DNA from: Gammaproteobacteria bacterium
Lineage (GTDB): Bacteria > Pseudomonadota > Gammaproteobacteria > Steroidobacterales > Steroidobacteraceae
Direction: 5' to 3'
DNA: 64,000 bases
NCBI GenBank assembly: GCA_016874175.1
Contig: VGUP01000001.1
Location: 1 to 64,000, forward strand
Shown here: positions 1-64,000 of the stretch, piece by piece
How the letters are laid out: the number at the start of each line of letters is the position of its first letter
Position numbering within the stretch: position 1 is the stretch's first letter
Notes under the pieces: generated by a model
Told to the model about the DNA's origin: nothing
What the model saw: only the letters and a program-made list of their open reading frames with translations
Database searches by the model: none
Position numbers and translations under genes: made by a program

Positions 1-513
1 GGCACGGTGGTGACGGGGCGCATTGAGCGCGGCATCGTGAAGGTGAACGAAGAAGTCGAGATCATCGGTCTGAAGGACACGGTGAAGACGACGTGCACGG
101 GCGTTGAGATGTTCCGCAAGCTGCTCGATGAGGGTCAGGCGGGCGACAACGTGGGCGTGCTGCTGCGCGGTACGAAGCGCGAGGACGTGGAGCGTGGTCA
201 GGTGTTGGCGAAGCCTAGCAGCATCATGCCGCACACGAAGTTCGAGTGTGAGGTGTACGTGCTGACGAAGGAAGAAGGCGGGCGTCACACGCCGTTTTTC
301 AAGGGCTATCGGCCGCAGTTTTACTTCCGCACGACGGATGTGACCGGGACGATCGAGTTGCCGGGCAACACCGAGATGGTGATGCCGGGGGACAACATCA
401 AGATGACGGTGGAGCTGATTGCGCCGATCGCGATGGAAGATGGGCTGCGTTTTGCCATCCGCGAGGGTGGTCGCACCGTCGGCGCCGGCGTCGTCGCCAA
501 GATCCTGAAGTAA
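1..513 (+). CDS. tuf: Elongation factor Tu, C-terminal part (5' end outside window)
   Basis: EF-Tu delivers aminoacyl-tRNA to the ribosome as a GTP complex. Only the last 170 codons are present. They cover domains II and III, recognisable from [11 protein letters not shown] at the left edge, the [21 protein letters not shown] block and the [16 protein letters not shown]-terminus, and they align without gaps to the end of E. coli EF-Tu. The reading frame is open from base 1, so the ATG in the ORF track at 7 is internal and the GTPase domain lies upstream. Only 12 nt separate it from rpsJ, which places it at the end of a str-type operon running into S10. Product certain; which tuf copy is unknown. 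Confidence 0.98.
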
Positions 514-525
514 GGACAAAGAAAT

Positions 526-837
526 ATGGCTAACCAGAGTATCCGTATCAGGCTGAAGGCCTTCGACCATCGCCTGATCGACACTTCCGCGCGCGAAATC
601 GTCGAGACGGCCAAGCGCACCGGTGCCACCGTGCGTGGCCCCGTGCCGCTGCCGACCAAGATGGAGCGCTATACGCTTCTGGTCAGCCCGCACGGCGACA
701 AGGACGCCCGTGACCAGTTCGAGCTGCGCACCCACAAGCGCCTCATGGACATCCTCAACCCCACCGACAAGACCGTGGACGCCTTGATGCGTCTCGAGCT
801 GCCGGCGGGCGTGGACGTGCAGATCAAGCTCAACTGA
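526..837 (+). CDS. rpsJ: 30S ribosomal protein S10 (NusE)
   Basis: S10 is a small-subunit head protein and, as NusE, a partner of NusB and NusG in antitermination. The 103-residue product has the family length and hallmark stretches ([31 protein letters not shown]). It starts 12 nt after tuf. Unusually it is followed by a 291-nt gap carrying a hairpin and a promoter, not directly by rplC, so it appears to ride on the upstream str/tuf transcript. Confidence 0.98.
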
Positions 838-867
838 GCAGGGACTGACAGACAGGCAATGCGGGGG

Positions 868-896
868 CAAGCGTCCCGGGGATCTCGGGACGCTTG
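868..896 (+). repeat. Inverted repeat (strong hairpin) after rpsJ
   Basis: CAAGCGTCCC (868-877) pairs perfectly with GGGACGCTTG (887-896) around a 9-nt loop, and flanking G/C bases can extend it. It has no U-tract, so it is not a classical intrinsic terminator. Its 3' arm contains the first bases of the -35 box of the rplC promoter. It may slow or end tuf-rpsJ transcription, or protect its 3' end. Confidence 0.6.
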
Positions 897-922
897 CAAA
901 CCCCTCAACCCACGATTACACT
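894..922 (+). promoter_or_regulatory. Sigma-70 promoter for rplC and the rest of the S10 operon
   Basis: A -35 box TTGCAA (894-899) is followed by exactly 17 nt and a -10 box TACACT (917-922), then a GC-rich discriminator (GCGCGCCC) typical of stringently controlled ribosomal promoters. Predicted start is near 929, giving an rplC leader of about 200 nt. The same boxes and spacing recur upstream of rplM. Confidence 0.7.
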
Positions 923-1128
923 GCGCGCCCTTTTTGATCCCGGACCTTTTCCGGGATGGGCCGCAGAAATCGGCGGGATCGGGCGAGGTTGGCGGCGTGC
1001 CGCCAAGACCACTCGAGATACTTCGCGGCGCACCGCTGCGGAGCCTCCAGTCGTCACCCTCATCACCCGAACGGTTCGATAAGAGTTTTTTGTGCCCGCC
1101 AATCGCAGTGGGCGCAGGAGAGATGTAC
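923..1128 (+). other. Structured leader region upstream of rplC
   Basis: This non-coding stretch separates the rplC promoter from its start codon. It contains short hairpins, including ATCCCGGA/TCCGGGAT near 938-960 and GGCGGC/GCCGCC near 991-1004. The ORF track extends rplC upstream through this region, but that extension lacks ribosomal protein sequence and crosses the promoter. It could be an autoregulatory leader like the E. coli S10 leader bound by L4; this is inference. Confidence 0.4.
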
Positions 1129-1842
1129 ATGGCAATCGGTCTTGTCGGCCGCAAGTGCGGCATGACCCGCGTGTTCACGGAGGCGGGTGAATCTGTTCCC
1201 GTGACCGTCATCGAGGTTCTCCCGAACCGCGTGACGCAAGTCAAATCCACTGACAAGGATGGTTACAAGGCCATTCAGGTCACCTACGGCAATCGTCGTC
1301 CGCAGCTCGTTTCCAAGGCGCTGTCAGGCCACTACGCGAAAGCGGGTACGGCCCCCGGCAAGTCGCTGGTCGAGTTCCGGCTGGTCGACAAAGAGGGCGA
1401 GGGCGTCGCCGTCGGTGCCGAAATCAAGGCGTACCACTTCCAGGTTGGTCAGGTCGTCGATGTGACCGGCACCACCATCGGCAAGGGCTTTGCGGGCACC
1501 ATGAAGCGTCACAACTTCGGTGGTCACAACGCGACGCACGGTGTCTCGGTGTCGCACCGCACCCCGGGATCCATCGGCCAGCGCCAGACACCGGGCCGCG
1601 TGTTCCAGGGCAAGCGCATGTCGGGCCATATGGGCGTCGCCCGTCGCACGACTGAGAACCTCAAGGTCGTCGAGGTGGATGCCGAGCGCAATCTGCTGCT
1701 GATCCGCGGTGCCGTTCCGGGTGCCGAGGGTGGCGAGGTGATCGTGCGGCCGTCCGTCAAGGCGGCGCGGCTCGCCAAGCGCAAGCGCATCGTGCCGACC
1801 AAGGGCGCCGGGCAGGCTAAGGCCGCTCCGGGCAAGAAGTGA
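1129..1842 (+). CDS. rplC: 50S ribosomal protein L3
   Basis: L3 binds 23S rRNA near the peptidyl transferase centre and is an early assembly protein. I chose ATG 1129 ([16 protein letters not shown]) because GGAG lies 8 nt upstream and family homology begins there; ATG 1123 is an alternative. The 237-residue product has the [28 protein letters not shown] core loop. It ends with about 25 extra basic residues ([21 protein letters not shown]) compared with E. coli L3 (209 residues). Confidence 0.96.
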
Positions 1843-1859
1843 TCGGGAGCGAATCGGTC

Positions 1860-2465
1860 ATGAAGATCAAAATCGCTGGCGGCTCGAACGAGCTGCAACT
1901 CTCGGAGGCCACTTTCGGCACCGAGTACAACGAGGCCCTGGTGTACCAGGTCGTTACTGCTTACCGCAACGCCGGTCGCTCGGGCACCAAGGCCCAGCTC
2001 ACCAAGGCCGAGGTTCGTGGCGGCGGCAAGAAGCCCTGGGGCCAGAAAGGCACGGGTCAGGCACGCGCCGGTTCGAGCCGCAGCCCCATTTGGGTGGGTG
2101 GCGGTCGCGCCTTCGCAGCCAAGCCGCGCAGCTTCGAGCAGAAGGTCAACCGCAAGATGTATCGCGGCGCCATTCGCTCCATGCTCTCGGAGCTCGTGCG
2201 TCAAGATCGCCTCGTCGTTACCAACGGTATCGATCTCGAAGCGCCGAAGACCAAGTTGCTTGCCGCGCAGCTCAAATCGCTGGCGCTCGACAACGTGCTG
2301 ATCGTGGTCGAGGCCATCGAAGAAAAGTTGTTCCTTGCTGCGCGTAACCTGCCGCACGTCGATGTGCTGCCGGTCACCGCGCTCAACCCGCTCGCGCTCG
2401 CGAGCTACGACAAGGTGCTGATGACCGTCGGCGCCGTGAAGATGATCGAGGAGCGCCTGCAATGA
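1860..2465 (+). CDS. rplD: 50S ribosomal protein L4
   Basis: L4 lines the exit tunnel and in E. coli represses the S10 operon. I prefer ATG 1860 ([13 protein letters not shown]) over the upstream GTG 1839, because it gives 201 residues, the E. coli length, and has GGAG about 11 nt upstream. The [33 protein letters not shown] tunnel loop is clear. It begins 17 nt after rplC and overlaps rplW by 4 nt. Confidence 0.96.
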
Positions 2466-2782
2466 CGGCTGTCGCATCCAAACTCAGCCAAGAGCGGCTG
2501 ATCAACGTGCTGGTGGCGCCGCACGTCACCGAAAAATCGGCACTCGCCATGCAGAACTCCAATCAATACGCGTTCCGCGTGCGTCGTGACGCTGCGAAGC
2601 CCGACATCAAGGCCGCCGTAGAGCTCATGTTCCAGGTCAAAGTCGAGTCGGTGAACGTGGTCAACGAACCCGGCAAGGTCCGCCGCTTCGGCAAGACCCC
2701 GGGCCGCACCCAAGATTCGAAGAAGGCCTACGTGCGTCTCGCACCGGGCCAGACCATCGACCTCGAAGCGAGGAAAGCCTGA
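2462..2782 (+). CDS. rplW: 50S ribosomal protein L23
   Basis: L23 sits at the tunnel exit and docks SRP and trigger factor. The 106-residue product shows LLVAP-type [11 protein letters not shown], and [21 protein letters not shown]. The start overlaps rplD in an ATGA junction, and the stop shares one base with the rplB start, which suggests translational coupling. Confidence 0.96.
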
Positions 2783-3618
2783 TGGCACTTCTCAAAATGA
2801 AGCCGACGTCGCCGGGCAGCCGGTTCGCCGTCAAAGTCGACAAGTCCCACCTCTGGAAGGGTGACCCGTACGCGCCGCTGACCGAGCGTCAGGCGAAGAC
2901 GGGCGGTCGCAACAACTTCGGCCGTATTACTACGCGCCACAAGGGCGGCGGTTCGCGGCAGAAGTACCGCGTCATCGACCTGAAGCGCGACAAGGACGGC
3001 GTCAAGGGCGTGGTCGAGCGGATCGAGCACGATCCGAATCGCACCAGTCACATTGCGCTCATCAAGTACATGGACGGCGAGCGTCGCTACATTCTTGCGC
3101 CGAAGGGCGTGGTGCCGGGCGATGAAATCCGTTCGGGTGCCGACTCGCCGATCAAGGCGGGCAACGCCATGCAGTTGCGCCACATTCCGGTGGGTTCGAC
3201 CGTGCACAACGTCGAGCTGAAGCCGGGTGCCGGCGGTCAGTTGGCGCGCAGCGCCGGCAGCTCGGTGCAGTACACCGCCCGCGAAGGCATCTATGCCTAC
3301 ATCCGCCTCAAGTCTGGCGAAACCCGCAAGGTGCACATCGATTGCCGCGCCACCATCGGCGAAGTGAGCAATGACGAGCACAACCTGCGCAGCTACGGTA
3401 AGGCCGGTGCGAAGCGCTGGCTCGGCATTCGGCCGACGGTCCGCGGTCTGGCGATGAACCCGGTCGATCACCCCCACGGTGGTGGTGAAGGCAAGTCTGG
3501 CCAAGGTAACCCGCACCCGGTTTCGCCGTGGGGCTGGAACACCAAGGGCAAGAAGACCCGTACCAACAAGCGCACGAATCACATGATCGTGCAGCGTCGA
3601 CAGAACAAGGTCCGCTGA
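2782..3618 (+). CDS. rplB: 50S ribosomal protein L2
   Basis: L2 is required for subunit association and peptidyl transferase assembly. The 278-residue product contains the [20 protein letters not shown]-binding domain and the highly conserved [14 protein letters not shown] loop near residue 225, including the essential histidine. The length matches the family (about 273-276). Confidence 0.98.
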
Positions 3619-3645
3619 GCGGTCCGGTAAGGTCAGGAGTCAAAA

Positions 3646-3921
3646 GTGCCTCGTTCACTGAAGAAAGGTCCGTTCGTCGATCTGCACCTCGCCAAGAAGG
3701 TGCAGACCGCCGCTGCCAAGAACGATCGCAAGCCGATCAGGACTTGGTCGCGTCGTTCGATGGTCACCCCTGAGATGGTGGGTCTAACCATTGCCGTGCA
3801 CAACGGCAAGCAGCACATCCCGGTGCTCGTCACCGAGAACATGGTCGGTCACAAGCTCGGCGAGTTCGCGCCGACCCGCACCTTCAAGGGGCACTCGGGC
3901 GACAAGAAAGTCGCGGCCTGA
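3646..3921 (+). CDS. rpsS: 30S ribosomal protein S19
   Basis: S19 forms a head complex with S13 near the A-site tRNA. The start is GTG at 3646, with AGGAG about 7 nt upstream. The 91-residue product ([14 protein letters not shown]..., [29 protein letters not shown]) is typical. Confidence 0.97.
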
Positions 3922-3935
3922 GCGGAGATCAAGCA

Positions 3936-4277
3936 ATGGAAGTCACGGCAAAACTCAAGTACGCGCGCATCTCGCCGCAGAAGTGCCGGCTGGTCGCCGA
4001 CGTGGTTCGCGGCAAGCCCGTGGGCAACGCGCTCGCGACGCTGCGCTTCATGCCGAAGAAGAGCGCGGAAATCGTGCTCAAAGTTCTCGAGTCGGCGGTG
4101 GCGAACGCCGAGAACAACAACGGCGCCGACATCGACGAACTCAAAGTTCAGCGCATCATGGTCGACACTGCTCCGGTGCTGAAGCGTTTCGCCGCTCGCG
4201 CCAAAGGTCGCGGTGCTCGCATCGTCAAGCGCAACAGCCACATCACCGTCGTCGTCGGCGACGGCAGGAAGGACTGA
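3936..4277 (+). CDS. rplV: 50S ribosomal protein L22
   Basis: L22 lines the exit tunnel through its beta-hairpin. The 113-residue product has the [19 protein letters not shown] start and the tunnel hairpin near [23 protein letters not shown]. It lies between rpsS and rpsC in standard order, with short spacers. Confidence 0.97.
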
Positions 4278-4280
4278 TCC

Positions 4281-5009
4281 ATGGGCCAGAAAGTGAATCC
4301 AATAGGCATCCGCCTCGGCATTACCCGCGAGTGGTCCTCGAAGTGGTATGCGAGCAAGAAGCAATTTCCGGTGCTCGTGCACACGGACTTCCGCGTGCGT
4401 GAGTTCCTGCGCAAGAAGCTGGCCGAGGCCTCGGTCTCGCGGATCCAGATCGAGCGCGCGGCGAACAAGGTCAACATCACGATCGAGACTGCGCGTCCCG
4501 GTATCGTGATCGGCAAGAAGGGAGAAGACATCGAGAAGCTGCGCGCCGAAACGGCGACGCTGCTCGGTCGCCCGGTCGCCGACATTCGTCTCAATATTTC
4601 CGAGATCCGCAAGCCTGAACTCGACGCGCAGCTCGTTGCCGACGGCATCGCGCAGCAGATCGAGAAGCGCGTGATGTTCCGCCGCGCCATGAAGCGCGCC
4701 GTGATGAGCACCATGCGCAGTGGCGCGCTCGGTATCAAGGTGCGGCTCTCGGGTCGCCTCAACGGTGCCGAAATCGCGCGCACCGAGTGGTCGCGTGAAG
4801 GACGCATTCCGCTGCACACCTTCCGCGCCGACATCGATTACGGCTTCGGCGAAGCCCGCACCACCTACGGCGTGATTGGCGTCAAGGTGTGGATCTTCAA
4901 GGGCGAAGTGTTCGACAAGGAAGACCTGGCGAAGGTCGCCCCCGAGGGTGATGCTGCCGCTGCTCCCGCCACCGATGCTGCCGCAGCTGCTGCTGCGCCG
5001 GCGGCCTGA
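4281..5009 (+). CDS. rpsC: 30S ribosomal protein S3
   Basis: S3 lies at the mRNA entry channel and has helicase function with S4 and S5. The 242 residues show the KH domain GXXG-type loop ([18 protein letters not shown]) near residue 75 and the [15 protein letters not shown]-like C-terminal domain. The last 20 or so residues are an alanine-rich tail ([19 protein letters not shown]), longer than in E. coli and probably disordered. Confidence 0.97.
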
Positions 5010-5030
5010 GCGGACTGAGGAATTGCAGCC

Positions 5031-5444
5031 ATGATGCAACCCAAGCGCACCAAATACCGCAAGCAGTTCAAGGGCGACAACGCCGGACTCGCGCAGCGCG
5101 GCAATAGCGTGGCCTTCGGTGATTTCGGCCTCAAGGCCACCGAGCGCGCGCGCATGACCGCTCGTGAGATCGAAGCCGCGCGCCGCGCGATGGCCCGTCA
5201 CGTGAAGCGTGGCGGTCAGATCTGGATCCGTGTTTTTCCGGACGTTCCTATCTCGAAGAAGCCGCTCGAAGTCCGCATGGGCTCGGGCAAGGGCAACGTC
5301 GAGCACTGGGTCGCCAAGGTCAAGCCGGGCAAGGTCCTCTTCGAAATGGAAGGGGTGGACGAAAAGACTGCGCGCGAAGCGTTCCGGTTGGCCGGCGCCA
5401 AGCTCTCTGTCACGACCTCCTTCGTGAAGCGACAGGTACGCTGA
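5031..5444 (+). CDS. rplP: 50S ribosomal protein L16
   Basis: L16 positions A-site tRNA. The 137 residues contain [19 protein letters not shown] and the [23 protein letters not shown] block with the family arginine region. Two ATG codons are adjacent (5031 and 5034); the second would give the usual [10 protein letters not shown] start, so the first codon is uncertain by one residue. Confidence 0.96.
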
Positions 5445-5445
5445 C

Positions 5446-5655
5446 ATGAATGCCAAGGATCTGCGCGGCAAAGCCGCGAACGAACTCAACGAGGAACTCC
5501 TCAAGCTGCGTCGCGAGCAGTTCTCGCTGCGCATGCAGCGCGCGACGGGTCAGGCGGTCAAGCCGCACGACTTCGGCCGTGCGCGCAAGGACATCGCTCG
5601 CCTGAAGACGGTGCTCGCCGAGAAGGCGGCTGCTGCCAAGGCCCCGGGGAAGTAA
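5446..5655 (+). CDS. rpmC: 50S ribosomal protein L29
   Basis: L29 sits beside L23 at the tunnel exit. The 69-residue, two-helix product (LRGKAANELNEELLKLRREQFSLRMQRATGQ) matches the family. It starts 1 nt after the rplP stop. Confidence 0.95.
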   Translation: MNAKDLRGKAANELNEELLKLRREQFSLRMQRATGQAVKPHDFGRARKDIARLKTVLAEKAAAAKAPGK

Positions 5656-5658
5656 GCC

Positions 5659-5928
5659 ATGAACACCGCAACCGAAGACACCAAGACCCTGCGCACGCTC
5701 ACCGGGCGCGTGGTCGGCAACAAAATGAACAAGACCATCGCGGTCGAGATCGAGCGCCTGGTCAAGCATCCGCGCTACGGCAAGTACATTCGCCGCACGA
5801 CCAAGCTGCTCGCGCATGACGAGACCAACGAGTCGCGCGAGGGAGACACCGTGACCATCGCCGAGTGCCGGCCGCTGTCGCGCAACAAGTCCTGGCGGCT
5901 GGTGTCCGTCGTGGAGCGTGCGTCGTGA
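5659..5928 (+). CDS. rpsQ: 30S ribosomal protein S17
   Basis: S17 is a primary 16S rRNA binder with an OB fold. The 89-residue product carries [31 protein letters not shown] and the [22 protein letters not shown] signature. Its stop overlaps the GTG start of rplN. Confidence 0.96.
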
Positions 5929-6293
5929 TCCAGCTGCAATCATTGCTGAATGCCGCCGACAACAGCGGTGCCAAGACGCTCATGTGCATCAAAGTAATGG
6001 GCGGCACGCGCCGTCGTTACGCTGCCGTGGGCGACATCATCAAAGTTTCCGTCAAAGACGCGATTCCGCGCGGCAAGGTCAAGAAGGGCGAGGTCTACGA
6101 CGCCGTCGTGGTGCGTACTCGCCGTGGCGTGCGCCGGCAGGATGGTTCGCTGATCAAGTTCGACGGCAATGCCGCCGTGCTGCTCACCAACAAGCTCGAG
6201 CCGATCGGCACGCGCATCTTCGGACCCGTCACGCGCGAGCTGCGCACGGCGCAGTTCATGAAGATCATCTCGCTCGCGCCGGAAGTGCTCTGA
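5925..6293 (+). CDS. rplN: 50S ribosomal protein L14
   Basis: L14 forms intersubunit bridge contacts and is the docking site of the silencing factor RsfS, also encoded in this window. The ORF track starts upstream at 5865, but homology begins at GTG 5925 ([18 protein letters not shown]). This gives 122 residues, close to E. coli (123), with a GTGA overlap onto rpsQ. The C-terminus ([19 protein letters not shown]) is typical. Confidence 0.95.
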
Positions 6294-6303
6294 GGACACC
6301 GTC

Positions 6304-6621
6304 ATGAGAAAGATCCGCAAGGGCGACAACGTCATCGTTATCTCGGGCCGCGACAAGGGTCGCAAGGGCGCCGTGATCAATGTGCTCGACGACGAAACTT
6401 TGATCGTCGAGAACATCAACCGCGTGAAGCGTCACACCCGCGGCAACCCGCAGCAAAACAAGCCGGGCGGCATCGTCGAGAAGGAAGCCCCGCTGCATGT
6501 TTCAAAAGTGGCGCTTTTCAACCCGGGTACGCAGAAAGCCGACCGCGTGGGCGTCAAGCGTCTCGCCGACGGCAAGCGTGTCCGCTTCTTCAAGTCCAAC
6601 GGAGAAATGATCGACGCTTGA
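6304..6621 (+). CDS. rplX: 50S ribosomal protein L24
   Basis: L24 is an assembly initiator for the large subunit. The 105-residue product has the KOW motif ([20 protein letters not shown]) at its N-terminus. The stop codon lies in the loop of a perfect 9-bp hairpin that spans the rplX/rplE junction. Confidence 0.97.
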
Positions 6622-6630
6622 GCGTCGATC
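6609..6630 (+). repeat. Perfect 9-bp hairpin at the rplX stop codon
   Basis: GATCGACGC (6609-6617) and GCGTCGATC (6622-6630) pair perfectly around the tetraloop TTGA, which includes the rplX stop. In E. coli the S8 feedback site of the spc operon lies at the start of rplE, the next gene. This hairpin is placed to serve a comparable function or stabilise the mRNA, but I cannot show S8 binding. Confidence 0.5.
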
Positions 6631-6646
6631 CTTCAGGACCACCAGC

Positions 6647-7186
6647 ATGGCAAGACTTCAACAGTATTACCGCGACAAGGTTGTGCCGCAGCTTCGCAAG
6701 GACCTCTGCGTCAGCAACGTCATGGAAGTCCCGAAGATCGTGAAGATCACGGTCAACATGGGCGTGGGCGAGGCCGTGGCCGACAAAAAGGTCATCGAAG
6801 CCGCCGCCGGCGATCTCGCCAAGATCACCGGCCAGAAGCCCGTGCTCTGTCAGGCGCGCAAGTCGATCGCATCGTTCAAGGTCCGCGAAGGCCTGGCGAT
6901 CGGTTGCAAGGTCACGCTGCGCGGCGCGCGCATGTACGAATTCCTTGATCGCCTGATCAGCGTCGCGATGCCGCGTATTCGCGACTTCCGTGGCGTGTCG
7001 CCGCGCTCCTTCGACGGCCGTGGCAACTACAACATGGGCGTCAAAGAACAGATCATTTTCCCGGAGATCCAGTACGACCAGATCGATCAAATCCGGGGCA
7101 TGGACATCACCATCACCACGACGGCGAAGGACGACAAGGGAGGCCGAGCTTTGCTCGAGGCTTTCCAGTTCCCCTTCCGCAAGTAA
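6647..7186 (+). CDS. rplE: 50S ribosomal protein L5
   Basis: L5 binds 5S rRNA and contacts P-site tRNA. The 179-residue product shows [34 protein letters not shown] and [18 protein letters not shown], all family hallmarks, with length equal to E. coli. Confidence 0.97.
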
Positions 7187-7202
7187 TAGGGCAGCAAAGA
7201 AC

Positions 7203-7508
7203 ATGGCCAAGACGAGCATGGTGGAGCGCGAGAAGCGTCGCGCCGCAACCGTCAAAAAACACGCGGCGAAGCGCGTCAAGCTGAAAGAGGCGATCCGCGA
7301 TCCGCGTACGTCTCCGGAAGATCGCGCTGCAGCGCAGGCTGCACTGCAGAAGATGCCGCGTGACGCGAGCCCGAGCCGCGGCCGCAAGCGCTGTGCGATC
7401 TCCGGTCGCCCGCGTGGGGTGTATCGCAAGTTCGGCCTCTCGCGCGTGAAGATTCGCGAGACCGCGAGCCGCGGCGAGCTGCCGGGCGTGTCGAAGGCGA
7501 GCTGGTAG
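7203..7508 (+). CDS. rpsN: 30S ribosomal protein S14, zinc-independent form
   Basis: S14 is a head protein. The real start is ATG 7203 ([14 protein letters not shown]), inside the longer ORF-track entry 6990..7508. The 101 residues match the long, C-minus type: only one cysteine ([21 protein letters not shown]) occurs, so it lacks the CXXC zinc ribbon. It ends with TAG. Confidence 0.96.
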
Positions 7509-7521
7509 GAGCGCACGCCAT

Positions 7522-7917
7522 ATGAGCATGACTGATCCCATTGCCGACCTGCTGACCCGCATCCGCAACGCCCAACTCGCGCGCAAGAGCGAAGTGAGCG
7601 TCGGTTCGTCGCGCCTCAAGCAGGCGGTCGTCAAAGTGCTGAAGGACGAAGGCTACGTTGCGGATTTCCGCATCGCCTCGGACGGCGGCAAGAACACCAT
7701 GACCATCGCCCTCAAATATTACGAGGGTCGTCCGGTCATCGATCGTCTAGAGCGCGTCTCGCGCCCCGGTCTGCGTATTTATCGCGGCAAAGACGAATTG
7801 CCCAAGGTACTCGGCGGCATGGGGACGGTGATCGTCTCCACCCCGAAGGGTGTCATGACGGACAAGCAGGCCCGCGCCATCGGCCAGGGCGGCGAAGTCC
7901 TGTGCATCGTCGCTTGA
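7522..7917 (+). CDS. rpsH: 30S ribosomal protein S8
   Basis: S8 organises the central domain of 16S rRNA and in E. coli represses the spc operon. The 131 residues include [16 protein letters not shown] and the C-terminal [28 protein letters not shown]. Length and motifs are standard. Confidence 0.97.
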
Positions 7918-7927
7918 GGAAGCGAAC

Positions 7928-8452
7928 ATGAGTCGTGTAGCAAAACAACCGGTCGTGTTGCCGCAAGGTGTCACCGCCACCATCACCGCCGAGACGGTGA
8001 CATTGAAGGGTGCCAAGGGCTCGCTCTCGGTGCCGCTCAACGGCGGCGTCAAGGTCGTGCAGGGCGACAAGCAGCTCGAACTGCAGTACGACGCGAGCAA
8101 CCGCATGCAGGCGGGAGCCACGCGTGCGCATCTGGCGAATATCGTTACCGGCATCACCAAGGGGTATGAGCGCAAGCTCGAACTCGTGGGCGTCGGTTAC
8201 CGTGCCGCGGTGCAGGGCAAGACGATCAACCTTACCTTGGGTTTCTCGCATCCGGTCGCCATCGAGATGCCCGAAGGCATCTCGGTCGAGGCGCCGAGCC
8301 AGACCGAAATTCTCATCAAGGGGATCGACAAACAGCGCGTCGGTCAGGTGGCGGCAGAGATTCGCGGACTGCGTCCGCCTGAGCCTTACAAGGGCAAGGG
8401 TGTGCGTTATTCCGGCGAGCAGATCTCGCTCAAGGAAGGCAAGAAGAAGTAA
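7928..8452 (+). CDS. rplF: 50S ribosomal protein L6
   Basis: L6 lies near the GTPase-associated centre. The 174 residues comprise two similar domains, with ELVGVGYRAAVQGKTINLTLGFSHPV in the middle and the signature IRGLRPPEPYKGKGVRYSGE close to the C-terminus. Confidence 0.97.
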   Translation: MSRVAKQPVVLPQGVTATITAETVTLKGAKGSLSVPLNGGVKVVQGDKQLELQYDASNRMQAGATRAHLANIVTGITKGYERKLELVGVGYRAAVQGKTINLTLGFSHPVAIEMPEGISVEAPSQTEILIKGIDKQRVGQVAAEIRGLRPPEPYKGKGVRYSGEQISLKEGKKK

Positions 8453-8479
8453 CCGCAGGCGCGCAACGAGGATCGAGCA

Positions 8480-8839
8480 ATGCAGATCACAAAGAAAGAG
8501 CGACGACAGCGCCGTGCCGTGCGGGCCCGCGCCAAGATTCGCGAGCTGGCTCAACCCCGGCTCACCGTACACCGTACGCCGCGGCACATTTACGCGCAGG
8601 TGTTCGATGCCACGGGGTCACAGGTGCTGGCCGCAGCATCGACCGTGCAGGATGCGGTGGCCAATGGCCTCGCGGGCACCGGCAATGTCGAGGCCGCCAA
8701 GGCCGTCGGCCGCGTGATTGCCGAGCGCGCCAAGGCCGCCGGCATCAGCAAGGTCGCGTTCGATCGCGCGGGATTCATGTACCACGGACGCATCAAGGCG
8801 CTGGCAGATGCCGCGCGTGAAGCGGGCCTGGAATTTTAA
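8480..8839 (+). CDS. rplR: 50S ribosomal protein L18
   Basis: L18 binds 5S rRNA with L5. The 119-residue product has the basic N-terminus ([16 protein letters not shown]), the [17 protein letters not shown] strand region and the C-terminal [19 protein letters not shown]. Confidence 0.96.
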
Positions 8840-8856
8840 GGCAGGACACACACGCT

Positions 8857-9363
8857 ATGGCACGAGTGGAAAAATCCCAGGCGACCGACGAGTACCTCGA
8901 GAAGCTCGTTGCGGTGAACCGCACCTCCAAGACCGTGAAGGGCGGCCGCCAGTTCGGCTTCACCGCACTCACTGTGGTGGGTGACGGCGCCGGTCGCGTC
9001 GGTTTCGGCTTCGGCAAGGCGCGCGAAGTGCCGGTCGCCATCTCCAAGGCGATGGCCGCTGCCCGCAAGAACATGGTCAACGTTTCTTTGAAGAACGAGA
9101 CCTTGCACTACTCGGTGAAGGGTAGCCACGGCGCGACGCGCGTGCTGATGCAGCCTGCCTCCGACGGTACCGGTGTCATCGCCGGCGGCGGCATGCGTGC
9201 GGTGCTCGAGTGCGCGGGCGTACGCAACGTGCTCGCCAAGAGCTACGGTTCGCGCAATGCGATCAACGTTGTACGGGCCACGGTCAAGGCGCTCGCCTCG
9301 GTGCGTTCGCCCGAAGAAATCGCCGCCAAGCGCGGTAAGTCCCTCGAAGAAATCACGGGTTGA
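8857..9363 (+). CDS. rpsE: 30S ribosomal protein S5
   Basis: S5 takes part in decoding accuracy and mRNA unwinding. The 168 residues contain the double-stranded RNA-binding fold ([40 protein letters not shown]) followed by the [31 protein letters not shown] domain. Confidence 0.97.
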
Positions 9364-9368
9364 TTGTC

Positions 9369-9554
9369 ATGGCGGCCAAGCAGCTGAAAGTCACTTTGAA
9401 GAAGAGCGTCTACGGCCAGCTCGCGAACATCGCGCAGTCGGTACGCGGGCTCGGACTGCGCAAGCGGCATCAGACGGTCACCGTTGCCGATACGCCGGAG
9501 AATCGCGGGCTGATCCGCACGGCGCGTCATCTGCTTGCGGTGGTCGAGGGCTGA
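9369..9554 (+). CDS. rpmD: 50S ribosomal protein L30
   Basis: L30 is a small rRNA-binding protein. I chose ATG 9369 ([13 protein letters not shown], 61 residues) over the TTG 9360 of the ORF track, because the E. coli family length is about 59. No good Shine-Dalgarno is visible, and it starts 5 nt after rpsE, so translational coupling is likely. [12 protein letters not shown] is the family core. Confidence 0.93.
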
Positions 9555-9588
9555 GGCCCGTCGCCGCAGACTGAAGGAGATTCAAACG

Positions 9589-10023
9589 ATGCGTATCAAC
9601 ACCATCAAGCCTGCCCCGGGTTCCAAGCGTCCGCGCTTGCGCGTCGGCCGCGGTGCTTCGGCGGGTCAGGGCAAAACTTGCGGACGCGGCGTCAAGGGAC
9701 AGCGTGCACGCAAGGGCGGCTATCACAAGGTCGGCTTCGAAGGCGGCCAGATGCCGCTGCAACGTCGCATGCCGAAGGTCGGCTTCCGCTCGGCCATCAA
9801 GGCCACGCGCGCCGAAGTTCGTCTCGACGAACTCGCCAAGGTGAACGCCGAGGTCATCGATCTGGCGGCGCTGAAGGCTGCGAACGTCGTGCCGGCGCAA
9901 GCTGAAGTCGCGAAGGTCGTGCTCTCGGGTGAGATCAAAAAAGCCGTGACGCTGAAGGGCATCGGGGCCACCAAGGGCGCCAAGGCCGCGATCGAAGCCG
10001 CCGGCGGCCGCATCGAAGCCTGA
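9589..10023 (+). CDS. rplO: 50S ribosomal protein L15
   Basis: L15 is a late-assembly core protein. The start at ATG 9589 ([22 protein letters not shown]) has AAGGAGA 8 nt upstream and gives 144 residues, as in E. coli. The ORF-track start at 9535 lies inside rpm[16 protein letters not shown] is the family signature. Confidence 0.96.
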
Positions 10024-10045
10024 AGCAACCGAACAGGACAACATA

Positions 10046-11392
10046 GTGGCAACAGGGGTAGGCAATCCGGCAGCAGCTCTCGCAGACGCAACGCGTTTCG
10101 GCGAAGTGCGCGCGCGGCTGCTGTTCCTGATCGGTGCGTTGATCGTGTACCGAATCGGCTCGTTCATTCCCGTCCCCGGCATCGACGCCGCTGAGGTGGC
10201 GCGCTTTTTTCAGCAGAATGAAGGCACGATCCTCGGGATCGCCAACATGTTTTCGGGTGGCGCACTCGAGCGTTTGTCGATTTTTGCCATGGGCGTAATG
10301 CCCTACATCTCGGCGTCGATCATCGTGCAGATGGGGTCGCAGGTGTACCCGCCTTGGGAAGAAATGAAGAAAGAGGGCGAGGCAGGGCGTCGCAAGATGA
10401 CTGCGATCACTCGCTACTTCACGCTGATCCTCGCGATCTTCCAATCGCTTGCCGCGGCCACGGCGTTGCAGAACGGCGGCATGGTCAATGCTCCGGGATG
10501 GTCGTTCCTGTTCATCGCCACGGTCACCATGACCACCGGCACAATGTTCTTGATGTGGCTCGGCGAGCAAGTCACCGAGCGCGGCATTGGTAACGGTATT
10601 TCGATGATCATCCTGGCGAGTATCGTTGCCGGTTTGCCCGGCGCGGTAGGCCGCACCGTCGAGTCGGTGAACACCGGCGAGATGTCGGGTGTGTTCGCAC
10701 TCGTGCTGATCGTGATGGTTCTCGGGGTTACCGCGTTCTGTGTGTACTGCGAACGTGCGCAGCGTCGGATCGCCGTGCATTACGCCAAGCGGCAGGTTGG
10801 CCGTCGCGTGATGGCCGGACAGACCAGCCATCTGCCGTTTAAGCTTAACATGTCGGGCGTCATCCCGCCGATTTTCGCGTCAAGTTTGCTGCTCTTCCCC
10901 GCCACGATCGCTCAGTTTTTTGGGACGGGGGAAGGTCGCGCCGCAGACATTTTGCAGGGAATTGCCGCCTCGCTTGGCTACGGGCAGCCGCTGCATCTCG
11001 TGCTGTACGTCATCATGATGATTTTCTTTTGCTTCTTTTACACCGCACTGGTTTTCAATTCGCGTGAGACTGCCGAGAACCTCAAAAAGTCGGGGGCGTT
11101 CATTCCTGGGCTCCGTCCCGGTGCGCAAACTGGCGAGTACATCGACAAAGTTTTGACGCGACTGACGCTCTGGGGCGCGTTGTACGTGTCCGGTGTGTGC
11201 GTCGTACCGGAGATTCTGGCAGCTGAAGGTGGCGTGCCGTTCGTATTCGGCGGCACGTCGCTGTTGATCGTCGTGGTGGTGGCCATGGATTTCATGGCCC
11301 AGCTGCAGGCGCACTTGATGTCCCACCAGTATCCGGGGCTGCTCAAGCAGGCCAATCTGATGGGTTATGGACGCGGCGGCGCGCCGCAGTGA
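10046..11392 (+). CDS. secY: Preprotein translocase channel subunit SecY
   Basis: SecY forms the inner-membrane channel of the Sec translocon with SecE and SecG. The start is GTG 10046. The 448-residue product has about ten hydrophobic segments. It also has the [27 protein letters not shown] plug/TM2 region and the cytosolic loop [21 protein letters not shown] used by SecA and ribosomes. The length is near E. coli (443), and it occupies the standard end of the spc operon. Confidence 0.97.
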
Positions 11393-11408
11393 GCAAAGGG
11401 TAAACGAA

Positions 11409-11522
11409 ATGAAAGTTCGTCCATCGGTCAAAAAGATTTGCAAGGACTGCAAGATCGTGCGGCGCCGCGGCGTCGTCTACGTCATTTGCAAGGATCCGCG
11501 GCACAAGCAGCGGCAGGGTTGA
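11409..11522 (+). CDS. rpmJ: 50S ribosomal protein L36
   Basis: This 37-codon gene is too short for the ORF track. It reads [20 protein letters not shown] and continues to [11 protein letters not shown], with the C-X2-C...C...H zinc-ribbon pattern (Cys11, Cys14, Cys27, His32). It starts 16 nt after secY. The promoter of the alpha operon overlaps its stop codon. This is the zinc-binding L36 type. Confidence 0.95.
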
Positions 11523-11546
11523 GAACCAAGGTTTTTTAAGTAGAAT
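11519..11546 (+). promoter_or_regulatory. Promoter of the alpha operon (rpsM-rplQ)
   Basis: TTGAGA (11519-11524), overlapping the rpmJ stop, is followed by 16 nt and TAGAAT (11541-11546). Immediately downstream a GCCGCG/CGCGGC hairpin (11547-11564) would form at the 5' end of the transcript, before rpsM at 11580. In E. coli S4 autoregulates this operon at its leader; whether this hairpin takes part is inference. Confidence 0.6.
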
Positions 11547-11579
11547 GCCGCGCTTTTTCGCGGCTTCGGGGCAGGAAAA

Positions 11580-11960
11580 ATGGCACGTATCGCCGGCATA
11601 AACATCCCGATGAACAAGCATGTGGTCATCGGCCTCACGCATATCTATGGAGTGGGCCGTAGCCGTTCGCGCGCCGTCTGCGAGGCAGCGGGCGTCGATC
11701 CGACCACTAAGGTCAAAGATCTCACTGAATCCGAAGTGAATGCGCTGCGTGCGCAGATCGCCAAGGGTCTGGTCGAGGGCGACCTGCGTCGTGATGTCTC
11801 GATGAACATCAAGCGTCTGATGGACCTTGGAACCTACCGGGGCATGCGCCACCGCAAGGGTCTGCCGGTCCGCGGGCAGCGTACGCGTACCAACGCGCGC
11901 ACGCGCAAGGGTCCGCGCAAGCAGGCCGTCAAGCTCAACGCGCCTCCGGGCAAGGGTTGA
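11580..11960 (+). CDS. rpsM: 30S ribosomal protein S13
   Basis: S13 contacts P-site tRNA and L5/L31 in the intersubunit bridges. The 126-residue product has [30 protein letters not shown] and the basic tail [17 protein letters not shown], slightly longer than E. coli S13 (118). It is first in the alpha operon. Confidence 0.97.
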
Positions 11961-12000
11961 TTCGGGCTAATCGCCCACCAGCGTCAACAGGCACAAACAC

Positions 12001-12411
12001 ATGGCAGAACAGAAGCAGCAATCCGCCGGCGCCGGCGCGAAGAAGCCGAAGAAGGCACGCAAGAACGTGCTCGACGGCATCGCGCACATCCACGCGTCGT
12101 TCAACAACACGATCATCACGATCACCGATCGTCAGGGCAACACCTTGTCCTGGGCGACCTCGGGGGGTTGTGGTTTCCGTGGTTCGCGCAAGTCGACGCC
12201 GTTCGCTGCGCAGGTGGCCGCCGAAAAGGCCGGCACCGCCGCGCAGGAGCACGGTTTGCGCAACGTCGAAGTGCGCGTCGCGGGCCCCGGCCCGGGTCGC
12301 GAGTCTGCGGTGCGCGCGCTCAACAATTGCGGTCTGAAGATCACCAGCATTTTCGACGTCACGCCGATCCCGCACAACGGCTGCCGCCCGCCCAAGAAGC
12401 GTCGCGTCTGA
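12001..12411 (+). CDS. rpsK: 30S ribosomal protein S11
   Basis: S11 forms part of the platform near the E site. The 136 residues carry [22 protein letters not shown] and the C-terminal [18 protein letters not shown] signature. The N-terminus has a short extra Gln/Ala/Lys-rich stretch. Confidence 0.97.
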
Positions 12412-12436
12412 CGCCGCGTCGCAAGAGGAACTTCTG

Positions 12437-13060
<624 letters not shown>

Positions 13061-13088
13061 TACTCGGGACAGGAAAGAGGATTTGAAC

Positions 13089-14096
13089 ATGCAAGGATCC
13101 GTCAGCGAATTCCTCAAACCGCGCGTGGTGAAGGTCAGCCCGCTTGCCCCGCGCCAGGCGCGCGTGGTCATCGAGCCCTTCGAGCGTGGCTTTGGTCACA
13201 CGCTCGGCAACGCGCTGCGTCGCGTGCTGCTCTCCTCGATGCCCGGTGCGGCGATCACCGAAGCGGAAATCGAAGGCGTACTGCACGAGTATACCAGCAT
13301 CGAAGGCGTCCAGGAGGACGTGGTCGACATGCTGCTTAACCTTAAGCAGGTCGCGATCCGCATGTACAGCCGCGATTCGGCCGAGCTGCGTCTTTCAAAG
13401 AAAGGCCCGGGCCCGGTCACTGCCGGTGACATCCAGACCGACCACGACGTCGAAGTCGTCAACCCGGAGCTCGTGATCGCCAACCTCACCAAGGCCGGCG
13501 AACTCAACATGGTGCTGCGGGTCGAACGCGGCCGCGGCTACCGCCCGGCCTCGCAGCGCGCGGCGTTCGAAGAAGCCACTCGACCGATCGGCCGACTGCA
13601 GCTCGATGCCTCGTTCAGCCCGATCCGCCGCGTCACCTATTCGGTGGACGCCGCGCGCGTCGAGCAGCGTACCGATCTCGACAAGCTCATCCTCGACATC
13701 GAGACCAATGGCACGATCGACGCCGAAGAGGCGATCCGTCGCGCCGCTGGCATCCTCAAAGATCAGCTGTCGGTGTTCGTCGATCTGCAGGGCGAGGAAG
13801 AAGCCGGTGGCAAGTCCGAGGCCGCGCAGTTCGATCCGATCCTGCTGCGCCCGGTTGATGAGCTCGAGCTCACTGTCCGCAGCGCCAACTGCCTCAAGGC
13901 AGAAAACATTCACTACTTTGGCGATCTGGTGCAGCGTACCGAAGTCGAGTTGCTGCGTACCCCGAACCTCGGCAAGAAATCTTTGACTGAGATCAAGGAA
14001 GTACTGCAGAGCCACGGGCTGATGCTCGGCATGCGTCTCGACGGCTGGCCGCCGGCCGGTCTGCGTCACGACGAGGATCGCGGCGGTTTGATGTGA
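13089..14096 (+). CDS. rpoA: RNA polymerase alpha subunit
   Basis: Alpha dimerises to nucleate RNA polymerase assembly, and its C-terminal domain binds UP elements and activators. I chose ATG 13089 ([16 protein letters not shown]) over the TTG at 13083; AGAGG lies about 8 nt upstream. In the 335 residues the N-terminal domain shows [27 protein letters not shown], and the C-terminal domain shows [27 protein letters not shown] and [13 protein letters not shown]. Confidence 0.97.
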
Positions 14097-14101
14097 GCAC
14101 C

Positions 14102-14119
14102 CGCGGTCACATGACCGCG
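14102..14119 (+). repeat. Hairpin between rpoA and rplQ
   Basis: CGCGGTCA (14102-14109) and TGACCGCG (14112-14119) form a perfect 8-bp stem with a 2-nt apparent loop, right after the rpoA stop. There is no U-tract. It may modulate the rpoA/rplQ ratio through mRNA processing, which is inference. Confidence 0.4.
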
Positions 14120-14148
14120 AGCCACGACTGAGTTTATCGGAGTTCTTT

Positions 14149-14607
14149 ATGCGTCATCTACTTTCCGGGCGGCAACTCTCGCGTAATGCACCGCATCGCC
14201 ATGCGCTGATGCGCAACATGAGCGTCGCGCTGCTGCGTCACGAGACCATCCGCACCACTTTGCCGAAGGCGAAGGAACTGCGTCGTGTCGTCGAGCCGCT
14301 GATTACGCTCGCCAAGACCGACAGCGAAGCGCGCCGGCGTCTGGCGTTCGCGCGGCTGCGCGACAATGCGGTGGTTGAGAAGCTCTTTGGCGATCTCGGT
14401 CCGCGCTTCAAGGCGCGAGCCGGTGGCTACACGCGCATTCTGCGCATGATGCCGCGTCCGGGTGACTCGGCGCCGATGGCGCTGATGCAGCTCGTCGACC
14501 AAGCCGCCGCGCCTGCAGTCGAGGCTGAGGCGACCGACGGCAAGAAGACCAAGAAAAAAGCCAAGGCGGCAGCCAAGCCGCGGGCTCGTAAAGCGGCCGC
14601 CGCGTAA
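14149..14607 (+). CDS. rplQ: 50S ribosomal protein L17
   Basis: L17 lies near the tunnel exit. The core is [37 protein letters not shown]. The 152-residue product carries about 25 extra C-terminal residues rich in Lys and Ala ([21 protein letters not shown]) compared with the 127-residue E. coli protein. It is last in the alpha operon and converges with pepQ, whose stop is 11 nt away. Confidence 0.97.
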
Positions 14608-14618
14608 GCGAGTTCAGG

Positions 14619-15947
14619 TCAAGAAAAACCGAGCGCGTCGCGGGTGAGGTTGTCGCAACCGTCGGCGGTGACGGCGAGGTTGTCCTCGATCCGCACGCCA
14701 CCGAACGGGCGCAGCGCCTCGACTCTTTGCCAGTCGATACGCTTCGCGTGGTCACCGCTGCGCGCGGGCCCCAATAACGCATCAATGAAATAAAGCCCGG
14801 GTTCCATCGTCACCACGAAACCCGGCTCGAGCTTTCGCGTGAGCCGCAGCGCAGGGTCGCGTGGCGGCTTGGGCAGCGTGCCGCCTGCGTCGTCCGCCAT
14901 CGTGCCGCCGACGTCGTGGACTTCGAGCCCGAGCAGGTGGCCGATGCCATGCGGAAAGAACAGCCGCGACGCCCCCGACTCGAGGGCCTCGTCGGCACCG
15001 CAGCGCAGCACGCCGGCCACGCACAACAGGGCCGTGATCCGTTCCACCGCGGCGGCGTGAATGTCCCGCCAGTCAATCCCGGGTTTGGCCAGCGCGCACA
15101 GACCGAGCTGCAGGCGATCCATGTGGTCGACGAGATCGGCAAAGTCACCCTGGGCGCTCGCCGTCGTGCGGGTGACGTCGCTGCCGTAGCCCGCAAAACT
15201 CGCGCCAGCATCGAGCAGTAGCGAACGGTGCTCGAGCGGCCGGTCGCGCCGCAGTACCTGGTAGTGCAGCACCGAGGCCGCTTCGTTCAGCGCGACGATG
15301 GCGTTGTAGGGCAACTCCTGTTCTCGTTGACCGCAAGCCGAGGCAAAAGCCTGGTGGATGTCGTACTCCGAGCCGCCGGCGCGAAAGCAGGCCGCGGCCG
15401 CGCGGTGACCTTGCGCAGCAATTTGGTTGGCCTCGGCTAGACAGGCAATCTCGTACGGGGTCTTGCGCGCGCGAGTGAAGTCGAGCCGGCGCATGAGATC
15501 TGGCGGATTGATCGACCCCACGCCCCAGCCGATGAGCTCCGGCAGTGGATCGCCGATCCAGGCGGTCTTCGAAAGGTCTTTGGGCAGCGCCGCACGAGAC
15601 TCCTGTTTCGAGTGCACCTCGATGACCTCGAAGTGTGCTGGCCACCAACTTTCGGGAAGGGTGGCTGGCTGATACCAAAAATCCGTTTCGACGCGAAAAA
15701 TCAGCGTTGGGCGGCTCCCCGCACGAAAAACAATCATCGATCCCGGGGCATCGAGCAGCGGTGCCCACCATTTGAACGGGGGGTGGGCCTTGAAGGGGTA
15801 GTGTTGGTCATCGAGAAACAAGCCGATCGGCTCGCCGGCATGCAGGATCACGGCGTCGAGATGGCTGCGCGCCAGCGCGTCTGCGGTGCGACGGCTCACC
15901 TCCGCAAAGTGGGCGGGATACAAGCGGGCAAGTTCCTGATGAGGCAT
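14619..15947 (-). CDS. pepQ: Xaa-Pro dipeptidase
   Basis: This M24 metallopeptidase cleaves Xaa-Pro dipeptides in the cytosol. The M24 fold metal ligands are visible: LLLDAGASFAGYGSDVTRT (two Asp), FFPHGIGHLLGLEVHDVGG (His), VTMEPGLYF and GGVRIEDNL (two Glu). The N-terminal creatinase-like domain carries ILHAGEPIGLFLDDQHYPFKAHPPFKWW. I chose ATG 15947 (MPHQELARLYPAHF), giving 442 residues against 443 in E. coli; ATG 15953 is two codons upstream. The longer ORF-track start is unsupported. Confidence 0.93.
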   Translation of the reverse strand: MPHQELARLYPAHFAEVSRRTADALARSHLDAVILHAGEPIGLFLDDQHYPFKAHPPFKWWAPLLDAPGSMIVFRAGSRPTLIFRVETDFWYQPATLPESWWPAHFEVIEVHSKQESRAALPKDLSKTAWIGDPLPELIGWGVGSINPPDLMRRLDFTRARKTPYEIACLAEANQIAAQGHRAAAACFRAGGSEYDIHQAFASACGQREQELPYNAIVALNEAASVLHYQVLRRDRPLEHRSLLLDAGASFAGYGSDVTRTTASAQGDFADLVDHMDRLQLGLCALAKPGIDWRDIHAAAVERITALLCVAGVLRCGADEALESGASRLFFPHGIGHLLGLEVHDVGGTMADDAGGTLPKPPRDPALRLTRKLEPGFVVTMEPGLYFIDALLGPARSGDHAKRIDWQRVEALRPFGGVRIEDNLAVTADGCDNLTRDALGFS

Positions 15948-16087
15948 CGGCATCTCTCGGTGGGCAGCATTCGGTAGAACCACGGGCTGTCGGCAGCGCC
16001 GCAGCGGATCTTGGCCACGCGGCCCGGAGGATTGTACTGCCGGTCCGGTGCCCGGGTTGTCCCGTCGGGTTGACGGTGCCGGGGACA

Positions 16088-16116
16088 TTCCCAAGTAGTG
16101 CGAAAGCCTATAGAAT
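16088..16116 (+). promoter_or_regulatory. Candidate promoter of the Ala-rich lipoprotein gene
   Basis: TTCCCA (16088-16093), 17 nt and TAGAAT (16111-16116) form a plausible sigma-70 promoter with a leader of about 75 nt. The leader is strikingly AT-rich for this genome (TTGTTTGATTTTTACTTG). The rest of the 250-nt pepQ/lipoprotein divergent region holds no other gene I can support. Confidence 0.4.
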
Positions 16117-16198
16117 TCCTCTGCGATTTATGTCGCCAGACAAACTAGCTAGGTTGTTTGATTTTTACTTGTTCCTACTTTTTTGGGGTAACTGCAAA

Positions 16199-16423
16199 AT
16201 GAACACGAAGCTCGCTCTCAGCGCCCTTCTCGCTGCGCTCGCTCTGACCGCTTGCGGTGGCAAGCCTGCCGAGGCTCCGGCCGAGGCTGCTGCTCCTGCC
16301 GAAGCCGCTGCTCCGGCTGAAGCCGCTCCTGCCGAGGCCGCTCCGGCTGACGCCGCTGCTGCTCCGGCTGACGCCGCTGCCGCTCCGGCCGAGGCTGCTC
16401 CGGCCGCCGAGCCCGCCAAGTAA
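16199..16423 (+). CDS. Small Ala/Pro/Glu-rich lipoprotein of unknown function
   Basis: The 74-residue product starts MNTKLALSALLAALALTACGG, a signal peptide with a type II lipobox (LTAC). After the acylated cysteine it is almost entirely PAEAA-type repeats (Pro, Ala, Glu, a few Asp), so the mature part is probably disordered. GGGG precedes the ATG by about 10 nt, and the gene has its own terminator(s). Because of the simple sequence several frames are open here, but the lipobox, promoter, Shine-Dalgarno and terminators favour this one. I do not recognise a named family. Confidence 0.75.
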   Translation: MNTKLALSALLAALALTACGGKPAEAPAEAAAPAEAAAPAEAAPAEAAPADAAAAPADAAAAPAEAAPAAEPAK

Positions 16424-16443
16424 TTTCCTGACGGAAATTTTTG
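16422..16443 (+). terminator. Weak hairpin at the lipoprotein stop codon
   Basis: AATTTCC (16422-16428) and GGAAATT (16433-16439) form a 7-bp stem around TGAC, followed by a few T residues. It overlaps the TAA stop. It is probably a minor terminator or an mRNA-end structure ahead of the stronger terminator that follows. Confidence 0.4.
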
Positions 16444-16467
16444 GCCGGGAGTCTTGAACTCCCAAAT

Positions 16468-16508
16468 GAACCCGGGACGATGGCTTGCCATCCCCCGGGT
16501 TCTTTTTT
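16468..16508 (+). terminator. Strong intrinsic terminator
   Basis: GAACCCGGG (16468-16476) pairs with CCCGGGTTC (16494-16502). An inner GATGGC/GCCATC stem continues the hairpin, and six T residues follow. It ends the lipoprotein transcript just before the GNAT gene. Confidence 0.8.
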
Positions 16509-16968
16509 GGCGGATTTTTTTGATGAGTGTTTCCATCCGCGAATTGCAACGCTCGCCGCGCTTGCGACCTTGGCTCGATCAGGCTTACGCCGCATGGATG
16601 ACCGAGATCGGTGCCCGCGATGCTACCGTCGCGGTGGCCCATGCCGAGCTCGAAGCGGCGATACGCTCCTCTGGCACATTTGCCTTGATCATCGAGCGCG
16701 ATCAGCTGCCCGCGGGCTTCGCGCTGATCAGGGGTACGGCGGCGACTGCAGGCCAATGCTGGCACTTGCTCGATTTCTTTGTTCTGGCGGAGTTGCGTCG
16801 ACTGGGTGTGGGTGCTGCCGCCGCTCGCTTGATCTTCGAGCGTTTCGTCGGCGATTGGCAGATCGTGACGCTGAGCAAAGATTGTGCAGCAGTCGATTTT
16901 TGGCGCCGAGTGCTGGCGCGCCATGTGCCGGGTCGCGCCAATGAAACTCACAGCGCCGGCGAGGTGAT

Positions 16969-19797
<2,829 letters not shown>

Positions 19798-20063
19798 GGT
19801 CAGGCGTTATTCGAGAAAAACAGCCAATTAGTGTACCCCGGTAGGCTGGGTTGCCGACGGCTTTCTGGGGGTCTACGCCGGATTTTCGCGGTGCAGTGGG
19901 GGCGGGGGGCGATTAGAATGGCAGTTCGTTTTCACCGCTCTCCGCTGACCACCCCGACCGCCGTCCCTGAGATCCGAGCCGCCGGCTCTGCCTCAACGAT
20001 GGCTTATCGCCCGAACCGGGCCGGGCGACCCAGATTGAGGGCACAATTAGGGAAGGGCTCACC
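19798..20063. other. uvrA-ssb divergent intergenic region
   Basis: This 266-nt stretch lies between the divergent starts. The only element I can point to is a TAGAAT hexamer at 19914-19919, a possible -10 box toward ssb without a good -35. No SOS box of the form CTGT-N8-ACAG is recognisable, and no small gene is supported. Part of it is covered by a 635-codon open frame antisense to uvrA, which I regard as a shadow. Confidence 0.4.
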
Positions 20064-20534
20064 ATGGCGCGCGGCATCAACAAAGTCATCCTCGTCGGTA
20101 ATCTGGGGCAAGACCCGGACACCAAGGCCATGCCCTCGGGCATGACGGTTTGCAATCTTCGCATCGCCACCTCCGAAACCTGGAAGGACAAACAGTCCGG
20201 CGAAATGAAAGAACAAACCGAGTGGCATAGCGTCGCGCTCTTTGGTCGACTGGCCGAGGTCGCCGGCGAATACCTGCGCAAAGGTTCACAGGTCTACATC
20301 GAAGGTCGGCTGCGCACCCGCAAGTGGCAAGACAAGAGCGGTAACGATCGCTACACCACCGAGATCGTCGGCAACGAGATGCAAATGCTGGGCGGCGGCG
20401 GGCGCGGCCTGGCGGGCGGTGAGGGCCGCTCATCCGGTTCCAGCCGGGCCGCAGCGGGTGGCGAGGCTGGCTTCGGCGAGCCCGTGCGCAGCAGTACCGA
20501 AAAAGACGAGTTCGACGACGACATTCCCTTTTGA
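20064..20534 (+). CDS. ssb: Single-stranded DNA-binding protein
   Basis: SSB coats ssDNA in replication, repair and recombination. The OB fold (residues 1-110) reads [26 protein letters not shown]... The linker is Gly/Ser-rich, and the acidic tip DEFDDDIPF is the canonical partner-binding tail. At 156 residues it is a little shorter than E. coli SSB (178). Confidence 0.97.
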
Positions 20535-20566
20535 GCGACTCGATCTTCACCGAGCGTTCCCGACTC

Positions 20567-21931
20567 ATGGACGAATCCCGAACCCCTACAACCGGCCGGT
20601 ATTACATCAAGACCTACGGCTGCCAGATGAACGAGTACGACTCGTCCCGCATGGGCGACGTGCTCGAGGCGGCTGCGGGTCTGCAGCCCACCGACAACCC
20701 GGCCGAGGCAGACGTGCTGCTGGTCAACACCTGCTCGGTCCGCGAAAAAGCTGAGTCCAAGGTGTTTTCTTTGCTCGGTGAGTGGAAGCAGATCAAAGAT
20801 TTACGCCCTGGCGTCATCATCGGCGTTGGCGGCTGCGTCGCGAGCCAAGAGGGCGATCAACTCGTCAAGGCGGCACCGCAGGTCGATCTCGTGTTCGGAC
20901 CGCAAACGGTGCACCGTCTGCCGCAGATGATCGCCGACCTGCACACCAGCGGTCGCTCGGTAATCGACATCAGCTTTCCGGAAATCGAGAAATTCGATCA
21001 CCTGCCGGCGCCGCGCGCCGAGGGGCCGACGGCCTTCGTCTCGATCATGGAAGGCTGCAGCAAGTACTGCAGCTTTTGCGTCGTGCCCTATACGCGCGGC
21101 GACGAAATCAGTCGTCCGCTCGATTCGGTGGTCGACGAAGTTGCTCAGCTTGCCGCGCAAGGCGTGCGCGAAGTCACGCTGCTCGGTCAGAACGTCAATG
21201 CTTACCGCGGCACCATGGCCGACGGCGCGCTGGTCGATCTTGCGACCTTGTTGCATCACGTCGCCGCCATCGAAGGCGTCGAGCGCATTCGCTTCACCAC
21301 GTCGCACCCGCTCGAGTTCGACGACAGCCTCATCGAGGCCTATGCCAGCTTGCCCAAACTTGCCAACCACCTGCATCTGCCGGTGCAGTCCGGCTCCGAT
21401 CGGGTGCTCGCGCTGATGAAGCGCGGCTACACCGCGCTCGAGTTCAAGTCACGTATTCGCCAGCTGCGCAGCGTGCGGCCCGACATCTCCGTCACCTCCG
21501 ATTTCATCGTGGGCTTTCCCGGCGAAACCGAGCGCGACTTCGAAGCGACGATGAGTTTGGTACGCGAGCTTCACATCGACCAATCGTTCAGCTTTCTCTA
21601 CAGTCGTCGGCCGGGTACGCCCGCCGCCTCGCTACCCGACGAGACGCCGCATGCAGAAAAGCAGGCACGGCTCGCTCGCCTGCAGGCCCTGCTCGAAGAA
21701 AACGCTCAGGCACGCAGTCGCTCGCTGGTGGGTAGCGTGCAGCGTGTGCTGATCGAGCGGCCTTCCCGCAAAGATCAAAGCGAATTGGCCGGCCGCACCG
21801 AAGACAATCGTTGGGTCAACTTCCCGGGGCCCGGCAAGCTGCTCGGTCGTTTCGTCGACCTCGAAATCATCGAGGCGAAGGCTCATTCGCTGCGTGGCTG
21901 CATTGTTGCCGCCGAGACCGTCCGTGGCTGA
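20567..21931 (+). CDS. miaB: tRNA-2-methylthio-N6-dimethylallyladenosine synthase
   Basis: MiaB is a radical-SAM enzyme that methylthiolates A37 of tRNAs reading UNN codons. The N-terminal MTTase domain has conserved cysteines in [24 protein letters not shown] and GGCVASQEG. The radical-SAM cluster is [18 protein letters not shown], and a TRAM domain ends the protein. I use ATG 20567 (454 residues), though a TTG overlapping the ssb stop would add 12 residues. No strong Shine-Dalgarno is seen at either site. Confidence 0.95.
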
Positions 21932-22982
21932 CTCTCCTGCCTTGGCGCTGCGCGAGTTTTCCCTGGAGCCTCCTGACAACGATCGGCTCGCCAACCTTTG
22001 CGGTCCGTTAGACGAAAATTTGCGGCTGATCGAATCGCGGCTGGGAGTCGAGGTGCGCCGTCGCGGCAGCAGTTTCCGCGTGCAGGGCGACAAAGCAACC
22101 GGCGCCGAAGCGCTGCTGCGCGAGCTGTTCCGTATTACCCGCACCGAAGACATTACCCCCGAGACCGTGCATCTTGCGCTGCGCGATCACGATACCGCGC
22201 ACACACCGCGCAGCCGTCTGCCAGCAGAGCCAGCTGCCGGGTCTGCAGAGGCGGGTGGGGACGCGGCCGCACTCGTCAAAGATATCGATGCGGCGGCCGA
22301 GACTGACGATGCCGATACGGGGCTACGTACCCTACGCGGTACCATCCATGCGCGCGGTGTCAATCAGCGCGAATACCTGCGGCGCATTCGTCGTAACGAT
22401 CTCACTTTCGGCGTCGGTCCCGCGGGCACCGGCAAAACCTATCTCGCGGTGGCCTGCGCCGTCGAGGCCCTGCAGGCCGACCGGGTACGGCGCATCGTGT
22501 TGGTGCGTCCGGCGGTCGAGGCGGGAGAGCAGCTCGGTTTTTTGCCCGGCGATCTCACCCAAAAAGTCGATCCCTACTTACGGCCCATGTACGACGCTCT
22601 CTATGAAATGATGGGCTTCGATCGAGTCGCCAAACTCATCGAGCGCAACGTGATCGAGGTCGCGCCGCTGGCGTTCATGCGCGGCCGTTCGCTCAATGAT
22701 TCCTTCATCATTCTCGATGAAGCACAGAACACCACCGTCGAGCAAATGAAAATGTTCCTCACGCGCATCGGCTTCGGTTCGCGCGCTGTAGTCACGGGCG
22801 ATGTCACGCAGACCGATCTTCCGATCGGCAAACTCTCTGGTCTGCGACATGTGCTCGATGTGCTGCGGAACGTGCAGGGTGTCGGCTTTCAACTCTTTGA
22901 GGCGCGCGATGTCGTGCGTCATCCGCTCGTGCAGCGGATCGTGCAAGCCTACGAAGCGTTCGACGGAGCGGGTCACCCGTGA
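21924..22982 (+). CDS. ybeZ: PhoH-like ATPase YbeZ
   Basis: YbeZ is a PhoH-family NTPase that partners YbeY in RNA metabolism. The likely start is GTG 21924 ([17 protein letters not shown]), overlapping the miaB stop by 8 nt and giving 352 residues. Walker A is [12 protein letters not shown] near residue 170 and Walker B is [13 protein letters not shown] linker of about 40 Ala/Glu/Asp-rich residues separates the N-terminal KH-like part from the ATPase core. It sits in the conserved miaB-ybeZ-ybeY-corC-lnt order. Confidence 0.93.
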
Positions 22983-23473
22983 CACGTGTCAGAACCAAGC
23001 TCGTAGTCGAGGTACGCAGCAGCGTGCGTCGTGGCGTGCCGGGTGCGGTATGCATCGGGCGTTGGGTGCGTGAGGCCGTCGGCACCAAGGGAAACGGTGC
23101 GGAGCTTGCGGTACGCATCGTCGGTGCGGCCGAGGGTCAGCGCCTCAATTTGCTATGGCGCGGCCACGATTACCCCACCAATGTGCTGTCGTTTCCGGCG
23201 TCTGCCGATGCGGCCGACGGCAAGGCGCGCCGGTCTTTGGGCGACATCGTGGTGTGCGCGCCGGTGGTCGCGCGCGAGGCGAAGCAACAACACAAGCGAC
23301 TCGATGACCACTGGGCGCACTTGCTGATCCACGGTGCCCTGCATTTGCTAGGCCATGACCATGAGCGTGAGTCGGACGCGACCCGCATGGAGCGTCGCGA
23401 GCGTCTTGTTTTGGCGCGGTTCCGCATTGCCGATCCTTACCGCATTTCTTCAGCCGTTTCGGAGCGACGATGA
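22979..23473 (+). CDS. ybeY: Endoribonuclease YbeY
   Basis: YbeY is a zinc endoribonuclease in 16S rRNA maturation and ribosome quality control. The three-histidine metal motif appears as [17 protein letters not shown] near residue 118, and [13 protein letters not shown] is the other family block. The start is GTG 22979, overlapping ybeZ by 4 nt, and the product has 164 residues. A short Lys/Arg-rich N-terminus precedes the family core. Confidence 0.95.
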
Positions 23474-24336
23474 CCAACCCGCGATACAGTTCCATGAGCT
23501 GGATACGCAAGCTCGGGCGCGCACTCTCCGGCGGGGCCGAAGACCGCGAAGATCTGGCGCAGCTCATGCGTCAGGCGCTCGAGCGTGGAGTGATCGACGC
23601 CGATGCGCTGCAAATGCTCGAAGGCGTACTCGGCGTATCCGACCTGCAGGTGCGTGACATCATGATCCCGCGGGCGCAGATGGTGGCCGTCCGTCGCGAC
23701 GATCCCCCGGAAAAACTGCTGCCGGTGATCGTCGAGTCTGGGCACTCGCGGTTCCCGGTGATCGACGACGACCGCGACGATGTCGTTGGCATCCTGCTTG
23801 CCAAAGACGTACTGCGGCTTTACGCGGCGGGTCGCGAAGACGATTTCGACATTCGCGAGTGCATGCGCTCGGCTGTCGTGGTCCCTGAATCGAAGCGCGT
23901 CAACGTCTTGCTCAAAGAATTCCGTCGGAATCGCAACCACATGGCGCTTGTGGTCGACGAGTATGGCGGGGTATCCGGACTGGTCACCATCGAAGATGCG
24001 ATCGAGCAAATCGTCGGCGAGATCGACGACGAGTTCGACGTCGAGGACGACAGCAACATTCGCAAAGAAGCCGAACGACAGTTCGTGGTGCGCGGCGGCA
24101 CGCCGATCGCCGAATTCAATGAATACTTCTCTACGACTTTGTCCGATGCCGAGTTCGACACCGTCGCAGGTCTGGTGATGCAGCAACTCGGACACCTGCC
24201 GCGTCGCGGCGAGACCGTGGTCATCGAAGGCATCGAGATGCGCGTGCTGCGCGCCGATCGTCGTCGGGTCGATGCGCTCAAGGTTATCCCGCCGCAAGAC
24301 GTGCTCCCCATCGAAGATCGCGGGAGCAACGACTGA
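23470..24336 (+). CDS. corC: Cystathionine-beta-synthase domain protein CorC/YbeX
   Basis: CorC/YbeX is linked to magnesium efflux and ribosome homeostasis. The 288 residues comprise two CBS domains (VRDIMIPRAQMVAVRRDDP and FDIRECMRSAVVVPES) and a C-terminal CorC_HlyC domain ending in VLRADRRRVDALKV. The acidic IVGEIDDEFDVEDD linker is typical. It overlaps ybeY by 4 nt. Confidence 0.93.
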   Translation: MTNPRYSSMSWIRKLGRALSGGAEDREDLAQLMRQALERGVIDADALQMLEGVLGVSDLQVRDIMIPRAQMVAVRRDDPPEKLLPVIVESGHSRFPVIDDDRDDVVGILLAKDVLRLYAAGREDDFDIRECMRSAVVVPESKRVNVLLKEFRRNRNHMALVVDEYGGVSGLVTIEDAIEQIVGEIDDEFDVEDDSNIRKEAERQFVVRGGTPIAEFNEYFSTTLSDAEFDTVAGLVMQQLGHLPRRGETVVIEGIEMRVLRADRRRVDALKVIPPQDVLPIEDRGSND

Positions 24337-24350
24337 GCGTCGACGCGGCG

Positions 24351-25958
24351 TTGGTTCGGATTCTGGGTGCCTGGCTGGACGGCGCGGGGAATGCCGTGCG
24401 GGTATACCTCGTGGCATTGCTTGCCGGCGCAGCGCTGTCGCTGGCGTTTGCGCCATTCAATCTTTGGCCATTGGCCGTCATCGCGCCCGCGGTGCTGTTT
24501 TCGTTGTGGGGTGGTGCCGCGCCGACGCCGGGTACATCAGCCGCGCAATCGGTATCGGCTGACGGCCCGATCTCGCCCGGACGCGCGGCGTCGCTGGGTT
24601 TCGCGTTCGGCTGCGGTACCTTCGCGGCTGGCACTTATTGGCTGTACGTCAGCATCCATGGCTTCGGCAAGGCGCCGGTGTGGTTGGCCTTGACCTTGAT
24701 GCTCGGCTTGGTCGCGCTGATGGCCTGCTATTCAGCGTTACTGGGTTATGTGGCGGCGCGCTTTTTTCCGCAGCACGGAGCGGTGCGTTGGTTGATCGCG
24801 TTGCCGGCGGGATGGGTGTTGCTCGAGTGGGTGCGCGGTTGGTTTTTATCTGGGTTCGGCTGGCTGTCGCTCGGCTATTCGCAGACAGGTACTTGGCTTG
24901 CCGGCTGGGCGCCGCTCGGCGGCGTCTATACGATATCTTTGGTCGTGGCGTTTCTGGCCGGGGCACTGGCATTTTGGTTCACTGAGCATCGCTCGAGTCA
25001 TCCATCATCAAAGAAAATACTATCTGCTTGGCAAGTGCTGCTCGTAATGGCGTTGCCGTGGTTGCTTGGCCTTGCGCTCGGGCGTATCGAGTGGACGCGC
25101 GCGAGCGGCGCGCCGGTCGGCGTCGCGATCATCCAGGGTGCTATTCCACAGGATCAAAAATGGCTGGCGGAAAATCGCGACAACAGCCTGCGCAGATATC
25201 GTGATCTCACGCTGTCAGCGCTGGGTACGCCGCTAATTATTTGGCCTGAGGCGGCTGCGCCGGAGCTGGCCAACAATATCGTGCCGTATCTCAGTGACTT
25301 GGCGCGCGCGGCCGAGGGCGCGGGCTCCAGTCTTTTGCTCGGGCTGATCCGTGCGGAGCCTGCCGAGAGCGGTGACCGTCCACGCTATTTCAACTCGTTA
25401 CTTGCCTTCGACAAAAAAATCACTTGGTACGACAAACATCATCTGGTACCCTTCGGCGAGTTCTTTCCGGTGCCCGAGGCAGTGCGACGCTGGATGCGGC
25501 TCATGAACTTGCCGTACTCCGATTTCTCGCGTGGCGCAGCGACACAGCCGCCGCTGCAAGTAGGCGGCCTCGCACTCGCGGCGAGCATTTGCTACGAGGA
25601 CGCTTACGCGAGTTCGCAACTCGCCGCCGCGCGGGCGTCGACAGCGCTTGTCAATGTCACCAACGATGCCTGGTTCGGGCGCTCGACGGCACGTCATCAA
25701 CATTTGCAGATTTCGCAGATGCGCGCGATCGAAGCACAGCGCTATTTGGTGCGCGCCGCCAATGACGGTATTTCCGCGGTGATCGGGCCACGTGGCGAGT
25801 TCGTTGCGCGCGCCCCCGATTTCCAGCAGGCAGTGCTGCGCTCGGCAATCGAGCCGCGTACTGGAATGTCGCCTTATCTGCGCTTCGGCAATGTGCCGCT
25901 GTTGTTTTTGCTGGTGATCTCGCTTGTGGTCGCGGTCGTGCTGCGATCGCGGTCGTGA
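24351..25958 (+). CDS. lnt: Apolipoprotein N-acyltransferase
   Basis: Lnt N-acylates the lipid-modified cysteine of lipoproteins at the periplasmic face of the inner membrane. The N-terminal half holds about six to eight hydrophobic segments (for example LVALLAGAALSLAFAPFNLWPLAVIAPAVLFSLW). The C-terminal nitrilase domain shows the catalytic triad Glu in IWPEAAAPE, Lys in YDKHHLVPFGEFFP and Cys in ASICYEDAY. The start is uncertain: the ORF-track TTG 24351 is the most upstream candidate and no clear Shine-Dalgarno supports it. The 535 residues slightly exceed E. coli (512). Confidence 0.93.
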   Translation: MVRILGAWLDGAGNAVRVYLVALLAGAALSLAFAPFNLWPLAVIAPAVLFSLWGGAAPTPGTSAAQSVSADGPISPGRAASLGFAFGCGTFAAGTYWLYVSIHGFGKAPVWLALTLMLGLVALMACYSALLGYVAARFFPQHGAVRWLIALPAGWVLLEWVRGWFLSGFGWLSLGYSQTGTWLAGWAPLGGVYTISLVVAFLAGALAFWFTEHRSSHPSSKKILSAWQVLLVMALPWLLGLALGRIEWTRASGAPVGVAIIQGAIPQDQKWLAENRDNSLRRYRDLTLSALGTPLIIWPEAAAPELANNIVPYLSDLARAAEGAGSSLLLGLIRAEPAESGDRPRYFNSLLAFDKKITWYDKHHLVPFGEFFPVPEAVRRWMRLMNLPYSDFSRGAATQPPLQVGGLALAASICYEDAYASSQLAAARASTALVNVTNDAWFGRSTARHQHLQISQMRAIEAQRYLVRAANDGISAVIGPRGEFVARAPDFQQAVLRSAIEPRTGMSPYLRFGNVPLLFLLVISLVVAVVLRSRS

Positions 25959-25996
25959 ACTTTCCCCGCCTCGCGCTGTCTAGGAGTTCCGTGTCC

Positions 25997-27565
25997 ATGC
26001 AGTGGGTCATCGCTATGTCACGACGTCCGTTCGTTCGTCGCAGCGTTGCTGCGATCGCTTCCGTTTTGGTCTTCAGCGCGTGTCAACCAGACACCTCGAG
26101 TGCCTCGGGTGCGCCGCTGGCCACGCTCGCGCAAGCGCCTGCCGCAGGCGCCGCGAGCGCACCTGCGCCGGCGGTGTCCTTGCCGAACTTCGCTTCACTC
26201 GTGCAGCAACAAGGCGCTGCAGTGGTCAATATTTCGACCAAGGGCAAACGGGTTCGCGTGGGCGCTCCCGGCATGTCACCGGACGATCCTTTCTTCGAAT
26301 TTTTCCGTCGCTTCGGCATCCCTGGCGCGCCGGGCGGTCGTGGCGATGCGCCAGGTCGCGAAGCGCCGGGCGGCGATGATGACGGCATGCGTCGTCCGGG
26401 TGACGAGGGCTCGGGTTTCATCGTCAGCAGTGACGGTTACATCCTCACCAACGCGCACGTGGTCGACGAAGCCGAAGAGGTCACGGTCAGGCTCACCGAT
26501 CGTCGCGAATTCATCGCCAAGATCATCGGCCTCGACAAACCGACTGATGTGGCCGTGCTGAAGATTGAAGCGCAAGCGTTGCCGGTGGTACGCATCGGTG
26601 ATCCGTCGAAGCTGCGTCCCGGCGAGTGGGTGCTCGCGATCGGTTCGCCTTTCGGTTTCGATAACTCCGCCACGGCAGGCATCGTCAGCGCCACGGCGCG
26701 CGGCTTGCCCAGCGGTGACAGCAACTACGTCAATTTCATTCAGACGGATGTCGCGGTAAATCCAGGCAACTCCGGCGGACCGCTCTTCAATCTTGCGGGC
26801 GAAGTGGTCGGCATCAACTCGCAGATTTACAGCCGCTCGGGTGGGTACATGGGGATTTCTTTTGCGATCCCGATCGATGTGGCGGTGAGCGTGCGCGATC
26901 AGCTCATCGCCAAAGGTCGGGTCAGCCGCGGCAAAATCGGTGTCTCGATCCAGCAGCTCGACGCCACGCTTGCCGAGAGCTTCGGTCTCGATCGGCCGCG
27001 CGGAGCCTTGGTGGGCGGTGTCGAAACTGATGGGCCGGCTGACAAAGCGGGTCTGCGTCAGGGTGACATCATCCTGTCAGCCAACGGCCGCGTGATCGAA
27101 CGCTCCGAAGAACTGCCGACAGTGATCGGTCAGATTCGACCCGGCAGCGAAGTCACGCTCGAGGTTTGGCGCGATCGGGCGAAGCGTACCGTCAAAGTTC
27201 GCGTTGGCGAGCTCGAGCCCGCGCGTCCGGTGGTGGCCGATAATCAGCGCGCCGAGTCGGAAAGTTCGGCAGATCGTCTGGGGCTCGTGGTGCGTGACCT
27301 GACGAGCGAGGAGCGCAGCCAGGGTGACATGCGCGATGGCCGCGGTGGGCGTACGCCCGTGCCCGAGGGCGTGCTGGTCGAGAGAGCGCAAGGCGCCGCG
27401 CGCGACGCGGGCGTGCAGCGTGGCGACTTCGTGCTCAACGTAAATGGGCGGCCAGTGAAGACGGTCAAAGAATTCCGCGAGGCGGTAGCGAAAGCGGGCA
27501 AGGCGGTGGCGCTGCTCGTGCAGCGCGGCGGCTCGCAGATCTTCATCCCGATCCGCGGCGAGTAG
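25997..27565 (+). CDS. HtrA/DegP-type serine protease with a lipoprotein-like signal
   Basis: This envelope quality-control protease has a trypsin-like domain followed by two PDZ domains. The triad is His in TNAHVVDEAEEV, Asp in KPTDVAVLKI and Ser in NPGNSGGPLFN. The PDZ domains follow near residues 285-375 (GALVGGVETDGPADKAGLRQGDIIL) and 430-515. I chose ATG 25997 with TAGGAG 10 nt upstream. GTG 25991 and ATG 26015 remain possible. The signal region ends VLVFSAC-QPD, which fits a lipobox, followed by a Ser/Ala/Pro-rich linker, so it may be membrane-anchored rather than soluble. It directly follows lnt. Confidence 0.9.
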   Translation: MQWVIAMSRRPFVRRSVAAIASVLVFSACQPDTSSASGAPLATLAQAPAAGAASAPAPAVSLPNFASLVQQQGAAVVNISTKGKRVRVGAPGMSPDDPFFEFFRRFGIPGAPGGRGDAPGREAPGGDDDGMRRPGDEGSGFIVSSDGYILTNAHVVDEAEEVTVRLTDRREFIAKIIGLDKPTDVAVLKIEAQALPVVRIGDPSKLRPGEWVLAIGSPFGFDNSATAGIVSATARGLPSGDSNYVNFIQTDVAVNPGNSGGPLFNLAGEVVGINSQIYSRSGGYMGISFAIPIDVAVSVRDQLIAKGRVSRGKIGVSIQQLDATLAESFGLDRPRGALVGGVETDGPADKAGLRQGDIILSANGRVIERSEELPTVIGQIRPGSEVTLEVWRDRAKRTVKVRVGELEPARPVVADNQRAESESSADRLGLVVRDLTSEERSQGDMRDGRGGRTPVPEGVLVERAQGAARDAGVQRGDFVLNVNGRPVKTVKEFREAVAKAGKAVALLVQRGGSQIFIPIRGE

Positions 27566-27571
27566 GCGCGC

Positions 27572-28888
27572 TCAGCGGCCGCGCGCGGCGAGTTCGCGGT
27601 AAGGGCGCAAGGCACGTTCGATCGAGAGCGCAGCGAGTGGCGTGGCGACGGCGGTGACCATGATCACCCCGTCGCCGATTCGCTGTTCGTCTTGCAGCAC
27701 GTAGTCCGACACCATCGACATGGCGGTCGCGCCGATACCGATACCCGTCAAATTGATCACCAGCAGATAGAGCGCCGAGGCGCGGGCGCGCAACGGGCCG
27801 GGTGTCACCAGTTGCAAGGCCGCAGAGGCTGCCGCAAACGGGAAGCTTGAGCAGGACAGCGTCGGTACCAGCAATGCGAGTGCCAAATAGGGGTTGGCAG
27901 TGCTGAAGGTCAGTGCGACCAGCGGCGCGAGCAGCAGCGCGCTGATCAGCAAGACGCGAAGCTCAGCGTCTTGTTTGCCCGCAGCGCGCCAGCGATCGGC
28001 GAGCGTGCCGCCCACCATGATTCCCGTAGCGCCAGCGACCAGCATGATTGGGCCGTAACTGAAGGCGACCTCGATCGGACTAAAACCGTGGACGCGCATG
28101 AAATGCGCCGGAATCCAGAATGCGACGCCGTTGAAGACGAGCGTGAGCATCGACACGCCAAAGGTGTGCAGCAAGTAAAATGGCCACTCCTGCCGCATCC
28201 AGCGCATGACATCAACAAAATGCGCAGCCGCCGGCACTGCAGTTTGGCGTGCGGGCTCTGGGATCCGCAGTATCCAGATCGTCACCAGCATGCCAAGTGG
28301 ACCGAGAATCAGGAACGGCAGCTGCCAGGGGCGCACCTCGCCGATGAGCGGCCAGTGCATCACTTCGGCGGCAGAGATCATCGAGACGAGGGCGCCGGTG
28401 ATCATCACTGCGGCACCAATGCCGAAGTAGATGCCCACCGAAAACAGTGCCAATGCGCGACTGCGCTGCCGTGGCGGATAGAGGTCGGCGATCATCGAAT
28501 AGGCAGTCGGCGTGAGCGCAGCTTCGCCGACACCCACGCCTACGCGGGCTGCAAACAGTCCGAGGTAGCTGGTTGCACGACCACAGAGCGCAGTCATCAG
28601 TGACCAAAGAAATATGCCGCCAGCGACGATATTGCGCCGATTACCGGTATCGGCCTAGCGCCCGATAGGCCACACGCCGAGTACGGTGTAGCAGATGGCG
28701 AACGCGAGACCGTACAGCAGACTCACTTCGGTGTCGCTGAGACCAAGGTCGGCGCGAATCGGCCCGACTAGCATCGAGAGAATCTGTCGATCCACGTACG
28801 AGAATACGTAGGCGACCATCAGCGCAAGGGTCACGTGCTGCGCCACGGCGGGCGCTGGAAAATCACTTGCGCGAGAGGGTACTGTCAC
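27572..28888 (-). pseudogene. MFS transporter interrupted by one in-frame amber codon
   Basis: The gene reads as one 439-codon frame from ATG 28888 (MTVPSRASDFPAPAVAQHVTLALMVAYVFSYVDRQIL) to 27572, broken only by TAG at 28655-28657. The frame before it (77 residues) ends GVWPIGR, and after it the same frame continues ADTGNRRNIVAGGIFLWSLMTALCG. The stop therefore falls inside MFS motif A (G-x-L-A-D-R-x-G-R-R), where leucine is expected between TM2 and TM3. A TTG-to-TAG change would explain it. Eight or more further TM segments follow intact (ORF 27572..28597). It could be a recent nonsense mutation, a suppressible codon or a sequencing error. Substrate unknown. Confidence 0.8.
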
Positions 28889-28922
28889 TAGGGGGGCGGT
28901 TCGTTGACCAATAGTTAGGTGA

Positions 28923-29768
28923 TCAATAATTGGGTGTCTTCGGCAGCGCTTGCCCGTAGGGTGCGAGTTCGGGAGGCAGGATCGGTCGATGTGGTGGATG
29001 CCAGGTGAACGGTTTTTTCACGGTATCGAAGGTATTGACCAGCGGACCATTCACGGTGCGCACGAACAGGTTATAGCCGGTGTCGGTGCCGGCGGGTCCG
29101 TGATATCCGTTCTCGCGCCACCAGCAGTAGCCGCCGCGCTGCATGCGACCGAGATCGCCCCAGACGTAATCGCCCTCGATCGTATACAGCTCTTCGACCA
29201 TGGGATGCGTCCACTGCGGTTTTGCCATACCCGGTGGCACGCGATGCGGCGGTGAGCAATAAAGAAATGTGGTTTCGCCGGTGTCCGGGTCGGTGCGCAG
29301 GGGCTTGATGGCCACGCCTTTGGAGAGCTGTGGATCGACCAGGCTCGGATCCCAGTCCATCGCCAGCGGATTTACGTGTTCGACGAGGCGCCGCTCATCA
29401 AAACCCGGTGAGCTGCCGTTGCCGAGCATCGGCTCGCCGTAAAGCATGGTCAGCAAGACCGCGCCGTGCGGGCTGGAGGCTAGTGCGCGCGTATACCCGG
29501 CGGGCAGAAACCCATAGTGGTGTTGTTCGTAGGATCGACCATTGATGACGAGGCAGCCCTCGAGCACCAAAAACTCTTCGTGGGTCGTGAGGTGCTGCGG
29601 CGCGCTGCGACTCCAGCCGGCCGGATAGCGCACGATGCAGGTCGAGCTGCGATCGGTGTCATCGATACTGAGCAGCTTCGAGTCGACGTCGGGTCGCGCG
29701 TTGCCGTGCAGGCCTTGGCGCCACGGGATCATTTGCGACTGCACGAACATGATGTGGGGTCTTGCCAT
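28923..29768 (-). CDS. Two-cupin protein (ChrR/DUF4437-like), function unknown
   Basis: The 281 residues contain two cupin-like halves. The first has TTHEEFLVLEGCLVINGRSYEQHHYGFLPAGYTRAL with a metal-ligand-like HxxxE pattern. The second has WTHPMVEELYTIEGDYVWGDLGRMQRGGYCWWRENGYHGP. No signal peptide is visible. It lies 34 nt upstream of the broken MFS gene on the same strand, so the two may form a small operon. Cupins of this type are often small-molecule binders or oxygenases, but I cannot assign a substrate. Confidence 0.7.
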   Translation of the reverse strand: MARPHIMFVQSQMIPWRQGLHGNARPDVDSKLLSIDDTDRSSTCIVRYPAGWSRSAPQHLTTHEEFLVLEGCLVINGRSYEQHHYGFLPAGYTRALASSPHGAVLLTMLYGEPMLGNGSSPGFDERRLVEHVNPLAMDWDPSLVDPQLSKGVAIKPLRTDPDTGETTFLYCSPPHRVPPGMAKPQWTHPMVEELYTIEGDYVWGDLGRMQRGGYCWWRENGYHGPAGTDTGYNLFVRTVNGPLVNTFDTVKKPFTWHPPHRPILPPELAPYGQALPKTPNY

Positions 29769-29858
29769 GAGCCCTAGTGGAGCAAATCCGTCATGCGCCT
29801 ACAATCGAGGCAGCGATTTCGTTCGTTCCGCGGGGTGACCGCGGGTGAGGTTCGTCCG

Positions 29859-30524
29859 ATGACGGTGCGCGCGCCGGATTCTCTTGATCACGTGGGCTTT
29901 GCCGGCCCCGACCTCGATACCTTGTGCGCCGAGTGGCGCGAGCTCGGTTTCGAGCCGACGCCACCGCAGGCCTTGGTGGCGGTGACGGAAGCGGGCGAGA
30001 AGGTCGATCTCCAGCAGCGCAGTGCGCACATCATGCTGGAGCACGGCTATATCGAGCTGACCGAGGTTCGCGAGATCGCTGGCCATCATCTTGCGCGGTG
30101 GCTGTCACGTGGGCCTGCACTCTGCATCGTGGCCTATGGTTCAAAGGATCTGCGCAGCTGGCGTGCGCAGTGCAGCGAGCCCGGCATGTCTGCGGTGATG
30201 ACAGCGTCGCGGACCATCGAGTATGGCGAGCATCACGGTGAAGCCCGATTTCTCTGGTGCATGCGCGATCTGGCGCGCACACCGGCTGCGCTCGAGTGTG
30301 TAGTCGAACACCTGACGCCAGCGCTGGTTTTTCAGCCCGCTGTGCAGCGTCATCGAAATGGGGCGCGAGCGCTGCGCGGCGTAGAGATCGCGGGCGATAG
30401 AGTGGTGGGCCTCACCATCGAGGTGGCCGAACTTGCGGCGCTCGGTCGGCAAGAGGTGGCGTTGCGGACCGCGCCCGACTGTCGACTGCGCTACATCGAG
30501 ACCGATACCGCGCGGCGCGCTTGA
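29859..30524 (+). CDS. VOC-superfamily (glyoxalase-like) protein, function unknown
   Basis: I start at ATG 29859 (MTVRAPDSLDHVGFAGPDLDTLCAEWRELGF) because GGTGAGG lies 8 nt upstream; the ORF-track ATG at 29793 lacks support. The 221 residues begin with a VOC beta-alpha-beta module (DHVGFAGPDL) and continue with AHIMLEHGYIELTEV, where His and Glu could be metal ligands, and AALECVVEHLTPALVFQPAVQRHRNGARALRGVEI, the second module. This resembles the Glyoxalase_3 group. It is divergent from the cupin/MFS pair and 88 nt upstream of leuS. Confidence 0.7.
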   Translation: MTVRAPDSLDHVGFAGPDLDTLCAEWRELGFEPTPPQALVAVTEAGEKVDLQQRSAHIMLEHGYIELTEVREIAGHHLARWLSRGPALCIVAYGSKDLRSWRAQCSEPGMSAVMTASRTIEYGEHHGEARFLWCMRDLARTPAALECVVEHLTPALVFQPAVQRHRNGARALRGVEIAGDRVVGLTIEVAELAALGRQEVALRTAPDCRLRYIETDTARRA

Positions 30525-30611
30525 CGGGCTGCGGGAGAGAGTGCCGTCGTGTACCATCGCCGCTCGCCGAAGTGGCGGTATTTACAGGCTTTTTTGGCCA
30601 CGAGCTGATCC

Positions 30612-33248
30612 ATGGACGAGCGTTACGAACCGGCCGCCGTTGAGCGTGCCGCACAACAGCACTGGAAAGCAGCGCGCAGTTTTGCTGCCAAAGAAGACTC
30701 GTCCAAGGGCAAGTTCTATTGCTTGTCGATGTTCCCGTACCCCTCGGGTCGTTTGCACATGGGTCACGTGCGCAACTACACCATCGGCGATGTGCTGTCG
30801 CGGTTCGCGCGCATGCAGGGGCGCAATGTGCTGCAGCCCATGGGCTGGGATGCCTTCGGCTTGCCGGCCGAGAACGCGGCCATGGCTAATGGCGTCGCGC
30901 CGGCTAAATGGACGCGCGACAACATCGCGTACATGAAGCGGCAGTTGCAGGCGCTCGGTTTTGCGCTCGATTGGGAACGCGAGTTTGCGACCTGCGATCC
31001 CGCCTATTACCGCTGGAACCAATGGTTCTTCTTGCGCATGCGCGAGAAAGGCATCGCCTACAAAAAAACCGGCGTGGTGAATTGGGATCCGATCGATCAG
31101 ACGGTGCTGGCCAACGAGCAGGTCATCGACGGTCGCGGCTGGCGCACCGGCGCGCTTGTCGAGAAGCGCGAAATCCCGATGTATTACCTCAACATCACGG
31201 CCTATGCCGAGGAGTCGCTCGGTGCGCTCGCCGGGCTCGAGGGCTGGCCCGGACGCGTCAAGGTCATGCAGGCCAACTGGATTGGTCGCAGCGAGGGCGC
31301 GGAAATCAGCTTCCCGCTCGCCGACGATGCGCGCGCCGCGTTGGCTGCGAGCGGCGAGTCGACTGCGACGGCGACGCTCAAAGTTTTCACCACGCGTGCA
31401 GACACGGTATTCGGGGTCACGTTCATGGCGATCGCTGCCGAGCATCCGCTCGCGCTGGCCGCCGGTGTGCGCGATCCCTCGCTGCAGGCGTTCATCGACG
31501 AATGTCGCCGCGGCAGCACCATGGAGGCGGATGTCGCCACCATGGAAAAGAAAGGTCGGCGCACAGGGTTGCATGTGCTGCATCCGTTTACCAGCAAGCC
31601 GGTCGAGGTCTGGGTCGCCAATTACGTACTGATGGGCTACGGCGAAGGCGCGGTCATGGGTGTGCCTGCGCACGACGAGCGCGACTTCGAGTTCGCGACC
31701 TGCAACAACATCGATATCGTCACCGTCGTGCAGCCCAAAGATGGTGCGTGGCAGAGCGTGCAAGCGCCGTGGCAAGAATCCTATGGTGACTACGGTATCA
31801 CCGTGAATTCGGCCGAGTTTTCCGGGCTCGAATTCAAACCGGCGGTGGCTGCGATCGCAACTGCGCTCGAGCGCAAGGGTCTTGGTCGCAAGCGTATCCA
31901 GTTTCGCTTGCGCGATTGGGGTATTTCGCGGCAGCGCTACTGGGGCTGCCCGATCCCGCTCATTCATTGCGAACACTGTGGCGAAGTGCCGGTGCCCGAT
32001 GCGCAGTTACCGGTGGTGTTGCCTGAAGATTTGGTGCCCGATGGCAGCGGCAATCCGCTTGGCAAGACGGCGGCGTTTTTCAAGGTCGACTGCCCGAATT
32101 GCGGCAAGCCGGCGCGGCGCGAAACCGACACCATGGACACCTTCGTCGATTCGTCCTGGTATTTCCTGCGTTTCGCCTGCCCGGACAACGAACGCACGAT
32201 GGTCGACGAGCGCGTCAAATATTGGTTGCCGGTCGATCAGTATATTGGTGGCATCGAGCACGCGATCCTGCATCTGCTTTACGCGCGTTTCTGGACCAAG
32301 GTGATGCGCGATCTCGGTCTCGTGAATATCGACGAACCGTTCGCCAATCTGTTCACGCAGGGCATGGTGCTCAATCACATCTATTCCCATCAGCCGGCTG
32401 AGGGGCGCCGCCACTACTTCAACCCGATTGACGTCGACGTCGAAGAACAAGACGGCAGCAAGCGTTGTTTCGTGACGCGTGATGACGGCTCGCGCATCGA
32501 GGTGAACTACGACGGTCTCGGCACGATGTCGAAGTCGAAGAACAACGGCGTCGATCCGCAGAGCCTCGTCGAGAAATATGGTGCGGATACAGCGCGCCTC
32601 TTCATGATGTTTGCAGCGCCGCCCGAGCAGACGCTCGAATGGTCAGACGAAGGCGTGCAGGGAGCGTTCCGTTTTATCCGCCGCCTGTGGACGGCGGTGT
32701 ATCAGCATGTTACAGCGGGTACGGCGGTACCACTCGACAAGTCTGCGTTGACGGCAGCGCAAAAAGATTTGCGACGGGCAGCCCACCAAGCCTTGGTCAA
32801 GGTCACCGACGATATTGGTCGTCGACGTACCTTCAATACCGCGGTCGCGGCGGTGATGGAGTTGCTGAATGCCGTCCCGCGTTTCGAGGACCGCTCGCCG
32901 CAGGGACGTGCGGTGGTGCAAGAGGCACTCGAAATCGCCGTGATCGGTTTGTCGCCGATGGTACCGCATGTGTGCCACGCGCTGTGGCAAGCACTCGGGC
33001 ATGCCGAGGCGATCATCGATGTCAGCTGGCCGGCAGCCGATCAAGCCGCGTTGGCGCAAGATGCCCTCACGCTCGTGGTCCAGGTCAACGGCAAGCTGCG
33101 TAGTCAGGTGACGGTAGCCCTTGATGCCGATGAAGCGACCATTCGCGCCACGGCACTTGCCGATGAAACAGTACGGCGCTTCGTCGGCGATGCCACACCA
33201 AAGAAAATCGTGGTCGTGCTGCGCAAACTGGTCAATGTGGTGATCTGA
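30612..33248 (+). CDS. leuS: Leucyl-tRNA synthetase
   Basis: LeuRS charges tRNA-Leu and edits mischarged products in its CP1 domain. The 878 residues show the class I HIGH motif as [15 protein letters not shown] near residue 40. The editing region has [10 protein letters not shown] and [10 protein letters not shown], the zinc-type [16 protein letters not shown] and [27 protein letters not shown] blocks follow, and KMSKS is present as TMSKSKNNG. The length matches E. coli (860). Confidence 0.98.
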
Positions 33249-33252
33249 GATC

Positions 33253-33762
33253 ATGCAGCGCAAGGTTCACGTTAGGCTTGCGTTCGCGCGATGGGCGACT
33301 GCGGCTGCGCTGCTGGCGACCCTGCTGCTTGTGGGCTGTGGCTTTCATTTGCAAGGCGCGGTACCGCTCGCCGCCGACCTGCGGCAGCTTGCTTTGCGTG
33401 CGCCCGATTCGCAGAGCGACTTCGTACGTGCCATGCGGCGTGCCTTGCTTGATGCCGGGGCGCAGCTGCAAACCAGCAGTAACGCGCAGCTTATCATCGA
33501 GCGCGATGAATTATTGGAGCGCGTCGCCTCGGTCTCGGCACGCAACGTGCCGCGCGAATACGAGCTCACCTACATCGTGCGGTTCTCGCTCAGATTCGGT
33601 AACGAAACGCGTATCGACGCCGAAGAAATCACGGTGACTCGCGATTTCAGTTTCGATGAGCGTATTATGCTCGCCAAAGAGCGCGAGCGAGAGCAGCTGC
33701 GTGCCACTTTGGCGCAGGAGGCGGCCGGTATCGTGCTGCAACGTCTGGCGAGTCAGCGCTGA
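33253..33762 (+). CDS. lptE: LPS-assembly lipoprotein
   Basis: LptE plugs LptD in the outer membrane and completes LPS export. The 169-residue product begins with a signal peptide and lipobox (ATLLLVGCGFHLQG), and the GFHLQG start of the mature protein is the family hallmark. It follows leuS by 4 nt, the usual gammaproteobacterial neighbour. Confidence 0.93.
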   Translation: MQRKVHVRLAFARWATAAALLATLLLVGCGFHLQGAVPLAADLRQLALRAPDSQSDFVRAMRRALLDAGAQLQTSSNAQLIIERDELLERVASVSARNVPREYELTYIVRFSLRFGNETRIDAEEITVTRDFSFDERIMLAKEREREQLRATLAQEAAGIVLQRLASQR

Positions 33763-33772
33763 GCGGGGCGGC

Positions 33773-34255
33773 GTGCGCCTGATCGACGTATCGTTGCGCG
33801 CTGCCCTCGACGGCTTGTTCGCCGGCTATGGACTCACCATCGCGGATGTTGCTGCGGATGCGGCGATTCCGGGATCCTATTGGGGTGAATGTGAGGCCGG
33901 ACTCATTGGTTCCACGCTTTACTTGCGAGCCGATACCCCGCTTCACTCGGCGCTGCACGAGGCGGCCCATTACGTATGCATGGATGACGTGCGACGCAAC
34001 GGTTTAGAGCGTGACGCGGGCGGTGATGTCGCCGAAGAAAACGCGGTCTGCTATCTGCAAATTCTTTGGGCAGATGCCTTGCCTGCGGTCGGACGGGAAG
34101 AGCTGATGACCGATATGGATGCCTGGGGCTACAGCTTCCGCTTGGGTTCGGCGGCGCGCTGGTTTGCAGAAGACGCGGCGGATGCGCTCGAGTGGCTGCA
34201 GCGACGGCAGCTGATCGATGTCGCGGGTCGATTGCAACTTCAGCGCGCTGCGTAG
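33773..34255 (+). CDS. Small HEXXH protein, putative metallopeptidase
   Basis: The likely start is GTG 33773 (VRLIDVSLRAALDGLFAGYG), with a G-rich Shine-Dalgarno before it; the ORF-track start lies inside lptE. The 160 residues contain LHSALHEAAHYVCMD, a clean HEXXH zincin motif, followed about 25 residues later by GDVAEENAVCYLQILWAD, where a glutamate could be the third ligand (gluzincin pattern). No signal peptide or TM segment is seen. It follows lptE by 10 nt and overlaps the convergent pip by 16 nt. I do not recognise a named family. Confidence 0.65.
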   Translation: MRLIDVSLRAALDGLFAGYGLTIADVAADAAIPGSYWGECEAGLIGSTLYLRADTPLHSALHEAAHYVCMDDVRRNGLERDAGGDVAEENAVCYLQILWADALPAVGREELMTDMDAWGYSFRLGSAARWFAEDAADALEWLQRRQLIDVAGRLQLQRAA

Positions 34256-35196
34256 CGATCGGCAGTCGTAATCAGTTCGCTCAGGATGCCGGGCTCGAAC
34301 GCCGAGTGACCGGCTTCGCTGACGATGCGCAGGTCCGCTTCCGGCCAGGCACGATGCAGATCCCAGGCGCTTTTCATTGGGCAGACGACATCGTAGCGAC
34401 CCTGCACGATGGTGCAGGGCAAGTGGCGAATACGTGGTACGTCGTCGAGCAACTGGCTGGGGGTGCGCAGAAAGCCGCCATTGATGAAGTAGTGGCACTC
34501 GATCCGTGCAAACGCCTCGGCGACCGAGCTTTCTTCGAATTTGGCGACGTAGTCCGGATTGAGTCGTAAGAAGCTGGTCGCCCCTTCCCAGATCGACCAA
34601 GCACGCGCGGCCTGTTTGCGCACTTGGCTGTCGTCGCTGGTCAGTCGCTGGTAGTAGGCGCGCATCAGATCGTAGCGGTCTGCGGGTGGAATGGGTTTGA
34701 GGAATTCTTCGTAGAGGTCGGGGAACAGCGCGCCCGTGCCATCCGCTGTTTCATAGAACCAGCGGAACTCCCAGGGACGCACCAAAAAAATGCCGCGCAG
34801 TACGAGTTCGGTGACCCGCTGCGGATGAGTTTGCGCATACGCCAGCGCCAGAGTCGAACCCCAGGAGCCGCCAAACACCTGCCAGTGCTCGATACCGAGA
34901 TGCTTGCGCAAAGCTTCGATGTCATCGACCAGATGCCACGTGGTGTTGTCGATCAGGCTGGAATGCGGACGACTCTTGCCGCAGCCGCGTTGATCGAAGA
35001 GCACGATCCGATAACGGTCCGGGTCAAAGAATCGACGCATGCGCGCGTCAGTGCCACCACCCGGTCCGCCATGCAGAAAAACCACTGGCTTGCCGGCGGG
35101 GTTACCGCTTTCTTCCCAGTAAATTTCGTGCAGGTCGGAGACGCGCAGCCAACCGCTGCGGCTCGGTTCGATGGGCGGATAAAGTTCGCGACGCAT
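34240..35196 (-). CDS. pip: Proline iminopeptidase
   Basis: This alpha/beta hydrolase (S33) removes N-terminal proline. The 318 residues show the oxyanion-hole region VVFLHGGPGGGTD, the family block RIVLFDQRGCGKSRPH, the nucleophile elbow GGSWGSTLALAYAQTHP (Ser about residue 112), Asp in VQGRYDVVCP and His in EAGHSAFEPGI. The length fits the 310-320 residue family. Confidence 0.95.
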   Translation of the reverse strand: MRRELYPPIEPSRSGWLRVSDLHEIYWEESGNPAGKPVVFLHGGPGGGTDARMRRFFDPDRYRIVLFDQRGCGKSRPHSSLIDNTTWHLVDDIEALRKHLGIEHWQVFGGSWGSTLALAYAQTHPQRVTELVLRGIFLVRPWEFRWFYETADGTGALFPDLYEEFLKPIPPADRYDLMRAYYQRLTSDDSQVRKQAARAWSIWEGATSFLRLNPDYVAKFEESSVAEAFARIECHYFINGGFLRTPSQLLDDVPRIRHLPCTIVQGRYDVVCPMKSAWDLHRAWPEADLRIVSEAGHSAFEPGILSELITTADRYAAR

Positions 35197-35230
35197 GCTT
35201 GCTGGGTTCCGTTTGCTCGGGTCTGCGCGG

Positions 35231-35575
35231 TCAGCGGCTCAACATCGGGCCGAGCGGCGCGCCACCGACCAGATGCACGTGCAGGTGATAGACCTCCTGA
35301 CCACCGTGCGTATTGCAGTTGATGATCAGGCGGTAGCCGTTCTCGGCAATACCCTCGCGCTTGGCGAGATCGCGCGCGACCGTGAACATGTGGCCGACTA
35401 GCGCTTCGTCGCTGTCTTCGATGTCGTTGGCGGTTGGGATTGGTTTGTTCGGCACGATGAGGATATGCACCGGTGCCCGTGGATGGATGTCGCGGAAGGC
35501 GGTGACCCGATCATCCTGGTAAACGATGTCGCCCGGAATCTGGCGCGCGATGATTTTTTCGAAGAGCGTCGGCAT
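35231..35575 (-). CDS. hinT: HIT-family purine nucleoside phosphoramidase
   Basis: HinT hydrolyses AMP-lysine and AMP-NH2 type phosphoramidates. The 114 residues contain the histidine triad as [10 protein letters not shown] and the upstream [29 protein letters not shown], both diagnostic. It lies 15 nt downstream of the DUF3299 gene on the same strand, so it may be co-transcribed. Confidence 0.95.
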
Positions 35576-35590
35576 GGCGGGTCGAATGGA

Positions 35591-36169
35591 TCAGTATTTG
35601 TAGATTTCGACTTTGTTGGCGTCGAGCTGATACGCCGCAGCACCGAGACGCGTCGTTTTGTTGGTGGTTTTCATGCGGCCCGTAATCCAGTACGCCTCAT
35701 AGATGGAGTCGAGGGCGACGCCCTTGGTCATACGCACGTAGACGATCTGGTTCGGTGGCGGTGGCGGTACGTGGATACAGGCGCCGAAATAGGGCACTAG
35801 GAAAAACTCGGTCACCAGACCGTCTTTGCCAACATCGAGCGGGACGATGAAACCCGGAATCTTGATGTTGGAGCCTTCGAGGGTTTTGTTGATGGAGAAA
35901 TCCATCACCTGTTGGGCGGCCATACCGCCTTCGCCGAGATAGTCGTGCACCGCTTGTAGTGGCGCTGCGGCAAAGCGCTCGCGGGCATCGGGCGGCAGCA
36001 GCTCGTCCCAATCGATTTCGCGAGCGGCACCCGGCACCGTATTCTTTGGAGTCGCGGCAGGTGCCTGGGTGTCAACAACCGGCGGGGTGATGCCTTGGGC
36101 GCTGGTGGCGACCATGCCCAGCAGCATCACGGCGGCAAAGAAAGCTGAAAAAAGACGGTTGGTAGTCAT
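35591..36169 (-). CDS. DUF3299 secreted protein of the Zrg-like cluster
   Basis: I start at ATG 36169 (MTTNRLFSAFFAAVMLLGMVATSAQG), a Sec signal peptide, with GCGAG about 7 nt upstream. The 192-residue product continues with EIDWDELLPPDARERF and IKIPGFIVPLDVGKDGLVTEFFLVPYFGACIHVPPPPPNQIVYV, the DUF3299 core with a conserved Cys-x-His. It follows the FtsX-like permease by 65 nt. In this gene order it is probably a periplasmic accessory of the ABC system. Its molecular role is unknown. Confidence 0.85.
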   Translation of the reverse strand: MTTNRLFSAFFAAVMLLGMVATSAQGITPPVVDTQAPAATPKNTVPGAAREIDWDELLPPDARERFAAAPLQAVHDYLGEGGMAAQQVMDFSINKTLEGSNIKIPGFIVPLDVGKDGLVTEFFLVPYFGACIHVPPPPPNQIVYVRMTKGVALDSIYEAYWITGRMKTTNKTTRLGAAAYQLDANKVEIYKY

Positions 36170-36234
36170 CGACATCTCGCTTATCTGTAATGGCTTATCT
36201 GCAAAATCTTTGGTAGCTACAGCAGGCCCTGATG

Positions 36235-37497
36235 TCAGACCCTGATGGTGAGTCCGTCGCTCAAGGTATTTCGGTAGGCACGCCACGCCGGCAACACCCC
36301 AATGAGCAGGGCGGAGACGATGATCGTGCCCAGAATGGCGAAATCGTAACCCGTGAGACCACCGGGATCGAGGAAGATTCCGAAACGGCGCTCGAGCAGG
36401 GGCTTGCCAGCGAAGATCAGGCTATAGCAAATGGCGACCCCGGCGGCGACGCCGGCACTTGCCAGCATGCCGGTCTCGGCCACCAGCAGCGTGAAGACAT
36501 GGCGAGGGCGTGCGCCCACTGAACGCAAGATGGCCATCTCACGCCGCCGCTCGTTGAGACTGGTGAGAATCGCGGTCAGCATGCCGAGCAGTCCGGCGAG
36601 CACCACAAACGCAGCGACGATCATCAGCGCGGTATCCGCGATACCGACCAGATTCCAAAGTTGGGTCAAGGCTACCCCGGGAATGATGGCGAGCAAGGGT
36701 TCCTGTCGGTATTCATTGATCGCCCGCTGCATGGTGAAGGTCATGACCTTGCTGCGCATGCCAACCATGAACGCGGTGATCGATTCGGGGGTGAGATCGC
36801 GGGCGCGGGCTTCTTCGGCGCTCACCCGCCCACCCGGCAGGGCTTGCATGCCGCTTTGCCAATCGATGTGGATCGCGGTGATAGCTTCGAGTCCGACATG
36901 CACAGTGCGATCAATCGGTGTGCCTGTCCGCTCGAGTACGCCGACCACCGTGAAGGGTTTGTCTTCGTGCTGCGCAAAGCTCACGTTGCCAAGGCCATGC
37001 GCGATGATGATCTTCGAGCTAGCCTTGCAGCCGAGCTGCTGCGCGACATCGGCGCCGATGACGGCATCGTACAGGTCAGTGAAAGGCCGCCCTGCGGCAA
37101 ATACCATCTTGCGCTCGCCGGCAAAGCGGTAGTGTTCAAAATATTGATCAGTGGTGCCCATGACCCGAAAGCCACGGTACGAGTCACCGAGCGAGATCGG
37201 AATGGTCCATTCGACATCAGGATGGCGCGCGATTTTTTGATAACTCTGCCAGCTGACGTTGGCGGTTGCGTCCCCGACCCGAAACACCGAATAAAGCAGC
37301 AGATTGAGTTGACCCGACCGCGCGCCGACGATTAGGTCGACGCCCGAGACGGTATTGGCGAAACCTTCGCGGGCCGCGGTGCGCATTTTCTCGACACCGA
37401 GCAGCAGGGCGACACTGATGGCGATAGCGCTGATCGTGAGCAGCGCAGTGGTACGTCGGTTGCGCAGCGAGCGCAGGGCGAGCAGCAGGGTTTTCAT
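36235..37497 (-). CDS. FtsX/MacB-type ABC transporter permease
   Basis: The 420 residues have an N-terminal TM helix (TTALLTISAIAISVALLLGV), a large periplasmic MacB_PCD domain (residues about 45-270), then three TM helices in the FtsX domain (VAAFVVLAGLLGMLTAILTSLNERRREMAILRSVGA, the last part being the coupling region). I chose ATG 37497 (MKTLLLALRSLRNRR); GTG 37521 overlapping the ATPase stop is possible. This class moves substrates by mechanotransmission rather than channel import. It is the partner of the adjacent ATPase. Confidence 0.88.
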   Translation of the reverse strand: MKTLLLALRSLRNRRTTALLTISAIAISVALLLGVEKMRTAAREGFANTVSGVDLIVGARSGQLNLLLYSVFRVGDATANVSWQSYQKIARHPDVEWTIPISLGDSYRGFRVMGTTDQYFEHYRFAGERKMVFAAGRPFTDLYDAVIGADVAQQLGCKASSKIIIAHGLGNVSFAQHEDKPFTVVGVLERTGTPIDRTVHVGLEAITAIHIDWQSGMQALPGGRVSAEEARARDLTPESITAFMVGMRSKVMTFTMQRAINEYRQEPLLAIIPGVALTQLWNLVGIADTALMIVAAFVVLAGLLGMLTAILTSLNERRREMAILRSVGARPRHVFTLLVAETGMLASAGVAAGVAICYSLIFAGKPLLERRFGIFLDPGGLTGYDFAILGTIIVSALLIGVLPAWRAYRNTLSDGLTIRV

Positions 37498-37517
37498 GCA
37501 GCCTGTCCCGCGCGCGC

Positions 37518-38222
37518 TCACGTTCGTCCCGCACGGTTCAGATCACCCAAAGAAACCACCCGATCGAAAAGGTGGCCGAGCGAGGTGTCGTGGCTGACGA
37601 ACAGCAGCGTCGAACCTTGAGTTCGACACTCGCTCATCAGCAGTTGCAGAAAATCTTCGCGCGCATCGTGATCGAGCGACGAGGTGGGTTCATCGGCAAC
37701 AATGATTTCGGGTTTGCCGAGCAGGGCGCGTGCCGCTGCGACTCGTTGTTGTTGTCCGATGGAGAGCTCGGTGACCGGACGGCCGAGCAGGTCGCTGGCA
37801 CCAAGCCCGAGGGCTGCGAGCAAGCGTCGTCCCTCAGCTTGTAAATCGCCGCCAACGCGGGCTGCACGCGCGGGTGAAAAACCGGCGGGCAACAGGACGT
37901 TTTCGAGCACGCTCAGATAGGGGATGAGGTTGAACATCTGGAAGATGAAACCCAGATGCTCGCCGCGGAAACGGTCGCGCGCGCTGGCCGAGAGCGCACT
38001 GATCTCGATGCCGAGCAGACTGACCTCGCCACGTGCTGGTGTGAGGACGCCGCCCAAGAGGCCGAGCAGGGTGCTCTTGCCGCTGCCGCTCGGGCCGCGC
38101 AGGAACACGCGCTCGCCGCGAGCAACGCTGAATTGCTCGATTTCGATGACCAGTGCTTTGCCCGGCCAGGCGAACAGTAGGTCGCGGGCGCGAATGGCCA
38201 GCGCGGGGGTCGAGTCAGTCAC
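37518..38222 (-). CDS. LolD/MacB-type ABC transporter ATPase
   Basis: The 234 residues show Walker [12 protein letters not shown] near residue 43, Q-loop IFQMFNLIPYLSVLEN, signature LSIGQQQRVAAARALL and Walker B EIIVADEPTSSLD, then the H-loop LLFVSHD. The signature has LSIGQ instead of LSGGQ. It is encoded just before its permease and after the DUF2796 gene. Confidence 0.9.
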   Translation of the reverse strand: MTDSTPALAIRARDLLFAWPGKALVIEIEQFSVARGERVFLRGPSGSGKSTLLGLLGGVLTPARGEVSLLGIEISALSASARDRFRGEHLGFIFQMFNLIPYLSVLENVLLPAGFSPARAARVGGDLQAEGRRLLAALGLGASDLLGRPVTELSIGQQQRVAAARALLGKPEIIVADEPTSSLDHDAREDFLQLLMSECRTQGSTLLFVSHDTSLGHLFDRVVSLGDLNRAGRT

Positions 38223-38241
38223 GCCGTTACTTTACACGCCT

Positions 38242-38778
38242 TTACTTTAGCGGAACCCGCAGTTCACCGCCCTGCAGCGTTTGCTGGCGTTGTACCTGCG
38301 GGGTGATCAGATTTACCTCGGCGCGTTCGACTTCTTTGAGCTTACGCAGCGCCCAGATCTCGACCCAGGCGAGTGCGGCGGGATTGCTGCAGCGAAAGGT
38401 GTAGCGCGGTTGATAGTCCGCATGACCGGTGCCGAGCTTTGGTGCGCTGAAGTTCGCCGACTGCAGGCGACAGCCGGCGTTACTCGGCACCGCCAGCATC
38501 TCGCGACCGCCCGCCAGCCACGCGTGGGTGTCGGTGACGAGTTTGCGCTCTGCGTCGTTGCGCGGTGAACGCTCGAAGCCGAGCACGTTGATGGCAGGCG
38601 CATCGAGTTCCAGCGACAGCGTGTCGCCATCGAGCGCGATATTGAACGTCACCGCGCCGTGCTCGTGTTTGCCGTGTTCCAGTGAGTCGGTCTCTTGGTC
38701 GGCGGCGGTCAGCGTGAAGGGCGAAAGGAAGGGCGACAGTGAAATCAGTGCGAGCAGAAGTCGGGTGAGCAGTGACAT
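38242..38778 (-). CDS. DUF2796 (ZrgA-like) secreted metal-binding protein
   Basis: The 178 residues start with a signal peptide (LLTRLLLALISLSPFLSPFTLTAAD) followed by a histidine-rich stretch (LEHGKHEHGAVTFNIAL) and the DUF2796 core ELDAPAINVLGFERSPRNDAER, as in Vibrio ZrgA. That protein belongs to a zinc-regulated ABC cluster. AGGAG lies just upstream. It is the first gene of the minus-strand cluster, and a candidate Zur-like site overlaps its promoter. Zinc as the ligand is inference from the family and the histidines. Confidence 0.85.
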   Translation of the reverse strand: MSLLTRLLLALISLSPFLSPFTLTAADQETDSLEHGKHEHGAVTFNIALDGDTLSLELDAPAINVLGFERSPRNDAERKLVTDTHAWLAGGREMLAVPSNAGCRLQSANFSAPKLGTGHADYQPRYTFRCSNPAALAWVEIWALRKLKEVERAEVNLITPQVQRQQTLQGGELRVPLK

Positions 38779-38795
38779 GGTGAACTCTCCTGTTT

Positions 38796-38812
38796 ACGAT
38801 ACTTTATAACGT
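38796..38812 (-). promoter_or_regulatory. Candidate Zur-like operator upstream of the DUF2796 gene
   Basis: ACGATACTTTATAACGT is an imperfect palindrome (ACGnTA...TAnCGT) with one strong TATAAC half resembling gammaproteobacterial Zur sites. It lies about 18-34 nt upstream of the DUF2796 start and overlaps an AT-rich, -10-like stretch on the minus strand, so a bound repressor would block transcription. Confidence 0.35.
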
Positions 38813-38879
38813 TTTCGGTATTCGCGTGTCGGAGTACCGCGGGGACCGCGTAGCTCGCGGATAATCGGCAACTCAGGCT

Positions 38880-39893
38880 ATGAAACTCGCCCTCAATAAC
38901 CTCGGCGCCCATCTCAAGCAGGCTGCGCAACGTGGCCAGCTCGCTGCCACCTATCTGGTGTCGGGCGACGAGGATTTGCTCGTTGCCGAGGCCTGCGATG
39001 CCATTCGCGCTGCCGCGCGGCAGGCGGGTTACAGCGAGCGCGAAGTCCATTTCCCTGAGCGCAATGCCGATTGGGCAGACATTGTCGCCTCGGCGGGATC
39101 GATGTCGCTGTTTGGCGATCGGCGGGTGATCGAGCTGCGTTTTTCAGGCAAGGCTGGCAAGGAGGGCGGTGCTGCATTGCAGTCGCTGATCGCGCGCGAG
39201 GGTGACGACACTTTGCTGTTGTTGATTACGCCGAGTCTCGACTTTGCCGCGCAGAGCACAGCTTGGGTCAAGGCCGTCGAGGCCAAGGGTGCGTGGCTGC
39301 CGATCTGGGAAGTGGGTCCGCGGCAGCTCGAGGGCTGGTTGTCGCAGCGCCTGCGCGCAGCCGGCCTGGACCCCAGTGCGGATGCCGTCACGCTGCTCGC
39401 GGCGCGTGTCGAAGGCAATCTGCTCGCCGCGCAGCAGGAGATCGAAAAACTCAAATTGCTGGTGCCGGCGGGTCGTCTCGATGCGGCCGCGGTGTTTAAT
39501 GCGGTCGCCTCGAGCGCTCGCTACGACGTGTTTGCACTCAGCGAGGCTGTAGTGACGGGCGATGCAGCGCGTGCATTGCGGATTCTTTCCGGTCTGCGCG
39601 GTGAGGGTACCGAGCCGACCCTCGTGCTGTGGGCGATCACTCGCGAGCTGCGAAATCTTTGGTCACTGAAACAGGGCGACGATCCTTCACGACGGCCAGG
39701 GCCACGTTTGACTTCGGCGCAGCTCGCCGCGCTCGAGCGTGCTCGACCGCGTGCATCGCGTTTGCCGTTCGCCAGACTCTCCTCACGGGCACTGCGTGCA
39801 GATCGCATGATCAAAGGGCGACTGGCCGGTGATCCTTGGGATGAGCTGACCCTGCTCTGCGCCGAATTTTGCGGCCTGCGTCCGGTTCGATGA
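38880..39893 (+). CDS. holA: DNA polymerase III delta subunit
   Basis: Delta opens the beta clamp within the clamp loader. The 337 residues match E. coli length (343), with YLVSGDEDLLVAEACDAIR near the start, SLFGDRRVIELRF and the C-terminal AITRELRNLWSLKQG region. It begins the holA-nadD-rsfS-rlmH-maf-rng operon with coupled junctions. A GATAAT hexamer at 38861 may be its -10 box. Confidence 0.95.
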   Translation: MKLALNNLGAHLKQAAQRGQLAATYLVSGDEDLLVAEACDAIRAAARQAGYSEREVHFPERNADWADIVASAGSMSLFGDRRVIELRFSGKAGKEGGAALQSLIAREGDDTLLLLITPSLDFAAQSTAWVKAVEAKGAWLPIWEVGPRQLEGWLSQRLRAAGLDPSADAVTLLAARVEGNLLAAQQEIEKLKLLVPAGRLDAAAVFNAVASSARYDVFALSEAVVTGDAARALRILSGLRGEGTEPTLVLWAITRELRNLWSLKQGDDPSRRPGPRLTSAQLAALERARPRASRLPFARLSSRALRADRMIKGRLAGDPWDELTLLCAEFCGLRPVR

Positions 39894-40576
39894 CGCTGAT
39901 GTCGGCAGCCGAAGACGCACCACTCGGAATCTTTGGTGGCACCTTTGATCCGGTGCACGTGGGCCATCTTCGCACGGGCTATGAACTGATGCGTGCCCTG
40001 CGGCTCGCCGAGCTGCGCTGGATCCCGGTGGGTAACCCGGGCCATCGCGACCCGCCACTGGCATCCGCCGAACTGCGCCTCGAGATGCTGCGAGTGGCCA
40101 TTGCAGGTCAACCTGGGTTCGTGCTCGATGATCGCGAGATCAGCCACAGCAGGGTCAGTTACACCATAGATACTTTGAGCGAGTTGCGCGGTGAGTATCC
40201 GCAGCGCTCGCTGTGTTTGCTGCTGGGTATGGACGCCTTTGCGAGTTTTACTTCCTGGCATCGCTGGCAGGAGATTTTTGCCGTGGCGCATGTGGTGGTC
40301 GCGCATCGACCGGGTTGGCAAGCACCGACCACCGGGCCGCTCGCTGCGCTGCTCGCCGAGCATGGAGTCGCCGATGTTGCCGAGTTGCATGCGCGCCGTG
40401 CGGGCTGCGTTCATGTGCGCAAGGTCACGCCGCTCGAGATTTCTTCGACCGATTTGCGCGAGCTGCTGGTGAGCGGTGGCGACCTGCGTTTTCTTGTACC
40501 GGAGCCTGTCCGCAGCATCATTCTCGAGTCGGAGTGCTATGCTCTCGCGCATGAACGAACGCAAACCCGCCCGTAA
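39890..40576 (+). CDS. nadD: Nicotinate-nucleotide adenylyltransferase
   Basis: NadD makes deamido-NAD from nicotinate mononucleotide and ATP. The nucleotidylyltransferase motif is GIFGGTFDPVHVGHLRTGYE, and the C-terminal motif is ISSTDLRELL. I chose ATG 39890, which overlaps the holA stop (ATGA); 228 residues. The next gene's start overlaps its 3' end by 38 nt. Confidence 0.95.
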   Translation: MTLMSAAEDAPLGIFGGTFDPVHVGHLRTGYELMRALRLAELRWIPVGNPGHRDPPLASAELRLEMLRVAIAGQPGFVLDDREISHSRVSYTIDTLSELRGEYPQRSLCLLLGMDAFASFTSWHRWQEIFAVAHVVVAHRPGWQAPTTGPLAALLAEHGVADVAELHARRAGCVHVRKVTPLEISSTDLRELLVSGGDLRFLVPEPVRSIILESECYALAHERTQTRP

Positions 40577-41042
40577 GCCCGTCCGCAAGACCGCCGCAAA
40601 ATCCGCGCGTAAATCCGCCCCTCGAGCTGCGACTCCGGGAAAGCCGCGCAAGCCTCCCGCCGCCAAACCGGCGCAAGCCAAGCATCGACGTCCGGCTGCT
40701 GTGCCGCCCGCGCTGCCCGTCGTACAGGCTGCACTCGCCGACATGAAGGCGGTCGATGTGCGCGTGCTCGATGTACGCGGCGTCAGCAACGTCGCCGACT
40801 TCATGGTGATCGCGAGCGGTACGTCGGACCGCCACCTGCGTTCAATTGCCGATCGCGTGGTGCACATGGTCAAGGCGGCCGGTCAGCGACCGCTGGGTGT
40901 CGAGGGCGAGCAGCAGGGCGAATGGGTGCTGGTCGATTTGCCGGATGTGATGGTGCACGTGATGTTGCCCCGCACCCGCGAGTTCTATCAGCTCGAGCAT
41001 CTTTGGGACGTGCCACGTCCGGCTGCGCGCGGCCGCGCCTGA
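40539..41042 (+). CDS. rsfS: Ribosome silencing factor with a basic N-terminal extension
   Basis: RsfS binds L14 and blocks subunit joining when nutrients are short. The family domain (about residues 62-160) shows KAVDVRVLDVRGVSNVADFMVIASGTSDRHLRSIAD and GEWVLVDLPDVMVHVMLPRTREFYQLEHLW. I chose ATG 40539 with CGGAG before it. That gives 167 residues, about 60 more than E. coli RsfS (105). The extra N-terminus is Lys/Arg/Ala/Pro-rich (RKPARKPVRKTAAKSARKSAPRA) and looks like a histone-type tail. Confidence 0.92.
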   Translation: MLSRMNERKPARKPVRKTAAKSARKSAPRAATPGKPRKPPAAKPAQAKHRRPAAVPPALPVVQAALADMKAVDVRVLDVRGVSNVADFMVIASGTSDRHLRSIADRVVHMVKAAGQRPLGVEGEQQGEWVLVDLPDVMVHVMLPRTREFYQLEHLWDVPRPAARGRA

Positions 41043-41073
41043 GAGCGCGTCGCTCGGCTGCGGGTTTTTTTTG

Positions 41074-41544
41074 ATGCGACTGCGCATCATCACGGTCGGC
41101 GCCAAGCAGCCGAGCTGGGTAGATGCAGCCGTCACCGATTATCTGCGCCGGTTCAAATCACCGTGGCGAGTGGAGCTGCTCGAGATCGAAGCCGCCACGC
41201 GCAGTGCCACGCGCAGTGCCGAGGTCGCGGTGCAGCGCGAGGGCGAGAGTGTGCTGGCCGCCTTGCGTGACCGCGAGCGGGTCATCTTGCTCGACGAAAC
41301 CGGGAAATCTTTGAGCACGCGCGAGCTGGCCAGCAAGCTCGAAGCCTTGGCGCGCGAAGCCCCCGATCTGGCCTTGCTCATCGGCGGTCCCGACGGGCAC
41401 GCGGCTGCCGTGCGCGAGCGCGCCGCAGCGAGCTGGTCGCTGTCGCGGCTCACGCTACCGCATGGACTTGCGCGAGTGCTGCTGGTCGAACAACTCTATC
41501 GCGCGCATACCTTGGCGAGCGGACACCCTTATCACCGTGACTGA
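41074..41544 (+). CDS. rlmH: 23S rRNA pseudouridine-1915 N3-methyltransferase
   Basis: RlmH is a SPOUT methyltransferase acting on helix 69 of assembled ribosomes. The 156 residues (ATG 41074) match E. coli (155), with the SAM knot at LALLIGGPDGHAA and the terminal LPHGLARVLLVEQLYRAHTLASGHPYHRD. Confidence 0.96.
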   Translation: MRLRIITVGAKQPSWVDAAVTDYLRRFKSPWRVELLEIEAATRSATRSAEVAVQREGESVLAALRDRERVILLDETGKSLSTRELASKLEALAREAPDLALLIGGPDGHAAAVRERAAASWSLSRLTLPHGLARVLLVEQLYRAHTLASGHPYHRD

Positions 41545-42148
41545 TACCCACCGCACCGTAATCTGTCTTGCTTCGACCTCACCGCGTCGACGCGAGTTGC
41601 TGCAGCAAATCGGCGTGCCGCATATCGTGCAGCCTGCCGATCTCGACGAGAGCGCGCTGCCCGGCGAGACGCCGGCGAGCTACGTCGAAAGATTGGCGCG
41701 TGCGAAAGCAAAATGGGTATACGCCGATCGTCTGCGGCGCGGCGCGCCAAGTTTGCCGGTGCTCGGTGCCGACACCACCGTCACCCTCGATGGCCTGCTG
41801 CTCGGTAAACCCGCTGACGAGGCGGCGCTGGTGGCCACGCTCGCGCAGCTCGCCGCGCGTACGCACGAGGTGCTGTCGGCAGTGGCACTAGTCACGAGCT
41901 CGGGCACGCGCGCGGCGGTGTCGCGAACCCATGTGACCTTTCGTGCAATCCGCGAAGACGAGGCCAGACGTTATTGGGCGAGCGGCGAGCCGCGTGACAA
42001 GGCGGGTGGCTACGCCATCCAGGGTCAGGGTGCGGTGTTCGTCGAACGTATTGAGGGCAGTTATTCCGGCGTGATGGGGTTGCCGCTGGCCGAGACGGCC
42101 GCCCTGCTGGTCGCCGCCGGCGTGGGCGTATGGCACTCTGGGGCATGA
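41537..42148 (+). CDS. maf: Maf-family nucleoside triphosphate pyrophosphatase (YhdE type)
   Basis: Maf proteins hydrolyse dTTP, UTP or modified nucleotides. The 203-residue product starts at GTG 41537, overlapping rlmH by 8 nt. It shows LASTSPRRRELLQQIG, VLGADTTVTLDG and GEPRDKAGGYAIQGQGAVFVERIEGSYSGVMGLPL. The QGQGAVFVERIEGSYSNVVGLPL-like motif and its place just before rng favour the YhdE subfamily (dTTP/UTP) over YceF. Confidence 0.93.
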   Translation: MTDTHRTVICLASTSPRRRELLQQIGVPHIVQPADLDESALPGETPASYVERLARAKAKWVYADRLRRGAPSLPVLGADTTVTLDGLLLGKPADEAALVATLAQLAARTHEVLSAVALVTSSGTRAAVSRTHVTFRAIREDEARRYWASGEPRDKAGGYAIQGQGAVFVERIEGSYSGVMGLPLAETAALLVAAGVGVWHSGA

Positions 42149-43665
42149 GCGCAGAAATCCTCATCAACATCGCACCCCGCGAGACGCGCGCGGCGCTGCT
42201 CGAGGGCGGCGTGCTGCAAGAGGTGTTCGTCGAGCGGGCGAGTCGACGGGGTCTCGTCGGCAATGTCTACAAAGGTCGGATCACGCGCGTGTTGCCCGGC
42301 ATGCAGGCGGCATTCGTCGAGCTTGGGCTCGCGCGTACGGCCTTTTTGCACGTCAACGATATCGTCAGCGAAGGAGCGCATTTCGATGCGCAGCATGTGG
42401 TCGCCGCGGGCACCTCCGGCGGACCTTCAGGGCTGCCATCGGCGGTCCGTGACGAGACCGTCGACATCCGCCGTCTGGTCAATCAGGGCGATGACATCGT
42501 CGTGCAGGTCGTCAAGGACCCGATGGGCGCGAAGGGCGCGAGGCTGACGACCTTCATTTCTTTGCCGTCGCGCTATCTAGTGTTCATGCCGCGCGGTCGC
42601 GGGATCGGTATCTCGGCGAAGATCGAAGACGAGGCCGAACGGCAACGTCTGCGCGAGACCATGCAGCAGATCGTCGGTGATATGCATCCCGGCGGCTATA
42701 TCGTGCGCACCGCTGCCGAGGGCATCGACGAAAAGCTACTTGCCAGCGATCTCGAGTATCTCGAACGCTTGTGGCGCCATGTTCGCGAGCGCTCTTTGCG
42801 TGCCGCCGTCGGCGAGCTCGTGCACGAAGATCTGCCGCTTGCGCTGCGCGTGCTGCGCGATGAACTCGGTCAAGGCGTCGAACGCGTGCTCGTCGACAAC
42901 GAGGCCGAGCTCGCGCGTCTGCAGCAGTTCGTGCGCGATTTCACACCGGCGCATGCGCCGCGCCTCGAATGGCACGCCGGACCCCGTCCGATCTTCGATC
43001 TGCATGGCGTCGAGGAAGAGATCAATCGCGCGCTCGAGTGCAAGGTTTCTTTGAAGTCGGGTGGTTATCTGGTCATCGATCAGACCGAGTCGATGACCAC
43101 CATCGACGTCAACACCGGCGGCTTTGTCGGTCATCGCAATCTCGAGGACACTATTTTTCGTACCAACCTCGAAGCGGCGGTGGCGATCGCGCGGCAACTG
43201 CGGCTACGCAATCTCGGCGGCATCATCATCATCGACTTCATCGACATGGTCGACGAGGCCCATCGCGAGCGGGTTCTTGCCGCTTTGCGGCAGTCGCTCG
43301 CGGGTGATCATGCACAGACTCAGGTCGCGCCGATCTCGCCGCTGGGGCTCGTCGAAATGACGCGCAAGCGCACCCGCGAAAGTCTCGAGCATCTGCTTTG
43401 CGGAAATTGTCCGACCTGCGAGGGTCGCGGCTCGATCCGCTCTGTCGAGACGGTTTGTCAGGATATCTTCAGAGAAATCCTCCGACAGGCACGCCAGTTC
43501 GATAGCCGCGAATTGTTGGTGCTTGCCCACCAGGATGTGGTCGAACGTCTGCTGGGTGATGAGTCGCCGGTGCTCGCGGAACTCGAAAGCGATATCGCGC
43601 GACCCATCCGGCTGCAGGCCGAATCGCTGTACGAAGTGGATCGTTACGATGTCGTCCTCGCCTGA
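42145..43665 (+). CDS. rng: Ribonuclease G
   Basis: RNase G matures the 5' end of 16S rRNA and degrades some mRNAs. The start at ATG 42145 (MSAEILINIAPRETRAALLEGG) overlaps the maf stop by 4 nt. The 506 residues include the S1 domain (LVGNVYKGRITRVLPGMQAAFVELG) and the catalytic metal site in TTIDVNTGGFVG and IIIIDFIDM. The zinc-link cysteines are GNCPTCEGRGSI. There is no RNase E-type C-terminal scaffold. Confidence 0.95.
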   Translation: MSAEILINIAPRETRAALLEGGVLQEVFVERASRRGLVGNVYKGRITRVLPGMQAAFVELGLARTAFLHVNDIVSEGAHFDAQHVVAAGTSGGPSGLPSAVRDETVDIRRLVNQGDDIVVQVVKDPMGAKGARLTTFISLPSRYLVFMPRGRGIGISAKIEDEAERQRLRETMQQIVGDMHPGGYIVRTAAEGIDEKLLASDLEYLERLWRHVRERSLRAAVGELVHEDLPLALRVLRDELGQGVERVLVDNEAELARLQQFVRDFTPAHAPRLEWHAGPRPIFDLHGVEEEINRALECKVSLKSGGYLVIDQTESMTTIDVNTGGFVGHRNLEDTIFRTNLEAAVAIARQLRLRNLGGIIIIDFIDMVDEAHRERVLAALRQSLAGDHAQTQVAPISPLGLVEMTRKRTRESLEHLLCGNCPTCEGRGSIRSVETVCQDIFREILRQARQFDSRELLVLAHQDVVERLLGDESPVLAELESDIARPIRLQAESLYEVDRYDVVLA

Positions 43666-44503
43666 AAAGTTTGGCTCGTCGGTGCAGGACAAACCTAGAG
43701 TCGCTGCTGTGCAGATGACGAGCGGTCCCGATGTCGCGAGCAATCTCGCCATCGCCGATCGGCTGTTGCGCGTGGCTGCCGATGCGGGCGCCTGCATCGC
43801 CGTGCTCCCCGAGAACTTCTCATGCATGGCTTTGCGGGATACCGATCGGCTCGCCATCGCCGAGGACGACGGTCGAGGGTTTGCGCAGGATGCCATTGCG
43901 GCACTCGCGGCGCGCCTCAAGCTTTGGGTCATTGCCGGGACGATCCCGCTGCGGATTCCGGGTGAGCGTCGTGTCCGGGCGGCCTGTCTCGTGTTCGACT
44001 CGGCAGGCGAGCGGCGAGCGCGCTACGACAAGATCCATCTGTTCGATGTCGACGTTCCGGGTCGCGGCGAGTCGCATCGCGAATCAGCCAATTTTCGTCC
44101 GGGTACCGAGGTGGTGACGGTCGATACGCCCGCCGGTCGGGTCGGTCTCTCGGTATGTTACGACCTGCGTTTCCCCGAGCTTTATCGACGTCTGAGCGCC
44201 GACGGCGCCGACTGGTTCGTCGTGCCGGCGGCGTTTACCGTGCCGACGGGGCGCGCGCACTGGGAAGTCCTGCTGCGCGCTCGTGCCACCGAAAATCTCG
44301 CGGCGGTGGTGGCGTCAGGGCAAAGCGGTTTCCATGCGAGTGGACGCGAGACCTACGGCGACTCGATGATCATCAATCATTGGGGCGAGATACTCGCGCG
44401 GCTGCCGCGTGGCGAGGGTGTCGTGACCGCAATCTTTGAGCGTGCGGCCCAGCAAACGGCACGCAGCAGTTTTCCGGCGCTCGCACATCGCACCTTGTTT
44501 TGA
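43649..44503 (+). CDS. Nitrilase-superfamily carbon-nitrogen hydrolase (Nit2/deaminated glutathione amidase type)
   Basis: The triad is visible as Glu in AVLPENFSCM, Lys in YDKIHLFDVDVPG and Cys in LSVCYDLRFPELYR. The last motif resembles Nit2/NIT1-like omega-amidases and deaminated glutathione amidases. I start at ATG 43649 (284 residues, overlapping rng by 17 nt); GTG 43682 is a shorter option. It sits between rng and tldD, and the substrate assignment is from similarity by eye. Confidence 0.85.
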   Translation: MSSSPEKFGSSVQDKPRVAAVQMTSGPDVASNLAIADRLLRVAADAGACIAVLPENFSCMALRDTDRLAIAEDDGRGFAQDAIAALAARLKLWVIAGTIPLRIPGERRVRAACLVFDSAGERRARYDKIHLFDVDVPGRGESHRESANFRPGTEVVTVDTPAGRVGLSVCYDLRFPELYRRLSADGADWFVVPAAFTVPTGRAHWEVLLRARATENLAAVVASGQSGFHASGRETYGDSMIINHWGEILARLPRGEGVVTAIFERAAQQTARSSFPALAHRTLF

Positions 44504-44518
44504 GACACTGAAGAAGCC

Positions 44519-45976
44519 ATGACTGACACCAAACCCGCACCCGATGCCTTCGGGCTTGCCCGCAGGCTGATCCTCGAACCCGCCGGTCTCGACGAGGCGC
44601 ACATCGAAAGAGCGCTCGGCCTGGTGCGCGCTTCCGCCATCGATGCTGCCGATGTCTACTTCCAATTTGCGCGCGATGAATCCTGGTCGCTCGAAGACGG
44701 CATCGTCAAAGAGGGCAGTGCGAGTATCGAGCAGGGTGTTGGCGTACGGGCGCTCGCCGGTGAGAAAACCGGTTTCGCCTATTCCGACGAGATTCTGCCA
44801 GCGGCACTCGAAGAGGCGGCGCTCGCCGCGCGGGCGATTGCGGCGGCGGGCCATGCCGGTCGACAGCCTGTACTGCGACGCAGCACGGGACATGCCCTGT
44901 ATCCGGCGCTAGATCCTGTGGGTTCGCTCTCGGACGACGACAAAGTACGGTGGCTGGAGCGCGTCGATCGTGAAACGCGGCGTATCGATCCGCGCATCGT
45001 GCAGGTGATGGCCTCGGTGTCATCCTCTTACGAGGTCATTTTATTGGCCGATGCCGACGGCACGCTGGCCGCCGATGTACGCCCGCTGGTGCGCTTCAAT
45101 GTTTCGGTGATCGCCGAGCGCGAAGGTCGTCGCGAGGTCGGTTTCTCCGGCATGGGTGGGCGTCACTCGCTCGCCGAACTCGTGGCGGGTGATCGACCAC
45201 TCGCCCTCGGTCGCGAGGCGGCGCGACAGGCGCTCGTCAATCTCGATGCGATCCCGGCGCCTGCCGGCGCAATGACCGTGGTGCTCGGTGCAGGCTGGCC
45301 CGGCATTTTGCTGCACGAGGCCATCGGTCATGGACTCGAGGGTGATTTCAACCGCAAGGGCACGTCGGCATTCAGCAATCGAGTCGGCGAGAAAGTTGCC
45401 TCGGAGCATTGCACCGTGGTCGACGACGGTACGCTGTTGGCGCGGCGCGGCTCGCTCAACATCGACGATGAAGGCACGCCGACGCGATGCACCACGCTGA
45501 TCGAAAATGGCGTGCTCAAAGGTTATTTGCAAGACAAGATGAACGGGCGATTGATGGGCACGCAGTCGACCGGCAACGGGCGTCGCGAGTCGTTCGCCCA
45601 CATGACGCTGCCGCGCATGACCAACACCTACATGCGGCCCGGGCCGCACGACCCGGCCGAAATCATTGCCTCCGTCGATCGCGGCATCTATGCGGTCAAC
45701 TTCGGTGGCGGTCAGGTGGACATCACCTCGGGCAAGTTCGTGTTTTCGGCGAGCGAGGCCTACCTCATCGAGGACGGCCGCATCGGTGCGCCGATCAAGG
45801 GCGCGACGCTGATCGGCAATGGTCCCGACGTACTCACGCGGGTCGCCATGGTCGGCAACGATCTGCAGCTCGACGATGGCATCGGCACCTGCGGCAAGGA
45901 AGGTCAGAGCGTGCCGGTGGGCGTTGGTCAGCCGACTTTGCGTATCGATGGTTTGACGGTGGGCGGCACAGGCTAG
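44519..45976 (+). CDS. tldD: Metalloprotease TldD
   Basis: TldD forms a heterodimeric peptidase with PmbA/TldE, also in this window, for example in antitoxin and microcin processing. The 485 residues match E. coli (481). The zinc motif HEXXXH appears as [13 protein letters not shown], and the C-terminal [30 protein letters not shown] is typical. It ends with TAG. Confidence 0.96.
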
Positions 45977-46028
45977 TCGCCGCAGCGCGCGCCAGCATCA
46001 CCCGCCGCCAGCGCCAAGTTCCGCACGC

Positions 46029-47126
46029 TCAGACCTCGATTTGTCGCAGAATTCTTTGTGCGCGCGCATCGCGCGCCGCAGCGCTGTTATCGAGCAGCGT
46101 GAGGTGACCGACTTTGCGTCCCGCGCGCGCCGATTTGCCGTAGTCGTGCCAGTGCAGTTCGCGTTCGCCGAGAAAGCGTTCGCGCGCGGGTAGTTCGCCG
46201 ATGAGGTTGATCATTGCCGCATGACCGCGTGCGCGGGTTGTACCCAGCGGCAGACCGAGTATCGCCCGCAAGTGATTTTCGAACTGACTGGTCGCGGCAC
46301 CCTCGATGGTCCAGTGTCCCGAGTTGTGCACGCGCGGAGCGGTTTCGTTGGCCACCAGGCGACCGTTGCGTACAAAGAATTCGACATTCAGCACCCCCTC
46401 GTAGCGATAGTGCGTGAGTACGCGACGCAGATGGCTCGCTGCACGGCGCTGCAGCGATGCATCACCCCAAGGGGCGCGCGTGAGTCGCAAAATGCCTTCG
46501 CGATGCAGGTTGCGGTTGAGCGGGTAGATCACGACTTCGCCCTGCCGATTACGTGCGCCGATGATCGACACTTCGTAATCGAAGGGTACGAATTCTTCGT
46601 AGATGAGTGGCGCGCCCTGCAGGGTCGCGAGTGCCCGATGAGCGTCATCGCGATTGCGTACCACCGCCTGGCCCTTACCGTCGTAGCCCAGACGGCGCGT
46701 CTTGATGACGCCGGGCAGGCCGACTTCGCGCAGCGCACGCTCGAGACTTGCTGCGGAATCGACGGCGGCGTGACGGGTGGTCGGAACCCCGAGTTTCGCA
46801 AACAGTTTTTTTTCGGCGATGCGGTCTTGTGACGTCGCGAGTGCCGCGAGTGGCGGCGCAATTCGCGCCGAGCGGCCGAGGGCGCGCAAACTCTCGATCG
46901 AGACGTTCTCCCAATCGAAAGTCAGTACTTCGCTGCGTTGCGCGAGTTCGCGCAGCAATTTTTGATTCGTGAATTCGCCGACCAGACTCGCTGCCACTTG
47001 CGCGGCGGGAGTGTCGCCGGAGCGATCGAGAAAAAGAAAGTCGAGGCCGAGCGGATAGCCTGCGAGCGCCAGCATGCGCCCGAGCTGGCCGCCGCCCACG
47101 ATGCCAACGGTCGTCCGCCGGGTCAC
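46029..47126 (-). CDS. purK: N5-carboxyaminoimidazole ribonucleotide synthase
   Basis: PurK carboxylates AIR with ATP and bicarbonate in purine synthesis. The 365 residues have [20 protein letters not shown] at the start and the ATP-grasp blocks [36 protein letters not shown] and [29 protein letters not shown]. It follows purE with a 4-nt overlap. Confidence 0.96.
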
Positions 47127-47614
47127 AGTACGCGCGGGTCGGGATGCTCGAGCACGGCTGCGGTCTGCGCCGCACGATGTGCCTTGAGCGCGCGATCGAG
47201 CGTTGGATCGGCGAGCGCCAGAATGGCGGCGGCGCTGAGTGCCGCGTTGGTCGCCCCCGCGACCCCGATGGCGAAGGTCGGTACAGGCACGCCCGCCGGC
47301 ATTTGCACGATCGACAGCAGCGAGTCGAGACCGTTCAGGGTCTTCGATTGTACGGGCACACCGAGCACGGGCAGCGTGGTTTTGGCGGCGAGCATTCCGG
47401 GCAAGTGTGCGGCACCGCCGGCACCGGCGATGATGACCTTGATACCACGCCCCTCGGCCGTGTTCGAGTAATCGAACAGCAGATCAGGCGTGCGATGCGC
47501 CGAGACCACGCGCACCTCGTGAGCGACGCCGAGTTTCTCGAGCGTCTCGGCGGCCGGGCGCAGTGTCTCCCAGTCGGAGCGCGACCCCATGACGATGCCG
47601 ACCACAGGCTTCAT
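47123..47614 (-). CDS. purE: N5-carboxyaminoimidazole ribonucleotide mutase
   Basis: Class I PurE converts N5-CAIR to CAIR. The 163 residues show [13 protein letters not shown], the S-A-H-R motif [14 protein letters not shown] and [34 protein letters not shown] hexamer ends 6 nt before the ATG, so the mRNA may be leaderless. Confidence 0.96.
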
Positions 47615-47620
47615 CGGCCA

Positions 47621-47626
47621 AGGATA
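47621..47626 (-). promoter_or_regulatory. -10 box of purE, implying a leaderless start
   Basis: TATCCT on the minus strand ends 6 nt before the purE ATG at 47614, and no Shine-Dalgarno intervenes. A TGATTT with a 16-nt spacer could be the -35. The placement puts transcription start at or beside the A of ATG. Confidence 0.4.
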
Positions 47627-47645
47627 GCGAAAAAGCCCGTGGAAA

Positions 47646-47948
47646 TCAGCGCAAGTTCTCCAGCGCCTCTTCGATCTGGGCGGTATCGAGATCGCGCATC
47701 AGTTTGCCGATGTACTGCTTTTGACGGGCGAGTCCGCCGCGGGCCTTGATGCGCCGCGCCACGCGCACGGCCTCGAGCAGCGTCTCGGGGAGTGGCAGCC
47801 GCAACAGATCGCTTTCCTTGAGATTGATCAGTTGCTCGCCCAAGGCCTGCGCCGCATGCGCCGCGCGTTTGCGTGCGCTTTTGCTCAGGCGTTCTTCCTC
47901 GCTGGGTTCGAGCTCGGCTTCCGGTAGGTATCTGCCATGTCGCGACAT
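47646..47948 (-). CDS. darP: DarP/YjgA ribosome-assembly factor, short form
   Basis: DarP (YjgA, DUF615) is a late 50S assembly factor. The 100 residues align with the N-terminal half of the family: [41 protein letters not shown] and the conserved [15 protein letters not shown]. The E. coli protein has 183 residues; here the frame stops right after EEALENLR and purE starts 31 nt later. The C-terminal half is therefore missing and no continuation is seen in another frame. Divergent to pmbA, the usual neighbour. Confidence 0.85.
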
Positions 47949-47951
47949 GGC
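47934..47951. promoter_or_regulatory. Perfect 18-bp palindrome at the darP start / pmbA promoter
   Basis: GCCATGTCGCGACATGGC is perfectly self-complementary. It contains the first codons of darP on the minus strand and abuts the TACAAT -10 box of pmbA on the plus strand, so a protein bound here could affect both genes. The element could also be coincidental coding sequence (M-S-R-H-G). Confidence 0.45.
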
Positions 47952-47957
47952 TACAAT
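47952..47957 (+). promoter_or_regulatory. -10 box of pmbA, implying a near-leaderless start
   Basis: TACAAT ends 8 nt before the pmbA ATG at 47966, so the transcript would have a leader of 0-2 nt. No good -35 hexamer is seen; the 18-bp palindrome occupies the spacer. Confidence 0.45.
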
Positions 47958-47965
47958 TCTGCCTC

Positions 47966-49312
47966 ATGTCGCAGCAAGTTGATCCCTCGCGCATCCCCGA
48001 ACTCGAAAGAGTGGTGATGCAGGCCCTCGAGATGGCCAAAAAATCCGGCGCCTCGCAGGCCGAGGCCGACGCCAGCCTGTCGAAGGGCCTGAGCGTCACG
48101 GTCCGTCTCGGCGAGGTCGAGACCGTCGAATATCAGCGTGATCGCGGCCTCGGCATTACCGTCTATTTCGGCACGCGCAAAGGTTCGGCGAGCACGGCAG
48201 ATCTCGGCGACGAGTCGGTGCGTGAGACGGTCGCCAAGGCCTGTGCCATTGCGCGCTACACCGCACTCGATGACTGCGCGGGTCTCGCCGATCCTGAACT
48301 GCTTGCGCGTGACTTCCCCGATCTGCAACTCGATTTCCCATGGGAGATCACGCCCGATGCAGCAGTGGTTTTGGCGCGCGAATGCGAGGCGGCGGGGCTC
48401 GCCGTCGACCCGCGACTCGGCAACTCCGAAGGTGCGAGTGTGGGCAGTCAGCGCGGCGTCCGCGTCTACGGCAACAGTCACGGCTTTCTGGCGGGCGATT
48501 GCGCATCGAGCCATTCTTTGAGCTGCGTGCTGCTCGCGCAGGCGGGTGAAGACATGCAGCGCGACTATTGGTACTCCTCGGCGCGCGACCCCAAAGATCT
48601 CGAAGATGCAGCGAGTATCGGCCGGCATGCCGCAGCACGGGCGATCGCCCGCTTGGGCGCGCGTCGACTGCCGACCGGTAAGGCCGCGGTGCTGTTCGCT
48701 CCCGAAGTGGCGCGCGGTTTCATTGGTCATTTCATTGGTGCGATTCGCGGTGGTGCGCAGTACCGCAAAGCGAGCTTCTTGCTCGGCGCGGCGGGTCAAC
48801 AGGTGTTCCCGAGTTGGGTACAGATGCATGAGCGGCCGCGGCTACCCAAAGCTTTTGCCAGTGTGAATTGGGATGGCGAGGGCGTGCGTACGCAGGATCG
48901 CGAGTTGGTGCGTGATGGCGTGGTCGACGGCTATCTGCTCGGCAGCTACAGCGCGCGCAAACTCGGTTTGCGCAGCACTGGCAATGCCGGTGGCCTGCAT
49001 AATCTTTTGATCGATCCTTCGGCTGGTACGCCCGATCAGGCGGCGCTGCTGCGGCAGATGGGCAAAGGCCTGCTGGTTACCGAACTCATGGGGCAGGGCG
49101 TGAATGGGGTGACCGGCGATTATTCGCGCGGCGCCACCGGCTTCTGGGTGGAAGGTGGCGAACTCGCTTATCCAGTCCACGAGATCACCATCGCCGGCAA
49201 TCTCAAAGAGCTTTATCCCAACGTGGTTGCGATCGGTGGCGACATCGATATGCGCGGCGGCATCCGCATGGGCTCGCTGCTGGTCGAGGGGTTCACGATC
49301 GCGGGCGAGTGA
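47966..49312 (+). CDS. pmbA: Metalloprotease PmbA (TldE)
   Basis: PmbA/TldE is the non-catalytic partner that forms the TldD/E peptidase. I start at ATG 47966 (MSQQVDPSRIPELERVV); the ORF-track start lies antisense inside darP. The 448 residues match E. coli (450). It shows RLGEVETVEYQRDRGLGITVYFG and a C-terminal GGDIDMRGGIRMGSLLVEGFTIAGE. It lacks the HEXXXH of TldD, as expected. Confidence 0.95.
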   Translation: MSQQVDPSRIPELERVVMQALEMAKKSGASQAEADASLSKGLSVTVRLGEVETVEYQRDRGLGITVYFGTRKGSASTADLGDESVRETVAKACAIARYTALDDCAGLADPELLARDFPDLQLDFPWEITPDAAVVLARECEAAGLAVDPRLGNSEGASVGSQRGVRVYGNSHGFLAGDCASSHSLSCVLLAQAGEDMQRDYWYSSARDPKDLEDAASIGRHAAARAIARLGARRLPTGKAAVLFAPEVARGFIGHFIGAIRGGAQYRKASFLLGAAGQQVFPSWVQMHERPRLPKAFASVNWDGEGVRTQDRELVRDGVVDGYLLGSYSARKLGLRSTGNAGGLHNLLIDPSAGTPDQAALLRQMGKGLLVTELMGQGVNGVTGDYSRGATGFWVEGGELAYPVHEITIAGNLKELYPNVVAIGGDIDMRGGIRMGSLLVEGFTIAGE

Positions 49313-49316
49313 GGCC

Positions 49317-50210
49317 CTAGCCGCCGGTCAGGCGAGTGAGCGCCTCACGATACTTTTCGCTGGTTCGCCGAATGATTTCTTCGGGCAGGCGTGGCCCGGG
49401 CGCTTTTTTGTTCCAGTCCAGCGTCTCGAGATAATCGCGCACGAACTGCTTGTCGAATGAGGGTGGGCTGATGCCGACGCGATAGGTATCGGCGGGCCAG
49501 AAGCGCGACGAGTCCGGCGTCAGCACTTCGTCGATTAGCACCAACTGGCCTACGGCATCAACGCCGAATTCGAACTTGGTGTCGGCGATGATGATGCCGC
49601 GCTGGCGCGCATGCGCCGCCGCAAAATCGTAGAGCGCGAGCGAGGTGTCGCGGACCTGCGCAGCCAGCCGCGCGCCGATCAAAGATTCGACTGCGGCGAA
49701 GCTGATGTTCTCATCGTGCTGACCCACCGGCGCCTTGCTGGCCGGCGTGAAGATGGGCTGCGGCAGACGTTCGGCGAGTTGCAGACCCGCGGGCAGCGGA
49801 ATGCCGCAGACCGCGCCGCTGCGCTGGTAGTCCTTCCAGCCAGAGCCGATCAGGTATCCGCGGACCACGGCCTCGACCGGCAGCACCTTGAGTCGACGCA
49901 CGACGATTGCACGCCCCGTGAGCAAGGCGCGCTCATCGGCATCGAGATTGAGCTGTGCGAGGCTCATGCCGGACAACTGGTTGGGCACGATGGCCGTGGT
50001 GTGTCGAAACCAGAAATCGGAAATTTCGGTGAGCACGCGGCCTTTGTACGGGATGGGATCGGACAGGACCACGTCAAACGCAGACAGCCGGTCGGTGGTG
50101 ACGATGAGCATGTGCTCGGCGTCGACTTCATAGATATCGCGCACCTTGCCCGTATGCAGGCGACGCAGGTGCCGCAGCGCCGTGGTGTGCACCGTCTGGA
50201 TCTCGTCCAC
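49317..50210 (-). CDS. purC: SAICAR synthetase
   Basis: PurC joins aspartate to CAIR in purine synthesis, the step after PurE. The 297 residues start at GTG 50210 and show the family blocks [62 protein letters not shown] and [34 protein letters not shown]. This is the longer SAICAR synthetase type (near 300 residues). Confidence 0.96.
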
Positions 50211-50250
50211 TTCGGAGTCTCGCTGTTCCCGGCGGGCTGCCGGGGGTTGC

Positions 50251-50256
50251 TAGTAT
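50251..50256 (+). promoter_or_regulatory. -10 box of djlA, implying a leaderless start
   Basis: TAGTAT ends 6 nt before the djlA ATG at 50263 and there is no Shine-Dalgarno between them. The -35 is weak. Confidence 0.4.
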
Positions 50257-50262
50257 TGCAGT

Positions 50263-51330
50263 ATGGAGTGGAGCGGGAAACTCGTGGGTGGAGCCTTGGG
50301 CCTCCTGCTGGGAGGCCAGGTTGGCGCCGCGCTGGGCGTGATCGGCGGTCATCTCGTCGACGATCGCCTCGGTTCGACGCGCAACTCCAAATCGCCACCG
50401 CCGCGCAAGCCCGCGCGCCCCGCGCGGGCCGCGCCCGAGCGTCCAGGCAAGATCTACCACGTCGAAGATACCGATCCCTTCGCCGTGCAAGGTAGCGATG
50501 CAGGCAGTGAGAGTGATACCGATGAGGGGCCGTCGGTGGAAAATCCCGAGGCGGTTGCTGAGCAGTTTTTCCAAACGACCTTTGAAGTGATGGGTTACGT
50601 CGCCAAGAGCGATGGGCGAGTTTCGGAAAGTGACATTCGTGCCGCCCGCGCGGTGATGAAGGACTTCGCACTGAATGACGCACAAGTGGCGCGCGCCATC
50701 GCCAGCTTCAATGTGGGCAAGCAGACCGAGTACAACACCGAGCGTGCCGTTATGTCGCTGCGCCGCACCTGCGCCGGGCGACCCGATCTGCTGCGTACCT
50801 TCCTCGAAATCCAAGTACGCGCGGCCATCGGCGGCTCGGATTTGCAGGGTCCGTCGCGTCCGCTGCTCAATCGCGTTGCCGCGATGCTCGGCGTGGGCGG
50901 CCTCGAGTTTGCACAGCTCGAGACTTTGCTGCGTATTCGTTATCGTGCGCGCGGTAATCGCGGTGAGGCTGCGGACTGGAATCGTGCGGCCGATGGCAGC
51001 GCGACGCGCAAGAGCGCGCAACGTCAAGGCTCGAAGCGCGATTCCGCAGGCGCTTCGCAACGCCAGAGTTCCAGCGGCGGCGCCCGCGGCCCGTCGACGA
51101 GCGGCGTACGCATGACGCTGCAAGAGGCGTATCAAGTGCTCGGCGTGTTGCCGGGTGCGCCGCTGCCCGAAATCACCAAAGCGTATCGTCGGCAGTTGTC
51201 GCGGCATCACCCCGACAAGCTGACGGCCAACGGTTTGCCCGAGTCCATGCTCAACTTTGCCCAGATGCAGACGCAGCTGGTCATCGAAGCGTTCAACATC
51301 ATTCGCGAATCACAGGGAGAAGCTCCTTGA
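50263..51330 (+). CDS. djlA: DnaJ-like membrane co-chaperone DjlA
   Basis: DjlA is a membrane-anchored DnaK co-chaperone. The N-terminus is a glycine-zipper type TM segment ([31 protein letters not shown]). A TerB-like domain follows ([31 protein letters not shown]), then a Ser/Arg/Gln-rich linker. The C-terminal J domain carries the HPD tripeptide in [18 protein letters not shown]. At 355 residues it is longer than E. coli DjlA (271), mainly through the two linkers. Confidence 0.92.
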
Positions 51331-52010
51331 ATCAGTCTCGTCCGGCGTGGATTGCGCCGTCGATCCTTGCCGCCGACTTCGCGCGCCTCGGCGCCGAGGT
51401 CGATGCCGTACTCGCTGCAGGCACCGATCTCATTCACTTCGATGTGATGGACAACCATTACGTCCCCAACCTCACCGTGGGTCCGCTCGTTTGCGCAGCG
51501 CTGCGCAAATACGGCGTGACCGCACCGATCGACGTGCACTTGATGGTGCGGCCGGTTGATCGACTGGTGACCGACTTTGCCAAGGCGGGTGCGACCTGGA
51601 TCACTTTCCATCCCGAGGCCAGCGAGCATGTTGATCGCACCATCGCGTTGATTCGCGAGCACGGCTGTCGGCCAGGACTCGTACTCAATCCGGCAACGCC
51701 GCTCGGCTGGCTCGATCACACCCTCGATCAGCTCGACATGGTGCTGTTGATGTCGGTGAATCCGGGTTTTGGCGGACAGCAATTCATTCCGAGCGCGCTC
51801 GACAAATTGCGCGCGGTACGCGAACGCATCGCAGCATCTGGGCGCGACATACGGCTCGAGATCGACGGCGGGATCAAGGTCGACAACATCGGCGCCGCTG
51901 CCGCAGCGGGCGCTGATACTTTTGTCGCCGGGTCGGCAATCTTTGGTAGTGCCGACTATGCGGCGACGGTACGAGCCATGCGCGGCGCCATCGCCGCGGC
52001 TGCAGGCTGA
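51327..52010 (+). CDS. rpe: Ribulose-phosphate 3-epimerase
   Basis: Rpe interconverts ribulose-5-P and xylulose-5-P. The 227 residues start at TTG 51327, overlapping the djlA stop, with AGGGAGA 6 nt upstream supporting this unusual codon. The TIM-barrel motifs [46 protein letters not shown] and [13 protein letters not shown] are all present. The 3' end overlaps remains of the convergent crp-like gene. Confidence 0.96.
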
Positions 52011-52679
52011 GCGACGGCGGTCGTTCCGAGCAAACGCGCTGGTCGTAGACCGAGCATCACGATCGTCTTGCCGCGCGCGCAGCGTGCCCTGCTCTTCGAG
52101 CGTGCGCAGCACGCGGCCCGCCATCTCGCGCGAGCAGCCGACGAGGCGGGCGAGTTCCTGACGCGACACGCGAATCTGCATGCCTTCCGGATGCGTGAGT
52201 GCGTCGGGCTGTTCGTAAAGCTCGCCGAGTGCCTGCAGGATGCGACCGCTGAGATCGATGAAGGCCAGATCGCGCAGTTTGCGCGTGGCCCGTTCGAGCC
52301 GTGCGGCGAGCTGCGCTGCGAGTTCGAGCGCAAGCACCGGATCGGATGCCGCGACTTGCCGGAAGCGCGAATAGGCCATCTCGGCGATTTCGCTGCGGCC
52401 ACGAGCGCGCACGTAGGCGCCGCGATCCGGGGTGGAATCGAGCAGGCCCATCTCACCAAAGAATTCACCCTTGCCAAGGTAGGCGAGAACCAGTCCCTTG
52501 CCATGCTCGTCTTCGATCAGCACTTCGACTGAGCCGGCGATCACGTAAAAAAGCGCATCCGGCCCCTCACCCTAACGAATGAGCAGCGTACGCGACGGCA
52601 CCACGCGTCGCGGGCATTGCTCGAGAAAGCGCTGCATCGGCGTTACCGCGGTGCGTGGCTTCGTACTGAGGTTGTTCAT
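51956..52679 (-). pseudogene. Crp/Clp-family regulator with a nonsense codon and a frameshift
   Basis: From ATG 52679 (MNNLSTKPRTAVTPMQRFLEQCPRRVV) the frame reaches TAG at 52572-52574 (codon 36), where Gln is expected in LLIR-x-GEGPDALFYVIAGSVEVL. The same frame then runs through the cyclic-nucleotide domain (LAYLGKGEFFGEMGLLDSTPDRGAYVRARG) and the helix-turn-helix VSRQELARLVGCSREMAGRVLRTLEEQGTLRAR. Near 52068-52082 it loses phase: the expected GKTIVMLG continues in another frame, as after a 1-nt loss in a CG repeat. SREMAGRVL matches Xanthomonas Clp. The cAMP-contact Ser after Arg is Gly here. Two lesions mean pseudogene or sequencing error. The gene follows coq7. Confidence 0.8.
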
Positions 52680-52700
52680 GGGGCGTGCGCCTCGCGTCAA

Positions 52701-53351
52701 TCAGAGCCAGTAGCTCGTGGTGGTCATGACACGCGCGGTTGCGCGCATCGCAGATTGCACGGGAGGGGGAAGCTCGGCACCGCCAGCCGCACGAGCGGCC
52801 ACACCATGCGCCATCTCGTCGGCACGCATCTGTTCGAGTACGGCACGACTGCGGGTGTCGCCCGCCGGCAGCTTCTCGAGGTGGGAGTCGATATGCCCTT
52901 CCACCTGGCGCTCGGTTTCGCTGACGAAGCCGAGACTGATCGCATCGCCGGCCGCGGCCGCAGCCGCGCCGATGGCGAACGACCCTGCATACCAGAGCGG
53001 GCCGAGCACACTCGGTCGCGAACCGAGTTCGCGCAGGCGCTGGTCACACCATGCCAAGTGGTCAGCTTCTTCGCGAGCGGCCCGCAACAGCATGTCGCGA
53101 ACCTCTGGTCGCCGTGCGAAGACCGCCTGGCCGTGATACAGGGCCTGGGCGGCGACTTCGCCGGCGTGGTTGACGCGCATGAGGCTGGCCGACTTGCGCC
53201 GTTCCGCTGCGGAAAGCGTGGCTTCGTTCGCGCCCGGGACGCCGGCGGCGGGCCTGGGGACAGGCCGCGCTGCCGTCGGGGTCACAAACACGGCCCGGAG
53301 GGCGCGGTCCACGCTGACGAGCAGGTTGTCGATGGGGCTATCGGTACTCAT
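52701..53351 (-). CDS. coq7: Demethoxyubiquinone hydroxylase (Coq7)
   Basis: Coq7 is a di-iron enzyme that hydroxylates C6 of demethoxyubiquinone, replacing UbiF in many bacteria. I start at ATG 53351 ([22 protein letters not shown]); 216 residues, the usual bacterial length. The ligands are seen in [44 protein letters not shown] and [11 protein letters not shown]. The longer ORF-track start crosses the divergent rplM promoter region. Confidence 0.95.
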
Positions 53352-53466
53352 GGCACATATTAATACGGCCGCCGGCGGTACAACTTGAGGCTCTGCTTCG
53401 GTTTTTTCACCCCGGCAGCGGGCACCGCCGCCAGAGGGCAGCCGGGGTATCGGCAGCAAGCAGGTT

Positions 53467-53495
53467 TTGCAAAGGCGGGGCGCCTTCAGTACACT
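53467..53495 (+). promoter_or_regulatory. Promoter of rplM-rpsI
   Basis: TTGCAA (53467-53472), 17 nt and TACACT (53490-53495), then a CTCGCGCCC discriminator. Predicted start is near 53502 with a leader of about 65 nt. It is the same promoter formula as upstream of rplC. Confidence 0.7.
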
Positions 53496-53566
53496 CTCGC
53501 GCCCTTTTCGGGACTCGTGGCACCCCCCTCGGTTCGGGTGGCGGGGCCGCGGACGGAGACCTCTAG

Positions 53567-53995
53567 ATGAGCACTGTTTTTGCGAAGCCCGCGACGGTTC
53601 GCGGCGAGTGGTATCTCGTTGACGCCAAGGGCAAAACCCTGGGCCGTCTGGCGTCGGAAATTGCGCTGCGCCTCAAAGGCAAGCACAAGGCCGACTACAG
53701 CCCGCATGTCGACATGGGCGATCACATCGTGGTCGTCAATGCCGAGCAGGTGCGCGTGACCGGCGCCAAGATGACCGACAAGATCTACTACCACCACACC
53801 GGCGCCATCGGTGGCATCAAGTCGATCGCCCTCGGCAAGCTGCTCAAAGAACATCCCGAGCGCGTGATCCAGATCGCCGTCAAGGGCATGCTGCCCAAGA
53901 CCGTCCTCGGCCGTCGCATGTATCGCAAGTTGCATGTGTTTGCGGGCGACAAGCATCCGCACTCGGCGCAACAGCCGAAGCCCCTCACCATTTAA
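53567..53995 (+). CDS. rplM: 50S ribosomal protein L13
   Basis: L13 is an early large-subunit assembly protein. The 142 residues equal E. coli length, with [32 protein letters not shown] and [31 protein letters not shown]. It is followed 12 nt later by rpsI. Confidence 0.97.
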
Positions 53996-54007
53996 CGGAA
54001 ACTTCAG

Positions 54008-54397
54008 ATGCCTTCCACGAATTACGGCACTGGCCGGCGCAAGACCTCCACTGCGCGCGTATACCTCAAGCCGGGCAACGGCAAGATCACCATCAACTCG
54101 CGGACCATCGAGAATTTCTTCGGTCGCGAGACGGGTCGCATGATCGTTCGGCAGCCGCTCGAACTGACGCAGACCATCGGCCGCTTCGATGTGGACGTGA
54201 CGGTCGAGGGTGGTGGTATTACCGGTCAGGCCGGCGCCATCCGCCACGGCATCACCCGCGCGTTGATCGAATACGATGAGACCCTGCGGCAGCCGCTGCG
54301 GGGCGCCGGTTTCGTGACCCGCGACGCCCGCGAAGTCGAGCGCAAGAAAGTCGGCCGCCGCAAGGCGCGACGTGGTCCGCAGTACTCCAAGCGCTGA
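54008..54397 (+). CDS. rpsI: 30S ribosomal protein S9
   Basis: S9 reaches P-site tRNA with its C-terminal tail. The 129 residues have [44 protein letters not shown] and the terminal [13 protein letters not shown]. It pairs with rplM in the standard operon. Confidence 0.97.
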
Positions 54398-54435
54398 CAT
54401 CATTCTTGGCGGACTGCCGTCTCGGCCACCGGTTT

Positions 54436-54509
54436 TGGGGGATCGTCTAGCGGTAGGACAACGGACTCTGACTCCGTTTACCTAGGTTCGAATCCTAGTC
54501 CCCCAGCCA
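54436..54509 (+). tRNA. tRNA-Gln (anticodon CUG)
   Basis: The acceptor strand TGGGGGA (54436) pairs with TCCCCCA (54499-54505), then discriminator G and encoded CCA. The anticodon stem ACGGA/TCCGT encloses the loop CTCTGAC, giving anticodon CTG. The T-arm GGTTCGAATCC is canonical. It lies 38 nt after rpsI, and a terminator follows directly. Confidence 0.95.
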
Positions 54510-54516
54510 AAACGAA

Positions 54517-54541
54517 GGCCCGCAGCAATGCGGGCCTTTTT
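54517..54541 (+). terminator. Intrinsic terminator after tRNA-Gln
   Basis: GGCCCGCA (54517-54524), loop GCAA and TGCGGGCC (54529-54536), followed by five T residues. It ends the tRNA transcript and possibly rplM-rpsI read-through. Confidence 0.9.
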
Positions 54542-54567
54542 GTTTTCGTCGCCGAATTGACCGCGGC

Positions 54568-55233
54568 CTAGACGCCCAACTTGCGTACCGTGCCCGCGGC
54601 ACCACCGACGATCACGACATCGGCCGTTCGCTGGGCGAACAGCCCGACCGTGACGACACCCGCGATATTGTTGATCGTGTTCTCTAGCGCTGGCGGATCG
54701 AGGATGCGCAGTCCGTGTACATCGAGAATCTGATTGCCGTTGTCGGTGAGTACGTTCTCGCGCCAGACGGGTTGTCCGCCGATTTTGATCAGTTGTCGCG
54801 CGACGTAGGAGCGCGCCATCGGAATGACTTCGACTGGCAGCGGGAAGCGCCCGAGCACATCGACCACTTTTGACTCATCGAGGATGCACACGAAGCGACG
54901 TGATGCGACTGCGATAATTTTTTCGCGGGTCAGCGCTGCCCCGCCGCCCTTGATCAGTCGGCGATGGGCGTCGGTCTCATCGGCACCATCGACGTAAAGC
55001 TGCAGGTCGCCGGTGCGATTGAGATCGAGCACCTCGATCCCGGCGGCGCGCAGCCGCGCGCTCGATGCCTCGGAACTCGACACGGCGCCGCGCAGACGAT
55101 TGCGACGCGCGGCGAGTTCATCGATGAAATGATTGACGGTCGAGCCGGTGCCGACACCGATCACCATATCGTCTTCAAGGTAAGAGAGTGCGGCACGCGC
55201 TGCGGCAAGCTTGCTATTCATCGCCTCGTTCAT
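54568..55233 (-). CDS. rpiA: Ribose-5-phosphate isomerase A
   Basis: RpiA interconverts ribose-5-P and ribulose-5-P. The 221 residues (E. coli 219) show [36 protein letters not shown] and [16 protein letters not shown], all active-site signatures. GGAG lies about 8 nt upstream of the ATG. It is downstream of the microprotein gene on the same strand. Confidence 0.96.
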
Positions 55234-55275
55234 CGCGTTTTCTCCGGGAAAAACAGAATATTTGGCGGCCTAAAC

Positions 55276-55303
55276 GAAGATGCCCGCTTGCGCGGGCATC
55301 TTC
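55276..55303. terminator. 12-bp hairpin between the microprotein gene and rpiA
   Basis: GAAGATGCCCGC (55276-55287) and GCGGGCATCTTC (55292-55303) form a perfect stem with loop TTGC. On the minus strand it is followed by only three T residues, so it is at best a weak terminator. It is the third of three hairpins after the microprotein stop; the others are 55319-55348 (9-bp stem) and 55351-55365 (6-bp stem). Confidence 0.55.
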
Positions 55304-55365
55304 TTGCGTTTCAGAAGACGGCGGGTGTGACTTGCATCTCACCCGCCGAAGATTCCTGCGGAATC

Positions 55366-55416
55366 CTACTTCTTCTTAGCGGCTTTCTTATGCGCCTTCT
55401 TTTTGGCCTTAGCCAT
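55366..55416 (-). CDS. 16-residue lysine-rich microprotein, candidate
   Basis: The ORF ATG 55416 to TAG 55366 encodes MAKAKKKAHKKAAKKK (10 Lys, 4 Ala, 1 His after Met). It is too short for the ORF track. Support is strong for its size: GGAG sits exactly 7 nt before the ATG, a good sigma-70 promoter (TTGTTT-N16-TATACT) gives a 28-nt leader, and three hairpins follow the stop. It lies in a gap of 294 nt between an EVE gene and rpiA, same strand. The charge suggests nucleic-acid or ribosome binding, which is inference. Confidence 0.65.
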   Translation of the reverse strand: MAKAKKKAHKKAAKKK

Positions 55417-55450
55417 GATATGTCTCCAGTTACGGGTTAGTCCGAGGGTG

Positions 55451-55478
55451 AGTATATACACGCGTTTGCAAAAAACAA
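55451..55478 (-). promoter_or_regulatory. Promoter of the lysine-rich microprotein gene
   Basis: On the minus strand TTGTTT (55478-55473), a 16-nt spacer and TATACT (55456-55451); the alternative pair TTGCTT/TATATA with 18 nt overlaps it. Predicted start is near 55444. Confidence 0.65.
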
Positions 55479-55527
55479 GCAATAGGGTCCTCCGCTATCG
55501 CTCGAGTTGTGCATCCGGCGGTCCGCA

Positions 55528-55995
55528 TCAGTTCGCAAGCGACATGATGAAACGCCACTCCGCTGCACTCACCGGCGTGATCGATAGACGATTGCCGCGC
55601 TTCAAGATCAATAATTCACGAAGTTTTCCGGCCGCATGTTTGCGCAACTCGTCGAGCGAAATAACATAGGAAAAACGCTGCTCGAGACGCACATCGACCA
55701 TGTACCAGCGCGGTGCGGCAGCGGTGTGCGCAGGATCATGATGCGGATGTCGATGGTCGAGTGCGGTCGAGTCTGGGTAGCCGGCACGTACGACTTTCAT
55801 CACGCCGACGATGCCGGGTACCTCGCAACTCGAGTGATACATGAAGGCCAGATCGCCGACCGCGAACTGGTCACGCAGCATGTTACGTACCTGGAAATTG
55901 CGGACGCCGTCCCAGCAGGTGCCGCGTTTTGCGGCCTTGGCCAGATCGTCGATGCTGAACGTTCCGGGTTCGGTTTTCATCAGCCAATGATTCAT
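55528..55995 (-). CDS. EVE-domain protein
   Basis: EVE domains bind modified bases in DNA or RNA and resemble YTH/PUA folds. The 155 residues begin MNHWLMKTEPGTFSIDDLAK and include WDGVRNFQVRNMLRDQFAVGDLAFMYHSSCEVPGIVGVMKVV and the C-terminal LLILKRGNRLSITPVSAAEWRFIM, all typical. It overlaps the end of fau by 4 nt, a common arrangement in proteobacteria. Confidence 0.93.
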   Translation of the reverse strand: MNHWLMKTEPGTFSIDDLAKAAKRGTCWDGVRNFQVRNMLRDQFAVGDLAFMYHSSCEVPGIVGVMKVVRAGYPDSTALDHRHPHHDPAHTAAAPRWYMVDVRLEQRFSYVISLDELRKHAAGKLRELLILKRGNRLSITPVSAAEWRFIMSLAN

Positions 55996-56582
55996 GCGCT
56001 TTCTCCGCGGAAAAAACTAATGCCGCGTTCGGTGACGATGGCATCGAGGGGAACATCGGTGGGCAGCGTTTCGATGGTGCTTGTTTGCTGGCAGGAATGC
56101 GCAATACCGATCAATAGCGGCCCGCGCCAATGTCGGCGCCGCCGCCGAAAGGCCAGCGCGCGATCGTAGAAACCTGTGCCCATTCCCAGTCGATTGCCGC
56201 GGCGATCAAAACCGACTAGCGGTACGAAAATGATCTGCATCGCGGCGGCGGCTTTGCGGACTGCACCGCCGAATTCCACGATGCCCAGCCGATTGCGCAG
56301 CAGATTTGCGCCGGGTGGCGTGAAACTCAGCCGTCGTTGGCGCAGGCTCTCGATCCGCGGAAAAAAAAGGTCGCAACCCCGGCGGTACGCAAGTTCTATC
56401 AGCGGCGCCGTGTCGATTTCTTCGGGCATGGACATGAAGATCGCCACGCGACGCTCGGGCGCGAGCCAGTGCGTGCCGGCGATCCAGCGGGCGATTTGTC
56501 GCGAGCTGCGCGCGCGCTCTGCAGGGCTGAGTCCTGCGCGCGCCGCGCGCAGGGCCTTGCGCAGTATTCGGCGGTCGGACAC
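55992..56582 (-). CDS. fau: 5-formyltetrahydrofolate cyclo-ligase
   Basis: This enzyme converts 5-formyl-THF to 5,10-methenyl-THF. I chose GTG 56582 (VSDRRILRKALRAARAGLSP) because GGAG lies 7 nt upstream and the ORF-track start runs into 6S RNA. The 196 residues show FVPLVGFDRRGNRLGMGTGFYDRAL, the family motif. It lies downstream of 6S RNA, as in E. coli (zapA-ssrS-fau). Confidence 0.93.
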   Translation of the reverse strand: MSDRRILRKALRAARAGLSPAERARSSRQIARWIAGTHWLAPERRVAIFMSMPEEIDTAPLIELAYRRGCDLFFPRIESLRQRRLSFTPPGANLLRNRLGIVEFGGAVRKAAAAMQIIFVPLVGFDRRGNRLGMGTGFYDRALAFRRRRRHWRGPLLIGIAHSCQQTSTIETLPTDVPLDAIVTERGISFFRGESA

Positions 56583-56614
56583 GAAGACTCCGCGCGAAGG
56601 AATAATAGACGTCA

Positions 56615-56800
56615 CCCGCCTGTGCCGGTGTGAACCGTTGCTCTCGACACAGAGCAACAAGTGGGGCGGACTACGTCAGGTAAGGCTTTCCGCTCGAAGG
56701 CGGACTTGCACAGTGCTGACAGCAAGCCCTGATGCCCCGGGGCGTTCCAACTTAGGGTCGAGAGGTAACCCGATCCACTATCGAACACCGCAGGCGACGC
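56615..56800 (-). ncRNA. ssrS: 6S RNA
   Basis: 6S RNA mimics an open promoter and sequesters sigma-70 RNA polymerase. The minus-strand sequence has a closing stem between the 5' CCTGCGGTGT and the 3' ACACCGGCACAGG. The interior resembles the 6S bulge (GGGTTACC..., GCCTTACCTGACG). The about 186-nt span sits exactly between zapA and fau, the conserved locus. A TAGAGT hexamer (56812-56807) fits as its -10. Ends are estimated to a few nt. Confidence 0.85.
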
Positions 56801-56838
56801 CACGTCACTCTACACCACGCAAGCGCTCAGGAACATGC

Positions 56839-56858
56839 GCTAACGCGTTTGCGTTAGC
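56839..56858. repeat. Hairpin between zapA and 6S RNA
   Basis: GCTAACGC and GCGTTAGC form a perfect 8-bp stem around GTTT, 17 nt after the zapA stop on the minus strand. It may end zapA transcription or separate it from 6S RNA; no U-tract is present. Confidence 0.45.
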
Positions 56859-56874
56859 CAACGCGTCAGCGGTG

Positions 56875-57198
56875 TCAGAGATCGAGCTGTTGCCCGCGCT
56901 GCAAGGCGCCGTCGATGCGTTCGCGCAACGCGCGCACGCGGTTACCTTGTTCGGTTTCGCTGCGCCGATCTTTGTCCTGCAACTTGAGCAGTTCATGGGC
57001 CAGATTGAGCGCGGCCATGACCGCCACCCGATCGAGACCGACAACTTTGCCGCTGTCGCGGATTTCGCGCATCTTGCCGTTGAGGAACTCGGCGGCGTCG
57101 AGCAGCGCCGAGCGTTCCTCGTGCGGGCAGGCCACCATGTATTCCTTCTCGAGGATGCGGATGCTGACCCGCGCGGCATCGCGATCGCTGGCATTCAC
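56875..57198 (-). CDS. zapA: Cell division protein ZapA
   Basis: ZapA bundles FtsZ filaments at the Z ring. The 107 residues begin with VSIRILEKEYMVACPHEERSALLDAAEFLNGKMREIR and end in a coiled coil, matching the E. coli protein (109). It overlaps the zapB-like gene by 4 nt. Confidence 0.93.
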   Translation of the reverse strand: MNASDRDAARVSIRILEKEYMVACPHEERSALLDAAEFLNGKMREIRDSGKVVGLDRVAVMAALNLAHELLKLQDKDRRSETEQGNRVRALRERIDGALQRGQQLDL

Positions 57199-57431
57199 GT
57201 GCCGTGCTCCAAAGTTTTGAGACGACCGATCATGGCCTCGACGCGGGTACGGACCTGCTCATTGCGTTGCAGCAGCGTGGCGCGTTCGGTGGACAGGCTA
57301 TCTTGCCGCTGACGCAAGGCGCGATTTTCCTCGCGCAGGGCGCCGAGCACCCCGAGCAATTCGTCAACCTGTTTCTCGAGACGGCGGATTTCCGCGTCGA
57401 GTCCGTTACGCTCGCTGGCCTTGTCGCTCAT
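57195..57431 (-). CDS. ZapB-like coiled-coil protein (TIGR02449 type)
   Basis: The 78 residues (ATG 57431, MSDKASERNGLDAEIRRLEKQVDELLGVL) are almost one continuous coiled coil with heptad leucines, as in TIGR02449 proteins found beside zapA in many gammaproteobacteria. A role in division with ZapA is inferred from the coupling and the ZapB-like nature. The ORF-track extension to 57734 overlaps ygfB antisense and is rejected. A consensus TATAAT ends 7 nt before the ATG. Confidence 0.85.
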   Translation of the reverse strand: MSDKASERNGLDAEIRRLEKQVDELLGVLGALREENRALRQRQDSLSTERATLLQRNEQVRTRVEAMIGRLKTLEHGT

Positions 57432-57438
57432 GGCGAAA

Positions 57439-57466
57439 ATTATAGGCTGTGGCACACGCCGATCAA
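57439..57466 (-). promoter_or_regulatory. Promoter of zapB-zapA, implying a leaderless mRNA
   Basis: TTGATC (57466-57461), 16 nt and the consensus TATAAT (57444-57439), with only 7 nt before the ATG at 57431. Transcription should start on or next to the start codon. Confidence 0.7.
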
Positions 57467-57487
57467 TGCGAATCGGGGGGTCTTTGG

Positions 57488-57493
57488 CATAAT
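57488..57493 (+). promoter_or_regulatory. -10 box of ygfB, implying a leaderless start
   Basis: CATAAT ends 6 nt before the ygfB ATG at 57500. No Shine-Dalgarno lies between, and the -35 is poor. It faces the zapB promoter across about 50 nt. Confidence 0.4.
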
Positions 57494-57499
57494 CAGCCC

Positions 57500-58057
57500 A
57501 TGTCAGCCCCCGACTATCGTGATATCGAAAGCCACCTATCGAGCTCGCGGGCCCTGACCGACCTGCCCGAAGCCCACGGAACGCTGGCCGGGGCGCTGTG
57601 CTCGGGTGAGCAATTGAACGTGCAGGACTGGTTGCGCGAGATCTTCCCCGAAGGTCGGGCGGGCGATGCCGAGGCCGCGCTGCATGCGGTATTCGAATGG
57701 ACCCGGCATGTGCTGCGCGCCGGTCAACTCGCATTTCAATTGCTGTTGCCGGGTGACGAGACGCCGGTCGCCGAGCGCGCCGTGGCGCTTGGGCAGTGGT
57801 GCCAGGGCTTTCTCTACGGACTCGGTTCCAACCCCATCCCCGAGATCGAAGATTTGCCGGCTGATATCGGCGAGATCGTCCGCGACCTCACGGCCATGAC
57901 GCGGATTGACGTCGACGAGAAGGAGTCGCTCGAGGATAACGAGCAGGCCTACGCCGAACTGATCGAGTTCGTGCGGGTGGGCGTGCAGTTGCTGCACGAC
58001 GAACTGGCGCCGTTCCGCACGACGGCAGCCGATGACAACCCGGTCTCGCTGCACTGA
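57500..58057 (+). CDS. ygfB: UPF0149 family protein YgfB
   Basis: YgfB homologues affect transcription and beta-lactam tolerance in Pseudomonas. The E. coli protein precedes pepP, as here. I start at ATG 57500 (MSAPDYRDIESHLSSSRALTDLPEAHGTLAGALC). The 185 residues show the all-helical UPF0149 features AHGTLAGALCSGE, ALGQWCQGFLYGLG and EDNEQAYAELIEFVRVGVQLLHDEL. Confidence 0.92.
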   Translation: MSAPDYRDIESHLSSSRALTDLPEAHGTLAGALCSGEQLNVQDWLREIFPEGRAGDAEAALHAVFEWTRHVLRAGQLAFQLLLPGDETPVAERAVALGQWCQGFLYGLGSNPIPEIEDLPADIGEIVRDLTAMTRIDVDEKESLEDNEQAYAELIEFVRVGVQLLHDELAPFRTTAADDNPVSLH

Positions 58058-58058
58058 C

Positions 58059-59405
58059 ATGTCGCGATCCAGCCACGTGAAGGAGTCGGCGCCGCCGCCG
58101 ATCGGTCGCGACGAATTTGCCCGCCGCCGTCGCCAGTTGATGAAAAACATGGGGCGCGATTCGATCGCCATCGTGCCGGCCGCGCCTGTACACCTGCGCA
58201 ACAACGACGTCGAGTACGCCTATCGGCAGGACAGCAACTTTCATTATTTGAGCGGCTTTCCGGAACCCGAATCGGTGGTGGTGCTGGTTCCGGGTCGAGC
58301 GCAGGGCGAGTATTTGTTGTTCGTGCGTGATCGCGATCCGCAGCGCGAGACTTGGGATGGGCGTCGTGCAGGTCCGGTTGGCGCACGCCGCGACTTCGGC
58401 GCTGACGATGCCTTTCCGATCGGCGATATCGACGAGATCCTGCCGGGACTCATGGAAGGTCGAGCAAAGATTTACTACACCGTCGGCGTCAACCGTGACT
58501 TTGATCACCGGGTGGTCGGCTGGGTGAATGCGCTGCGTGCGCAGGCCAAGCAGGGGCGTCACGCGCCGCACGAGATGGTCGCGCTCGAACATGTCTTGCA
58601 TGAGATGCGACTTTTCAAAAGTCGTGCCGAAATCGAGCAGATGCGCGAGGCTGCGCGCATTGCCGCGCGTGCGCACCTGCGGGCGATGCGGTATTGCGAG
58701 CCCGGCCGTCACGAGTACGAGCTCGCTGCGGAGATCCAGCACGAGTTTCATTTGGCGCGTGCCGAGAACTCGTATCTGCCGATCGTCGGCGGCGGCGCCA
58801 ATGGTTGCATCCTGCACTATCGGGAAAACTCTTCGCTGCTGCGGGTTGGCGAATTGGTGCTGATCGATGCCGGTTGCGAATACGAAACCTACGCTGCGGA
58901 TATCACCCGCACATTTCCGGTGAGCGGTCGATTCTCGGCCGCGCAGCGCGCGGCGTACGAGGTGGTACTCGAGGCGAATCTTGCGGCCATCGAGGCGGTG
59001 CGTCCGGGCAATGATTGGAATCGCCCGCATGAAGTCGCCGTGCAGGTTCTCACCGCCGGCATGGTGCGTCTCGGTCTGCTCAAAGGTCGGGTACCGATGC
59101 TCGTCAAATCGCTCGCCTATCGGCGGTTCTACATGCATCGCACCGGCCATTGGCTAGGTATGGATGTGCACGACGTCGGTGATTACAAAATCGGCGAAGC
59201 CTGGCGGCAGCTCGAGCCCGGCATGGTGCTGACCATCGAGCCCGGGCTATACGTGCCGCCGGGCACGCGGGGCATTCCGCCGGAATTTCGCAACATCGGC
59301 ATTCGCATCGAGGACGACGTGCTGGTCACCCGCGACGGTCACGAGGTGCTCACCCATGGCGTGCCCAAAGATCCCGCCGCCATCGAAGCGGTGATGGCCT
59401 CTTGA
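58059..59405 (+). CDS. pepP: Xaa-Pro aminopeptidase
   Basis: PepP removes N-terminal residues preceding proline. The 448 residues (ATG 58059; E. coli 441) hold the creatinase N-domain (YAYRQDSNFHYLSGFPEPESVVVLVPG). The M24 metal ligands are in VLIDAGCEYETYAADITRTFPVSG, HRTGHWLGMDVHDVGDY, MVLTIEPGLY and GIRIEDDVLVT. It follows ygfB by 1 nt in the ygfB-pepP-ubiH-ubiI operon. Confidence 0.95.
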   Translation: MSRSSHVKESAPPPIGRDEFARRRRQLMKNMGRDSIAIVPAAPVHLRNNDVEYAYRQDSNFHYLSGFPEPESVVVLVPGRAQGEYLLFVRDRDPQRETWDGRRAGPVGARRDFGADDAFPIGDIDEILPGLMEGRAKIYYTVGVNRDFDHRVVGWVNALRAQAKQGRHAPHEMVALEHVLHEMRLFKSRAEIEQMREAARIAARAHLRAMRYCEPGRHEYELAAEIQHEFHLARAENSYLPIVGGGANGCILHYRENSSLLRVGELVLIDAGCEYETYAADITRTFPVSGRFSAAQRAAYEVVLEANLAAIEAVRPGNDWNRPHEVAVQVLTAGMVRLGLLKGRVPMLVKSLAYRRFYMHRTGHWLGMDVHDVGDYKIGEAWRQLEPGMVLTIEPGLYVPPGTRGIPPEFRNIGIRIEDDVLVTRDGHEVLTHGVPKDPAAIEAVMAS

Positions 59406-59410
59406 GTCCC

Positions 59411-60670
59411 ATGGACAATGTTGTGGTCAATGCCGAGCCCAACGCCGAGCTCGTTGACGTCGCCATCGTCGGCGGTGGTTTGGTGGGCGCGAGCCTTGCG
59501 CTCGCGCTCGCGCCGACAGGTCTGCGGACGGCTTTGATCGAGGGTGTGGCACCCGATGCGACCGCACAGCCGAGTTTTGATGATCGCACTACGGCGCTCG
59601 GCAACGGCACGCGTCGAACTTTTGAAGCGCTCGGCCTCTGGTCGCAGATCGCGACGCAGGCGGCGGCGATCCGGCGGATCCATGTCTCTGATGCGGGCCG
59701 GTTCGGCTTCGCGCGTCTCGATGCCGCAGAGCATGGTATCGAGGCGTTCGGTTATGTCGTGACCAATCGAGTGCTGGGTGCCGCGTTGCAGTCGCGGCTG
59801 CGCGGACTGCCGGATCTGCGCTGGCGCATGCCGGCGCGCTGCACAGCGGTAAGCATCGGCGAGCAAACGGGAGAGTTGCAGACCGAGCCCGAAAGTTTGC
59901 CGCTGCGGGCCCGCTTGGTGATCGCCGCGGACGGCGCGAATTCGCGCGTGCGCGAGGCAGCGGGTTTGGGCGCCGACATCGAAGATTACGCACAGGTTGC
60001 GCTCGTTGCGCATGTGCGGGCGACGCGCGCCGCCGACGGCACGGCGTTCGAGCGCTTTACGCCGAGCGGTCCCTTTGCCGTTTTGCCGCTGCACGATGGT
60101 GCCTACGGCGTGGTGTGGACGCTGGCGCCCGCCGAAGCCGAGCGCGTGCTGCAATACACCGATGCCGAATACCTGGCTGCCCTGCAGCAGGCTTTTGGTT
60201 GGCGGATCGGTCGTTTGCAGACGGTTGGTCGTCGTACGGCCTATCCACTGCGATTGTCGCGCGCGCAAACTTTGGTCGGACGCCGGGTCGCCCTGATCGG
60301 CAACGCGGCGCAGGGCTTGCATCCGGTGGCGGGGCAGGGGTTCAACCTCGGTTTGCGCGATGCCGCGACGCTCGCTGAATTGCTGGCCGAGGTGGTCAGT
60401 CGGCAAGGTGCCGGGGCAGATATCGGTGCGCCCTCCGTACTCGAAGAATTCGCGAGCCGACGCCATGCTGATCGTGATGGTGTGACCCGCTTCACCGACG
60501 GGCTCGTGAAGTTGTTCGGCGATCAACGAGCGGGTGTGCCGTTGTTACGTGATTTGGGCTTGTTGCTCTTCGATCTGTCACCGACCGCTAAGCAGGCGAT
60601 GTCGCGACTCAGCTGGGGCTTTGCGGGGCGTACACCGCGCCTGGGTCGCGGCCTCGGAGTCATACCGTGA
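59411..60670 (+). CDS. ubiH: 2-octaprenyl-6-methoxyphenol hydroxylase UbiH
   Basis: UbiH is an FAD monooxygenase hydroxylating C1 of the ubiquinone ring. The FAD motif is VDVAIVGGGLVGASLALALAPTG, the DG motif is LVIAADGANSRVREAAGL and the second FAD motif is RVALIGNAAQGLHPVAGQGFNLGLRDAATLAE. SFDDRTTALGNGTRRTFEALGLW favours UbiH over its paralogues. The start is ATG 59411 (419 residues); the TTG at 59402 overlapping pepP is the alternative. Confidence 0.92.
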   Translation: MDNVVVNAEPNAELVDVAIVGGGLVGASLALALAPTGLRTALIEGVAPDATAQPSFDDRTTALGNGTRRTFEALGLWSQIATQAAAIRRIHVSDAGRFGFARLDAAEHGIEAFGYVVTNRVLGAALQSRLRGLPDLRWRMPARCTAVSIGEQTGELQTEPESLPLRARLVIAADGANSRVREAAGLGADIEDYAQVALVAHVRATRAADGTAFERFTPSGPFAVLPLHDGAYGVVWTLAPAEAERVLQYTDAEYLAALQQAFGWRIGRLQTVGRRTAYPLRLSRAQTLVGRRVALIGNAAQGLHPVAGQGFNLGLRDAATLAELLAEVVSRQGAGADIGAPSVLEEFASRRHADRDGVTRFTDGLVKLFGDQRAGVPLLRDLGLLLFDLSPTAKQAMSRLSWGFAGRTPRLGRGLGVIP

Positions 60671-61917
60671 GTTCGGCACCTGCGGCGACCAGCGAAATCT
60701 TTGATGTGGTGATCGTCGGCGGCGGCCCGGTCGGGGCTGCGCTCGGTGCTCTGTTGGTGCGTCTGCGGTCGCGGGGGTTGCGCGTGCTCTTGCTCGAGCG
60801 CGACTTGCCTGATCTCGCGCAGCCCATCGATGCGCGCGATCTGCGGGTCTTTGCCTTGTCGCGGGCCAGCGAACGGGTCCTGCGTGCAGCCGGCGCCTGG
60901 TCAGCTTTGGCGGTGCCTGGCGTCCTCGCGTCTTATGAGCGCATGCATGTTTGGCCGCGCGATGCCGACGAACCGCGCAGCGAAGGCTCGCTGACTTTTG
61001 ATGCCGCCGAATTGGGTGAGGCGAACTTGGGCTATATCGTCGGCAACGCTGCGCTGCAGCGCGCGACGCTGGCGGCCTTCGTCGAGGGCGGCGGGACGGT
61101 GCAGCGCGCGCAGCTCGAAGATATTTGTTTTGCGGAGGCCGGGCTCGAGCTGCTCACCAGCGCAGGCCGATGCATGGCCAAGCTTGTCGTTGGTGCCGAT
61201 GGTGGGCGATCGCGGGTGCGGGAGATCGCGGACCTGGGCGTCGAGGCCCAGGATTATCTGCAACTGGCCATCGTTGCCAATGTGCAGAGTGAGCGCCCTC
61301 ACGAGCACACGGCTTGGCAGCGCTTCACTGGTGAGGGCACGCTGGCGTTGCTGCCGCTGGCGAGCGGCGAGAGCTCCATCGTCTGGTCTTTGCCGCGGGC
61401 TCGTGCCGAGGCGCTGCTGGCCAGCCCGCCCCATGAATTTGCCAGCGAGCTGATGACCGCCAGCGCCGGGGTTTTGGGCGCGCTCGAACTCGTGAGTCTG
61501 CGTCGCAGTTTTCCGCTGCGCCGAGTCAATGCGCCGCAGTACACGCGCGAGCGCTGTGCACTGGTGGGCGATGCGGCACATATCGTGCACCCGCTCGCCG
61601 GACAGGGTGTCAATCTGGGTCTGCTCGATGCCGCGGCGCTCGCCGAAGTACTCGAGGCGGCAACCCTTGAGGGTGAGGATCCGGGTGCGCTGCGCGTCCT
61701 GCGTCGCTACGAGCGCTGGCGCAAAAGCGATAACGAACTCATGGCGACTGCGCTCGACCTCTTCAATCGCTTTTTGGCGTTCGGCGGCGATGAATGGTCG
61801 CGCTGGGTCGAGCGGGGTCTCGGCGTCGTGGGTCGCAGCGCGCTACTGCGTCGACCGTTTGCCGAGCGCGCGCTCGGGCTCGCGGGCGAACTGCCGCGCG
61901 TGGCGCGGCGCGCCTAG
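60667..61917 (+). CDS. ubiI: Ubiquinone-pathway FAD hydroxylase, probably UbiI (C5)
   Basis: The 416 residues share the UbiH fold: FDVVIVGGGPVGAALGALLVRL, VVGADGGRSRVREIADLGV and RCALVGDAAHIVHPLAGQGVNLGLLDAAALAEVL. DARDLRVFALSRASERVLRAAGAW is the paralogue-specific stretch. It starts at GTG 60667 overlapping ubiH by 4 nt. Since Coq7 in this window should do the C6 step, the remaining C5 role (UbiI/VisC) is the best inference. UbiF or UbiL/M cannot be excluded by eye. Confidence 0.85.
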   Translation: MSSAPAATSEIFDVVIVGGGPVGAALGALLVRLRSRGLRVLLLERDLPDLAQPIDARDLRVFALSRASERVLRAAGAWSALAVPGVLASYERMHVWPRDADEPRSEGSLTFDAAELGEANLGYIVGNAALQRATLAAFVEGGGTVQRAQLEDICFAEAGLELLTSAGRCMAKLVVGADGGRSRVREIADLGVEAQDYLQLAIVANVQSERPHEHTAWQRFTGEGTLALLPLASGESSIVWSLPRARAEALLASPPHEFASELMTASAGVLGALELVSLRRSFPLRRVNAPQYTRERCALVGDAAHIVHPLAGQGVNLGLLDAAALAEVLEAATLEGEDPGALRVLRRYERWRKSDNELMATALDLFNRFLAFGGDEWSRWVERGLGVVGRSALLRRPFAERALGLAGELPRVARRA

Positions 61918-61958
61918 CACCCCGTCGCGTGCCGCCGCTGCAACCGCCGCCGCTGCGT

Positions 61959-62294
61959 TCAGCTCAGTCGGTCGATCTTGGCCGCACAGATGAAATCATT
62001 TTCGGTGAGGCCGTTCACGGCATGGGTGCTGTAGCGCAGCCGGCAGTAGTTGTAGCCGATCGCCACGTCGGGGTGGTGATCCTCGAGGTTGGCGACATGC
62101 GCGACTGCGTTGACGAAACTCATCGTGCGATGAAAATCTTTGAACGACCATTCGCGTTGTAATTCACGGCCATCCGGTGACAGTCGCCACTCGGGTGCGA
62201 GTTGCTTGAGCAAGCGCTCGCACTCGGCGGCCGGCAACGGCGGCACACCACCCTCGCAGGGCAGGCATTTTTTCTCGGTCAGGGTAGTGCTCAT
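61959..62294 (-). CDS. phhB: Pterin-4a-carbinolamine dehydratase
   Basis: This enzyme recycles the pterin cofactor of aromatic amino-acid hydroxylases. The 111 residues (ATG 62294, GGAG upstream) show FVNAVAHVANLEDHHPDVAIGYNYCRLRYSTHAVNGLTENDF with the active-site HHPD. An N-terminal CLPCEGGVPPL stretch is common in this bacterial subgroup. It is 29 nt downstream of ispG on the same strand. Confidence 0.93.
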   Translation of the reverse strand: MSTTLTEKKCLPCEGGVPPLPAAECERLLKQLAPEWRLSPDGRELQREWSFKDFHRTMSFVNAVAHVANLEDHHPDVAIGYNYCRLRYSTHAVNGLTENDFICAAKIDRLS

Positions 62295-62323
62295 GAGGCT
62301 TTCTCCGCGGGTCGGTCTTGGCG

Positions 62324-63547
62324 TCAGCTGCCGCTGCGCCGCGGATAACTGCGGGCAACGTAGGCTTCGACAAGTTGCTGGAATTCTTCGGCGATGTGTG
62401 CGCCCTTCAGCGTCACGGTTTTTTCGCCATCTTCGTAGACCGGCGCGACCGGGCGCTCGCCAGTTCCGGGCAGGCTGATGCCGATGTTGGCGTGCTTGCT
62501 TTCGCCGGGCCCGTTGACGACGCAGCCCATCACGGCAACGTTCATCATCTCGACGTCCGTGTATTCTTTGCGCCATTCGGGCATCCGGTGTCGGATATGC
62601 GACTGGATGGATTTCGCCAGCTCCTGGAAGTAGGTGCTCGTGGTGCGGCCGCAACCCGGGCAGGCGATGACCATGGGTACGAACGAACGCAGGCCCATGG
62701 TTTGCAGGATTTCTTGGGCGACGATCACTTCCTGGGTCCGATCGCCGTTCGGCTCCGGGGTGAGCGAAACACGGATGGTGTCGCCGATGCCGCGTTGCAG
62801 CAGCACGCCGATGCCAGCCGTCGAGGCAACGATGCCCTTGCTGCCCATCCCGGCCTCCGTGAGGCCAACATGCAGCGGGTAGTCGCAGCGCGCCGCAAGG
62901 TCGGTGTAGATCGCGATCAGATCTTGTACGCCGCTCACCTTGGCCGACAGCACGATTGCATCGTGGGGCTGACCTAATTCTTCGGCGCGCCGGGCGCTTT
63001 GCAGGCAGGACTCGACCATGGCCGCGCGCATGACTTTATTGGCACTACGCGGAGTTGGCGAGGCATTGTTCTCGTCCATCATGCGCGTCAACAGATCGGA
63101 GTCGAGACTGCCCCAATTGACGCCGATACGGATGGGTTTTTGGTACTGACAAGCCGTTTCGATCATTTCGGCGAACTGCGGATCACGCTTGCTGCCGCGG
63201 CCGACGTTGCCTGGATTGATGCGATATTTGGCGAGCGCCTCGGCGCAGGCCGGGTGCGCCTTCAAAAGTTTATGGCCGTTGAAGTGGAAGTCGCCGACGA
63301 GCGGTACCTGCAGCCCCTCACGCGCGAGTCGATCACGGATATGCGGTACCGCTGCCGCGGCTTCCTCGGAATTGACAGTGACGCGTACGATCTCCGAGCC
63401 CGCGCGCGCGAGCGAACGCACCTGCGTCACGGTCGCCTCGATGTCTGCGGTGTCGGTGTTGGTCATCGACTGCACCACGATCGGCGCACCGCCACCCACT
63501 TTGACCCCGCCCACCACGGCGGCCACGCTTTGTCTGCGGCTGATCAT
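62324..63547 (-). CDS. ispG: 4-hydroxy-3-methylbut-2-enyl diphosphate synthase
   Basis: IspG (GcpE) is the Fe-S enzyme of the MEP isoprenoid pathway. The 407 residues show [40 protein letters not shown] and the cluster cysteines in [11 protein letters not shown] and [15 protein letters not shown] precedes the ATG. It is divergent from the glycine riboswitch. Confidence 0.97.
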
Positions 63548-63671
63548 CGACGAGTCTCCTGCTGTACCTGCTGTCGTGCTGCTATCGTGCGGTACACTCT
63601 CTCACGAGTCGCGTCTTTTCGCCCCGCGGGGCGCAAAGTGCTGCTATTATCGCTCCGTTCGCGCATTCCGA

Positions 63672-63911
63672 CCTTGCCGGAGAGATTCGCGACCTCGTGC
63701 TGGAGCCCTTTTGCAGGGGTCTCGCCTGGGTCGACGGACGCCGAAGGCGCAAGTTTCCGCCCGGAAACGCTCAGGCAAAAGAACGGCAGGTCGCAGGCGA
63801 GCTCTGGAGAGTGATCGTCCGGCAGTCCGAACGGGCAGTCGGCGGTCCGCCGAAGGGGAGCGGCCCGTCTGACGCAAGACTGGCCCGATCTCTCAGGTCC
63901 AAGGACAGAGG
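63672..63911 (+). ncRNA. Tandem glycine riboswitch (two aptamers)
   Basis: Aptamer I (about 63672-63790) closes with CCTTGCCG/CGGCAGG and holds the conserved GGAGAG, CGCCGAAGGCGCAAG and CTCAGGCAAAAG segments. After an 11-nt linker, aptamer II (about 63802-63911) closes with CTCTG/CAGAG and holds GGAGAG, GCCGAAGGGG and CTCAGGTCCAAGGACAG. This double arrangement is the classic glycine class and normally controls gcv genes. A terminator follows directly. Confidence 0.93.
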
Positions 63912-63949
63912 GGCGGCAGGAGTCACTGATTCCTGCCGCCCATTTTTTT
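63911..63949 (+). terminator. Expression-platform terminator of the glycine riboswitch
   Basis: GGGCGGCAGGA (63911-63921) pairs perfectly with TCCTGCCGCCC (63931-63941), then seven T residues (63943-63949). It touches the 3' side of the aptamer II closing stem by one or two bases. Glycine-stabilised P1 could therefore disfavour it (an ON switch), as is known for gcv leaders. Confidence 0.85.
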
Positions 63950-63994
63950 GGTTCCGGCGGTAACCAAGAGTTGCAGCACTCTTTGGGAGCTCGC

Positions 63995-64000
63995 ATGGGA
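63995..64000 (+). CDS. Start of a glycine-cleavage gene, probably gcvT (cut by window end)
   Basis: ATG 63995 lies 5 nt after GGGAG and 46 nt after the riboswitch terminator. Only two codons are inside the window, so the product cannot be read. The glycine riboswitch makes gcvT the likely gene, by inference from known gcv leaders. Confidence 0.45.

Follow-up and report, generated by a model that had tools for sequence, protein, structure and literature searches.

Comparative sequence analysis identifies the lysine-rich open reading frame that lies between the genes for an EVE-domain protein and ribose-5-phosphate isomerase A (rpiA) as a genuine protein gene of only 16 codons, conserved throughout a bacterial family. 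It is housed in a gap of 294 bases, on the same strand as both neighbours, in the window, by which we mean the whole 64,000-nucleotide stretch of DNA that was analysed (Table 1). Genes for histone H1-like proteins have the same position, promoter and leader in other families of the order, and the window's protein is most likely a miniaturised orthologue of these proteins. We think it probable that the gene encodes an ultrashort polycationic H1-like protein, orthologous to the long forms minus their internal repeats, that binds mainly DNA. The frame, stop codon, Shine-Dalgarno sequence and three 3' hairpins described in the initial annotation were all recovered at the same positions; its tally of ten lysines among the 16 residues becomes nine lysines and one histidine, or ten basic residues.

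Table 1. Features of the lysine-rich gene, its neighbours and other elements of the window.
Feature	Position	Strand	Evidence and remarks
Lys-rich ORF, 16 codons + stop, MAKAKKKAHKKAAKKK	55416-55366	-	ATG at 55416; 51 nt with the stop, which ends at 55366; conserved in relatives; purifying selection by codon position
Shine-Dalgarno GGAG	55427-55424	-	7 nt before ATG; conserved in leader alignment; spacing 6-8 nt in 80 loci
5' leader motif CGGACTAACCCG	55433-55444	-	conserved in relatives (leader alignment, 80 pattern loci)
-10 region TATATACT	55451-55458	-	nearly invariant in 38 aligned relatives
-35-region element TTGCTTG	55476-55482	-	conserved in relatives; putative -35 element
First 3' hairpin, immediately past stop	55351-55365	-	fold; not universal in relatives
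Second 3' hairpin GGCGGGTG...CACCCGCC	55320-55347	-	stem sequence variable; missing in several relatives
Terminator-like hairpin GAAGATGCCCGC-GCAA-GCGGGCATCTTC	55276-55303	-	in 111/111 tails compared, which were selected by its core
Downstream neighbour, ribose-5-phosphate isomerase A (rpiA)	54568-55233	-	Pfam PF06026, E 5e-58
Upstream neighbour, EVE-domain protein	55528-55995	-	Pfam PF01878, E 9e-47
fau (5-formyltetrahydrofolate cyclo-ligase), in conserved synteny block	55992-56585	-	Pfam PF01812; synteny
6S RNA, upstream of fau	56609-56799	-	Rfam RF00013, 58.6 bits
Tandem glycine riboswitch aptamers	63667-63796, 63802-63910	+	

A conserved protein gene of 16 codons

We searched a 191-base DNA query against 98 relatives and found a match in the majority of genomes of the genus and family; when genera are compared, the match generally covers promoter to stop codon and goes no further. 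We also ran a pattern that is blind to the reading frame, containing only the -10 region, leader and Shine-Dalgarno sequence (TATATACTN{6,9}GGACTAACCN{4,11}GGAG), on named contigs. At all 80 loci recovered, an ATG lies 6-8 nt past the GGAG and opens a Lys/Ala-rich frame, far beyond what chance would give. These frames encode 14-26 aa, typically MAKAKKKAKKKAAKKK, barring four exceptions, two of which run off the contig end while the ends of the other two (L117, L132) are disturbed.

Among 31 distinct 16-aa ORFs, variable columns number 4, 5 and 14 of 15 at codon positions 1, 2 and 3, and the mean pairwise differences are 0.063, 0.038 and 0.338, respectively. For 12 distinct 17-aa ORFs the corresponding counts are 0, 0 and 8 of 16. 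Because third codon positions vary while first and second positions hardly do, selection acts on the protein. The products are low-complexity Lys/Ala sequences, with Lys averaging 59% in 167 ORFs of 12-30 aa. The proposal that this is a real microprotein with its own expression signals is upheld by relatives, in which promoter, Shine-Dalgarno sequence and third-position pattern are all conserved, and the gene looks independently expressed. It is a conserved protein gene shorter than the usual limits of gene callers, with unusually clear protein-level selection over 16 codons. A longer, 38-aa frame from an upstream in-frame TTG (55482) was rejected, as single-base indels between promoter and Shine-Dalgarno sequence break this frame in relatives; Pfam gave no match for the 38-aa reading.

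The promoter was originally read as TTGTTT-N16-TATACT. The block is indeed conserved in relatives, but it has only 8 of 12 consensus bases, and the assignment of the -35 element (TTGTTT, 55473-55478) is uncertain because relatives keep TTGCTTG together with the -10 region rather than TTGTTT as such. A sigma-70 scan that requires 9 consensus matches reported no promoter at the Lys-rich gene. The motif CGGACTAACCCG probably lies at the very 5' end of the transcript, judging from the predicted start site. We considered whether the leader could be a regulon-wide element and rejected this: CGGACTAACC occurs three times in the window's own genome, and the whole leader model matches once (E = 1.7e-21, with a model built partly from this genome).

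This leader model, which comprises the promoter and leader sequence only (84 positions, ending just past the ATG), matches 313 of 396 genomes of the window's order; of 369 genomes drawn from across the class, it matches members of this order only. The synteny zapA-6S-fau-EVE-[Lys-rich gene]-rpiA is conserved, with fau-(EVE)-gene-rpiA in most intact loci; the search proposed earlier for Lys/Ala ORFs between EVE or fau and rpiA does find them in relatives, at a conserved slot. The 6S RNA sits between zapA and fau, an arrangement also seen in other gammaproteobacteria. Three metagenome-assembled genome records that carry the order-specific leader, labelled Planktophila (L060), Janthinobacterium lividum (L095) and Klebsiella pneumoniae (L115), are probably mislabelled.

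Thirteen genomes of the window's family have no leader match. In 7 of these rpiA was not found, and in 4 (G274, G368, G371 and G372) rpiA is at the edge of a contig or close to it. In G322 a 21-aa ORF is present and the contig ends inside its leader. G019 (L285), from the same genus as the window, is the only real loss among the thirteen: here rpiA begins about 60 bases after EVE, and the gene is absent from an intact locus. In G078 (L291), from another family, fau-EVE is likewise followed directly by rpiA. Because both genomes have fau-EVE-rpiA without it, the Lys-rich gene is dispensable in some species.

The 3' hairpins

The leader, ORF and 3' region together fold with -70.8 kcal/mol (z = -6.6). 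We compared 111 distinct tails, chosen by a GCCCGC...GCGGGC core that is the same core as that of the terminator-like hairpin. In several of these (L039, L045, L047, L088 and L110) the stop codon and stem core are separated by only 22-23 nt, too little to accommodate the middle hairpins, with an intact ORF. Several species thus keep the ORF while lacking the middle hairpins, and the constant unit is the ORF plus the terminator. A simple terminator scan lists the terminator-like hairpin on the plus strand; the minus-strand T-run is weak. The initial annotation had held that hairpins kept in relatives without the ORF would point to a small RNA or leader, and we found the opposite: ORF and terminator are conserved, and the middle hairpins may be lacking.

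A length series of H1-like proteins at one locus

Other families of the order have H1-like Lys-rich proteins, mostly 82-201 aa long (for instance 159 aa in L192, 147 aa in L199, 195 aa in L183 and 201 aa in L217), in this slot and behind this promoter and leader. We found the leader before such long proteins in families f2-f7, f10, f11 and f15, with the gene behind fau-EVE or fau and before rpiA. These proteins, which occur order-wide, also share an MA-x-K start and a basic end with the window's protein. They differ from it in length and in composition: most are Arg- as well as Lys-rich, whereas the proteins of the window's family have 14-26 aa and almost no Arg. The long forms look like isolated linker-histone tails. 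At 16 aa, the window's protein falls short of the roughly 80 aa or more expected of a tail-type H1-like protein, and we therefore label it a miniaturised variant rather than a standard member. The peptide had been noted as undescribed-looking and without a named family; its position, promoter, leader and terminal sequence instead place it at the short end of an H1-like series that runs from 14 to 201 aa.

Length at this slot varies as expected for variable repeat number: the window's family has 14-26 aa, with 61 aa in one case (L023), and other families reach up to 201 aa. Family f15 mixes short and long forms (20-57 aa in g43 and g45; 82-174 aa in g39, g56, g60, g64, g67 and g71). Two species of genus g63, also of f15, have forms of 37 aa (L246:1475-1681) and 141 aa (L249:1569-1994) with similar starts; the 37-aa form may reflect a recent truncation or a mistake in assembly. 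A natural series from 14 to about 200 aa, under one promoter and in one slot, would allow a clean test of the tail length at which an H1-like protein can act on DNA or other polyanions in a bacterial cell. Pfam and NCBIfam gave no match for the 61-aa and long forms, and the bias correction of HMMER suppresses such sequences.

To place these changes on a tree, we used RpiA, Fau and ZapA from 99 genomes, with 60 aa as the cut-off between short and long. The state changes at least 7 times. The window's family is short throughout, save for the 61-aa form of L023 in one species of the same genus. Family f11, which is long, adjoins or falls inside the window's family (f1) on weakly supported branches, and the exact number of contractions is uncertain for this reason. 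The natural reading of the tree is contraction at least twice with occasional re-enlargement, and contraction with some re-expansion is what one expects of tandem Lys-rich repeats. Orthology is argued here from position and leader. Sequences of such low complexity are no proof of descent, and one gene could conceivably have replaced another in situ.

Of 29 EVE loci from other gammaproteobacteria, 8 have a long Lys-rich ORF shortly downstream of the EVE gene, most of these behind fau-EVE, which suggests that H1-like genes have an older association with the EVE neighbourhood. The leader model had no match at EVE-linked Lys-rich ORFs outside the order in the class draw of 369 genomes. Of the ORFs at these eight loci (L256, L265, L270, L271, L273, L278, L279 and L282), some have repeats that contain Gly or Pro.

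We considered whether a second, long H1-like gene compensates for the short form in the window's own genome, and rejected this, as a 159-aa query found none there, in a search limited by composition-biased scoring. A weak second leader-like match (E about 0.004) occurs in two f15 genomes (G123:C1:214833-214888 and G200:C65:122046-122101), where it could possibly mark a second gene with a similar promoter.

Proposed function and rival explanations

We propose that internal repeats were lost from a long H1-like ancestor to leave the 16-residue protein. The gene would be transcribed alone from its own promoter, with the terminator hairpin predicted to stop the transcript before rpiA. The peptide, about 60% of whose residues are basic, is expected to be disordered when free and to show no sequence specificity in binding polyanions, of which chromosomal DNA is the most likely target. 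By analogy with AlgP and Hc2, it would neutralise phosphate and aid compaction of the nucleoid, much as an isolated H1-type tail would; with 16 residues, its hold on DNA may be too weak for compaction at realistic concentrations.

The slot proteins resemble AlgP (AlgR3) of Pseudomonas aeruginosa in being gammaproteobacterial, Lys/Ala-rich, of low complexity and variable in repeat number. AlgP has H1-like C-terminal repeats, KPAA-repeat peptides bind DNA in vitro, and the protein associates with polyphosphate granules, whose spacing needs the H1-like tail (PMC9239181). It consists of a 124-aa helical N-terminal domain and a Pro-containing (KPAA) tail of about 195 aa, whereas the window's 16-mer has neither folded domain nor Pro, and an N-terminal domain of this type (about 124 aa, helical) is absent from all forms read at the Lys-rich slot. 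Hc2 (HctB) of Chlamydia trachomatis shares the likeness to H1, the Lys-rich repeats and a length polymorphism by repeat gain and loss; chlamydial Hc2 has 165-237 aa, a length set by the number of Lys-rich repeats (PMC2848022). It is ten times longer than the 16-mer and belongs to a different phylum, and we liken the two by composition and repeats, not by sequence or locus. The window's protein is also tiny and basic in the manner of the small ribosomal proteins bTHX and bS22. The sequences of these two differ from that of the window's protein and are non-repeat.

The same gene, with the same origin, could instead work on polyphosphate or on RNA and ribosomes, as a counter-ion (for instance in the polyphosphate granules of starvation) or an RNA-binding peptide. 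We regard this as unlikely, though worth serious consideration: AlgP sets a precedent as a well-studied H1-like gammaproteobacterial protein that sits on such granules and whose tail is needed for their spacing (PMC9239181), and a 16-mer suits charge neutralisation while having little room to bridge DNA. However, no polyphosphate-metabolism gene is found among the neighbours examined, and the sequence favours no one polyanion. The variable length and the loss of the gene in G019 could also suggest a decaying remnant of a long H1-like gene, transcribed but functionless. This is very unlikely, as promoter, Shine-Dalgarno sequence, start, terminal KKK-stop and amino-acid-level constraint are intact across many genera, the conservation at codon positions 1 and 2 already speaks against decay, and the gene has regained length in L023 (61 aa) and L231 (57 aa).

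Two further readings place the function in the RNA or in the act of translation. The leader equals the ORF in conservation, and the hairpins are strong (z = -6.6), as might be expected if the ORF were incidental or secondary in a small regulatory RNA or a structured element at the 3' end. This reading is largely refuted and retains very little probability: the ORFs show the third-position pattern, the middle hairpins are missing in L039, L045, L047 and others (22-23 nt from stop to stem core), and frames as long as 97-201 aa stand behind the same leader. Neither the codon positions nor the 111 tails revealed structure conserved independently of the ORF. Equally, a tiny Lys-rich ORF and a terminator upstream of rpiA on the same strand recall the leader peptides of attenuators, in which ribosome pausing at Lys codons would alter termination. 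Attenuator logic fails here, and we find the idea scarcely credible, since rpiA is no lysine-pathway gene and long proteins fill the same slot elsewhere. Where the distance from stop to terminator is 22 nt there is no space for an alternative antiterminator between the two; this distance is 22-23 nt in the short-tailed loci listed above. Moreover, some other gammaproteobacteria have a Lys-rich gene by EVE with no rpiA in the stretch examined.

Returning to the H1-like reading, it is possible, if a little short of an even chance in our estimation, that an H1-like chromatin protein has shrunk repeatedly to a functional peptide of 14-26 residues. Such a peptide would rank with the smallest known proteins dedicated to the nucleoid or to polyanions; it would be retained by hundreds of species and would probably escape gene callers on account of its length. 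If this is true, bare charge and abundance, rather than tail length, would suffice for function. We found no account of so short an H1-like protein in the open-access literature. Apart from this locus, two glycine riboswitch aptamers lie in tandem near the end of the window, the second of them barely at the gathering score.
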